Positions 1 to 64,000 of a stretch of DNA of 64,000 nucleotides are shown here, in pieces; position 1 is the first letter of the stretch, and each line of letters starts with the position of its first letter. Both the position numbers and the translations under genes were made by a program. Below the pieces are notes generated by a model, which worked only from the letters and a program-made list of their open reading frames with translations, made no database searches and was not told the DNA's origin. The DNA is from Siphlonurus alternatus (lineage: Eukaryota; Arthropoda; Insecta; Ephemeroptera; Siphlonuridae): assembly GCA_949825025.1 (NCBI GenBank), contig OX463781.1, forward strand, positions 8,682,648-8,746,647. Reading direction: 5' to 3'.

Positions 1-3000
1 CGCATTTATTTTTTATCGCTGCATGAGTAGAATAGACCCATATAGCACTATAATAATACACATTCTAAAGTGAAAGGATATTTTATACTAATTAATATGA
101 AATAAAATTTGTTATTACTTGAATTCGAAATAAAAACATAAAATATAATTAGATAATCATTTCTATATACTATATTTACATTGGCATCATCTGCCTATGA
201 AATTTTCAATATTATACAACACTTACTTCGTATACATCAATGTATATATACAGACTGTATAGCAATATATTTGACCTATTTAGTCCATTCAGCAAAGTGT
301 TTAATTTTAAAAACCAATTTTTACGTTTCATGATCTTCATCTTTTTAATAATTTTTAAACAAAATACATTTTTATAAAAAATTATATATTATAATATATA
401 TGCTACATATTTACAATTATACAGTATAATTTATACATATAAAAATAAAAATACACAGTAAAATGTTAAAGACATAAAACTTACATAGAAAATAAATAAA
501 TAAATTGCCCCTTATTTAAATACGTATCTAATTTTATGAGTAATAATTAATTGTACAGATAAACCCACAGAATAAATTTATTGACTACTGACGTATACCG
601 TGACGTAATTAAAACAGGATCTATGACGTCATCTTAATATAATCTGGTTATAAAAATATAGAATGCTGATTTTAAAATGTTATTAAGAAATTTGAAGATG
701 ATTTGTATAGATCAGGTCAGGTATAAGGTTAATAATTATAATGTTTAACTCCGCCTATATATGTAGATAATTTCGTCATGTATACTCGCGGTTCTAACTC
801 TCTAAGCTACGACCGTATAGCACTATGATGGAAGGAACATTGTGTAATACAAAATGCATGCAACGCCTTGCACACTCAACTAAGGCTACATGCATGGATA
901 CGCCTAATAACAAAACGCCTATAAAACATAAAAAAAATATTAGCATAAATCGTCACTTCATAAAAATAATGTCTTATTTTATAATAATATCGCACAAAAA
1001 TAATATATAAAAGTACTAATTTTATTTAAAAAAAAGTTAAGTAATATTTATTTCACAAAAAAAATACTACGTTGCATAATTTTCATCAGTTAAGGTAACA
1101 AAAAAGTCATGATTTTTCTTCTCTCTACAAAATGCCAAAAATAAATACTATTAATTTCAATATCGTGCTTTAACAATGCAATAATATTTTAATTGCAGGC
1201 ATGCATTGTTTGTTTTTTATTAAACATTAAAAAATATATAAAACAAGCACAAGGTTACGTAAGTTGTGCTTACTGACCTATTTAAAAATGAAACCACAAA
1301 GAAAATTCGTCTCATATTGACATAAAATTACAATGCCATAAAATGACAAATATTTTTTTTCTCTCTCTTATACTTCAAACAGAAAATACATAAAAAGCTA
1401 ATAGTGCATTCGTTTGTTTTGTAAAAAATAAATAAAATAAAAAGAAAAATTATGAGAAAAAAATAATCCTTTGTTTGCATATTATACTGTGAGAGAAAAA
1501 CATAAAAAGAATCTTAACAAATTATCTCTTTAAAAGAAAATAAAAGCATTGCAACATGGTTAAAGAGTTTCAGACCACTTTCAGTATTAAAGTAATTAAG
1601 GTTGATTACATTTAGTATTAAGGTTAACCTCACCTATATTATTCATTATAATATTATGTATATATTAAGTTTACAGATCAGCTGTGTTTCTCATTAAACC
1701 TGCACAGGTATAATTAATATACCAAGCATGGAAAATTAATAAACACTATATATACACTTTTCAATTAATACAGATTTTTTTTTTCTCACTGAATCACAAC
1801 GATTTACTTTTATTAATCTAAAAATGCATGGATTTGTTTACAAAAAAAAAACATGTAATGATTTTTTCCCTAATTCAACCATTCTTATAAACAATTTAGG
1901 ATTTATGTTATTTGATTATGACGGTACAAAGTTGGTTAGTATAAAGCACATTGCAACACTGACCCATATAAGGGTCTACTAAGCTCTCAGCTCAACGTTG
2001 GATGCAGCCAGGCAAGCAAGCTATAGCAAGCCAATGTTGGCCACTACGCTGCCATAGCTTGTATAGTAGACAAATACTAAATGCCACCTCATAACACTTT
2101 CCCCACTTCATGTGTAAAACGAAACTAATAATCATAATACTACTATTATTATAAGAAAAACGATTAAAAAATATTAAAATTATTGTTGTGTCATAATATT
2201 ATATTTTATTGTACTAAATGTGATGTAATAAATTAAATTTTTATTTTATTGGTGAAAGAAGGTAAGTGTAGAAAAGAAAAATCACAGAGAGGGAGAGAGA
2301 GAGAATACAAAGAAAAGAGATTTTTGAAACAAGATTAAAATCTTCCCGCTAAAATTTAATATGGACATGCTTCTATGAGCTGACCTAATTTTTATGTAGC
2401 ACGGATGAATGTGGTTAAAATATTACCCAATTTTGCTTATTTAGTAACTTTTGCTTTTTATACACAAATTTACATGTAAACTATAGTCATGTCAACATAT
2501 TTTAACTTTTTTTTCTGTTCTATTTTAGTTTCCTAATACTTAATAAAATACAGGTAACCTTTTTTTTAAGTATAATTTTTAAATTTTAACAAAAACAATT
2601 TAAATTCATTGTCATGCCCGCATTATTAAAATTTTTGTTTCATTAAAATTATGACATCAGATTTTGACACATTTCTAGTTTTATAAGATTATAAAAGCCA
2701 TCAGTTCTCACTGATGCAACCCAAAATTATTGAAAATTTCAAGGCTTCAAACATATATTATCTGGTATATTTAGTCGATGTTTTTGTGGGTTTAATAAAG
2801 GTAAGTGAAGCAGGTTTTATAGAGAGCGGAATGTTAACCGAGAGTGAGAGTGACTACGGCGGCAGAGAGTGAGAGAGAGAGAGAGAGAGAACACCATGAC
2901 ATAATAAGTCTGCAAGCCGGTGGATCTGCTAGCTAGCCCCACGCGCCTATACTGCCTCTCGACCTACTTTGCAGACTACAGCAAAACATTGAATTTTATG

Positions 3001-6000
3001 GAAGTGGTACCGAGAAGGAATCCCACTGATTATCATCGAATGATTAAGTGACTATTTAAAGATTTTTTTACAATATTTTTAAAACAACATAATACGAGAA
3101 AAAAATGTATTTTATTTGACCCAGTTAATATTATTATTGAATATTATATCATTTTATTAATAAAGGATACATGTACTTATTTTATTTTAAATTATCTGTA
3201 ATAGTTCAATAACAAATATTTAATAGTGACCTACTTAATTGTATTATTTTTATTTCATGAAAAAAACGACCTATACTGGTTTGATTAACGATTTTTGATT
3301 TGATGTTTCTACCAGAAAAATAAACTAGCTGAAGTGAGAAAACTTTGCATCTTCATGAGATCCAATATCAATCGAATTAATAGATAAGATATGCCTATGT
3401 ATTATTCGTCAAATTGTGCAATAACTTTACAGTAGCACAACTTGGGTTACACTAGAAAATAGGTCACATTACATTTTCAATGAAAGTATAAATAAAAAAA
3501 AACTGAAAGTGGTCGCACGGCTCCACAAGGGGAGACACGCACTATGTTAATCTCTAGTTGATTTCAAAATATAATACTTTTTATATAATAAGAAAACAAA
3601 CGCTTGAAAAAAAACGCTGACTTCATTCATTTAGAAAATTAAACATCATAATGCAATTAAATTAATGCATTTAATTTTAAAGGAGTTAGCTTGTTTTGCT
3701 ATTTACCAACTTCAATTTATTTTAGTTTTAATATTTGTATTTATTTTGTATATAGTGGTATACCCCAATATTTACATCGATACAGATATTTAAATAATTA
3801 TTGCGCTTGAGCCAATATATAACATGCAATGTATGGTGTTTATATAACATACAAGATGTGTTTACTTAATTAAGTAAAAGAGAACACGAGAATGAGAGAG
3901 GGGGAATCATTTCTATATGTTACAATTAAACGTGAATCTTTGACCATACAGACTTCTTTTGCAGTCAAGGTATTGACTGTATATAAGTGTAAAGTACCTC
4001 ATTTTCTATAACGTGCATTTTTAAGATTTTTTTTGTTTTTTTTTTTTTTCATTTCACAAAAACAATCGTTAATCTACCGACAAATTAAGATATGTGAAAT
4101 TTCTCAGTACTGATCGTGTACTAGACAAAGAAGTCTACTAAATCAAATTTTTACGCTCTCGTTTTTCTAAGTTGGAATACACCAAAGGTAGTTTCTCCCA
4201 GTCTGGATGCAGGTACAGTGTGGTAATGTGGACGTGAGGTTTGGCCAGTATGGGCGAGACGTTATTATATAGCTATAAGCACAGTCTACTGAGACGCCTG
4301 ATCCCAAGCAGCAGCACCCAGACAAAACATTAAAAACGTAAGCAACAATAGCAAAAATTAACCTTACAAGAGCATGACGTCATAAGCTAGCATACAGTGA
4401 TTAAGATTAGAAGCCCTTCGATATATTGGTAAGTGCATGTACTGAGAGAATTAGTGATAATGCGATGTTATATTATTATATCTTGTAGGTGTAAAAGGGC
4501 ACACCTATCAAGAAGAGAAAGAGAAAAAAATATAAATCAATCCCATCACAAAATTTAGAATTGCCGAATCAAAATTCAGCTTTATTTATTGATAGTATTG
4601 GTATTGTGTTCTAATTGCCCTTGTTAGTGAATTCAAATATTATAATAAGACTTTCTTCTAGAAAAGCACGTATTATATTATTTAGTAGTTTACATACATA
4701 AATACATACTATACAGAATTATAATAATATTTTCCTTCATATTATTATTATTATTCTTAGCAGGAGTTAGCACCAAAGTTTTAGGAGTTGGCTGAGTAAG
4801 CTTTTTTAATGAGTGCATTGCAGAATAATTTGTTATTATTTATACATAAAACTTGTTTTCATATTAAATTTAATATAAAACAGAGACATAGAAGTATAAG
4901 TACAGTTAAATTTTATATATTTAATACGAACACCATCTTGTATATACTGTATATATCAATAAAGTTTTAAACATAATAATGTGTTTAGCGTGCAGTAATA
5001 CAAACATGGTATAGTAACAATTTTCATGCTACTCAAATCGAATATAATTCACATCGTATAATAGTAATAATATATTATAATACACCTGAGAGAAGCTATT
5101 GAACATTTACAGCATGCATACGACAACATTATTTGCATCATCAGCATAAATTCCTGCACCTTGTGGTACATGATACAAAACACGTGGTGTTCTGCATGCA
5201 TTACATGAGCATTAATACAACACCAGATAAGGGATTAAGCACCACTTAACAGAAGAAATATATGTATTATGTGTATTATTGAATCAATATGAACGTGTAA
5301 AACATAAATCATAATTTTACCCTTCGTGTTCATCTTGCAAGCCACTGAGTGTTAAAAATTTAATTAACCTTAGAGTAAAAACATAATAATGACGGGGTTT
5401 AATTCTATATTATATCGCGTGTGTATATATATATAATGCATGCAACATAAAATTTTGGTTTTTAATATTTCGTAACCCTTTTTTTTTAAATGAAATTACC
5501 ATATAAAAAATACACTGTCAGTCAATTTATCAATAGCTATTAGTTATATATATTTGTAGCGCATACATAATGTAAAAAATATATTGAGTATAGCATATTT
5601 ATTATTTATTCAGAATACTGCTAGCTGCTGCTATCCTAGCCCAACAGTAACTCCAAGCTACTCAGAACGCTACTGGCTTGTGATGGCCTAGTTTGGCTCC
5701 ACGTGCGCCCTATGGCTGCTGCATGACGCTATATGCTAGCTAGCACCAGCAAAGTACTATACTGCACTTGTTCACCATCTAGTGCACTCCAATCGATCGT
5801 AGTTCGGGTCACTACTCGCTCAAAACGATAAACCTTGTAAATGTTAAATCGAATCACTTTATAAAAAAGACTTCCATTTATTGCTTTTCCTTTCATTACA
5901 TACGTAAATATTATGACAATTTTGCCATGTTGATCTTCATTTAGATCTATTTTCATTCATTCCAATAGCATAGGTAATTTTTAAATCTATAATTAATGTT

Positions 6001-6501
6001 TTGGCAGTGATTGATTTCTTTTAACAGTTTTAACGGGTTAAAAATTACATTTAAAAACGTATTTTTTCTGTATCGATATATCTATATATTTTTTTGTATA
6101 TAATCATGTCATAATTTTTACTTTTGAAATCAAGTGCCTTGCAAAGTGGATAAATATATGACTGGCACATTATAACGTTTGCGCAATATTATATACCAAC
6201 TAAAATTCGCTCTACCTGCCTACCGCTATACGGTCTACTGAGTTTATATATTATTATAAAGCGTTTTATCACATGGCATAATAACGTATCAGACACTATA
6301 CAAAATATAATTTAGAAATGTTTTATTTTTTTTTATAACTTGATTTCCTGGCAACGAATAATATTATAATAAAAAATCTCATAAAATATTTCCCTTAGTA
6401 ACACACAAATAAATAACAAGATTTTAAGTCACTTATATGACCGAAATTCTACAAATTTTAATTGAAAGAAGAATGGCTATATACAGTGTACTGTATTTAT
6501 A
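1..6501. other. Non-coding AT-rich DNA, probably NR5A intron 1
   Basis: No coding exon was recognised on either strand. If the receptor gene continues leftward, this is its large first coding intron. I looked on the minus strand for the FTZ-F1 box (the basic segment that follows the zinc fingers) and did not find it. GC-richer patches lie near 1960-2070, 2820-2960, 4170-4320 and 5610-5760. Seven full ROR/Rev-erb-type elements occur at 272, 1274, 1960, 2381, 3117, 3227 and 3456. The rest is AT-rich with short homopolymers and ATT repeats (for example near 4740). Confidence 0.6.
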
Positions 6502-6655
6502 GGGCGCGATTCACGAAGCAGTTAGCCAGGTTTCTAACCACGTTTAGCTTAACCACGTTTAACTAGGGTTGTTTAACACGTAAAACAGGTATATTTAAAC
6601 GTGGTTAAGGTAAACGTGGCTAGAAACCTGGTTAACTGCTTCGTGAATCGCACCC
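6502..6655. mobile_element. Palindromic MITE, about 154 bp
   Basis: The two ends are near-perfect inverted copies: the element starts GGGCGCGATTCACGAAGC and ends with the reverse complement of GGGTGCGATTCACGAAGC. The stem continues inward for about 60 bp per arm, with an unpaired centre near 6575-6590. TTATA occurs just outside both ends (6497-6501 and 6657-6661, the right copy one base away), a possible target-site duplication. No transposase is encoded, so this is a non-autonomous element. The superfamily cannot be assigned from the ends alone. Confidence 0.8.
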
Positions 6656-7225
6656 ATTATAGCTAAATAAGTAAAACAACAACAAGAAAACGACACTATT
6701 ACGTAAGAATACAAATGCATAAAATGCGAAATAGAAATTAAATTATATTTATTTACGATTTTATTAAAATATGTATACAAAAACAGTGCAACGATATAAA
6801 CTGATTATTGCTACGTATTAAGTATATTAAAAGAAGAAATGTACACATAATTATCAATAATATAATTAACTGAATGACAAGTCTATATAGCAAAAAGCAG
6901 ACTCAATAAATAGGTACACCTAATTACTGTGTCCTAAAAATTCGCGAAATATTCACGTGTACTAAAACGCATAATTTAAGTGAAGTACGTTTTGTTTATA
7001 AAGTAAAGTGTAAACAAAGATAGGGAGCCTACCGCAAGTGGGAGGGGACTCTTCCGCCATGTGTTACTGATACGACCCTGGGCCAATTACTGTACTTTTT
7101 TTTACGTAAAAACTCCCATCCATAATCGAACGAACATCGCTTACATGACTTATTTATATAACCTATCACTATGGTACATATTTTTTTTAGTAAATTTAAT
7201 AAAAAAAATAACAAATTTGACTTAC
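6656..7225. other. Start of NR5A intron 1, non-coding
   Basis: This AT-rich stretch lies directly downstream of the receptor exon's splice donor. The exon's reading frame stays open by chance to a stop at 7029-7031, but the protein beyond the donor (residues after 235) no longer resembles a nuclear receptor. That supports splicing at 7225/7226 rather than read-through. No other feature was seen. Confidence 0.6.
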
Positions 7226-7931
7226 CTTCAAGTTTCATGCCTACTTCAAGACATTTTTGAAAACGACAGTAAGGACATCGTTTTCTTTGTGTCTTATCAA
7301 TATGGCAGCTTCGATCAGCTACACAAGTATATACTTTTTTATTTTGAACGGTTCTCTTGAAAAAACCTTTGCATGATTCGCATGTAAGAAGACCATAGTG
7401 ATATCCAGAAACTTTGTCTCCACACACTGGACACAATTCTTCAATAATTTCCTTAGTGTCCGGTAATTCTGGTGCACCGGTAGATGAACCGGTGTTTCCT
7501 GCAGTTGCACCGGTGTTACCACCTCCACTTGTTCCAAGACCCACAGTAAAATCGGTCATGCTACCGGTAGATCCACCTGAAGAACCAAACAGACATGACG
7601 GATCTAAATTATTGAATGTATGAATCAATAATGATGATCCATTATTGTTGCCAGAAGAATTGTTATTTCCATTGCCATTGTTATTTGAAGAATTTCCGAT
7701 ATTATTGGTAGAAGTTGCACCTCCTATTTGTCCACCATGTATATTTGTGGTATGATAATTGCCAGAGTTGTTACTAAATAGAACCATGTTGTTACCATTG
7801 CTATTATTTTGTCCGTTTGGGCTTGTATTGCCTCCTGTACTAGCAGTGGTAGACATGGATAGCGATGGACTTAAATAAAAAGGTGGCATATTCAGTGATG
7901 CTAATGAATGGTGATCCATTTCTAATAGCAT
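7226..7931 (-). CDS. ftz-f1: NR5A (FTZ-F1-type) nuclear receptor, first coding exon
   Basis: This exon encodes the N-terminus of an orphan nuclear receptor transcription factor of the NR5A group. The ATG is at 7929-7931, with an in-frame TAA nine bases upstream. Residues 1-155 are a low-complexity A/B region rich in Asn, Gly, Ser and Thr. Residues 167-222 form the zinc-finger domain: finger one CPVC...CESC (167-187) with P-box CESCKG, finger two CVADRSC...CPYC (203-222). The exon continues through [14 protein letters not shown] and ends after 235 codons plus one base at a GTAAGT donor. NR5A proteins bind YCAAGGYCA as monomers. [16 protein letters not shown] is protostome FTZ-F1-like rather than vertebrate SF-1/LRH-1-like. 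The FTZ-F1 box and ligand-binding domain must lie on later exons that are not in this window. An internal start at Met5 is possible. Confidence 0.96.
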
Positions 7932-8980
7932 AGCAATTTAATATAAATTGTTTTTAAATAATAAATTAATTGTCACTTAATAAAATATATTTAAAAAAAT
8001 ATATTATTATACACTGTTTGATGATTTTTTTTTTGTAATAAATATCAAAGTACACTATGACACCATAGCACCAATGTTAGATACAGAATAATAATAAAAT
8101 TTATTTTTCTATTATTCACTGTTTGCCACATCACTCATCACACTTAAAATATTTTATCAACACACAAAATAATCCAGTTGTGGGTTAAAAAATTAAAATT
8201 CCAAATTATTGTTAAAAAATCACTAGAGTAACACTTGACACTGTGAAAATATTGCTCGTGGTAAGTTCACCACTGACAACAAAAATCCACGTTGATGTCG
8301 ATTTACGAAAAGCACGCACCACACTACCACCACGAGAGAAGGATAAAACACGACCGCTCTACTCGGTGATACAATGGTAAATGATTAGAAGCCTATGTAA
8401 TAAGTGAAAGTGAAGTTATAGTAGGGTTGACCTACTTTCCCACTGCCTTGCGCCTGCTTTTGACTGTATGGTATAGACGAGTGCGCTATACGCCACCACG
8501 AAGAGAGGAGAGGAGTAGGACTAAGCTAACACTGTACAGTCCCAACAGCAGTAGTGGCAATACACCAGCGACACCGAGCGGCGAACATACTAACATATAA
8601 GTGAGAGTGGTGGACCATATTGGTGGTGGTAAAAAAATATATTATAAAAAAAACATAATTATATAAATATAGTGGGGAAATATTATAAAAGTAAAGAGAC
8701 AAAAGTGGGGATTTTATTTTATAAAGTGGGAGTAAAATATAGTAGAGGGGGGTATATATATGTGATAGAAAAAGAGGGGAAAACGTTTATTAAGGTACGA
8801 ATGAAGGTAGGGGAAATATTACGTAGGGAGGGTACACAAGTAGGGGTAAAACGTCGTGGTTAGCCTACTGACCTAGTTTTGGGTAAAGTTCTCCTCCCTC
8901 TAAGTTCCCCTCTTCTCTCTCTTGCTCGATGTAGCGCCCGCGCCAAACGAATGGCCTGCCTCACTAGGCGGCTCGATGCG
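7932..8980 (-). promoter_or_regulatory. Putative NR5A 5' UTR and proximal promoter
   Basis: This is the upstream flank of the receptor's start codon. No convincing splice acceptor precedes the ATG, so the 5' UTR is probably contiguous with the coding exon. Base composition rises at 8270-8580 and again at 8880-9000, where CpG is frequent. A perfect ROR/Rev-erb-type element (AAAGTAGGTCA on the gene strand) is at 8428-8438, and a second (AAACTAGGTCA) is at 8869-8879. The plus strand of 8580-8870 is strongly purine-rich with G runs. The transcription start cannot be placed from sequence alone. Confidence 0.4.
8428..8438 (-). promoter_or_regulatory. ROR/Rev-erb (HR3/E75) response element upstream of NR5A
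   Basis: The minus strand reads AAAGTAGGTCA, an exact match to the WAWNTRGGTCA element bound by ROR/HR3 and Rev-erb/E75 receptors. It lies about 500 bp upstream of the receptor ATG in the same orientation as transcription. The same 11-mer recurs at 46147-46157. HR3 activation and E75 repression of FTZ-F1 are established in Drosophila. Use of this site here is an inference. Confidence 0.45.
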
Positions 8981-11942
8981 TCGTCGTGTGGCCTTAGCTT
9001 TTGCTTTTATTATTGATGCATTGCAATAAACCAGCAAGAGGAGGAGATTCCCACTAGGAATTCACTTTCGTCCTTGCCCCTATGTTTGTGCGAACAATGT
9101 CATGTAATCCCAAGAGACACTTTACTTTTTTCACACCCCATTTGCATTGACCTCGAGAAAAACAAGGTATCATCAATAATAGTTATGATACTATTGGGAT
9201 TTATACGAGGCATCATTTCAAATGCGATAACAAGTTCATTATATATACAAAAAAAAATCAATCTATGTAAATAATGCAATTATTACATAAAATCAAAATA
9301 TATATTAACTTATCAATTGTTTATTTAACTAGAACCAGATGTAACGCCCCTACATTTCTGTAGTTATGCAACCTACGCAACCTTTAACTTTAAAAAGCTT
9401 TTCATACATAAATAGAAAAGATCTATATTTTAAAAGGAACACGAAAAGTGTGGGAAAATATAGATCAAATGTGTTCTATTACTTCTATATATTATATACA
9501 ACCCTACTGACCTAAATTTTGATCAATACAAGTAAAAATCATCCAAAAGCTTCTTTAAACGTATAAAAATATCTTTACAAATTTGTGCCAATTTTCCCCT
9601 TCTTTTTATACTGTATATCTTCCCTTACATTACACACATTTCCGTCTTAAGTGGCCAAGTGTTGCCCTATTCTCAACCAACTTCAATGCCACAATAGAGT
9701 TGTTTCAATTTCATGAGATCTGTGGAGAAAAAATTGATACTAACAAGCACCTGAGTAAGCAAATTATCTTGCTAAACAATAGTCTTAAAAGTGTATGCAC
9801 TTCAGTACTAACACTATGTACACATAAATTTTATTCTATAAAAACAACTTCAAAGTAAATCTTTGACAATTTAATTTCTCATTCTTGACTGTTAAGTATA
9901 ATATATCATTCCTTTGTGTATCTCTGTTTATTATTTTTTTATACTCATTTGAGTATGACTAAATTAAATTTTTCCACAGTGCATACTCTAAGTATAAAGT
10001 GTATATATATGAGTAAACTTTTTAAAAGATGAGTAAGATTTTTTTTTTTTTTTTTGAAATAAATTCTTGAAATAATAAATTATGTGCGTCATATAGTAAT
10101 GCATTTAATTTTTGCATGCTGAAATTCTGAGACTGAAATAAATATCTCTCAGGTGGATCAAGACGAAAGAACGAGGGGAAGGGAGGGGGGGTGTAATTTT
10201 AATTACAATAATAAGGGTTCATTTTCCAAACTCTATTAGATATTATACAGTATAATTTCTTAATTTCTTCAAAAATTTTATTTTAAATTAAATTATTTTC
10301 ATCTTTCCTAAGTGACGAGTTTAGTTACGTGTATCATGTTACTTTAAAATTAAATTGTTTTCTATAAAAACACATTCAAATGCAGCCATGCATGCTGATA
10401 TAAAGAACGTTGTTTGTCGAGAATTGAAATTGAAACTAAAGAAATTCTCATCCAATACGATTTCATTATAATGATATGCCGAGTCAATATCGATAAGTCC
10501 AATAGACAGTTTACAGTTGAGATGAGAAAAGAAAAAAACCCTTCCTCTGTTGACTCTTCAAGGCAAAATAAAGCAGCGGCGAGGGACGATTGCTTTTTGT
10601 TTGCTAAGTCCCAGCAGGCCTGCGTGTGACCTAGGGGTAGCCGAGCTTTCCATGCGTCGCAATAACAACCTCAGAGCCCTGGGATGGAGCTGTCACAATT
10701 TTCGCAACCTCAACCCCATGGCTCAAACAAAAGTGGATTGAGATAGGGTAGAAAAAAATTAAGTGAGGAGGGAATTATTGAAACAAAATTTACAAAGCTT
10801 AAAACTGCTTTAAAATTACATGCCGTAATTCCGTGTAGAAAAAAAAATAATAATATAAATTTATAGAAAAAAATTGAGGGCAAAAAATGAGTTCACCTTG
10901 TCAAAACACTTCAACTTTTTTTTTTCTCAAGGGTTGTAAATATTTTAAGGGTAAATTTTTACTTTCACTTATACGAAAATGGTTATAAAAACTTGGCTTC
11001 CTGTTTGTAAAGTGAAGCGGTGGCAAGACGATCCATCTTGTACGAGGGGGGGGGGGGTTGAGAGGGGGCTGCGGAAATTGAGAGGAGAAAGTGGGCTGGC
11101 AGGGCAAAGAGGCAGCAAACCCCCTGCTGGCAATATCGGTCGTGTCACACCCACCACTTTTATTAGCAACACATATACAACCCTCCCCCTTCGTATTGTT
11201 CAACAAGTTCTTTTCATAAAATGTCGTAAAATATCCATCCCTCGCGCGCCGATCTTATAAATTCTTTTATGAGATTTTTTTTTTTCTAAATAGAACGTTT
11301 TTTTTTTTTTTTTTTAAGACTACTTAATGCAAATTCTTTAAAATATATTTTGCAAAGAATTTCAATTTACTGGCATGCTAAAAGCACTAAATTAATTTTT
11401 ATGAATTTATAAGGAAGGATTTTTTAAAAATGCCTTTTAATAATAATTTCCATAAACAACTTCCCGTTACATCATAAAAATCATAAATAAATTTTCAGTA
11501 GTTAAAAAGTCATAACTCCATTTTACTTTTGAAGCCACTTAGGGGTATCTCGTTAATACAAATTCACATAATTTACACAGGCAGTAAACCTAAGAAAGTG
11601 ATCTCTCGGTAGAAGCAGGTGTCTCAGAATCATCCTCTTAGATTATTTACAGAACGCAAATGAAAGTGATGTAGTGTGTCATACTTGTCAGTAACGTACA
11701 CGTCAGGGTATATAGGGAGGACTTACGGAGTCCGCGTTTCTATTTGTCTAAATACAACTTAATTGCATGCAAGCCTTACCATTAATTAAAGTGTTGAAAT
11801 AAGTAATTGTTATAAATTGATTGTAATTATTGTTTCAATGCAAATAACTTAAGAGGAAATATAATTATTAATATGATACCGTAAACCGTATACCATGTAT
11901 TTTATTCTGTATCACAGTTGCAATATGCAACCTGATACCTAC

Positions 11943-11980
<38 letters not shown>

Positions 11981-12456
11981 TATTACAGTTAATAATAATT
12001 AATTAAATTTTATCAATATAACCACATCCATGACTTTCTTTCTTTATAAATGATATAAATCAGGCTTTAGTTTATATTATTATATTAATAAATCATATTT
12101 ACATAATATTTATTATAATAGCTATACTTTAATTCGTTATAGAGTTAAAAAGAGAATTGAAAAATATATAGTAAAAATATATAAATCAAACGTAGGTGTA
12201 TAATTGCTATAATATTATTCCGTCGGTCTGCAAATATTTCCCGCCCACGCACCCTCACGCGTGTGGATTACTTGAAACTTAGGCAGGTTTTGCCACTAGT
12301 TTCCTATGCTCAACTCTTGTTCTATTATTTCAAATCCAAAAGTCGCTTTCACTATTTCTCAACGCGCGTCATGCGTTACTGCTCGCCATCAGTTGTCCGC
12401 CCCAGCATGCGCACCTTTCCTAGCTAGCATCACCTATATATAATATGCACCAATAG

Positions 12457-12510
12457 TGACGTCACGGGAGTGCTCCTGAACACCGCGTGACGTCACATCC
12501 ATCCCACGTG
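12457..12510. promoter_or_regulatory. Paired CRE palindromes plus E-box
   Basis: Two perfect TGACGTCA octamers (12457-12464 and 12488-12495), each followed by C, lie 31 bp apart start to start. A CACGTG palindrome follows at 12505-12510. TGACGTCA is the CREB/ATF site and CACGTG the bHLH E-box core. The cluster sits in one of the GC-richer islands (12230-12520) inside otherwise AT-rich DNA, which suggests a promoter or enhancer, but no adjacent exon was recognised. Confidence 0.4.
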
Positions 12511-12567
12511 ACTTCGTAATGAATTAACGAGAAGGTAGTCATCGAGTGTGGCTTTTGTATGTGACAT

Positions 12568-12617
12568 TTTTCTTTTTAAGGGATGTCACGAGTTTTTTCT
12601 TTAAGGGATGTCACGAG
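12568..12617. repeat. 25-bp tandem duplication
   Basis: Two adjacent copies of a unit ending in TTTAAGGGATGTCACGAG (about 12568-12592 and 12593-12617), differing slightly in the T-rich part. It lies about 60 bp downstream of the paired CRE palindromes. Confidence 0.7.
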
Positions 12618-15600
12618 GATAAAATTATGCTTTATAAAAGGCAAGTCATTAATAGAAGTTTTTAATCGGATCATAATAGAGTGAGTTTCAGAATAATATT
12701 AATTTGTCCTTTAGTCTCATACTTTTTGAGATAACAAGATAATTTACTATATATAATTATAATTATGTTTGCTCATTAATCTCATGATACTCAATATAAA
12801 AGCAGGAGAGGTAAAATATTTTAATCTTTTATAACTATTTGCTTTAAATTAATGTGCATAATATAAAATTCTTTTGAAAACATAATATTATAATTATAAT
12901 TGTCAATTAGACTTATTTTTCTATACTTCAGCAAAGAGAAACGAAATTATTCTTTCATAATCATTATGCATGTAGACAAAGTTTTTTAGAAACTTTTTTA
13001 AACCTAAATAAACAACTCATCCTATATATATATTTCATAAGCTCGGACGACGGTAACTTCTTTGTATAAAATGACAATTCAAACATTTCAAACACAGAAT
13101 TTACTTTTAATGCGTTTCCTTTAAACAAAAAAACTAATAGAAGGCACTCATTTTTAATACACGTGGACCACAGCATTTTCATGGTATAAAAATGATCAGA
13201 ATAAAAGTTTATATACTAAGAATCGCTGCATATTAAAAAAATTACTAAGAGAAATTTTAATTAAATAAATTAATCAATTGCGTGATTGACAAAAAAAAAA
13301 AAGGCAAACATTGCAAACATTAACTCTCTTTATATACATGCATATAATAATTTCTCTTAATTAAAAAGTAAATAATGTAATATTTATATAAAAAGTATAT
13401 ATTATTCAATACGCTCGAATGAATCTATATACTGCAAACGTTGCAAATTATATACAAATAAAAAGTGTCAATATACTATACATCAAACCTCGTTATCTAC
13501 AGTATCTACTAACTTACTATTTACAATTAAATATAGCACATGATGATATTTTATTAGAAAAGTTAAACAGGAGCTGATGGGCTGTAATAATGAGCATCCA
13601 TGCATAGTTAGAATGAACTCTTCGAGGCTAAATTACTACATTAAAATATAAAGAAAAATTATTTAAAAATATGTTAAAGCTCAGGCTCAGGTATAGAAGT
13701 GATGAGGCAACTGGTTCTGACGTCATCACATCCACGTGTGACAATGCAATTACCGGCGCCACTAATGGACGAGTGAAACTTTGTGTCCACCGCGCAATAC
13801 GACGACTTACTTATTATAACACCTGCATAATCACTATTGTTGTTGTTGTTGTTGTAAGGGGGAAATTAAATGCTTCATATTTAATTAGTTTTGATATTAT
13901 ACTTTTTGTAATATAAAGAACACTTTGAGGTATATAAACATATAAACTTCTGATTTAATGACATATATTTTAGTGGTATAATTAATTATATTACACAAAA
14001 GAGCTATAGATATAATTTCAACACACTCAGCTATAAGCAGCCCTTCCATATAGTTTTTATTGCTGCATGTAGATAATGTAGATTTCAATTTTCCGACACC
14101 TGTTCATCCGAAAAGGAAAGTATGGAATATTGGAGCAATAAAATTGCTTTCTGATATACAATATAATTGTTATATTTATTATAAATACAGTTAATGCATC
14201 GCATTATTTGCATTAAAATACTGTTAATTCTCTTTATTGTTGCGTATAATAATTATAATATTTACAGGTTCATGATGGGATTAATTAGTATAATTACATT
14301 TTAAAAGTGTCAAAAGTGTGGCACACAATGAAAAATTAGAAGCTATAATATATAAACTTCCAAATATTTTATAATAAGGTATATGATGAAAATAAATAAG
14401 AAACCTGTGACACCGACACTAAAAAGATGGTGCAACAAATGTATTAATGAATATCCGATTCCGCGGCGACAAGGGCTCGAAGGTTGACTCCTGGATAATT
14501 ATACTCGAGTGGTTCGCACGTCATTACAGTGGTCGCTCCGAGAGTGACGATGGTGAACGTGGTGTTTATATTTGGCATCGGACCATGCCAAAGAATTGCT
14601 GATCTGGGGTTCGCCAGCTAGCAGCAACTTTGCAAACCATACATGCGACCGGTGCATTGGTTGGGATAGGGATGTGTTTGTTATGATGTTTGGGAAAGAA
14701 GAAATCATCTGATATTTTTATACCATCATGGTATAAATGCGCATTGATAACAAAAAACACTCATTAATCCAATGCTGTTGTATTAAGTTTGAAACTCTTT
14801 GTTTAAATCGTAAAGGTGCAAGTCAGCTTGTTTACTTAGATTATTAAGTTCATATTTACTTTAACCTGCATGTTATTTAAAAATTTAAATCGTAGCAAAA
14901 ACTAGAGCAAATATTTTGTTTGTATTATTATAAGCCTCATTTATAAAGAAAATATTTATATACAATCTCCGGAATAGTATAATAGCTGCGGAAGTGCAGG
15001 TCCTTCCCGTTCATGCTTCGAAATCAAACTTTTCAAAAAAAATCAATAAAATTTGGTACCTCTCGGTAAAGTTTTAGAATTCTAATATGCATTGCATGGC
15101 ATCAAAATAGAATAATTCCACTGTTTTGCAAAGACAGACAAAAAGTCATAAAATTCTAAATAACATAAGTAAAAGTTTTTTTTTATGCTATTTTTTCCTG
15201 AAATTTTTTAAGAGAGCTGCATATTCTACGTAGGTGAAATTTCTCATCCTTGCCTCAACATTGTCTAATTAAGAAAGGTAGTCCTATACAGTAATGTGTC
15301 AACACAAACATAAATAAGCCCCACGTGCAAGTTTTCATTTAGCCGGGTCATTGCAGTATGCGATTATTTATTTAGATTTAATTATATATTTACGCTGAGT
15401 CACTTATACTTGTAATGCAATAATAACTATTTGCAAAAATGTTTCTCTAATTATTAAAATAATAATAAATAATAAACAAACTGTCACAGAATTTAACAAA
15501 TTACTTCTTGGAAACATGGCATTTTTAATTTTATACGTAGCTGCTTCTTCTTAACTAAAAAAAATAAACTTTTTCTCTAATAAGATATACAACTTGCTTT

Positions 15601-18600
15601 TTACTATACAATAAATAAAATATACACTGTAACTTTAATTGTTATTTTATAAGGCAATAACAAGTATATATAAATAATTTAAGTTACAACTCAAGTAAGT
15701 TGTTTAAAAAATTAGCCAGAAAAAAATAATTTTAAATAAACATTTTATTTTTGTTTTTATAAAAGTTTCGTCCAACAAAATAGATACGATATATAGCCAT
15801 AATCACTTTAAAATTAACATTTAAGTACAGTACATGCATGTATAAAAAAATTCTACAAAATTAAAATCTTAATTAATCTATCATTAGCAATAAAAAAATA
15901 GTTGCGGTCAAGGGAAATTTAAGATGGGAATAGGTCAGTATAATTATCATAAATAATTTTTTGAATAAAACAGCAATAAAGATAAATAAGAGATTTGATG
16001 AATACATGCATAGCAAAGCATTATTTATACGTGCAAGATAGAAACTTGCATTAAAATAACTTATATAATAATGATGCACATAAGGTTCAATTTTGCATAC
16101 CAGTTTAGATACTAACTAAACGTTACGTAAATACAGGTGTATATAATATCTCCACGTGTGCATCCTATTTATTACAATCACATCCGTTCAGTATACCTGA
16201 GCTGTACAATATAAAATATATAGTGTGTAGTATTAACACAACTCTTTAATATTAACTTAGCATTACCGAGAGTGTTTTATTCACATATGTATGTATAGCA
16301 TGCATTATAAAATATGTCGTCATCATTATTATTTTTTTTTAAAGTTATGCAATAATAAACCTTCTCGTGACACCAATTTGAAATGGCGGGAAAATTTGAA
16401 AATGAATATTTTTGGCGGTATGAAAAATAAAAAGTGAGAGTAGGGAGAGAGTTGTTTAGAAGGGGAAAAAAAAGATATCATAACATGTAGGGGAAATGTG
16501 TGATGTTGGCAGGCGATAAAATGCTTGAGCGTAGCTGGTGGTGCTCTCATGCTACGATATAAAAGAATTGAGTCCAAGTGCACCGTGTTTGTAGGTCAGC
16601 AGCGCACACACTTACATTTTCTGATCCACGTGCCTTGCTGCTTGTTTTACATGGTGACCTACCCTTAGATCTATATAATAACACGTATATCAGATCATAA
16701 TAATAATAAACTTTGGACCCAAATAATTTCATATATAAATAAATAAGCAAAAATTATCACATAGCATTTAAATTAAGGCAAGAAATTATTTTCAAAACCT
16801 ATTTCAAATAAAAAAATTAATTAATAATAACATCGCACTTGAAGTTATAATTTCGATTTCACTGACGATAACAATGAATCTAGTAGTAAAATTGTACACG
16901 GAAAAATTATAAATAGCGTGCTGCATATTAAAAAATGAACTGCAGCTAGGTGATGCTTTAAAAAGCATTTCTAAATTTAAATTAAATATACGAATCGTAC
17001 ATGTATGTTTATCATTAAATTTTACATACATTGCACAATAACAATAACTCAATTTAATGTATAATATAAATTATTATATATAAAAAATTCAAGACCTGAA
17101 TATGAATTGTAAACAATGACACGGTATATATAAATCTACTGCAATCACTGTTTTATCAGTAAATTTGAATCAAGATTGATTGGGGTGAGGCAACAATAAT
17201 CATAATAACTTCAGATAATCTCGATTTTGTTATCTATATAATGCTAGAACGGCACGTGGATGAATGGCGAAACTATACCAAAATATAGAGCCCGACAAAT
17301 CCACGAATCTAAAAATTCGATAAAATGTAATATAAATTCACCGCTTTAAACTTAACTTGGACTGTATCTTTGAACTGAACATTATAAATTCACGTTGCAT
17401 GGTCTGATAATATGGCGAGATATCGAGTGTTTTTGTACCTTATTAACATGGGTATGTCAACTAATACTGCACGCTTGCAAATTTCGTACATCTCAACCAC
17501 AGAGCGAGGGAGAACCAGTCAGTCATAATATATATATAGTTATATAGAGAACAAAAATATTATCAAAATTATTTTTATGTTAAACAGCGAGGTGGACAAA
17601 ATATTTGTGATGCAGAAAAGCAAACAAAAGTATATTAAGACTAACAGTATTAAGAAAACTGGATTATAAAGATAAACTTTAATTTAGTATTTACATAAAC
17701 CATACTGCACGTGCGCTGCTTTTTTAATAACTCTGAGAACATGCATAATTTTCAGATGTGCATAGAATGCTCAAACTGGAGCTTATTAAATGCATATATT
17801 ATTTATATATACCAAATTAGTAATTACATTTTTCTATCCCAAGCGTATACCTCGTGACAGTATATAATATTCGAAATTAAGCCCTGTCTCATTTGCTGCA
17901 TGGACAAAAAGATGCAGTTTTGCTATTTTTGGAAGAGGTAAGAGGGCCAATAAACTTGTTCTATATTTATTATATAACCATCCTAAATTAAATTCAAATT
18001 CACAATGCACGGCTTCATATTATAGACTGCGTGGTAACGCCCAATGAAAAGAGCAGGGATTAAGTTCGTATAGGTACGCTTAATTGTAACAAAACATTCT
18101 ACATGCAAATATACTAGAGATTTTACATATAATGTAATCTCTTTGATAATACTAAACTAGCAAGCCTGCAACTGAAGATTTGGAATTATGTCAGACGTCT
18201 GGCTGACGTGCCCGATCAGTTTGATGCAATGCGCTTGCGATACCACACAACACGCAGCCATATTGGGGCTACGTGTTCCACCTGACACCTCACCTGCTCC
18301 ATATTACACCTTTTTATGGCCGTATTGTGATTGGAATTATTCAAGGTGATGAAGTTTACCTACCCCCTTCTATACAATATCAATATACTAAAAGTGAATG
18401 GGGAGCTTGTACGATTTTTCATTATAATCGGGCGATCGTTGTACGATTTTAGAGTTCATCGTAAATTTACATAATTTGTATTACAAGTAAAAAAAAAAAA
18501 AATAGAAGTAAAAATATACAATTATAAAATTTACCATTAATATATTAAATAACAAAAGCCTATATTGCCTATGTTATATATTTATATAGTCGATTATAGA

Positions 18601-18828
18601 AATTGTTGTTGTTTTTACGCCATCTGACTGTCAAAGGGTGCATGCAGCTGGGACAATATAAAATTTCATGTTTCGAGAATTAAACATTACACAAAAAATA
18701 TAATAAAACTGATACACGAAATGTGACTAATATATTTTTATGACAGTTTTACATATTGATCGTATAATATCAGAGAATACAAGCAGCATGCACACTATTA
18801 TAAAAGTTATATCAGCCGCCATCGAAAG

Positions 18829-18966
18829 CAAAAGTGACTACTATATAACACACACAAAAAGTGGCCCAAGTGTAGTGGGTCAGTGGTGAAGTAGGCCACT
18901 GGTCGCGCCTTGCTTGCCGGTGGCGCGCTGCTTTTGCTTGCTACTATCTGTGCACAATGACCTTGA
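18829..18966. promoter_or_regulatory. Candidate regulatory island with NR5A-type site
   Basis: A GC-richer island holding GTGGGTCAGTGG (18875-18886), then AAGTAGGCCA just after it, then TGACCTTGA (18958-18966), which is the exact reverse complement of the NR5A monomer site TCAAGGTCA. The 12-mer GTGGGTCAGTGG recurs exactly at 36504-36515. TGACGTAAC and ACGTCAC half-CRE sites follow within 60 bp. The cluster suggests an enhancer; single motif matches of this length are weak evidence on their own. Confidence 0.3.
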
Positions 18967-20692
18967 GAGTGACGTAACTACCAAATCACGCCCGCCGCCT
19001 ACGTCACACCTCTTCTAACTAACACTACTACTACTGCACATTTACTACAAAAGTTTATTGATGATGATGATGATGATGGCTAGCAAGGCTATCTTACCAA
19101 AATTGTATCTTGTTTTCTTCTTGAATGCATATTTTTTTTTTTTCCTTCTTGTTTACCTCACACCTGATTTGTCTATTTCGTTTTTAATTTCAAGGTTTTT
19201 TTTTCAGGCCTATGTATCTAAATACTAATAGCGACATCAGATCGCAAGTCAAAGAAATCACAAATAATATTTTTCTCTCTGATATATTTACGACGCATAT
19301 AATTTAAATTTCACAATATTGCCTAGGTCTATAACAAATAGAAAAAAAAACAACTTAAAACAATATCGTGGTTCGTGGGATAAGAAAAATTATGTTTGGC
19401 ATTCACCGGTGGTTTTGAATGTTTTTATTTGTTCCTTATATGAATTTCTACGACGCACACGATTGAGTCACCAAAACTTCTATATAGAAAAGTTGCAATA
19501 AAAATGCATTTTTGAATAACTCAAAGAAAAAAAATAATGTTGCATCGTCACATTATGTAGAAAAAATTAAAAAATGTGAAATGCAAACTTTTCAGGCGAT
19601 TTGCAACATGACATACAGAATAAGTATACTGATGATCTGCGTAAGTAATACTGCACAATCAATGCAATTTATTTATTTATGTACCTGCTTTTTTAGTGAA
19701 ATTCTGGTGAAAAAGTTATATTTTCGTTAAAATATTATAGATGAATGCACCGAAAATCTACAATTTCATTTTGTATAACATAGTCGGCTGTTGAGGGTGC
19801 GAAGTCCAAAGAAGTGGACGAATAAATTTTATATTTATCTTATGGAGAGAACGTGTAACGTGTTGACTTTTTAGATTTTAATAATCACGTCTTTTATTTA
19901 TTATCACGACTTCGTATGCAGTGCATTGAGTGCATCATAGGAGATAGAACAATGAAAGGATTTTGAAACAATTAAAATAATCTAATCAACCTCATCTTTA
20001 GCCTCAGGATATATTAAATTAATTAAATAACTATAAATACACTGTATATAAAAATATTTTATTTACACGGTCTGTCTGTAATTATTACATAATAATTAAC
20101 TTTTCTTTAATTCTTTTTGTATATTTAATAATAATACATTACATAAAAAATTATAAAATGATTAGAAAGCGTATATACTACAACTGTGCATGGAGAAGTA
20201 TACGAATAAACATTAAATAAGAAAAATTACACATTAAAAAAATCATTGATCATAGAGAAAGCTTTGAAGAGATGTGTTAGTAACATGGAGTATATAATAA
20301 AAATGTTTGAAGATATAATTAATTATAATTTTAATTGACGAGTTATATGAAGTTAGGATGTTTATATTACTTTTGATAAGAGATCATTAAGACCTTGAGC
20401 TACTTGGTCACCGATCCAACAATTAGTCTCGGTTGCTCCTGACAACGAAAGTGTCGTAATAACAATAAGACAACAATGAGAGCACCGCACCGCGACATGC
20501 GACAAAAAAGTTTGATAGTTTAAACTCGTGCGGTGCATGAGAGAGTCGTCTCACTTCACTTCCTCACCAGTGTGGTGTGTAAATGTAACTAATCACTCAA
20601 ATCGTGGTGCTGGTTTTAGTATAACTAATTCCTACTTCTCATTTTAGTGTACTTAAAATTAAATAGAGGTAGTTTTAGAAGGTGCTATACAT

Positions 20693-21014
20693 AATGGACA
20701 ACTTGCATGACATTTTCTTATTGCAGAAATGGATAGAGGGTGCAAAGTTATGCTAATCTGAATTTTTTCAGATTTTTTAGAGACCGGAAACTATTTTTAA
20801 AAAAATTATTGAAAGTCGATTTTATGACGTCACGAGGCGTCTGTCCTTACGAAAAGAATAGACGCTAAATGCCCGTGACGTCATAAAACTGACTCTCAAT
20901 AATTTTTTAAAAATAGTTCCCGCTCTCAAAAAAATCTGAAAAAATTCAGAGTAGCATAACTTTGCACCCTCTATCCATTTATGCAATAAAAAAATGTCAT
21001 GCAAGTTGTCCATT
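20693..21014. mobile_element. Long palindromic element, about 320 bp (hairpin family B)
   Basis: The left end AATGGACAACTTGCATGACA is mirrored by its reverse complement at the right end, and the arms pair for about 145 bp around a centre near 20850. Each arm contains TGACGTCACG and the core GGRAACTATTTTTAAAAAA shared with the elements at 62543-62864 and 27526-28205. No TTAA flanks or other clear target duplication was seen. It has no coding capacity. If transcribed it would fold into a long hairpin. Confidence 0.8.
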
Positions 21015-21110
21015 GCAGAAAGCGAGGAATTGTCTTTGTTTCATTTACAATTTAACTTAAATTTAATGCATGTTAGCATTGTACTGTACTTTATACATAT
21101 TTTATACATA

Positions 21111-21190
21111 CTATCAGAACCAAAAAGGTGTACCCCTGAATAGCATACAAGTTCCTTAAGGAGAGGGTTACACCTTTTTGGTTCTGATAG
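21111..21190. mobile_element. Short inverted-repeat element, 80 bp, TA-flanked
   Basis: Terminal inverted repeats of about 22 bp (CTATCAGAACCAAAAAGGTG... and its complement) enclose a 38-bp centre. TA dinucleotides flank both ends (21109-21110 and 21191-21192), the duplication made by Tc1/mariner-type transposases. This is a minimal non-autonomous remnant. Confidence 0.65.
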
Positions 21191-21192
21191 TA

Positions 21193-23448
21193 GAAGGGTA
21201 TAAACGTGATTTTTAGGATTTTGTGTGCCATTGTATAGAATTATTTTAAAACAATTATGAATTATTTTAGGAAATTTACTTTATTTGTGATTACATTACA
21301 TGATTTTGAATGCTCTTTTTCATTTTGTTTTAAAATTCATCACAGCAAATTAATTTATTTCAAATTTAATTACATTTAATATAAGGATAAATAAATAATT
21401 TAAAGTAATTAAATAACTTACGATAGTCCTACAATACAATTTATTTTGAAAGATATAGGAACTGCAATGCATAGGTTGAAGTTTAAATTTAATTGTAAAT
21501 AACATTCAAATAAATACAATTTTAATTTAATTTAGAGCCTTGAGATCGTTCAAGTTGGATTGTTGTATACTAAAGAAGAGAGAATTTCAAGAAACAGGTC
21601 AAAGTGAGTCGTGTTTCCTACCGTGATTAAGGTTAATTTAATTTCAATTAAGATAAGGCGGCGAGGTTTTAATATTGTCTGCTGCACGCGTGTCGAGAAG
21701 GTGCAAGCCTATCAAAATGCACTGCAGGGCCTCATCACGTGTCACACTTTCGTGGAGGCCTCGAGTTTGAGCCTCGTTGATGGAGACCGATAAAAAAAGT
21801 CCAATCTTTAAATATAACAGATTAGAAAGAGAGATTTTAATGAGAAATTTTGGTTAGCTGAAGTTTAAAAGCCACAATTTAAACAAAAATGCTTGCAAAT
21901 AGGTTTAGACAGCCTTTAATCACAGAATTTATAAAACATATATTCTCATTTCCTAAAAACATGCAACTAACAATCATTACACCTGTTAATTGGTTATTTC
22001 ATAACACTAAATTAACTAAATTTCCTGTTAATAATGTAATTATAATATTATTCCCTCACTTTTTTAAATTTCCTCTTATTTAATCTTTTTTTTTTTTTTT
22101 TAATCAAATGAAAAATTTCCATTGCATTTATATACCTGTCTACCTGCATGTATGTGTGCATGACGCTACTATACTATGATGGCTGCCGCGGGGAGTGCAA
22201 CAAGCAACCAACACGAGGCAACAATGGTGCCCAAATGGCCTTGACATACTTGCCCATAAGCCTAGCCACAACAGCATGAGAAGGAAAGTGACGCCGCCAT
22301 TGCAGGTTGTATAAGTACTAGGAGTATACCTGTAGGCCAAACCGTAATAAACCAATTTCTTACGCTTACATCGATATATACATAAGAAGAAGACGAAGAG
22401 GTTTATGACTAAAAACTTTGATATATTTTTTTTCCCCTCTACTCTCTCTATTCTTATACTCTTGTCCTAAATCTGTATATATTACAAAAACCATAAATAA
22501 TTGTAACAGAAGCGTGTGGTAAAATTTGAGGCCTAAACATTGATACACAAAATACACAATAACATTTTGTATTCAAATTGTTGTTGAAGTAGTTTTTTTT
22601 TTTTTTTTTTGTATCTAGGATTACAATTGAACGGTTGACTGAACTGAGGAAACTAAAAGTATAATATAACAATGAAATAAAATAAATCTATGTCTGCAAG
22701 TCATTTTACCATAATTTAAATTTATTATAGTAGAAGAATACTGATAACAAAGACCGCAAAGAAGAAGAGGAATGATTGGTAACCGTGTAATTGTAAAAGT
22801 GGTTTACATGCCGGGAAGTCGGAACAAAATTTGGATCCAATTTCAATTTTCATTAAGAATGGGATATTTGACATTATAGGATTATAATAATATGTATGAT
22901 TTATTGATTTATAGAAGCCTTTTTGAATTGAATTGAATTGAAAAAAAAAAACTAGAATTTTGTCTCTTATTTTATCATAATTTCAAAGTATGCTGAGATA
23001 TTTATTCAATGCATTTTGTTTTACTTTTTCGATTAATTGACAATAATATAAACTTTTCCATTACAATAACCTACATAGTAATTCAATGAGGGCAATATTA
23101 TATAATTTATAAATTCTCATTTAAGGAAAGAGTATATTTATGGAATAATGACGTGTTCTAATAAAGTATATATACATCTAGGTTGAATATAGTAGTGGAC
23201 GCGTGACACATGGCAGGTATATTATAGTAGGTGCATGTAGTATTATAGATCACGTGTGTTCAACCTAGGCATACACGTGTATTACCCCTTCTTCTTCCTC
23301 CTACTGCTTTTTATACTGCATATAATATTAATATATCATCACAGTTATAGGTTCTCGTGCACTATAAAGAAGCTCTCACCTTTTTCCTAATATCTTTCTA
23401 CCCATAGCAACGCAATGTCACTTTCAACACCAAATTTTACTCAACAGG

Positions 23449-23491
<43 letters not shown>

Positions 23492-24127
23492 ATCAAAAGA
23501 ATTCCATTTATAAGATTCTAATACTCATGATCTTGTAATATATTATTGTTAAAAATTATAGCTCTATTCAACCCACGCTGAAATGCATTTTATTTTTATA
23601 TATTAAAAAATACATTTACACAACTGCATGCATTTACAAGAGATGGTAATGAAAATACCATCTTGGTAATAAATAACAAGAAATAAGTTTAAATTAAAAT
23701 ATGAGGTATTAAAATTAATATGAGAATATGATATTTTAAATTTCGTAAATTGAATTTTCAAAGTAATACTGCAAGCAAAATGTTTGAAGATTGCACCTCA
23801 TACAGAAAGGATATTTATTTCTTGAATAAATAATTACCCGGCTCAATTGCGCGGGGTGTGAAAATAAAGTACTAGTGTAAGTTGGTGACACTCAGATTTA
23901 TGATTATTACTCTCAACTTTGCTATTTGTAACATTACTAAGACAAAAGGATTGCAAGTAGCGGCAAACCAGCTGTCATCAAAGGTATTAAATTCAACTCT
24001 CAGCAACTCGTGAAGGATTATTTGCAAGATTGCGTCGTCGTTTAACATTTGTGTTAAAACATTTTTGTGTAAAGACATCATGAATTTTTACGCTTCAAAG
24101 AACGACAAAAAAAATATATAAAATATC
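21193..24127. other. Non-coding, AT-rich
   Basis: No gene was recognised. It contains a GC-richer island at 22140-22340, a (GAATT)n tract at about 22924-22940 ending in poly-A that looks like a retrotransposon 3' end, and a 39-base poly-A tract at 23452-23490. CACGTG sites lie near 23250. Confidence 0.55.
23452..23490. repeat. Poly-A tract, 39 bases
   Basis: An uninterrupted A run. It may be a microsatellite or the tail of a retrotransposed sequence; no recognisable element precedes it. Confidence 0.9.
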
Positions 24128-24131
24128 TTAA

Positions 24132-24496
24132 GGTAGAGATAATACGGATCAGCTGGCCCAATGCTAAAAAAATCCCATTCATAAAAATTATGAAAAAAAT
24201 TTATAATGTTCTCCTCTACATCTCCTATCAGTAGGTAAAATATCAGGTACACAAAAACAAGCTAGTTTTCGAGTTATTAATTTTTAAAGTTGACTAATTT
24301 AACATGGAGAAACGGAACTTCCATGTTAAATTAGTCAACTTTAAAAATTAATAACTCAAAAACCAGCTCGTTTTTGTATACCTGATATTTTACCTACTGA
24401 TAAGGTATGTTAAGGAGAACATTATAAATTTTTTTCATAATTTTTATGAATGGGATTTTTTTAGCATTGGGCCAGCTGATCCATATTATCTCTACC
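24132..24496. mobile_element. Palindromic TTAA-flanked element, 365 bp (hairpin family A)
   Basis: TTAA lies immediately outside each end (24128-24131 and 24497-24500). The ends are inverted copies of GGTAGAGATAATACGGATCA (right copy ATATGGATCA), and the arms pair almost throughout, with a short centre around 24308. Internal segments (TTCTCCTCTACATCTCCTAT; AAAATATCAGG; AACATGGAGAAA) recur in the elements at 40278-40599 and 56178-56549. TTAA duplication is the hallmark of piggyBac-type insertion. There is no open reading frame. Confidence 0.85.
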
Positions 24497-24500
24497 TTAA

Positions 24501-27500
24501 AAACTTGTGAAATATGTTTAGAATCATTTTTCATGCTATAATGTACGTATCGTTATAGAAAATAGAATATGATAAAATGACTCAAAATAACATTTTTAAA
24601 ACCATTGATGCAAGACTAATTCTTTATACATCACGAATTTATTAAATTAAGATCCACAGAGTGAGAAATCTATTATTTATTATGCTTTTGTATTCTGTCT
24701 CAATATTTTGGCCTAATTTTATCTTCAATAAAAACTATCAAGGGAAACTGCATGATAACTGAAGATTCGTTGCAGATATGTTGAATTTTGAATGAAATTA
24801 TACTTGAGTTCAAAATTTTATTACTCCTGTAAAAAAAAATACATAAATTAAAAATTATTCATTGTCAGAAAACAAAAACCAATCAATGTCTAGCAAATCT
24901 TTTTAACTATAAAATCCAACAGCATGCTTTTGTATTGTTTAAATGCACGATCGTTGCATTTGTTTCCCTTTCTATATAATATGTCGGTATATTTGGCGGC
25001 TAGCCACTATGCAATAGAATTTAAACAATATTAATTCCGACATAACAAAATGAGGTTCTCACTTTTACTTATTCAAAAAAAGTAATAAGCCATCTTACAC
25101 GCGCGCTCATGCCTACACTATGTAATAAAATTCCTAAATAGCCTGAAAGTACAAAGGATATGACTTTTTTTTTTATTATTCTCTTTCTTCCTATAATAAA
25201 AGACAGAGCGAAGAAGTCATAGTATGGTATCTTTTAGGTGTTGCTTTTGCTACAGTAATGGAAGTGAAAGCGTGACGGACAGTAAACATACATATATACA
25301 CAGAATAGAGGCTTGTCTACACACTAGTAGGCACTGATTGTTGTGTATAACATCGCTATAAGGAAAAAAAAATATATATAACATTCTGATAAAACCTACG
25401 TGGTTTACCATAATATAGCCAAGACTACAATAAATTTTATACTAATTATATTTTTATTCTATAATGTTTCGTCATTAAAAATTAATTTATAGTTTTTTAT
25501 AACGATAAAATTATCTACAGTATTTACTTTATAATTAACTTTTACAATATTATTGTGTATTACTATGCAGTAAAAAAATATGTAATAACACTATACTTAT
25601 AACTTTATAAAATATGCACGAGGAGTTAATTTTTTATACATTACATTTTTTTTTCTTAAAAAAAAAACTCTTGCACAACATCATGAATTACACAGTGGTT
25701 TTGTAATTAAATTATAATCGTTAAAATACCTTGACTTTGACCTATTTGGTTGCAACTTATTTAACATTAATTTAAAGATAAAGTTTTAAAATATAGAATT
25801 TAATTATTATTACAGAAAAAAAAATATCCTATTTATTTAAAATTTACTAATTAAAGAGATATCATCATATTTATTATTCTTGGCCTATTTCAATATGAAA
25901 ACAATGAAATCTTATAAATCGGTTTAAAGATCAATCCAGTTATATTTTGGGCGGGCTATTTAAGCCATCTCATCTCAAGCACGAGCAGCTAGGGATATAA
26001 TATATATCGACAGAAAGGTGTAATCTAAATGCTATATAGAGATGATTGAATCACGCGTTTAGAATCGTGAAGAAGTATTATAATATCCTTCAAAAATAAA
26101 GTCCAAGCCACCTTCATAAGCTAGGACGTCACTTTACTCATCGTGTCCTATAACAATAATTTCTTTATACATTAATTTTACAAGTTGAAAAGTCACAAAC
26201 TGCATCTGTATTCTTTCGCTCGGTAAGTAATTCAAACCTGTAACCGCACGACTTTTTACAAGGTTTCCATCATATATTTTTTTATCAATGTTATATTGGA
26301 ATTTTCTTTATGTTGTTTAGAAGCGTCCGGATGAAACCAACTGGGACGATGAGGAGTTTTTACTCAGCTATAATAATATTATAAGCTCTTCTCATAGCAA
26401 CTGCAGCGGCTGTCCTTGACCTCATTATATGTTAAGACAAAACAATAAGCACCAAAACATTGGTACACACTATAATAACATACCATCAAAATTTAGATAA
26501 GATTATAATAAGAAGATATTTATGTTTATTTTTGTTTATTAACATACATTTTTATGACAAAAAATTACGACATTAATTCATTAATTCTAATTAACGAATT
26601 AATTGTTAGAAATAAGCTAGTAAATAAAAAAAGGTACATTTTGTGTTGTAAATTAATTCTAAAGTTAACGTTCTATATCAATTAAACTGCCTGATGAATA
26701 TTACATTGCATCGAGAGCAATAATTTATAATTGGTTTTATCGTATCTTTTTATAGATTTTTATTTTATTATTACGTTGAAAATAAAGCACTATATCTGTA
26801 ACAAACAAAATAATGAACATTTATAAAATCCACGATACAAAAATAAAACTTAAAATAGAAATATATTATTTCATGAATTTTAATATATTATGCTTTGTTT
26901 TTACAGTGATAAATTGAAGTTAATAAAATAATTACCTGTATAAAATTTGTTAATTCGTTCTGATTACAAAAATAATGATCAGTGAAGAGAGGTACCACCA
27001 CAGGAGGGCGGGTGTGAGACATTATGATGATTTTAGGATTGGATTAAATAATAAAAAACTAGGCCACGTGACGTCACGGAGCATGACGAAGAGCACAGAG
27101 CTAGGCAGGTAAGTGATTGCGTCACGGTTTCCCCGGCTCTGGAGCACCGGAGCTCGGAGGGAGATCCGCTCTGGCGCTGCTACCGCCGGAACATGGTCGA
27201 CTTCAGAGACATCTGCTGGTGCCACCAGAGAACTACGGTATTACTTTAGATTACCTTCGAAATTTATTTTTATAATTATTAAAATAATTGGCATTGTATT
27301 TATTATAATATTATCATTATATTGAATTTGGTGATTCTTTAGCTCCATTTCAGTTACCTTTTTTTAAGAATGTAATATACGAGGTTAAACCAATCATTTT
27401 TCAATTGGAGTTCTCAGGTAGAGATGATATAATTAGACGTTTTGAATCCTAACTCTGTATTTGTATTATGTGAATTTGAATAAAACCTTTTCTGAATCTG

Positions 27501-27525
27501 AATCAATTGGAGTTCTATATTTTAA
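24501..27525. other. Non-coding with GC-rich island at 27.06-27.24 kb
   Basis: This stretch is mostly AT-rich. The island at 27060-27240 contains CACGTGACGTCACGG (overlapping E-box and CRE) and a plus-strand GGCAG/GTAAGT sequence that looks like a splice donor, so a promoter plus non-coding first exon is conceivable. No protein family is recognised there. At 27455-27505 an AATAAA followed by a (CTGAAT)-type tail resembles a non-LTR retrotransposon 3' end and directly abuts the next palindromic element. Confidence 0.45.
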
Positions 27526-28205
27526 AGTAAAGGGTCTACTACAAAAAAGAGAGTAAAAAAACGAGTTAGTATTTTTTAAAAATAGTTCCAGTGCTCCTAC
27601 ATGCGGAACCGAAACCCAAAAGATTCCATCTCACATAGGTTCTCCAGAAAAAAATTCCAAAGTCAGAGAGAACGCGTCATTTAACATGGGGCCTTACCTG
27701 AAAAAACAACCTCGAATATCTCGAAAAAATACACCGTTAGGTGGTATTGAAAAAATATAGCCATGTTCTATGGCTCGAGCTTTAACCAAAAGTTGTTTAA
27801 AAAACATACGTTCTCGAATCCGTTTTCCCGTCATAAAACCAAGAAAAACTCTTATGGGAATTAACATGGGAAATTTTCTTGATTTTTTTTACGGAAAAAT
27901 GGATTCGAGCGAATTTTTTTTTTTATTCGTTTTTCTGTTAGAGCTCGGGTCATAGAACATCGTCATATTTTTTTCATACCACCTAACGGTGTATTTTTTC
28001 GAGATATTCGAGGGTCTGTTTTAGGTAAGGTCTCATGTTAAGCGACGCGTTCACTCTGACTTTTATTTGCAATTTTTTTCTGGAGAACTTATGTGCGAGA
28101 TGGAATTTTTTGGATTTCGGTTCCTTATGCAGGAGCACTGGAACTATTTTTAAAAAATACTAACTCAGTTTTCATTTTTTGACATCAGCTGATAGGAACT
28201 CTACT
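27526..28205. mobile_element. Large palindromic element, 680 bp, TTAA-flanked
   Basis: TTAA flanks both ends (27522-27525 and 28206-28209). The arms are about 300 bp each around a centre near 27865. They pair clearly from about 27556 and 28178 inward but are more diverged at the tips. A G/A-AACTATTTTTAAAAAA core (27570-27590 and mirrored at 28140-28160) is shared with the palindromes at 20693 and 62543. The short open frame inside the right arm is a palindrome artefact. Confidence 0.8.
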
Positions 28206-28417
28206 TTAAATTCTGATAAATGTTTAACATCATTTAACTTAAAGTAATGAAAATATTTAGCTATAATACACATCATCATTTAGAAGTCATAACATGCTTT
28301 GAACACAGTTGATGTGATTCCAATTCATTTCATATTATAGTTTTTCACTTAATGTCATTATAATAGTCATTAAACTAAAAACTTTTCATATTTTTCATAC
28401 TATAATAATATAAGTTA

Positions 28418-28448
<31 letters not shown>

Positions 28449-29157
28449 TGTTTTATATCTTATATACTGGAAAAAACTGGATGAAAATTATTATAAATCT
28501 AACTTGGTATATTTTTTCAAATAAAAACCTTTTTATTTCCTATTCTTATTCTCTGTGAATCACTGCATCACAATAAATTAAATATTCTTACATTATAAAA
28601 ATTTATAAGGAAACTTCTTGATAAAATTTGCATGTAAAACTAAAAATGCAATTTTAATATTCCCTTAAGTATATTGCATTATTTTTATGGAAGTGTGGAA
28701 ACTCTGCTCCAAGTAGAAAAAACTCTTCAACAAGAGCGGCCTTGATCTAATATCCTGGAGAGTATGCAATTTTGTTGCACTCGTGTGCGCAGAGTTGCAT
28801 AAACAAACTCTTGCAGGCGTTATGGAGTTTCGAATTATCATGTAATTTGAATTTTAAATTACACGTGTTCCCACCAGCAAGGTCAAATCAGTTATATGCA
28901 ACAACCACGTGAACATCTGATGATGTTATTAAAACTATATAGATGAAGGACTTTTTTTAATTTTACATAGTATAATAACAAAGAAAATTTCTCACGATCT
29001 TATAGGTTGTATAATGTCGAATTCGTGAATCAATTATTTTAGAATAAATAAAAGTTAACAGGTTTTTTTATGATTGTGTAAGAAAAAACAAAACACAATT
29101 TTGAAGTCTCGATTTCTTCAATAATGAAAATCGAATCCGTTCTGATTAATGTTTACT
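28206..29157. other. Non-coding, AT-rich
   Basis: No gene was recognised. A 25-base poly-A tract lies at 28424-28448. CACGTG palindromes occur near 28863 and 28907. GCAAGGTCA, one base from an NR5A site, is near 28879. Confidence 0.5.
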
Positions 29158-30718
29158 ACACGCACAGAAAAAGTTAAACTTTTAGTTTTAAAACCAAACC
29201 TTTTACGCACTAAATGTTGTACCTAACGCGTAAAAGTATTAGATTTAAAACTTTGAGAGACTAAAATGTTATCCAGAGAAAAAGAATTAAATGTTAACCT
29301 GTATAAGAGAGTAAGTTTCAAAACTTCTCGGTGGTTAGTGTTCTAGCCTGCTAGCAGGTTAGGTTCCCAGCCGCCTAACGCACTAAGATTCTAGTCTTTT
29401 AGCTCGGTAGGTTTTTATCTTTCTAGCAGGATAAGATATTAGCTTTTAACAGTTTTAATTTTTATCCTGTCTACATGATAGATTGGATCGAGGGAATCAG
29501 GAATTCCGGAGTTGCCAAACTTCTGCAGCAGTACTAGTAGTGCAGTACTTAGTAGTACTCGATCGTGATGATTTTATTAGTGTTCCTTGCAGCGAGACTA
29601 ACATTGAACCCATCGTTATGAAGTTTGTAATCCAGGGCATAGGTAACAGCAAGTTTCCTGCATGTATCTGAAACAATTAAGAGAACAATATTAAAATTTA
29701 TAATTATAAAAAAAATGTAACTTATTTTACCTTATAAATAAGTTCCTTCAAGCAGCGACTTTGCGTTGAAAAAAATCATTTTTTTCCCGTCTTCCGTGTG
29801 ATGTTATCTTCTTCTGAAACATATTAGAACAACAATTTATTCCATGCTATTGAATTAATAATGATAAATAAAATTAAAAATATGATTTACACTTACCAGT
29901 TATAGGTAAATTCAGACACGAATTGCTTGCTCAACTGCCCAGAGACGACTGAACGACGCCAAGGCTGGATGATGGTGAAGGCGCATCTTCAACGCGCAGA
30001 AAACCGTTAGGTTTTATACACTTAATAAGGGATGGTTTTTTAGCCTTTTGAGGGATTAATATTCTAATAATACATAAAGGTTACCATCATAAACTATAGT
30101 ACTAAAATCTTATCCCTCTACGGCATAATTTTTTAAACTCTTAAAATACTAACTTTCTAGACCTTCAAGAGTTTAACTTTTTAACTTGTAGCGTTTAATA
30201 TGTTAGCTTGCTACAGGTTAGCTTCCTGTGTAAGACTTTAAAGTACTAAGAACGTAACCTGCTTCGCGATAACTCTTTATAAGTTTAAAAGACTAGCTTT
30301 CTATCCTTTCAAGAGTGTAAATTTTTATCTTGTTACGCTAGTTTGTTAAACTGCTACAGGATAGCTCCAATAGTAAGACTTTAAAATACTAAAAACGTAT
30401 CCTGCTTTAGGATAACTCTTTATACGCTTTAAAATACTAGCATTTTAGCCTTTCAAGAGTGTAAATTTTTATCTTGCAGTGACTAGAATGTAAACCTGCT
30501 AGAGGATAGCCTCCTATATGTAGAATTTAAAACACTAAGTTCCTATCTACTTAAAGACTAACATAGTATCTTATCCTTCCAGCAGGTTAACTTTTTAATA
30601 TTTTTTCTCGTTAGTGTCTTAGAGGTTTTAAAAGTTAACCTAAAAGGATTAAATGTTAACCTAAAAGGCTAAAACTCGGAGTTAACCTTTTAAAACACTA
30701 ACTAGTTTTCCTCCGTGT
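29158..30718. mobile_element. 1.56-kb element with internal tandem repeats
   Basis: The left end (ACACGCACAGAAAAAGTTA) and the reverse complement of the right end (ACACGGAGGAAAACTAGTTA) are similar, suggesting imperfect terminal inverted repeats. The right half holds about 3.5 copies of a roughly 145-bp unit, with the phrase GACTTTAAARTACTAA recurring near 30233, 30376 and, degenerately, 30522. Short motifs such as GTTAACCT and CCTTTCAAGAG recur throughout both outer parts. A non-repetitive insert (about 29460-30010) interrupts it. No transposase was recognised. It is probably a non-autonomous DNA transposon; a satellite-like array is the alternative. Confidence 0.55.
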
Positions 30719-30787
30719 ATATACTTAAGACTTGAAGGGGTTAAAATGTAAAAAAATGAAACGCCTACTTTGACTTTTCATCATTAA

Positions 30788-31125
30788 AGGCATACAGGCC
30801 TCAAAATACAAATTAGACAGTCACCAAGTGGGTTTAGAGTATATAATCAACATTCGCATCATTTTTTTCCACGCGTGTTGCATCCGTGCGAAGTCGCAGT
30901 TCAAAGTAAGAAATTTGGTCCTTGATGACGTCACGAAGTCCTTGATGACGTCACAACTCAATGCTAATCGGTGCTAGCTGTGAGTTGTGACGTCAGCAAG
31001 GACTTTCTTTACAGCGCGACTTCGCACAGACGCACCGCGCGCAGGTAAAAATAATACGAATGTTGATTATAAACTTGAGCAACTCTTAATGTCTGTCTAA
31101 TTTGTAATTTGAGGCCTGTATACCT
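30788..31125. mobile_element. Inverted-repeat element, 338 bp, TTAA-flanked, carrying CREs
   Basis: TTAA flanks both ends (30784-30787 and 31126-31129). The ends AGGCATACAGGCCTCAAA and AGGTATACAGGCCTCAAA are inverted copies, and pairing continues through the ACAAATTAGACAG segment and more loosely to the centre. The central part contains repeated TGATGACGTCAC (two copies about 20 bp apart) and an opposing GTGACGTCA. It is a non-autonomous TTAA-type element that would scatter CREB/ATF-like sites. Confidence 0.8.
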
Positions 31126-34100
31126 TTAAAGTAAGATATTTCATAGAGATATTTTGTACAGAAAATGCAAAAGCGATTAATGAGAGTTTCAAAAAACGTA
31201 CTGTTATTGTTGTTCTTGCTTTTTTTATTTTTTTTTTTCTGGAAAAAAAAATAATAATTTTCTATATTATAATATTATAAGCTACTATTGAAGATCAGTG
31301 TATTACAAGTTTAAAATGCATGTTATAGTATATGACAACTTTTAAATTTATTTGTTTGTTTTATCCATAAAATACATAGAAAATAATGCTATACAAAATG
31401 TAATAATAGTACAGGAAGATTGTGAATGGAGAAAAAAACTGCTTGCACGGTACGTCAAATGATTCACAACAGGACATCCTGTTAATAAATATTTCTGCCA
31501 TATTGTTTAGGTGATAACGCTTTGATCAAGAGCTAAGGCGTATTTTTACGTATCTATCCACAATAAAATTTTGTTATAAAACTAATGACCTAAATATTGT
31601 AGTAAAAAGAAATATACATAATTTATTAATATCTTGTCAATCAATAAATAAATATACTGGTAATAAAATTAATGTATTTTAATGACATATTGATTAATGA
31701 ACATATGGAGATAATTCTATAAACATTAAGATAATAATAAATAAAACTTTAAGGTCATTTAAGTCGTTATTATTATATTATGTTAAAAAGATGGGTTTGT
31801 TTCAATGCAGGCTGGCAGCAGGTATAAGTTTTATTATAGTAATAGAATCAAGCTTGACATGACAAGATAACCCTGACATGGTAACCATATAACATTGCCA
31901 CTACTGTCCTACTTACCTTATACACACATATATACAAAACTATCAGTTTTTGCATTTCTAATAATCAACAATATTCCCTACCACTTAAATAATGACGTCA
32001 TATCACATGATTCAGAAGAAAAAAATAAGTGGAGGGATATTCTTGTAGGTAAATCTATATGGTTATATCGATGGGTATTACGTCATGGGCTCTTCAATTA
32101 CAACATTTTTTTTCTCCTCCTCCGCTGGTACCCCGCCTCATCGTCATATACACACGCAAGCTGGTATGGCATGGTATATCAGCAGGCTTGACATACTGAC
32201 ACACTAAACTAGACCCACTCTCACTTTCAAGTTACGCCCCCCTCCTCTCCCAGTCAGACAAACGCGGTACGCTTGTCTGGTTGATTTTTTTTTTTTTTTA
32301 ATTTTATTTTATGTTTTCACTTTCTATAAGCGAAATCTGTATAAAATAATAATAAAAAAAGAATACTTTCGCTTAAAAATGTATATACCTTTGTTTAAAA
32401 GTGACTAATCAAATTTAAATAATAGCACTTTTACTTTTATTCATTTTTTTATAATAAAGTAAATAAATAATATAACAAATATACTGCACCAAGTGTATAT
32501 TACACATCCAACGTAAATACTGTAAGAAATTTCTATTTAAAGACACTTCAATATATAATAATATAGCAATATTTAGCCTCAACATTTTATTACAATGTAA
32601 TTTGCTTTTTTTTCAGTTTGGATTTCTTTTAATTAATAAAAAGTTAAAAATAGAAGCAACAACAAAACATCATAACAGTAAAAAATGATACATTGTACAT
32701 TTTATCAAAACTGTCAATGGGTTTCAGTACAACACTTTTTCAGCTTTTTTTTTTTAAAAAATCTCTTTCTTATTTCAACCTGCATGCATCAAATTTATGA
32801 AACGAAAAATGTCAAGAGTCTTGACATAAGCAAGATTGCCAATCTGGTGCATCAGCAAACAGTCGCACAGCAAACAATGTTGAGCCGCGGTCTTTATCAC
32901 GTCTCCAAGGCAGAAAGCCCCTCTTTATCTGATACCTCAGTCAGCTGGTAGCTAGCTTGATAACAGCCACGTGATAACACGAAATAAGCACGCACAGATC
33001 GGTACTTGATACTATCTGTCTATAATAACCAGGCAATTATTACCAAGTTAACCTAAATAATGTAATGTGTAAAATAAGTACATTATTTATTTTTGGAGCA
33101 AGTTATGACTTTCAGTTAGAATTACTTCGTATCCTTTGCATAAAAAAAAAGACAGAATCATTCAAATTAAGCTTTGAGATGTAAAAATATTCTTACAAGA
33201 TTTACTGCTACAGTAATACAAAGTAATATTATTTTAAATTTAGTGAAATTTTTTGTATAAAATTCTGTATTCTATCCATATTATATAAATAAAAAACAGC
33301 AAAATACAATGATATTATATTATTAATTATCTCAGGAACTCATTAAAATTACAATTAATTTAAATAATTGTCAGTTTTGTGGTCAAATATTCTTCCGTTT
33401 TAAAAATCAAAGAATTCCCCATTTCCAAATATTTTTTAATTACTCAGAAAATTAAAAATATATATAACTTTACTATGACAATACTATATGTAGTGTGACG
33501 TTTGAAAAGGGAATTCCCTTTTACTTTTTTTTTTTTTTTTTTTAATTTCACTGGCAATGGCAATAAGTAAATGACGCAGAAAGATTATGTATGTGGAAGC
33601 AGCAGCAGCAGCTTGCACGAGGCACAGTCGACACAGTGACCTAGATTTGGCTGCGAACCACCGAGGAGGGAGGGGGGGGGGGGGCACGCAAGTGAATGAT
33701 GATGACGACCACGTCTCTTGTAAGTAAGTATACTCACAAAGATACGACGTTTCAAGTGTAAATTAAAAGTCATCATATAAATATGATGACATTTTTTCTT
33801 TTCTTCTATTTAATTGCAAAATATATCACTTTTTCTATGCAATAGCATAAAAATTAAACGTAATTATAAATTTTCTAGAAATGATGCACGTAAATTTATT
33901 TTCAAAAATATGTATTGCAATAGCAATATTATAGCAATTATCTCTGCATGATGGCAAAAACGCACATCGGCAAGGCTTTTTTTTACTCACTCAAAAAATC
34001 TTTAACATGGAATTGTGGGAAAATCTTTAGGGGATTGACTTATCTACGGTTTGTTATATATTATATTATCATATGTAAAGGCAACTACCAAATTGATTAT

Positions 34101-36484
34101 TAAAATGATCAGTATTAAAAGAACTTGACAGAGAATTCAAATCTAGAGCAATAAAGACTTGCACTCACAGTTTTAAAAAATTAATTTTTTTCTTTTCGTG
34201 TAAGGAAGATAAAAATAGGACTGATAATAATAATATTAAAAATTAGATGTATGACATCACAATCTTTGACATTAACACTATCTTATATTGTCTTTATAAT
34301 AATCTCATCTTTGTGCAAGTAATCCCCACCACTATGTAACCGAGTAATGCTGTGACTCCATAGCCGCAGGCCCAGTCGACCTAATGACACACTTACCCAC
34401 TGACAGTGGCACCACTTTCAGTTTCAATATTGCGATAGGACTAACTCCCACCCTCCCTCCCCACTACTAATTCTCCATAATAAAAATAGAAGAAAAAAAA
34501 ACACTTATGCTTTTTTTAGCGTGCCAAACTTAAATGAAAGTTGTTTATAAAATGTAAAAAAAAATATATATTATGCTCGCAAACTTTTTTTTAACCATAT
34601 CGTTTATCATATAATACTTTTTACTTTATTATGTAATACTGCATTGTTTAAAACTTTATAGAGTAAATATACATACACTTCTTTACCATGGCGAATAAAA
34701 AAATGTGACCTACATTTCATTTTATTAAATTTATTTAATAAATTGCTTGATTATGTTATAAATTTTAGTATAAATTAAACTTTGCATGAAGAGTAATTAA
34801 TTAAAATTAAATTGCTTACTCGTTTGCATGAACTTATTAAAAGAACTTTGTATATTATATGCTGTGTAAAGTAAGCATCACAAGGATAAAAAAAAAACAT
34901 TTTGAGCGAAGAAAAAAAATGTATAAAAAGTTGTCAGAAAGTGCAACAATATGAGACCAATATGAACATATTTATAAATGAACTTTTCTCTCTAATTAAT
35001 ATTATTTATTATTTTTAATTAATTGAATTATTTTCTACAGTAAAGGTATTTTAAACACTCAAAAAAGGGTACTTCATTTACTACGCAGCAGCAAAATGCA
35101 CATAATATAAAGGTAATTTCATCTTTATTAAAGTAAAAATCATGTAAAAATAATGATATTAATTTTTATGACGTTAAAGAAAAAATATCATACATGCAAT
35201 TACACATGACCTTACCCTAAATACCGAGTAGTATTCCCATATTATGTTGTTACTTGCACGCGCCGCATCGCCGTCATGATACAAAATGGTTGTACAAATG
35301 CAGGTTGCTGTATGACTGCAATTTGTCATAAATACACGTGTACTAACAAATAATTGTGTTAGCTTTCTGAGAAAACAGGTGTTAAACGTCATTCAATTGA
35401 TTTTTTTATTATAAAAGTTAGTATTATTATGAAAAATATCAATTTTATTATAATTATAATTATGCATTTTTATTTCAAGAGATCATAAAAATAGTCAAAT
35501 CTATATATGCATCCTTTTGAAACGGAGAAAAAATATTAACTTTTAATCCTATTTAAAATATACTCTGAATGGAAAATTTTGACTTGATTGTGCAGCAGTT
35601 TTTTGTTATAAGCAGTATTTTAGCAAACATGCAAAAAATTCCCAAACATTAAAAATGAGGTCAACTAATTTTGAGCAAACACTATTCAAGTGTTTCAAAT
35701 TAGTAGATCAAAAAATATATAAATATACAACATATTTTGGCATGCCATTTTTCTTTACATTTAAACTAGTGTGTGTGATAAACATTAAGTAGGTCTCTTA
35801 TATTTAGCTCCAACAAAGTTAAATCTTATTTTAGTCCACAGCTTTAGAGTGAGTAGGATGCTACTCAAGATGCACAGATATAATATAATTATATATAACT
35901 TTAAAGTGACTTGTTGTGCTAGGTTTTTGGCTCTTATATATGCATTTTATATTGCAATACATTTTACCTAAGACAAATCACATGTCATGTATGTAATACT
36001 TGGCTATAATACAATTAAAAACAAAATTATCTAAATTATAATTTCAATCCTAGACTGTTGTGTTGTAAATTATTATGACATTAGATAATTAATGCAGTAA
36101 ATTATATGTATTGTTTGTTAATTTTATGAATATTTTTATATGGTAATCCTATATACTTACTTAGATACCTCAGTTTAATGTGAATCACAAATTCTTATAA
36201 TCAAACGACTGTACGAGTAGTTATGGGATACCCATTTCTATAATACCCATTAATTAAATAATATCTCCCTCTTTCACTTAAAAATTAAAAAAATTCTGCA
36301 AGATTTACAATAATGCCAATTTAAAGAAATCCGCAATCTTAATTCTTAACACAATTAATTTGATCAATGCAGTGATCTGTAGTGGTCTAAATCTTATTGT
36401 CTCAGGGTCACGTGCAGTATGACACGTGTAAACAGGCTTTGTGACAGCTGGTGAGTCGGTCAGACCGAACGCCCACCACCAAGC

Positions 36485-36528
36485 GAAAGTGAAGCCAAGG
36501 TTAGTGGGTCAGTGGGTTACTCAGCCAA
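36485..36528. promoter_or_regulatory. Candidate regulatory module with GAAAGTGAAG and GTGGGTCAGTGG
   Basis: GAAAGTGAAG (36485-36494) is followed by GTGGGTCAGTGG (36504-36515). The second 12-mer occurs exactly once more in the window at 18875-18886. A related inverted form (CCCACTGACAGTGG with CACTTTCAG) is in the island at 34394-34420, and GAAAGTGAAG with a TGACCTACTTTCCCACTG block is at 8405-8447. Co-occurrence in several isolated islands suggests shared regulatory input or an ancient repeat. Confidence 0.3.
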
Positions 36529-39500
36529 AATATATAATAATTGCCAGACATACGAGTGAGAGTTAACGAAAGGAAAAGTTATTATGACCAAATTACACAC
36601 GGCGGTAGGTATAATGCACAATTTTATTATAACCGCAATGTACGTGGGTTTTTTTATCAATTACAATTTGGAATGTAATAATGATAATAATTATTTTTGA
36701 TGAGTCATATTATTGTAGTAATATATTCTGTGTAATGATTACTTTTTCAATAGAGAAACTTCTTCCCTCTTATAAGAATATTTATTTAAATTGTTATTTA
36801 AAAATAAGATTTTATATTGATGATTATATTAAAAATTAATTGCTACAATATTGCATTTTTATAGCGATAATAAAAAAAAGGACTTAAGAGCTTTTATAAG
36901 GGACAAATTTTAAATTTTAGGTCAAATTTAAAATATTAATTTTAATGATAATTTTTTTATTATTAATGTCAATATTAATTAAACGCCATTACACAATTAA
37001 TTTAATTGCATGTCTTATCATTTTTTGTAATATGACAACACTGTAGTGAAAAATTTTTTTATTTGTAGCTTAGTTTGTTTTTTATGTCAGTTAAAAATAG
37101 GATATCGACATTTTCAATAGAATTTGGGTCTAGTTTATACGGAATCACAAATATTTTAGTTTTACTAATTTATCGACATCCAAATAAAGTCAAGGTGAAG
37201 AAGCTATATAGAATGAATCGTTTCATCAATGACTGCATTTTCTTCATTATTTTACATATTTTTCAAAGTTTAAACGTTGATAAAAGGTGATGGATTAAAT
37301 AGAAAATAAATATTGGTAGGTATGGCCGTGTGTTTAATTCGAATCATCTGCATTCTTGCGTCATAGAAACGAAAATTTGTAACTATGATATACACAACGT
37401 GGTAATTTTTATCCCTTGCCTCTTTTTTTTATCTATAATAAATTATTATTCTCTTTTAATATTATATATCTGGAATATAATTATTATATTATAGGCCAAT
37501 TAATTTCCACTTTCTGTAAACTTTTCTTTTACATTCATAATATTCTAATTTTGTTAATAAGTTTGAGCGCGCGTATAATATTTATACTAATAAAACAACA
37601 TTTCGTTATAGCTTGAAAATAATCTGATTTAATTTCAAGGAACACTATATCCTAAATATAATATATTATACGAACCCTCGTCTTCCTAAAATTTGAAGAT
37701 TCATTCAAAGCATGATGTTTATTAGGCACATCTAAAGCGATCGCTCTTGTTTGATTGTGTCGGCTGGCAATAGCTCGGTCATGCAAATAGCCTCCTAGTT
37801 GGGGTGGAGGCGGAAGCTTCTAGCAGCATAACAATAAACAGCAGAGAATCAGCACACGAGGGGCTAATAGGAGGACCGCCAACAAGACTGACCGCATTAC
37901 GGGGATTCGCAACATCGCAGAAGCAAGCCATTAGCTATTCCTAGTTAACCCAACTCCCTTCAAGCATAATATATAACTGGGGTATATAAATGCACCAAAA
38001 GGGTTGCACGTTACCTTAGTATTAGCATTTTTTGTCAGGTCAGTCTAATTTAAATGTCAGGAAAATTTGCATTACTTCAAACACTTTTTCTTGTTGCATC
38101 TATTGTACAATGACTTTCATTGCGTAATTCTGTTCTATTATGGCATTTCTGTATTCTGTATTGGATCCAATAAATAAACAAATCAAATCAAATTAACAAC
38201 TATTTTTTTACTTACATGCATTGAAGCTTCTATCAATAGTTAGTTCTAACAAGCAATGATCAAACTACCCAAGTTTCGCTATAAAACAGCATGGCGGCTG
38301 AAGCCTGTAATGTAGGCTACGTGCATTGCTCACTGCATCGCTTTGTTTTGATCAAGAAATTTCGTGCTGAAGCTCAATTTATTGGATCTGTAAGTGGTAT
38401 TGAGCTATACAAATAGCAAGGCATGTGATCTAAAACTAAAATACAAGTTTATTAATAATTAATCTATTTAATCTTCACCTATTTGAGCAAATAAAATATA
38501 GATTAACATGCTGCATTTCTGTTTTTTTTTTTTTTTTTTTCTTCTTTATTCATTGAACTTGCACTTTTCTTACAACGTAATTAATAACATTGGCCTATTT
38601 AGTTAGACCTATCTACTGTTCCAAATTAAAGAAAAATACATACTTTTAAGATGTACTATATAATGTAGCTGCTTAAAGAACTTTTTTTTTTCATTTTAAA
38701 ACACCCATCAAGATCAATCTTTAAATACACATGCCAATTTAAAACAGCAGATTACGTCATCTTAAATACTCCAATAAATCACCATGCTAAGTATATATAA
38801 AATTAAACTGCTCCTTTATTTAAGGCAAAAGTTGACCTATTTCTTTGTGAATTCACAGAATAATTTATTTATTTTTTATTACACGAATAATATTATCATC
38901 AATTTTTCACGTTATATAATATAATTAATATGTTATATGTTATTCATATTATATAATATTATTAAAAAAAAAAAAAAAATGAAACAAACCTAAATAATTA
39001 AAAGAAAAAAAATGGGGTTTTATAGGGAATCAAAACTACAGGATTTTTGTTAACGCATAAATATTTTGTGATGAAATTTGTCACACGTAGATTGAAGCCA
39101 AAAAGACCTAAGCCCCAATGAATGCTAAAACAATTAACGTTTAAACTATATAGACTGAAATCGAGCCTAGTAAAATGCAAGTCAAAACATGTGATCTTTT
39201 ATCATTACCTATTGATTTGTGCCCTTTTCATGATTATTATAGAAGAAACAGTGTCTATTTTTCTAAATTACAACAATGGTGTTCAGCTCTGAAGCCGTAT
39301 CTCGGTAAATTTCCCACGGCATTTGACACGTGTTTGCCCCTAGCTCTGTGCACACTCGATAATGTGATCATTGATGTGCTATGTTTGTGTCTATCTACTA
39401 TAGGTGTAGGTCGACCTCGATTCCAGTATACTGATGTATGCCCCAGTTTCCCACACTGCATCTCTAGCGCCACTACGCGGTCTTTCTGAAAACTACAGGC

Positions 39501-39649
39501 AGCAGAGCGCGGGACGTTGTAATCCACCGCTTTGCCGTGGCAGGGCTCAAAATCTTATTTATATGTAAGACTTGTACATAAAATATAAAAGAATTCGTGT
39601 AAATCAATTAGAACAAACGACAAATATAATGGACTACATTGACATTGAC

Positions 39650-39870
39650 ATTTTTGGTGGTTGATCACATTGTGAATGGGCATTTGCCTTTTTCAATCCA
39701 CCATTTGGGTTATTTATTCTTTTTTTTTCTTGTCTTTCCCTCCCATTTTATGTATTTCTTAACCCAATAAACAATTATTATTATTATTTTTTTTTTTTTT
39801 TTTTGTTTTTAACTCCCAATCAAGTTGGGGTGGTTTAGCGCCAGTTATTATTATTATTATTATTATTGAC
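39650..39870 (+). mobile_element. Non-LTR retrotransposon 3' end fragment with (TTA)n tail
   Basis: A T/C-rich 3'-UTR-like stretch ends in AACCCAATAAACAATTATTATTA, with AATAAA at about 39766 followed by TTA repeats and poly-T. After a short spacer (GTTTTTAACTCCCAATCAAG...) a second (TTA)n array runs at about 39845-39868. Microsatellite-ended 3' tails after a polyadenylation-like signal are typical of CR1/Jockey-like elements. No reverse transcriptase coding sequence is attached, so this call is tentative. Confidence 0.4.
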
Positions 39871-40277
39871 CAAATTATATAATATATAGAATATTTCAAT
39901 ATTGCTCATGCATTGCATGATGCGTTGGACAAGATTTTTTTAATGGAAAATCGAGGTTGCATGTATAATATTGAGACTCAATCAACTCTTTTTTAAATAC
40001 AGATTAGATTAAATCTAGAAGCGGTAAGTTTTTATCACTTATATTTTTAATATTTTAATTCTCGAGTTCACTCAGTTGATCAAATTCATTTCAAGGCAAA
40101 ATTAAATATTGCATGCAGATAATCTGATAATGAAAAAAATCCAAAAATATATTTACTTTATTTTCGAAACATTCTAATACCAAGTTCACATTGTTTTCTG
40201 GTGTACATTAAAATTCTAACAATAGAGCTTTAAATTTTTATAAATTGCTATGTAGTATTATTTGTCACCAAAATTAA

Positions 40278-40599
40278 GGGTAAGATAGTAATTATGCCCA
40301 ATGTTAAAAATATTTCCACACATGAAAATTATGAAACCTATCTTTAAATGTTCTCCTCTACATCTCCTATCAGTAGCTAAAATATCAGGTGTAGAAATTC
40401 GATCTAGTTTTCGAGTTATGACTATACTTTAAACATGGAGAAATGGAGCTTCCATGTTAAATTAGCCAATTTTAAAAATTAAGAACTCAAAAACTATAGA
40501 TCGAATTTGTATAACTGATTGTTTAGCTACTGATAGGGTATGTAAAAAATTTCATGTCTGGAAATTTTTTCTAACATTGGGCATATTATCTTATACCCT
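40278..40599. mobile_element. Palindromic TTAA-flanked element, 322 bp (hairpin family A)
   Basis: TTAA lies at 40274-40277 and 40600-40603. The ends are inverted copies of GGGTAAGATA and GGGTATAAGATA, followed by the shared ATGCCCAATGTTA segment. Interior words such as TTCTCCTCTACATCTCCTAT and AACATGGAGAAA match the elements at 24132-24496 and 56178-56549. The left arm is longer than the right because part of the right arm is missing near 40540, so this copy is more decayed. Confidence 0.8.
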
Positions 40600-40717
40600 T
40601 TAATAATTAAACTAATTTAACGTTTAATTAATTCAATAAATCATTATAAGAATATAATTAGTTCAAAACAATAAATACAGGATTAAGCATACTGTACTAA
40701 ATGATCATCCCTTTTAA

Positions 40718-41112
40718 GGGCATTGGGTGTAGCACCGGTAGTTGGCAACACTGTGACATATCTTCACCATGTTAATTTTTGATCATTGCTCCTCGGAGAA
40801 TTTTTATGCTGATTGCTGTAATATCAAGATAATTATTAGCCCAAGTGCACAATTTGGCTAAATAAAGCCTGATTTAAAGAAAAGTAAAAAGAAAAAAGAA
40901 AAATGCATGTAAATTTAAAAAATTACTAAAAAATACTTTTCTTTAAATCAGGCTTTATTTAGCCAAATTGTGCACTTGGGCTACTAATTATCTTGATACT
41001 ACAGCAATCAGCTTAGCTCTAGCATAAAAATTACTCCGAGGAGCAATGATCAAAAATTAACATGGTGAAGATACATCAGTGTTGCCAACTACCGGTGCTA
41101 CACCCAATGCCC
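40718..41112. mobile_element. Near-perfect palindromic TTAA-flanked element, 395 bp
   Basis: Perfect TTAA duplication (40714-40717 and 41113-41116). The arms begin GGGCATTGGGTGTAGCACCG on both sides and pair for about 170 bp with only a few substitutions and one roughly 10-base indel (AGAGCTAAGC, present in the right arm only). The central spacer is A-rich (about 40885-40935). The high arm identity suggests recent activity or arm homogenisation. There is no coding capacity. Confidence 0.9.
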
Positions 41113-44100
41113 TTAACATCTCTATCAGCAGCAGCTCTGTTGCCACGCGCCGTTGTTATTTGACCCAATAAACCCCTGACAATCTAGGGCTGGTATGGCT
41201 GGGTCGCTGCTGATGCTACACCCTTAGCTGGCTGGTAGCGCCGCGGCAAGCTCACGCATGCTGGGGTAGGCAAGCTCTATCGACCGGGCTGCCTGTCTGC
41301 AGCCTGCCCTTATCAACCCTTAGCCAAGCAACGCTAACGTAGCCCATCAGCCCACCCCAGAATTGACCCACTGATCCAAAAAAATATATATCTTATCGTA
41401 TACTGCTGCAAGTATATCAACTCACAATATAATACTTATTATCATCTCTGCATGCTTCGTTCTCAAATTACTTTTATTGTACTTTGTATTGTTCATCAAA
41501 TATGGAGCAATATTTTGACACACATTTTATGTTAATATTAAACAGATAATATAGGAAGGAATATTCTCTGATATAATTAATTATATTGCATAATAGGTAA
41601 CTCAATTTGCCGTGGATTTAGTTTAAAAAAGAATGCTTTAGAGAAAATAAACATTTTAATTATAATATATTAGATCGGCGCATTTTGTGACATTTTTAAC
41701 GATTATTTCACAATTCACTCATAATATTAATCTTTTCATCAATGAACTCATTTCCAAAATCATGCACGACTACAAATTTTTAATTGATTGTTTATAATTA
41801 ATCAAACATTTTATTATAAATTAAATAATATATACATATTATAATAATAACATGCATGGTGCATGTATAATTTCATATGCATACTAATATTCAAGAATCC
41901 TTTCACTGAATATGATAATTTGATAAAAAGTTATGTAACATCATGTCATTAATGTAAGAATATATATAAGAGAGTCATGATGTATTAACAATGGAAATAC
42001 AACAATAAAATGTTTGTTAATGTAATCACAACACTATAAAACACAATGCTACAGTAATGAGTGTTAGTATGTATATATCACAGGAGCCTGTCATGCATGC
42101 AGGCATACACTGCAAGTACAACCGGCTGTAATAATATTATATTTATAAACTCCATTTCTAAACGAAAAGGTTAAAAAAATATTAATCCGATATTGTATAT
42201 TTTCAAGTACACATGCAGAGATACAGTACATGCAGCCATTAACGAGATAATCAAAGCAGATTCTCGATCCTTGTGGAAATTTCCAACTTCATAAACTTAA
42301 ATTATAATAATAATTTTTTCAGTGCATTGAATGATTATTATTTACTTCAAAATGCAGTTGAAAGAGGATGACATCTACGCTACGATACTTTCAATTCTTT
42401 GGACATCCTAAAACTTGTACACTATACTAAAAAAAAAAAAAAAAAGTCCACTCTGGCCACATTAAAGTAATATAACCGGATCGGTTCTTTTTTATTAATT
42501 GAATGTAAAAATGATCTAACGGCATACTAAAATGGACTTATAAACTATTTTTCTTTTTGTTTTTCAGCTACGATCCAAACGATGAGAATGTTGCAATTCG
42601 ATTGTAATATTAAAAAAAAAAAAAAAAAATACAGTAATAATTAATAATTTAAATTGACGTGCATTGTTGTTTGATGCTGTATTTCTGTTTCAAGGTATTA
42701 TTATAATTATAATTTGTTATTGCTGTGGTTGAAACTTATCTTTATTGCAATCACATACAAATATATGACGACCGCATTTTCCTTCTAAATTAGTTGCATA
42801 AATTTTGATAATTTTTATTGCTTGGTTTTACAGTGTTTCAAAGAACACGTAAGACAACCGTGTATAATGACGAGTTTGTAATAATAAAAACTGATGCAGT
42901 ACACACTTTCTCCGATGGTGGCACAAGCGCTCGGCCATGCTTAGTGATTTGATTTGACTTAACAAATTTGATTTGACACCTGCGCCACCATCAGGTAAAG
43001 CTTGCATTATATTATACGTATATACGAACTTACCATGAGACCGACACCTTGGATGATTTTTGATCTGCACAATATAATCGTACCCTGCAGCTATTCTATA
43101 TAATAGAGCGCAACATGTAAATAATCTATCATCCTTTAGTATTACTTTAGAACACAATAGAGGTAATATTAAGGGATGAAAAGTGGCAATTATTGCCACA
43201 AAAGACTCATTATTAATGAAACACAATTATAACAACACTCTTCAAACATCATCTTCATTATTATTATGACGTCAGTATCATTGTAATGCTAATCATACAT
43301 AGTGACCGGTACTTAGCATCCGTTTTATTAACACGGCATTCTATTATCTATCAGTGTGTCAAGGTCAAGACTGGGACTTCCGTTGTTTGAGGTATCGTGT
43401 GGTCCATTCTTATTAACGTCGGACATGGAAGTGGCGGTATCTTCCGGTAACCTGCCGTTAGTAAAAGTACTGTACGTTTGGAGCGGCTATAACCACCAGT
43501 CGCATGCAAATCTGTCCCAAGACCGAAAGCTTATTTACAATTGCAAAACAGGACCTCACGTCAGCAGGCAGACGGATCAACACACGGATATTTTTTAGAC
43601 TTTTGATTTAACGTTTTTTTTTTTTTTTCTTTTTACACTGTTAAAAATATAGATTTGCTGCTTTCTATAGTGAAGAAGAAAGCGAAACTACAATATCTCT
43701 GCGTGTATTTTATACTGTATAATATTAATATATATATATCATAATTATTTAGATAAAATAAATGTAAATATAAATAAAATAGATGCTAATGAGCTGCTGT
43801 AATACATCATCAATTACTTTATTACACAAACGAAATCCAAAAAAGGTATCAGTATAATAACAGATGTTGTATATAATATGCATTACACAGGATAATAAAT
43901 ACACGTTTTATCTAATAAGTAAGAAATATATTTGAAATTCAAATTAATTGGTTATATAATAATAATTGTGTATATTATATATAATAAAAATTTATAATAA
44001 AACTCGAAACTATAAACATTACAAAGAATAAACTACTAAATGTTTAATATAATTATTATATACTTAATAATTAAATTGAAGAAAATGAATGCATGGAATA

Positions 44101-44439
44101 GTAATTTTCAGCAGCTCCATCACGGATATGGCGAAATATTTACAACGAAGTACAAACTGTTCTTGACGTTATGTGACGACTTTAATATTATAGATATTGC
44201 TGGCAAGGCGGGTGGTGTTGCAGCTTCGTCTCGATTGTTTATATCCCAGCAAGAGCTTCAACAATAAACACTAACTTGTTGTGGCACTTGTACCATTTTC
44301 TCAGACGCATGCAGCGAACTGATGAAGGGAAGTGCGAACATTGTAAGAAAATTTTAGGGGTTTGTTGCTGCTAAATAGTCCCATCAATTTTTTAATTGTT
44401 TAGCAACATGGCATGTTCGTTAGATTCCCACAAAGTTAA
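41113..44439. other. Non-coding with GC-rich islands at 41.1-41.4 and 43.3-43.6 kb
   Basis: The island at 41130-41380 is rich in GCTGGC/AGCCAGC-like words and contains TTGACCCACTGATCC. The island at 43260-43600 contains TGACGTCA (43267-43274), ACCGGTA and a perfect NR5A site (43359-43367). The open frames of 80 and 132 codons here have no recognisable family. Poly-A tracts lie at about 42430 and 42612. Confidence 0.5.
43359..43367 (+). promoter_or_regulatory. Perfect NR5A monomer site
   Basis: TCAAGGTCA, an exact match to the NR5A/FTZ-F1 monomer element, followed by AGA. It sits in the GC-richer island at 43260-43600. About 0.5 chance occurrences of a given 9-mer are expected in this window on both strands, so this may be coincidence; autoregulation by the receptor is only a possibility. 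Confidence 0.25.
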
Positions 44440-44822
44440 GGTAGAGATAACGCCGAACAGCCTACTCCCCTTTGATTAACATGTAAACCTTAGCAAATTC
44501 ACAAAAATTCTGAAATTTTTTTGAGAGGCAGATATTAGTGCCTAAAAGCCATAGAAAAAGTTTCAAAACAATTTAACGAGCCGATTTTTTTTTTTTTTTT
44601 TTTTTACTTAAGTTCATAGTTTGTCTCTCCATGGGAAAGCACTATGCTGAAAATTAAAAAAATTAATTTAAAAAAATTGGCTCGTTAAATTGTTTTGAAA
44701 TATTTTTCTATGGCTTTTAGGCACTAATATCTGTCTCTCAAAAAAATTTCAGAATTTTTGTGAAGGTTTACATGTTAATCAAATGGGAGTACGTCGAACA
44801 GCTGTTCGGCGTTATCTCTACC
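44440..44822. mobile_element. Palindromic TTAA-flanked element, 383 bp
   Basis: TTAA lies at 44436-44439 and 44823-44826. The ends are inverted copies of GGTAGAGATAACGCCGAACA. The first 11 bases match the end of the element at 24132-24496 but the interiors differ. The arms pair for about 165 bp, including GCCTAAAAGCCATAGAAAAA and its complement, around a T-rich centre that contains a 22-base T run. No open reading frame. Confidence 0.85.
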
Positions 44823-46146
44823 TTAATACTTTGATTTGAATTATTACAAACATTATTGAAGGCTAATTATGCTCTGGGTATATACGACCAATTAAACTGT
44901 CATTAGCGAAGATTATGCAAGTAAGCTTCACTTTAATCATGGCATGCAGAGATCAAAACAGAAAAAAATTAGGTCCTAATTTTACTGAGACATCACTTCT
45001 CATATAATACGTGATCATTGCCATGTATGCTTTATTGCTAATATAAATTGAAGTCTAATATCTGCAATGAGATATTCGCAAAGTTTGTTATTGTCGTCAA
45101 ACGACTTTCGTTTTCATTTGCTTGAGGCTTGTGCAGACCAGCAGGTGGTGTATAGCTGCAGAAAATCTAAACATGGGTATGGAAGCTGAAAGAATCGTCC
45201 GCAGCAGCCACATGACTTGAGATAATTTAGGTCATTCAGTACTAACACATAATACTTACATTATGACATTGGAACTACTGCCCTCATTCTTATATATAAA
45301 ACAACCTTATTATGTAAACACAATTATTAATATATATGATCTGTTAGAATGAATTATATTACTTGTGTGCGATATTGCGCATTTTTTATTATTATTACGT
45401 GTGATTTAATCTGGCAACGCCCCTTATTTTATTGATACTTTTATTTGTTTTTAATCACAAAATTCATCAAAGAACATACTATACACGAATCCAAGTTATG
45501 TTACACTGTTTTTTAATATATTAATTAATAGATTTAAACATTAAAGGAAAATAACATTATTCGATTTTGTACATGCACAAAAAACTACTATTTGTTACAT
45601 ATATCACTTAAAATTTGTACTTGTATAAATCAATGGTAAGCTATACGTAAGGCATGATCTTCCATGACGTAAGGGCACTTAAACAAGTCTTTTGATAAAT
45701 ATTACAGTAAATTGATGCTATCTAAACGAGAGAAGTCATCGATATCATTGGAATAAATATAATATTTTGAAATAGATCAAAAACATTCTACGGCAGTATA
45801 AAACAAGCAGCAATATACAGTGCTTGTGCTCTTTTGCAATAATTTCTAGCAATTTACATTATTTTCCGCCTTTTCTTCATTAGCAATTATTTATAACATA
45901 ATTATGAACCAATGACAATTCTAAAATTATAATGAACAAGAATAAAAATTTTACATTTCAATTTTATTATGCGTAGTGTATGACGTCGTGGATAAATTTG
46001 CTGAGTTTTAGTATGAGTGGGTGGAGGGCAGAGGGAGCCACTTGTTAGAACTACAATATATACGCGTGGCGGCCATCTTGGATCAGTATAAACACGCACC
46101 GCCACCGCGCGGCGCGAGGTACACGTAGGGCGGGTTGCTCGTTTGG

Positions 46147-46157
46147 TGACCTACTTT
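46147..46157 (-). promoter_or_regulatory. ROR/Rev-erb-type response element
   Basis: The minus strand reads AAAGTAGGTCA, identical to the element at 8428-8438 near the receptor ATG. It lies in a GC-richer island (46020-46220) that also contains a TGACGTCG near-CRE at 45982. Confidence 0.35.
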
Positions 46158-49100
46158 CGGCTTGACAACACGGGCTAGCTAGAGGCTGGGCTTGTTCGGC
46201 TAGACTTGGCTGATGCCAGCAAAAACTTGAGAGTACCCAGGGGGTTATAAAATATTATATTTTTTTCTTTAGGGATCTGTCAAAAGAATAAAACCCTCTC
46301 CCTTTCAATCTGTATCTATAACGTGGAAAAAGATAAACTTTTATTATCAAGTTTGTTATATAGCACTATATTTTTATCTTTCATACATAATACATTCTAT
46401 TATTTTGTAAGAGAAAAAAAAATGTCAGTAAAATTTTGATTCCAGTTATAAACATAATCGTTCAAAGTAATTGAAATTATATTCATATTTTTAATAGAAA
46501 ATTACAATCAATTTGATCAAAATGATATAAAAATTGGTTAATCTATTTACTCAAGTCCTGAAATATCAAGTAACGCCGCCTGTTATAACAAGACGGTTGC
46601 ACGGGATACGCACCCATTTTAATGCTCATCTGATCGTAAAGAAGAGAAAGTGATGGCAACAATGGAGGCAACAATACCACGCGGCCATGTCCAAACTAAA
46701 ATATATACGAACGAAGATTTACCAGAGAGAAAAAAAAAATGTGGCCGAGGATTTTTTTGTCAACCCCAATTCCAAGCTCGTAAACAAGACGATTGAACTT
46801 CCCCTACTTACCCTCTTTCTGAGCTTACCAGTGCACCTTAGGCCAAATATATATTCGTCTTCAACTCATTTAGGCCAATCTTAAAAGCATATAATTTCTC
46901 ATACTATAAAATTTACCCCGCTTGCTTGACTCAGCACCTTTTTTTATTATCCCTCTGTATCTTTTTTTTAAAGGGATAAAAACTTTCTCAACTGAAATCA
47001 AATTCTTTTACAGGTTAGCTGGAACATAATTAAAATTATAAACAGGTAGGATACATAAAAGAAAAAAAAATCAAAATTTCAAAACAATAGAGCACGATTG
47101 AATATAATATAATAAAAATGAACATGTCGAATCAAAATTTATTGCTATTAAAAAATAGGCTAATATCGTGATTAAGAAATGTTTATTTTTTAATAATTTC
47201 GTAATTATATCAATTAAATACAGTTCAACATTGTACCATGCAGGCAAGAAAAATCTCTTTGTCTGTTTTGTTTTGATAACGATGGAAAGGTCAATTTTCT
47301 AGATAGACAGAAAATTATAACATATTCACACCCTTTTTTTCTGGCTACAAACTCCGATAAAAAAAAGGAGGAAAAAAGACAAATCGAAATAATATTTGAA
47401 TTTTAAATTTCTTTAGGTCCTAGCTTTTTTATCTTGCTTTTCGCGGGAGTGCTCGAACGGTACTCCTGCTTCATTTGCTGCACTTCAAGAGACTGTAAGA
47501 TGTAATTTAGCAGGTAATAAGAACACCTCATCTTATTGTTCACTACCTGACAATTAAAGCTATACCACGCGTCAGCTACGAAAATCGTCCACAAGGCTCA
47601 TATTCCTATCCTGTAGCGTTGCGAGAGGGGTGAAAAAATGATTCTCTTATGTGATTTTTACTATAACATAGAGAGGGTAGGAGCAACGTTTATGGTGTCA
47701 AAGAGTTTGCAATAAAAAAAATGATAAATATATTCTCTTTATTAAATCAAAGAGAATTTACAGTGAATGAAAACATAAAAGACTCGTTCATTATTAATGA
47801 ATTAAAAATAAACGGTCAAAAGTGTGGGTGTCACCGTATACCGCAATGTGTAATAAAGAGAGAAAACTACCATAAGACTCCCACATGAAAATCTAAACGA
47901 GTCACTTAAGCCACAAGATTAAACATGCAGCAGTTCGTAGCAATTTTATATATACCCATCATCATGGTCATTACTGTATGCAAGAGCCATTACTCAACAA
48001 TGATAATTCTGCCGGTAATGGCATCGATAATGCAACTTTTTTTTTATCTTCGTTGCTCGATAAGGTTTTAAATACGTAAAAAATAATAAGAAAATGAGCT
48101 TTGTGTCATAATATCAAAAAAAACTGCATATGCATGCACGGAGATAACGGGATGTATTAATTACGTCACAATTTTTAACTATAGAATTATTACACTTTAC
48201 TGGGGAGGTAACAAGGTAATTATTTTACTAGAACGAAGTATAAATTATGCTGTTCGGGAGGCAATATCCATCAATACCGTCAATGCAGTGCTAAGTTATA
48301 CATACATCACTAATTTTAAATTTGTGCCCATTTGCGTTATAAAACAAAACAGTACACTTTAGTATTCTTGATACATAATCATAATTAAAATCTCTTGCTT
48401 TGAGGTATTATTTATACATTTAAATTAATACATTTTGTGACGACACAAATTGCTATATTGAACTACACTATAAGCCCTAAGTACATACAGTACATGCTGA
48501 CAACGACATACATAGAGTATTTATATTACATACAGCACGTATATAGTATGGCGTGCTGCTATCTAAATTGAGGCTTGAACTTGGCCCAGTAAATTACTCA
48601 GCATGCATTGCGTGGTTCTCGCGATGGAACCTCCTCATCATTAAGGTTCCAATAACGTCCATCGTTTCGTCGATATAGATAAGAAAGTTACTCTTATCGC
48701 AAAAGTTGTTAATCTGTTATTGAAACGAGATGATGTTAAATATTATATAAACCAAGCTGTCGCATTTAATATGCAAGCTGTGAGATATAATGAACTATAA
48801 TATACAGTACTATACAAATAAGACACTTCATAATATATATTATTTATATACATGCAGCAAATATTATAATGTATACACACATCCAACTTGAGAATTTTGG
48901 AACGTGCACAGTATTTTAAACGTTAATTTACGAAAAATTCCGGAAACCAATATCAGCTGATCTCGACTTCAAACAAAAATTAAACAATTTGTACAAAATT
49001 TATCTATTTATAATTTACGAATTCGCGGAACTTCAGACGAATAAAATATTTATGAGACTTTTGCAATGTTTTTAATAATACCACAAAGTATATGGAGCGA

Positions 49101-52100
49101 GTGATAACTTTTACCACTATAACTTATATGTGCGCAATGACAGCCAAGTGTCAAGTTTATATACCATTTTCTCGAGAGATTGGCAGAAAAAGTCGTCGAA
49201 GAATCAAGGCAGTTCATGTGAGTGCTCCACTTAACAAAAAGTAAACTAATGTTGTAAATATTATATCATATGATAGCCTGAAAATCTAATACTGTATACT
49301 ATACAATTTACACGTCTTATTTGGGTGAGATTATAATATATATTGAGCACCAATATTTCCAAACTAAACTCCCACAAAGAGAGTATAGGATTAAATCCAC
49401 CACGCAGTCCATATGGAACATTACTTCGTTACGTAATTACAGTACTTTATTAACTTGCTAAAGCAGTCAAAAACAATAATTACTTGACATAAATCAACAA
49501 AGAAAAGTTTAAAGAGCTATACGTAATGAAAAGTTCTGCATAGTGATTACATGTTAAAATAAAATTGCGATAAGAATATTATCTGATTGTTTACATCATC
49601 AACTTGTTTATATTGTGGTTTAATTAATATTTAAATGAAGACATAAAAATAAAGTAATGCGCCGAAGATTTTCAAAAGATAACACACGATCAAGGTAAAA
49701 ATATATAATTTTTATTTATTTATTTTGTTCGTATGATGATATACGGTACATATACTTAAAAAATGTACTTAATGTCTTTTTCTATACTCGATACACCTGC
49801 ATGGGAGTCGATCGACTCATGATCATTAAGAAAACTAGTCCAAAAACTTTTAGTTTTAATTTTCTTTAGATTAAAAAGTTCTAAATTGATGAAAGTTAAT
49901 TATAAATACCTTTTTGGATTAATTCATAACATCAATATAAGAAAACAACAGCCATGTAAGTGAATGGCAGAATAGTTCAGAAAAAAAGTATGAAGCAAAG
50001 AGACTGTTTTTGTTTTTTTTTTATCATGTGGCATCAGATAAAGATGTTATCACACTCGCTCTGCATTTTGTACTGCCGCGGCTGTATGTAAGACGTCATG
50101 CAGTCGACTGATATTATTATGTGCATTGTTCTCAATGCAAGTCAACGCACTTGCAATTCTTTTGGAGGTCAAATGACGGACTTGAGTGCAATGAAACTGT
50201 GCAAGCAGAGCCATGATGATAATGATGCATGCACGTTGCACAGCACTGCACATAAAATTTGATGCATGCAGCACTTAACTTTTTTTTCAAATATTTATGA
50301 ACTTTTTTTATCTACTTTATTGCGAAAAATAAAGTCTTCATTGCATATTTTTAGAGCAAATATATAGACCATTAGCGAACTTAACAATTATAAATACAAA
50401 TTTATGGTTTTAAATATTTCATCAAATAACATTTCTCATAAAAATAAAGGTCTTTTAAGCAAATCAAGTTTAACAAGTTTAAAAAAAAAAACAGGTATAT
50501 GTTGCTTTGAAATATATACAAACATATAAGATTTAGAAATGCAACGAGTTTCTATTAAAGAAATAAAATTAAAATTTACACTTTTCAACATACAATATTT
50601 TAAAAGACTTAAAAATTCTTCAAACATAATATAACAACTAGTTTCTAAATTTTTATATAATGTATATAAATATAGTTAAATTTTTTGAAAGAAAGTTTTG
50701 GTTCATTAATTGTGGAAGCAAACAATTAACTTAACTCAAAGTCCAAGCAGCATGCAAGAGACTTTTAAATCCTGGAACAATCTGCATTTAAAAAAGTTTA
50801 AGTATGCATAATATATATTATTATATTCTTTAACTATATCTTGACAGCATGGCTTTTTATGAATAATTCTCGAAATATTTTACAATAAAAAATCATATAT
50901 TATAAAGTGTTTCGTATATGGTTATTATTAATATATTATGCCGTTTGCATTTAATTGGACATAAATATATGCATGCACAATTAAGAGAATTCATTTTGTT
51001 GGCATCCAGGCAACACTAATTTCATCATGATTTCCCATGCATTAATTTGTTTTTCTATATCACTGATTGTGTCTACTGGGTCCATTATATAGACGAATCA
51101 AGAAGAGAGAGGAGGTCCATAAAGAGGTTCCCCATCATTATGCGGAGTAGTGTACTGGGTGTCAGTGATTGAGAGACCTGCAGGCCCCGTTCGCCGTACG
51201 TGTTACCGCCTTGCACGCCGTGTCCGAGCCGATCTTATCCCCAGCATCCCTGACCAGCAGCAGGCTGGACCACAAGCAGTCATCAATCCAAACCGATCTC
51301 TTACATCGCGACGTGTCAAACAGCGAAATGATTTGTGGACTTGTAGAGAGAAAAAATGGTTATCTTGGAATAAAAAAATATAATACAATTTATTGAACAA
51401 ATTTGAATTTCCTATTCTAATAATCGATTGTTTATTCAATTGTGAATAATTTTATTATTGAAAGTGTCGAACTCACAAGTTACATAAACATTTCAAATAA
51501 AAGAAATGTTACAGTATTATAAAGTGAACTTGGTAAACCAAAATTCTTCAGACTGTATTGATGCTCGGAGATATTACGAAATCTGCGTAGCTATAATGAG
51601 TAGGTAGTGCATGTATACTTGTAAAAATTCGTTTACCAAAACATGGCAGTGGTATCGATATTTTAGCAATGGTCGAACAAGGTGTGAGTAAAAACTTTAC
51701 CCACCTTGTGTTCAAACAGTACATTGAGGACATCGTAATCATTGGAAAGGAAAATTTTCCGGGGCGACGACTGTACAGTAAAAATCAAATGGAATAAATG
51801 CATAAAGTACCACCACACCCACTTAAAATGCTGGGTGTGTCGTCTTGGACGTTTTGCACTCCTGTACACCAACCCTGTGTTACACGAGATATTAAGTAAT
51901 AACTCCATGTAACAGCAGCTCGCGGCCGCATTGTGGAGCTCGCTTGCTTGTTGCACGGCTGGTTCGCGCTCGGCCACGCATGTCGTCGCCGTTGTGTGAC
52001 CACTATAGCTTGTTTTGTCTCCTGCCTCATCGTGGGAGAAACTGGAGCCCACCATTACCATCTCCGTCTAAATAACATGTCCTTTTCCTCCAAGACTTCG

Positions 52101-53761
52101 TATTGTGTAACAAGCAGCTAGTTAAGACGGCGAGAGTATAAGGAAATTAAAATTTCACAGTGAAGTCCATCGCTACTCTTCCCATCAAATTAGTAAGCAC
52201 ATATTTTCCTTGAGGTGCGGCACAGAGTTACGACCGTGATACTAGGCTGATACTTCTTGCCGCAGAGTGGGCGTTACGTGGGCGGTCACAGCGGCTCCGA
52301 CACCTCAGTACACTGCCCGGCAAAATGTCCAACTGTATCGTGACGTCACAGTCAAACTTTATAAGTTTCAAACAAGCAACTAAAGTTCGTCTACATATTA
52401 AGGGAAAAGGGGTGTCCGCACCCACACTGTCATTATTTAAAAAAAAAATATATAATTCCCGGGCTTAGAAAAATCAGAAAAAAAAATCAAATGGCATTAT
52501 TTGATACCCTGCTCTATTCGGTTAAATTATAATACTCTATATATCAGTAAATTAATATGTATTTTGTTATGAACAAACAAAAGATTTTCTTGAGAAGCTT
52601 TTCAAAGATAAGACAATTTGCTCTTACGTACCTATAAAAAAAATACTATAAATGGCCACCGCATTATAAATCAGAAATAATTATAGATTTTCCTTACTAA
52701 CGAATACACTGCGATTCTATTTCATAATTTTTTAAACGCCTGTCCTAGTCATAATATAAGAATAATATCAAGAGATTTGTAAAGGCATCCAAAGTAAAAT
52801 TTTAACCCATTAACGTACAGTTGAGAACAAAATTGTTGCTACGATCGTAAAAGCCTATAGAGAAATACTTGTGGGTGGTGCTACCTGCTGATTTTTAACT
52901 ACCCTGACTCACTTGAGAAGGTATGGAGAGCCCCCGCTGTGCTAGACTACAGCACGCAATGATGAGGGCAGCCTGCCTGCTTGCTGGCTTTGCAGGTAGA
53001 AAAAAGCAGCGAGCCGTGCTACACCGGCAGGCAGGCAAGCAAGCAGGCAGCGACCACCACATACATTACTTCAACCACACAATACAATGCCGTCTCACAA
53101 AACACAGTACGGTATTAAAAAAAAAATTAAATGTTTGGAAATAGGCCAAGTTAATTTTAAAAAGAAAACTTATTAGGGTAAGATTACTTGGAAGGAGGAA
53201 AGTAACAAATGATTTTAATATAACTCGATTAACGAATTTACTGTAACAAATCAGGCTTGAGATTAATTTTACTAAGAATGAAAATTACTAAATTAACAAC
53301 TACTGTACCGGGACACTATATATTTATTAAAACATTATGGTTATGTGTTATTTTCAAATTATAGTTTTGTGATAAAAGCGACATATTACGATGAGCTTTT
53401 TATTATTGACCTACGTCAAGCGACGGTAACGTAGCAGCAAAACCGGAGAGTAATATAATCGAGCAAAACGATCGAGCCATAACAACAACTCTTGCTTTCT
53501 GCAAAGACGACCTACTAAACGTCAGCAAAGCAACAACGACGACGAGTTTTCATTCTCAGCGACCGCGATCTCACTAGGAGAAAAAGAAGTCACGGCTCGT
53601 GAGTTAGACTACGCGAGTCGCTTCATTTCCGATTTCACTTATTACCACTCGCATTTTCCATTATGTCACTGAGAGTAAGAGCGGTTTTTATATGCCCTCA
53701 ATTCTATGTAATAACAACAGAACTATTATAAAATACATAACATCAACTAATAAGGTGAAGA

Positions 53762-53897
53762 TACCGGTACTGTATATGGTGTAAATTAAAATATCAGGAT
53801 TCATATTCCATCCCTGGAACGATGAACAAAGTTTATTACCGGTACAATACTTGATGGTACATTTTACCGGCAACTGACATCATTTATCTTACCGGTA
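53762..53897. repeat. Cluster of TACCGGTA palindromes
   Basis: Three perfect TACCGGTA octamers (53762-53769, 53837-53844, 53890-53897) and one partial TACCGG (53865-53870) lie within 136 bp. The octamer is self-complementary. Its core resembles the CCGGT-type palindromes bound by Grainyhead/CP2-class factors, but spacing is irregular and no function is established. It lies about 530 bp downstream (in transcription order) of the exon at 54426-54600. Confidence 0.4.
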
Positions 53898-54425
53898 TCC
53901 ACTGGGTGTCTAAAAAAATAAATTGTGGGCGTAGACCACCTATAGGATTAACCCGTTTGGTATGGCTTTGCCGTCTGACTACCAACAGGCATTCTGCTTA
54001 GCAACTTGTTTGATTTTATTTTCAGGCAGTCGTTTTTTTTTTTTTTTTTCTTTAGCTGCGACCAAATATCAAGCTAAAGCCTACAGGCTTAGAAGCTTCA
54101 TTTTTTGCCTCTAGCTTGAGTATCAAGAATGTTTTTCACCTTAAAAATAAATATGATGAAATGTTTTTTATTTGGTAAAATTAAATGTAATTTTAACCTT
54201 GGCCTATATTTTCTTACAATAAATATGCATACACCTTTCTTAATTTAACAAATATTGTCGGAGCTTCTTCATAACAATGGCAATGTTAATAAATAATTAA
54301 AATTACAATGATATAATATGCTTCACCTGTTACACAGATTTCCTATGAGAAATCAAGTGCAAGGTGAATGAGGAGATAAAAAAAAAGACAATAATAATGG
54401 AAATTTTATGATGTTGATTATTTAC

Positions 54426-54600
54426 CTGCAGAACTGTTGGATGAAAATGAAGCGGTGTGTATTTCCTCTGCATTACTCAAGGGATCAGAAATTATAACTT
54501 CGATTACTTGTTGTTGCTGGGATGGCGAGGATGGGTTAGCAAGCGCAGCTGAGTTGGTGCTGCTGCTTGGAACGCTAGCAGGACTCGCTTCCTCGTGCAT
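54426..54600 (-). CDS. First coding exon of an unidentified gene
   Basis: The ATG is at 54598-54600 with an in-frame TAG 24 bases upstream. The 58 codons plus one base end at a good donor (CTGCAG/GTAAAT). The peptide is acidic and Ser/Ala/Gln-rich with a QQQQ run and a VIEVIISDP segment, typical of a transcription-factor transactivation or regulatory N-terminus; no domain is recognised. No matching downstream exon was seen between here and 8 kb. Because the next recognisable minus-strand exon is the NR5A exon, and the exon phase (one base) would keep the receptor frame at a weak TTAG acceptor before its Met5, an alternative distal NR5A first exon is a candidate. The exon could instead belong to another gene with unrecognised small exons. 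The exon call itself is stronger than any identity. Confidence 0.55.
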
Positions 54601-56177
54601 GTTGATGTTTCTTATTAAAACCTATTTTACGCCCTAATTAATTAATGATACAACAATATAAGTACCTAAATATACTAACTTAACCTTGAACTTTAACTCT
54701 ATGTCAAGGTTTCACTTAAAATCTACTTGGTTAAAGCTATAAAAAATATGGAACACAGAAATGTAGGTCTCTAGGCCACAACCACTCACACTTGCTTTAC
54801 ACATTCAGTAGGCAGACATGAGCGTCACAGCGAGTCAAATCACTTTCCCATATCCAGACACTAATCGTCTGATACAATATTTATCTTTATAACCTTAGAA
54901 AACTAGCTAGATAATTATTTTAATATACAAAATGTATTACTAGATTACTATATAATGATATTTTTAGAGTTATATAGAAATTATGTGAATTTAGTTACTC
55001 AATGAGTCAAAAAAATTTTATCATGAAAAGTAGGTCGCGGAGTGCGATATGTAAAAAAACATTTTGATAAGCAATAAAATTATTATAAATGGTATATAAT
55101 GTAAAATTTTCATTTATATGCATTATGAAAGCAAAATCAAAGCTATTTATGGTTAATAAATGGATTAAAACGTTGATTTTAGGGTAAATGCGTTCATTAT
55201 AAATTATTCCGAAAGCAAAATTTTATTACTACCAGCGCCATCTATTGGCAACTATTATAAGCACGTCAAATAGAAAATTTAAGCGCTCTCACTTTCAAAC
55301 TCACTTTTTTCTAACCCGATTGAAACGATTGCTTTTGCAATTCTGTCTTTTATTCATAGCCAAAATTATTACTTAATAATATAATTTATTTTTAAATATA
55401 TTTTTACAGTAAATAATGAATTAATACTTGATTTAATCCAAATTTGGAATACAGTAAAACATATAATTTTATTATATGATATATATAATATTAATATTAT
55501 ATAATAGTATTATATATACATGTAATTTTGTAGGATTTTAATATATATAATATATATATATATATACATGTGTAATACAAATAATCATGACGTAATGTAA
55601 TTAGCGAAAGCTATCAATAAAATTTCATTTCATTAATATAATTTTAGGTCTGATCGTAAAATGCATTCTAGCTATATATATCATCACTTCTTCGCTTACA
55701 GTATAATTAATTAAGAAATTTCTGTGAACTGCTGCATGCGATGTGCATCGATGAACACTTCACAGTATAAGATTTACTTTATTTTATCTTAAAATTAAGG
55801 GTTAATTAAAATTTATCATTATATATGAATCATTTGATCTAATGATTTTGAATAATTAACCTACAATTAAGAGATATTACATCTTAATAAATTAATATAT
55901 ATATATAATTAATATATAAGCTGGTTTGCAGACTTAATTTGCATGATCTTTAAAATAAATGTGAAATTTATCAACTAATTGTGATTGCTTTGTTAATTTA
56001 TTAATTATGCTACTGGTAAAAATATATTCATAAATTATAGAAACTAATGAAACTATATATATTACTCTGTACCTCTTTTGAATTAAAATACCCTAGATCA
56101 ATGAAAAATTTATAATTAAACCAGACCCTGTTCAACAATTAAATATTTGAGCACATTAACTTTTTTTTTTTTTTTTT
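54601..56177. other. Upstream flank of the 54.4-kb exon, non-coding
   Basis: No gene was recognised. The 54601-54860 part is likely 5' UTR or promoter for the exon on its left. Around 55027 is AAAGTAGGTCG, one base from a ROR-type element, and at 55288 CTCTCACTTTC. From 55440 to 55900 the DNA is extremely AT-rich with long TATA runs. Confidence 0.45.
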
Positions 56178-56549
56178 GCACGTCCAATGTTAAAAATAAT
56201 CCCACACATGAAAAAAAATTAAAATGTTCTCCTCTACATCCCCTATTAGTAGCTAAAATATCAGCTACACAAATTCAAGCTAGTTTTTGAGTTATGAATT
56301 TTTAAAGTTGACTACTTTTAACATGGAAAAGTCAAACTTCTATGTTAAATTAGAAATTAGTAAAAATTAGTCAACTTTAAAAATTCATAAAGCAAAAACT
56401 ACTGTAGCTCGAATTTGTATACCTGATATTTTAGGCTCTGATAGGGGATGTAGAGGAGAAAATTTTAATTTTTTTTCATAATTTTCATGTGTGGGATTTT
56501 TATTTTTATTTTTTTTTTTTTTTTTTACATTGGGCGGATTACCTTACCC
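56178..56549. mobile_element. Palindromic element, family A, left tip replaced by poly-T
   Basis: The right end is GGGTAAGGTAATCCGCCCAA in inverted form, followed by TTAA (56550-56553). Arms share ATCCCACACATG, TTCTCCTCTACATC and AAAATATCAG with the elements at 24132 and 40278. On the left, the expected terminal bases are missing and an 18-base T run precedes GCACGTCCAATGTTA; a TTAA at 56156-56159 may be the surviving left duplication. The right arm also carries a matching T-rich expansion. Confidence 0.75.
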
Positions 56550-56553
56550 TTAA

Positions 56554-57533
56554 AAAAATGTATTCATATGTATAAATTTAAAGGATAGGAATATAAACAA
56601 TTTCTCTTTCATACTAGTTATACCACTGCAATACTTAATTGGCAGTGAAATCTTTGCATGTATGGTATGTTATGGAAGTGCATAAAAAACACTATATATA
56701 GAACTATTATTTCAATATTTTGTAAAACTTTAATTAGAACTATATTGAAACTGTAAAGGTATAATTTAAAATAATGTATTGTACTTTATTCTACATTTAT
56801 TAATAATTTAGCACCTATTTTAAGATAATTTATCAATAAAAATATTTTTTTGACAATTAACTATAAAATAAGAACACAAGTAGAAATATTCAAAGCAAAA
56901 TACATTTAACTAGGGGTGATTTATCATTAATTAATATTATCAAGCACATTAATATAATTATGAATAAAATTGGATTAAATTATTAAAGTGGGAAACTTGA
57001 TCCCAAGTTCCCAAAACCATTGACCAAATATTTTTGTATAAATATTAATTGTTTTTTTATTATATGTATCAGTACAGTATATATAAAAAAAATGATTTAA
57101 CATATACACCAAATAATGCACAATTATGTACAGAGCAATGCAGTTTGTTCTGAATTTCAAAATTTAAAAGCTTTAAATTATAACTATAAAAAAATACATT
57201 TTCCATTTTAAAATTAATTCATAAAAGTTGAATTTTAATTAAGTTAACAAATTTAAAAAGTAGAAATAATGAACCTTACATGCAAGAACATTATTTCCCT
57301 ATATAGTTTGAACCAGTACACATGCATTCATTGGATTCATCAATAGACTCTTAGCACTCTTAGCGCTTTATTATTTTATATACAACCTCGAAACTCTCAG
57401 AGGTTCATAGATTTTATCAATTGGTACAAACCGGTATTGTTATAAATTAAGTTGTAACAAGTTGTCCGCTATTGTAACATAGTTGCTGGCAAGTCCAGTG
57501 AATGGAGAGTACTTGGCAAGACAGGTAGGTAGT
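56554..57533. other. Intergenic DNA and ACADM 3' UTR
   Basis: AT-rich. The ACADM transcript should end here: AATAAA on the minus strand is at 57367-57372, about 165 bases after the stop codon. No gene was recognised in the rest. Confidence 0.55.
57367..57372 (-). terminator. Candidate ACADM polyadenylation signal
   Basis: Minus-strand AATAAA about 165 bases after the TAA stop of ACADM. Other A/T-rich near matches exist further on, so the exact cleavage site is uncertain. Confidence 0.5.
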
Positions 57534-57683
57534 TTAAGCCTTTTGCTTGGCCTTCTCGATCATCTCACGGGAGATGATGAGACGCTGGATCTGAGCGGTA
57601 CCCTCATAGATCTGGTAGATCTTGGCGTCACGCATCAGCTTCTCAACGGGGTACTCGCTGTTGAAACCATTGCCACCAAAGAT
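57534..57683 (-). CDS. ACADM: ACADM last coding exon (catalytic glutamate)
   Basis: Medium-chain acyl-CoA dehydrogenase of mitochondrial fatty-acid beta-oxidation; it makes a trans-2-enoyl-CoA and passes electrons through FAD to electron-transferring flavoprotein. This exon follows a TTTCAG acceptor and encodes 49 residues to a TAA stop. It contains most of the second family signature ([19 protein letters not shown]) and [12 protein letters not shown], whose Glu in YEGT aligns with the catalytic base Glu376 of mature mammalian MCAD. The C-terminus ends EKAKQKA, as expected for full length. It is the 3' end of the gene. Confidence 0.97.
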
Positions 57684-58231
57684 CTGAAAGACAACAGATG
57701 GCATTCTGATTGTGTTCTCTGGGCATGTGTGGATTACTGATTGAGTATTTTTGGTTATGAAAAATCAGCACGAATTATTCAGGTGTAATTAAGGTTTAAT
57801 TTTTAATTAAACAAATATAAATATATTTTTTACCATAAAATAAACTACTTATGTCCATATTTTAGCATCAAGCCTCTTATGTTTGCAAGCAGTAGGTTTG
57901 AAACAAAGTAATAAGAAAATACAGTATGCCTGAAAATAATAAATATGGACAAAAAGTAAATCTTAATTTATGAAAGACATAGTAGCACTGTTCACAATTA
58001 AACAATTTATTAAGCATGCATAAGTTAAATAATTAAGCATGCATAAAATAAATAATTAAGCTGTAGCATAAATAATCTGTATTATAAATGTATGCTGAAT
58101 TAGGAGGCACTATTTATTGGTAGCCAAAGATATTTTCAGACAGCTGCAACTTAATCAAAAATCCTAATCAAGCTTTTTTTATTTTAATACACACAACAAC
58201 AAAATTTAAACGAAGTACAACAATTTCTCAC

Positions 58232-58402
58232 CTGCACAGCGTCAGTAGCGCACTTGTTGGCCACGTCTCCGGCCAGAGCCTTGGCGATAGAGGCGTAGTA
58301 CGAGTTACGACGGCCCTGGTCAACCTCCCAGGCCGAGCGCATCCAAGCTAGCCGGGATGTCTCCACACCAATGGCCATCTCAGCGAGCATGAATGCCACA
58401 GC
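58232..58402 (-). CDS. ACADM: ACADM exon, C-terminal helical domain
   Basis: Bounded by a GTACAG acceptor and GTGAGA donor, both in phase 0; 57 codons. It encodes [20 protein letters not shown] to ATDAVQ, the C-terminal alpha-helical domain that contributes to the tetramer and flavin site. The final Gln begins the second acyl-CoA dehydrogenase signature, completed by the next exon. The residues match vertebrate MCAD ([25 protein letters not shown]) closely. Confidence 0.97.
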
Positions 58403-58600
58403 CTGTACAAGTTACAAAAAACTGTAATGGTGAGTGTTGCTCATTACAAATTGTAAAATGTTCTGGTAGGAAAACAAATGAACGATTATTGCATTGGTAA
58501 AATTTCAAAATTTATATTTTTTTTTAATTAAGCATGTAATTTTTAAGTATTTATGGTACAAATTCAACAATTAACTTTCTCTCTTGGTGGTAAAGTTTAC

Positions 58601-58702
58601 CTGATGGTGAGCGATGGGCACACCGAAAGTCTTCCTCTCAAGGGCGTACTTCATGGCCTCGTCCATGGCCCTCTGAGCCAGACCAGTTGCTCCTGCTGCC
58701 AC
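58601..58702 (-). CDS. ACADM: ACADM exon with flavin-contact ERKTFG motif
   Basis: 34 codons, phase 0 at both ends (TGTAG acceptor, CAG/GTAAAC donor). It encodes [20 protein letters not shown] then [14 protein letters not shown]. The ERKTFG segment carries the Arg, Thr and Phe that contact FAD of the neighbouring subunit in the MCAD family. Confidence 0.97.
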
Positions 58703-58760
58703 CTACAGGCAAGCACACACATCAGCACTAACCAAACACACACTAGTGGTGGCCACTTAC

Positions 58761-58901
58761 TGGGGGCCTGGTCTTGTCGAAGGCTCCCATGGCGATCTTG
58801 AAGCCAGATCCCTCACCAATCAGAACATTCTCCTTGGGCACTCGGACATCCTCAAATGTGATTCCTCGGGTGTCAGAGCAGCGCTGGCCCATGTTGATTT
58901 C
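58761..58901 (-). CDS. ACADM: ACADM exon, beta domain to CoA-binding region
   Basis: 47 codons, phase 0 at both ends (ACTCAG acceptor, CCA/GTAAGT donor). It encodes [20 protein letters not shown] through [20 protein letters not shown] to [21 protein letters not shown] forms part of the acyl-CoA binding region in the family. The match to vertebrate MCAD is nearly residue for residue ([12 protein letters not shown]). Confidence 0.97.
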
Positions 58902-59109
58902 CTGAGTACAAGAAAGAACAATACTAATTTTACTACTGATCGGAATAAGCTTTCAATCCATTAATTTTAAAGATAAAACATCATTGATAGTCTTCAAATC
59001 TGGAATTTACTTTCAAAATAGCTTGAAGGCACAGTTTCTAGAATTCATTTCTTGAAAAATTGAAAGAAAAAGGAAAGGAAAACAACTCTTGTTTATGACA
59101 AGGACTCAC

Positions 59110-59218
59110 CTTCCTGCCAGGGGTCAGTCCAGGGGTTTCTCGCTCTACAATGAAGCCGGTGAAGGCCTTGCTTGCCGGGCACTTGGGGTCAGGGTTTGAT
59201 CGAGCCAGGACGAAGTAC
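59110..59218 (-). CDS. ACADM: ACADM exon, beta-barrel domain
   Basis: 109 bases: one base completes the Trp codon begun in the previous exon, then 36 codons to a phase-0 AAG/GTGAGT donor. It encodes [20 protein letters not shown] then [16 protein letters not shown], the middle beta domain of acyl-CoA dehydrogenases. Confidence 0.97.
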
Positions 59219-59563
59219 CTGCAACAGAGGAATGAGTAGAGTTGTATCCTCTCCTAACTTTATTGAGTATGATTGAGCTAAATTTTCGAAGAATCAATGA
59301 AACAGACGAACAAAATAAATACAATTTAATAATTCCAATAAATGTATTTAATACAAATAGATCCAGGTTTTTAAAATTTTACTGTAGCATAATTGTTTCA
59401 AATGACTCTAATAAAGTTGACTATTACCCAGGAGTCCGAGGACAAAATGGAGCACTTTTACTGATGATGAAAAATGTAATCTTAGCCACCAAAACACTAC
59501 TACTGCCTACCTAATCCACACAAAAACACAGTCTGCTTGATGGCAGATGAAAACTCAACTGAC

Positions 59564-59694
59564 CAGTTGGCGACTCCTCCGTTGGTGATCCACATCTTCT
59601 GTCCGTTGATGATCCATTCGTCTCCCTTCTTCTCGGCACGGGTCTTCACTCCGTTCACGTCAGAGCCCGCACCAGGCTCCGTCACGCAGTAGCC
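59564..59694 (-). CDS. ACADM: ACADM exon with FAD-binding signature
   Basis: 131 bases (43 codons plus two bases) after a TGCACAG acceptor, ending AACTG/GTCAGT. It contains the first acyl-CoA dehydrogenase signature ([14 protein letters not shown]) and [10 protein letters not shown]; in MCAD these hold the Thr, Ser, Trp and Thr that pack on the flavin. The donor GTCAGT is non-consensus at +3 but is confirmed by the phase-2 join to the next exon (WYFVLARS). Confidence 0.97.
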
Positions 59695-59756
59695 CTGCAC
59701 AGATCAGGACCATGTAAGCAACCTTCGTCCAAACTGCTTTTATCTTGCACACTTAC

Positions 59757-59837
59757 AGCAACGAGGGGTTCCTCAATAAGACGTCCCAGATACTTCTTCT
59801 GCTGCTCTTTGTTGCCGGCAATGATTACGGGAGTTTG
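59757..59837 (-). CDS. ACADM: ACADM exon following the alternative pair
   Basis: 27 codons, phase 0 (GTTGCAG acceptor, GCT/GTAAGT donor). It encodes [20 protein letters not shown] then IEEPLVA, matching the QMPIIIAGNDQQKKKYLGR region of vertebrate MCAD. It joins in frame to either of the two alternative exons upstream, each of which ends on a complete GGA codon. Confidence 0.97.
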
Positions 59838-60269
59838 CTGCAACACAAGTCACAATTTACCTTCTACACCTTGCAGGAACTTAACAAATTAAATTCTATG
59901 TTCCCTAATTCAGTATCAGTTAATATTAAAGAATTTAGTAACACCAACCTACAGCTTTTTAAAATGTCAATTAATTATAAAAGAAATATGAACGAAAAAA
60001 ATGACAACTTCGCATTAACTTTTGATTTATTTCAAATACTTTTACGTCCTTTCCCCTAAATCTACCTACTCCATACAGTCCATATACATATACAACATCT
60101 ACCAAAAATTAGCATTGTATGAAAGAAAAAAATAAATAATAAAATAAATGGAAGCTATCTTGTCTCTATTTTTAACTATGTTCCATCAACACTCCATAAG
60201 TTTAATGATGGAAACAACTTATATAATAATAATATACAACCTGCTGGTATGAGGAAGACAGTAACTTAC

Positions 60270-60370
60270 TCCCAGTCCGCTACCCTCCATTGCAGTCTTG
60301 ATTCCGGTGCAGCCGTACGCAAACTCCTCCGCAATGAGACAGCCGTCAAAGACACCCATGTCCATACCAC
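60270..60370 (-). CDS. ACADM: ACADM alternative exon A (canonical MCAD pocket)
   Basis: 101 bases: two bases complete the Gly codon started by the upstream exon, then 33 codons to GGA/GTAAGT. Acceptor is TTCTTGCAG. It encodes [20 protein letters not shown] then [13 protein letters not shown], corresponding to vertebrate [20 protein letters not shown] then VQTAIEGNSLG. It keeps the Thr and Glu of the TAxEG motif; the Glu aligns with Glu99 of mature MCAD, at the floor of the fatty-acyl pocket. Exon B, a second version of the same exon, lies 31 bp upstream. Inclusion of both would shift the frame. This copy encodes the ordinary medium-chain enzyme by sequence similarity. Confidence 0.95.
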
Positions 60371-60401
60371 CTGCAAGAACACTTACTGCTTAGCTACTTA
60401 C

Positions 60402-60502
60402 TCCAATGGTGTTAATTCCGAGGACAGCGTTGATTCCAGCGCAGCCGTAAGCAAATTCCTCAGTGATCAGGCAGCCATCAAATACCCCCATACCAAGGCC
60501 TC
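60402..60502 (-). CDS. ACADM: ACADM alternative exon B (divergent pocket)
   Basis: Same length (101 bases), same phase and same donor context (GGA/GTAAGT) as exon A; acceptor CACTTGCAG. It encodes [20 protein letters not shown] then AGINAVLGINTIG. It is identical to exon A at 20 of 33 residues; ten of the 13 differences fall in the last 13 residues. The TAMEG segment becomes AVLGI, so the pocket-floor Glu is replaced by Gly. The frame is open and both splice sites are intact, so it is not an obvious pseudoexon. It joins the same upstream exon (giving HCGGLGMGVF, closer to vertebrate CGGLGLGTF) and the same downstream exon. Expression is inferred, not shown. Confidence 0.93.
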
Positions 60503-60571
60503 CTGCAAGTGCCCATCCCATTCTAGTCTACACTCACGAACATTTCTTGCAAGAGATTACAATCACCGAAA

Positions 60572-60623
60572 GGAAGAAGTACAATTAAACACAATGAGGA
60601 AGAAGTACAATTAAACACCATGA
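60572..60623. repeat. 26-bp tandem duplication
   Basis: Two adjacent copies of GGAAGAAGTACAATTAAACA plus six bases (CAATGA or CCATGA), differing at one position. It lies about 70 bp upstream of the alternative exon B acceptor in transcription order, close to where branch-point and polypyrimidine control would act. Confidence 0.85.
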
Positions 60624-60971
60624 GGTTTGATATTGAAGACTTATTGAAAAAAAATTGAAATAATTACAGATGCAAGCTCACTATATTGTTTCCATGTAGA
60701 AGTGAATTTCCCAAGGAAAATTTGCATTTCATAACACTGTACATGCTTCTTTTTATTTCATCTTATAAAAATTATAATGACTCTGACTTCAGATTTTTTG
60801 CGATCAAATTAAGAAAAAAAAAAAACAAAAAAAAAAAACATGATTTATAATTAAAATGCAAAAATAATTTAAATATAATGTCAAATTCTGTAAAGCCTGA
60901 TACATTTTTGGGAACATTGCAAAATTTGAGACATATAAACTTGGTTGAAATTGAAATGCAAATAGTAGGAC

Positions 60972-61046
60972 CAGGCGCGGATCCAGAAAAAAAATATGGG
61001 GGGGGGGGGGGGGCTGTAGCCCCCCCCCCCCCTGGATCTGCGCCTG
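60972..61046. mobile_element. 75-bp hAT-type mini-element with 8-bp target duplication
   Basis: The element starts CAGGCGCGGATCCAG and ends in the near-complement CTGGATCTGCGCCTG. A perfect 8-bp duplication AGTAGGAC flanks it (60964-60971 and 61047-61054), the length made by hAT transposases. The arms are followed by a run of 17 G on one side and 14 C on the other, so the element is almost entirely a G:C-stacked hairpin. It has no coding capacity. Confidence 0.9.
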
Positions 61047-61538
61047 AGTAGGACTGTATTAACTATTTCTTTCACACAACATTGGAGTACACATTCTAGA
61101 GCACCTGTATACAGAAGCCATACAAATGTATTTGTGTTAATCCTCTATGCAAATGAAGAAGTACAGTAGTACTGAAAACTTAAATGACTTTTTCTTGAAT
61201 GCTGCTCCATGCATACAATGTGTATTTCATTAAAAATATATTTTTCATTGAGATGACTGATAATCTAAGACCATGATCTAGGATGATCTAGACTGGACAA
61301 TTTTCAAAATAATTACAATACAGTAGCATCTTATTGGTATTGTTGTAAAGTTTAGATATGAATTATCTAAAATCATAATAAAGGAGGAGTTTTAAATAAA
61401 CCAATACATATTACATTGTATAAAAATATGTACAATTAATCTGTTCAGTACCAATAGCATGATAGAAGTCTTCTCTTTTTTACTACAACAACAGTGAATT
61501 ATTTCTGAAGTTGGGTTGACACACAGAAACAATAAATT

Positions 61539-62256
61539 ATGTTAGATATTATTTGCAAAACAACAACAAATTACAAATTTAATCTAACCATGATGTTATT
61601 GTATTCTAAAATAAATGAATGTTGGAAGGAACAGAGGAATTTTCTGAGATTGTGGTGTAATAAAATGAATATTGTGTTCACTAAAGATAATTACAACGCG
61701 TTGTGTCGTAGCGCGGGCCTTCATTCACTGAAAGTGAGGCGTGATATTAGTGATTTGTTATTCATGCATCGAATCCTCAATAATTGTGTTAATTCATGTA
61801 AAATTTTGAGTTTGTTCTGTTTGAATGCGCCTCCTCGGTACAACCGTCACACTGTGCTCTTCAAGCCTCCGAGGGGGCGTGTTGATGCATCAAAGTTTGT
61901 TTTTTCTTCAAGAGTGCAAAATCTCTACAACAAATTTGTATCTGATCATAGTAATGTGGACATATTCAACTCTTCTTTATGTCAATTTCGGACCAATCTG
62001 ATGAACGCTCTGTTTTAAGTTTTTTTTTTTTTTTTTTTGTTTTTTTGTTTTTTTGCTATTTATTGTGCATGACTATTATTTTACTGTTTTTTTTTTGTTT
62101 GTTTTTTTTTTTCCTTTATATTTATATTATAGTCATTTTTATTGGTACTATTATTATGTGTTTTTTTTTTGTATGTTGTGTTATTGACTTTATTATATTT
62201 GGTCATTGGTTCTGTAACTGTTGCCGAATAAATAAGAATTTTTATTTATCAAGAGC
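61539..62256 (+). mobile_element. 5'-truncated non-LTR retrotransposon (3' end of LINE)
   Basis: A plus-strand open frame (61539-62018) encodes the C-terminal tail that follows reverse transcriptase in CR1/Jockey-like LINEs: a LKVRRDISDLLFMHRILNN helix, an R-rich PPRYNRHTVLFKPPRGR segment, then SSRVQNLYNKF and CQFRTNLMNAL. After the stop comes a T-rich 3' UTR (62019-62220) ending near GAATAAATAAGAATTTTTATTTATC. The catalytic reverse transcriptase and endonuclease are absent, so it is dead on arrival. It lies antisense to ACADM, with its 3' end about 10 bp from an ACADM splice donor. The first residues of the frame may not belong to the element. Confidence 0.7.
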
Positions 62257-62266
62257 AGGGACTCAC

Positions 62267-62434
62267 CGCAGTGCTGTGGGATGTGGTTGTTGAGCAGTCC
62301 AAGGGCCCACGCCTTCTTGACGAGGTCCCAGGGGTACTCCATGGTCCTGTCATACTCGGCAGCCTTGGGGATGATCTCCTCCTTGGTGAACTTGCGGGCA
62401 AGGTCCTGGAACTCCTGCTGGGTCTCGTTCAGCT
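62267..62434 (-). CDS. ACADM: ACADM exon, N-terminal helical domain
   Basis: 168 bases (two bases, 55 codons, one base) between TTTCAG and TGCG/GTGAGT. It encodes [20 protein letters not shown] then [20 protein letters not shown] then [16 protein letters not shown], matching the MCAD N-terminal domain ([28 protein letters not shown]). The last Gly codon is split and is completed by either alternative exon. The preceding exon, with the start codon and mitochondrial targeting peptide, was not found; it should lie between here and the promoter at about 63.75 kb or beyond. Confidence 0.96.
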
Positions 62435-63740
62435 CTGAAACAAGAGAGAGCAGTTGATGACATTACTACCAAGTCACGGAGCTTTAGTCTAGCCGTAGAA
62501 GCTGGCAATAATATTAGATAGTGTTGCTGTAAGTTCTTTGCAATGAGATATTAGAATGTGAAAATTTTAGTGGCTTAATCGAAAGAAGGGGTAAAAATAT
62601 GGTACTGTGAATTTTTTCACATTTTTCTGAGGCCGGGAACTATTTTTAAAAAATTATTGAAAGTCTGTTTTATGACGTCACGGGCGGCACTGCCCCATTC
62701 TTTTTCTTAAGCAGTGCCACCCGTGACGTCTTCAAAATAGACTTTCAATAATTTTTTTAAAAATAGTTCCCGGTCTCAGAAAAATCTGAAAAAATTCACA
62801 GTACCATTATTTTTACCCCTTCTTTTGATTAAGCCACTAAAATTTTTACATTCTAATATCTCATACTGGGCCTACTGGTTTTTACAATTTAAAATTATAT
62901 GTCGAGTGCCATATACCGTGAAAGAATAGAAGAAGGGAGAGTGCCATAACATTTAACAAGCAAAGGAAACATTTTCATATGCGGAGTAGGCTGTAATTAA
63001 TTTTATTTAAGGTTGGGAGATCTCTCACCCCTGGCCATGTTTATATTTTGTCAAATATCAAACATTCAGTACCCATTTTAGTTTAATGCATTAAAAATTG
63101 TCATATTATCAAAATGTTATGTTAGAAAATCTACACCTGCTTGCCCTCCCAAAAATACTATTTTAAACATCCTACATTAAACTAAGGGGTTTCAAAGTAG
63201 TATGTAATTAATAAATAGAAGTACCCAATAGGGTTTGATTAAAAAAAAAAAACAATAAAATAAAACACTAAGGGGGAGGCGGGGAAGCAGAGTGTTGAAT
63301 TGTATTAAAATAACATTTTTTTTTTAAATAAAAATAAAAATAAAGTGTGGTCAAATTTCTCTTTCTTTTTATTTTTACACTGTATTTTTTTCTTACACTG
63401 GTTGTTTTGTATTTTTAACAAAATGTTGAAATCAAGCAACAATAAATGTATAATAACAAATATAAAGTCAGAGCAAACTTGAGTAGAAGGCCACAACACG
63501 ACCGCGCCCACTTTTCAATAGCCGTCCTACTGAGCAGCAGGTTTGCGTGTAATCAAATGGGAGAGGACTTCACTTTGGTCACGGTTTACGACAATTACGC
63601 TGTATACTAGAGTTTTCAAAATGAAACAAGTTTAACTCTAATATAGTTTAATCTTACTGGACAACCTTTTTTTTCACGCAAAAACAATATTAATACACTT
63701 AAATTAAACTTTTATGAACCCGACTTCTGCTACTTCTGTT
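62435..63740. other. ACADM first intron and unlocated 5' exon
   Basis: Contains the palindromic element at 62543-62864. A short ATGGCCAGG with a following GTGAGA donor-like sequence on the minus strand near 63033 was considered as a start exon but is too short for a targeting peptide and is unsupported. The 63480-63620 part is GC-richer and may be 5' UTR. No ATG occurs on the minus strand there. Confidence 0.4.
62543..62864. mobile_element. Long palindromic element, 322 bp (hairpin family B)
   Basis: The ends ATGAGATATTAGAATGTGAA and complement pair, and the arms pair for about 145 bp around a centre near 62705. The inner 55 bases per arm (GGGAACTATTTTTAAAAAAT, then TTATTGAAAGTC, then ATGACGTCACG) match the element at 20693-21014, while the outer parts are different between the two elements although inverted-identical within each. 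It lies in the ACADM intron, about 110 bp upstream of the exon acceptor at 62434. Confidence 0.8.
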
Positions 63741-63745
63741 ACATC

Positions 63746-63802
63746 TGCGCATGCGCCGGCATGCGCGAAGTAATAAAAGTCAGTTTACTGGCGATGACGT
63801 CA
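63746..63802 (-). promoter_or_regulatory. Putative ACADM promoter: NRF-1 sites and CRE
   Basis: TGCGCATGCGC at 63746-63756 is the full palindromic NRF-1/alpha-PAL site, followed by a second half site GCATGCGCG (63760-63768) and a perfect CRE TGACGTCA at 63795-63802. NRF-1 and CREB jointly control many nuclear genes for mitochondrial proteins in animals, fitting ACADM transcribed leftward from here. A gene starting rightward beyond the window, or a bidirectional promoter, is an alternative. Confidence 0.5.
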
Positions 63803-64000
63803 TATGAACATTGAAAGCCTTTCTTCATAGCGAGTGACTTTCACTTTACTTAATTGCATTTTCTATACTTTGTATATATCAAGTAAAGTTATTTACTACA
63901 TCGAAAATAATGTATGAAAGTTGATTCAAGTACTTTTGTAATTTCAATATTTCGTGACGTCATGATACATTACTAAAGCTTGGAAGATAGAACCAAGTTC

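Follow-up and report, generated by a model that had tools for sequence, protein, structure and literature searches.

Two described pairs of mutually exclusive exons come closest to the candidate pair reported here. The Gate-domain exons of ACSL1 and ACSL6 likewise form a mutually exclusive pair in a fatty-acid enzyme, and they encode a 26-residue substrate-channel motif proposed to set activity (PMC1543647). They belong, however, to the acyl-CoA synthetase family, the exchange stressed there is that of one aromatic residue, Phe or Tyr, and forms lacking both exons occur, which in the ACADM pair described below would break the reading frame (PMC1543647). Exons 4a and 4b of OGDH also sit in a mitochondrial metabolic enzyme, and their joint use is precluded by branch points lying too near the upstream donor, 25 to 41 nt in human (PMC7969005). 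OGDH differs in that calcium sensitivity is switched rather than the substrate pocket, and in having a longer intron whose branch points lie at a distance from the acceptor; its mechanism was mapped experimentally with minigenes (PMC7969005). The ACSL1/ACSL6 pair is the closest in logic and OGDH 4a/4b the closest in mechanism.

A catalogue of human mutually exclusive exons assigns steric interference to 57 clusters (9%) and, to 377 (60%), exon lengths that are no multiple of three, and ACADM has no occurrence in its main text as available (PMC5740500). Within the acyl-CoA dehydrogenases, the dimensions of the acyl cavity in LCAD likewise depend on the start of the helix that concerns us here, helix E, but LCAD is encoded by a separate gene and its pocket is widened by a proline, Pro132, that exon B lacks (PMC11153573). 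No mutually exclusive or duplicated exon pair in an acyl-CoA dehydrogenase was found in the titles and abstract openings of the open-licence literature searched, in keeping with the initial annotation, which knew of no widely described case in MCAD; the available text of a review of tandem exon duplication gave no matches for the other terms checked (PMC9013439). Mcad (CG12262) is given as the probable ACADM orthologue in a Drosophila paper whose text contains neither "isoform" nor "splic". Mutually exclusive exon pairs are thus known as a kind, and an instance in the acyl-CoA dehydrogenase family appears to be new.

A ten-exon ACADM gene

The stretch of DNA analysed (the window, 64,000 nt) carries on its minus strand an ACADM-type gene that runs from 62434 to 57534 when its exons are joined at their splice sites. 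The gene has 10 exons, with both members of the pair counted; AG precedes all ten, and GT follows all nine that have a downstream intron. The constitutive exon upstream of the pair, E2 (62267-62434, 168 nt, donor GTGAGT), ends in a G at 62267 that opens a codon to be completed by either member of the pair. Then come exon B, the diverged copy (60402-60502, 101 nt), a gap of 31 nt (60371-60401), and exon A, the canonical MCAD version in which Glu99 is retained (60270-60370, 101 nt). The constitutive exon E4 (59757-59837, 81 nt) lies downstream and is followed by E5 (59564-59694, 131 nt), E6 (59110-59218, 109 nt), E7 (58761-58901, 141 nt), E8 (58601-58702, 102 nt), E9 (58232-58402, 171 nt), and the last coding exon, E10 (57534-57683 for the coding part, with a TAA stop at 57536-57534), all on the minus strand; the labels E2 and E4 to E10 are our own numbering. 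The equivalent of the catalytic Glu376 sits in E10 and is common to both isoforms. Read from 62434 on, the reconstructed product is open and has 384 residues with either A or B. The protein start and the transit peptide were not found on reading positions 62435-64000 by eye.

The name ACADM, given in the initial annotation, is borne out by matches to medium-chain acyl-CoA dehydrogenases. Isoform B matches MCAD across residues 1-381 (E = 2.9e-199), and, of the acyl-CoA dehydrogenases with solved structures, those most similar to it over the full length are of the medium-chain type: six medium-chain sequences score 658.8 to 665 bits, and the next sequence scores 384.6. Its alignments to solved MCAD chains are gapless over residues 1-381 (4p13) and 1-380 (1udy); we take 4p13 to be human MCAD and both 1udy and 3mdd to be pig MCAD. 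Pfam assigns acyl-CoA dehydrogenase N-terminal, middle, and C-terminal domains to the product, and the gene is presumably similar to Drosophila Mcad.

Two other features lie in the introns. Upstream of E2, at 62543-62864, there is a long inverted repeat with nested arm pairs of 66, 57, 29, and 26 nt, the arms being 88 to 96% complementary, with GACGTCAC near the center; it has the look of a fold-back transposon. On the plus strand at 61536-62015, within the intron that separates E2 from B, there is an open frame of 160 residues that has no Pfam match and that we regard as reminiscent of a retroelement protein tail. Elsewhere in the window, a minus-strand open reading frame of 302 residues at 7032-7937 has an N terminus rich in Asn, Gly, and Ser and a zinc finger of the nuclear-receptor type (Pfam zf-C4, 109.8 bits), and presumably encodes a relative of ftz-f1. 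Together with the likeness to Drosophila Mcad, this frame points to arthropod DNA. A tandem array at 30141-30538 comprises 2.8 copies of a 144-nt unit with an 80% match.

Geometry and relatedness of the pair

Exons A and B are adjacent on the same strand, equal in length, of the same phase, and homologous in sequence, as mutually exclusive exons are. Each completes the codon opened by the single G from 62267 and ends in phase 0; each has an AG acceptor ahead of it and the identical donor junction GGA|GTAAGT. They share 67 of 101 nucleotides and 21 of 34 residues with the junction codon counted, or 20 of 33 without it. The initial annotation had reported this geometry, the 20 of 33 identical residues, and the splice partners 62267 upstream and 59837 downstream, and all of these hold on the sequence and in the reconstructed gene.

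Chance similarity of the two exons is ruled out both by tblastn, in which A against B scored 45.1 bits and the next best sites in the window scored 18.1 (A) and 17.7 (B), and by scattering the 34 differences at random over A, where none of 20,000 trials kept at least 21 residues with an open frame (mean 13.5 residues kept, maximum 21). We likewise infer that the pair is no assembly or allele artefact, because its members differ at 34 of 101 nucleotides while preserving the protein and lie in one contiguous stretch. A tblastn search with A and B found no third copy of the exon within the 64-kb window.

The pair occupies the position of a human exon that we take to be "exon 5", also 101 nt long in human. 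The last codon of exon A is the equivalent of human codon 129 (c.387), and for human ACADM a donor variant, c.387+1delG, and p.G129R (c.385) have been reported (PMC8025081). The E6/E7 junction of the window corresponds to human c.708/709, where c.709-1G>A has been reported (PMC8025081); a third human junction, c.945, is without a match here, the window equivalent being 951.

Predicted barriers to joint inclusion

The gap between B and A is 31 nt, compared to 58 and 62 nt for the next-shortest introns of the gene, and holds the B donor GTAAGT, a second GTAAGT, a branch-like CTAAG, and the A acceptor, TTCTTGCAG. The CTAAG is the single yTnA match in the gap; its branch-like A lies at +12, 11 nt past the first base of the B donor, with 19 nt remaining before exon A. 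The steric limit on the distance from donor to branch point is about 50 nt (PMC5740500, PMC7969005). A TTAAC within exon B, 41 nt before A, was considered as a branch point and rejected, there being six AGs between it and the acceptor AG of A. The second GTAAGT, at 60381-60386 and 15 nt past the B donor, would on use add Val-Ser-Ser-stop, and an AG ending at 60386, if it served as the acceptor for A, would add five in-frame residues (worked by hand).

Inclusion of B and A together, or of neither, shifts the frame and leads to an early stop, and retention of the 31-nt gap gives GVSS followed by an in-frame TAA stop. The initial annotation had named two enforcement devices, an interval too short to be an intron and the loss of frame with both exons or neither; both are present, the gap falling below the other introns of the gene with its branch-like site 11 nt from the donor, and the reconstructed products ending early. 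Mutually exclusive use of A and B can be inferred from these features.

The acceptors of both exons are weak. Over positions -20 to -5 the pyrimidine fraction is 0.38 (6/16) for B and 0.50 for A, compared to 0.56 to 0.81 for the other eight, so that the polypyrimidine tracts of B and A are the weakest two of the ten acceptors, B the lowest; this suggests that the choice between them is probably regulated. Folding of the sequence around the pair revealed no stable RNA structure (z = 0.15, with 54 of 100 shuffles folding as well), and Rfam gave no matches on the window.

Divergence of exon B

Over the whole exon, A and B differ with dN of 0.25 and dS of 2.5 (Nei-Gojobori), a pairwise count that cannot assign changes to one copy or the other, and the differences fall into two parts. 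Across the first 22 codons the copies agree in 18 of 22 residues; they differ there at 18 nucleotides, distributed 3/1/14 over codon positions 1/2/3, an excess at third positions (14 of 18; binomial p = 0.00014), with dN of 0.093 and saturated dS. In the last 12 codons only 3 of 12 residues are kept, the differences are spread 5/5/6, dN is 0.70, and dS is 0.59. The contrast between the two parts gives Fisher p values of 0.002 for residues and 0.035, which is modest, for codon positions. Compared with human MCAD over the first 22 residues, B keeps 16 and A 15, and with pig MCAD B keeps 16 and A 14; B is as near to the human protein there as A is, and so is no more decayed than A in that part. 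Over the last 12 positions, the human residue is retained at 7 sites in A and at 3 in B, and the pig residue at 6 and 4, respectively. This pattern of differences suggests that both copies have been selected as protein, the case for selection on B drawing on the A/B and human comparisons. A dN/dS ratio near 1 over 12 codons fits relaxed constraint equally well and is no proof of positive selection.

The last 12 codons would thus be as expected if B were a decaying or unused duplicate, a relic skipped while the gene runs on A only, and no other of the ten acceptors has as low a pyrimidine fraction as that of B. We consider this unlikely, given the low dN with saturated synonymous change in the first 22 codons and given that the B frame is open, its length unchanged, its acceptor intact, and its donor junction the same as that of A, whereas random placement of the 34 differences introduced a stop in 61% of the 20,000 trials. 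The same stretch of 22 conserved residues bears on the idea that the pair serves mainly to switch expression, with frame-shifted splice products tuning the level of MCAD through decay and no second enzyme being made. Early stops do arise from inclusion of both exons or neither, or from gap retention, and human ACADM exon 5 has been called vulnerable, a small proportion of it being skipped (PMC11077056). A poison exon, however, needs no conserved 22-residue coding stretch, and B yields a full open protein, which makes such a switch improbable as the main role of the pair.

The pocket helix and ETF docking

Residues are numbered here as in mature human MCAD, that is, query residue plus 14 in a gapless alignment, so that the exon covers residues 71-104 and its divergent part residues 95-103. 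Over this part A reads K-T-A-M-E-G-S-G-L and B reads N-A-V-L-G-I-N-T-I; relative to A, B has K95N, T96A, A97V, M98L, E99G, G100I, S101N, G102T, and L103I. Exon A agrees with human and pig MCAD, and with two myxobacterial enzymes (56 to 57% identity), in having T96, A97, and E99, all three of which are changed in B. Isoform A accordingly has the TAxE pocket-helix motif with Glu99, and isoform B has A-V-L-G at 96-99. In a scan of bacterial sequences, 238 stretches yielded 159 relatives; among the 80 of these that were kept, the two myxobacterial enzymes have 56 to 57% identity and the other 78 have 25 to 39%, too distant to inform the helix. Viral contigs gave 27 pattern matches and no relatives.

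B shares Asn101-Thr102 and a leading GGLG with pig MCAD, at which sites A has Ser-Gly and GGMD; these features common to B and the pig enzyme hint that the duplication may be old.

Seven residues have been named in the ETF-docking pocket of MCAD, including Leu102, Leu104, and Ile112, and the precursor-to-mature offset is 29, from Glu405/Glu376 (PMC11153573). Three of the seven fall inside the exon, those just named, at mature positions 73, 75, and 83, where human MCAD has L/L/I, B has L/M/I, and A has M/M/I, hydrophobic throughout. The swap therefore appears, on sequence grounds, to spare ETF docking and to alter the pocket.

We take Gln95 and Glu99 to form the pocket floor of MCAD; in the open-licence literature searched, no paper was found by residue name for such a floor, and none among those listed mentions Glu99. 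A glycine pair may lie at the pocket floor of VLCAD; it plays no part in our argument. The start of helix E decides the size of the acyl cavity in LCAD, where Pro132 unwinds the helix and the pocket is lined by Ile136 and Ile140 (PMC11153573), and the pocket of VLCAD reaches 12 Å past that of MCAD (PMC9237092). By a gapless count between the shared AY and G, LCAD Pro132, Ile136, and Ile140 correspond to MCAD 95, 99, and 103, a correspondence that a fragment alignment of LCAD moves in part by one residue. The helix-unwinding proline of LCAD is absent from exon B, and a Gly-Ile pair common to B and LCAD was dropped as a candidate once the LCAD residues had been aligned to MCAD. An acidic residue is absent from the helix stretch in LCAD, VLCAD, SCAD, and B; A and human MCAD have one. 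With Glu99 also lost in SCAD, its loss marks a departure from the medium-chain type and does not give the direction. Longer or bulkier substrates are favored as a reading because B replaces a charged side chain with glycine; against this, A97V and G100I add bulk nearby that could shrink part of the pocket.

Isoform B might instead be a catalytically dead or weak product that serves as a regulatory subunit in mixed tetramers. The replacement of T96, A97, and E99, all kept in the five MCAD-type sequences compared, together with that of residues 98 and 100, would suit this reading. It is nevertheless very improbable: the catalytic Glu equivalent is encoded by the last exon, common to both isoforms; B stays hydrophobic at the three ETF-pocket positions that the exon covers; and the helix segment varies widely among the active LCAD, VLCAD, and SCAD.

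Proposed model and its implications

We think it likely that the two exons are a mutually exclusive pair derived from a duplicated ACADM exon and that B specifies a competent dehydrogenase with a remodelled acyl-pocket wall and a probably shifted preference. An ancestral ACADM exon, corresponding in position to human exon 5, would have been duplicated in tandem. A spliceosome on the B donor and another on the A branch site could not co-assemble, so that one exon would be used per pre-mRNA, and any products with both exons or neither would be lost as frame-shifted. Isoform A would be the ordinary medium-chain enzyme. Isoform B would have the same fold and be a competent dehydrogenase in which ETF docking is retained and the start of helix E is remodelled, and its preference for chain length or branching would probably be shifted, most likely to longer or bulkier acyl-CoAs. 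The choice between A and B would probably be regulated.

A broader version, which we offer tentatively and hold to be somewhat less probable than not, is that the one ACADM gene gives two dehydrogenases with different acyl-chain ranges, that the arrangement is old in the lineage and takes on some of the task of a separate long-chain gene, and that tissue or diet regulates it.

Among the acyl-CoA dehydrogenases, fatty acids of different chain length are handled by the products of separate genes. If the proposed reading is true, one gene may yield two enzymes of differing substrate range, and the pair would be a natural domain-swap experiment, in which the catalytic base is the same, ETF docking is kept, and the pocket wall is changed. 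It would then allow the residues that set chain length to be tested directly, and it would be a splicing switch over beta-oxidation.
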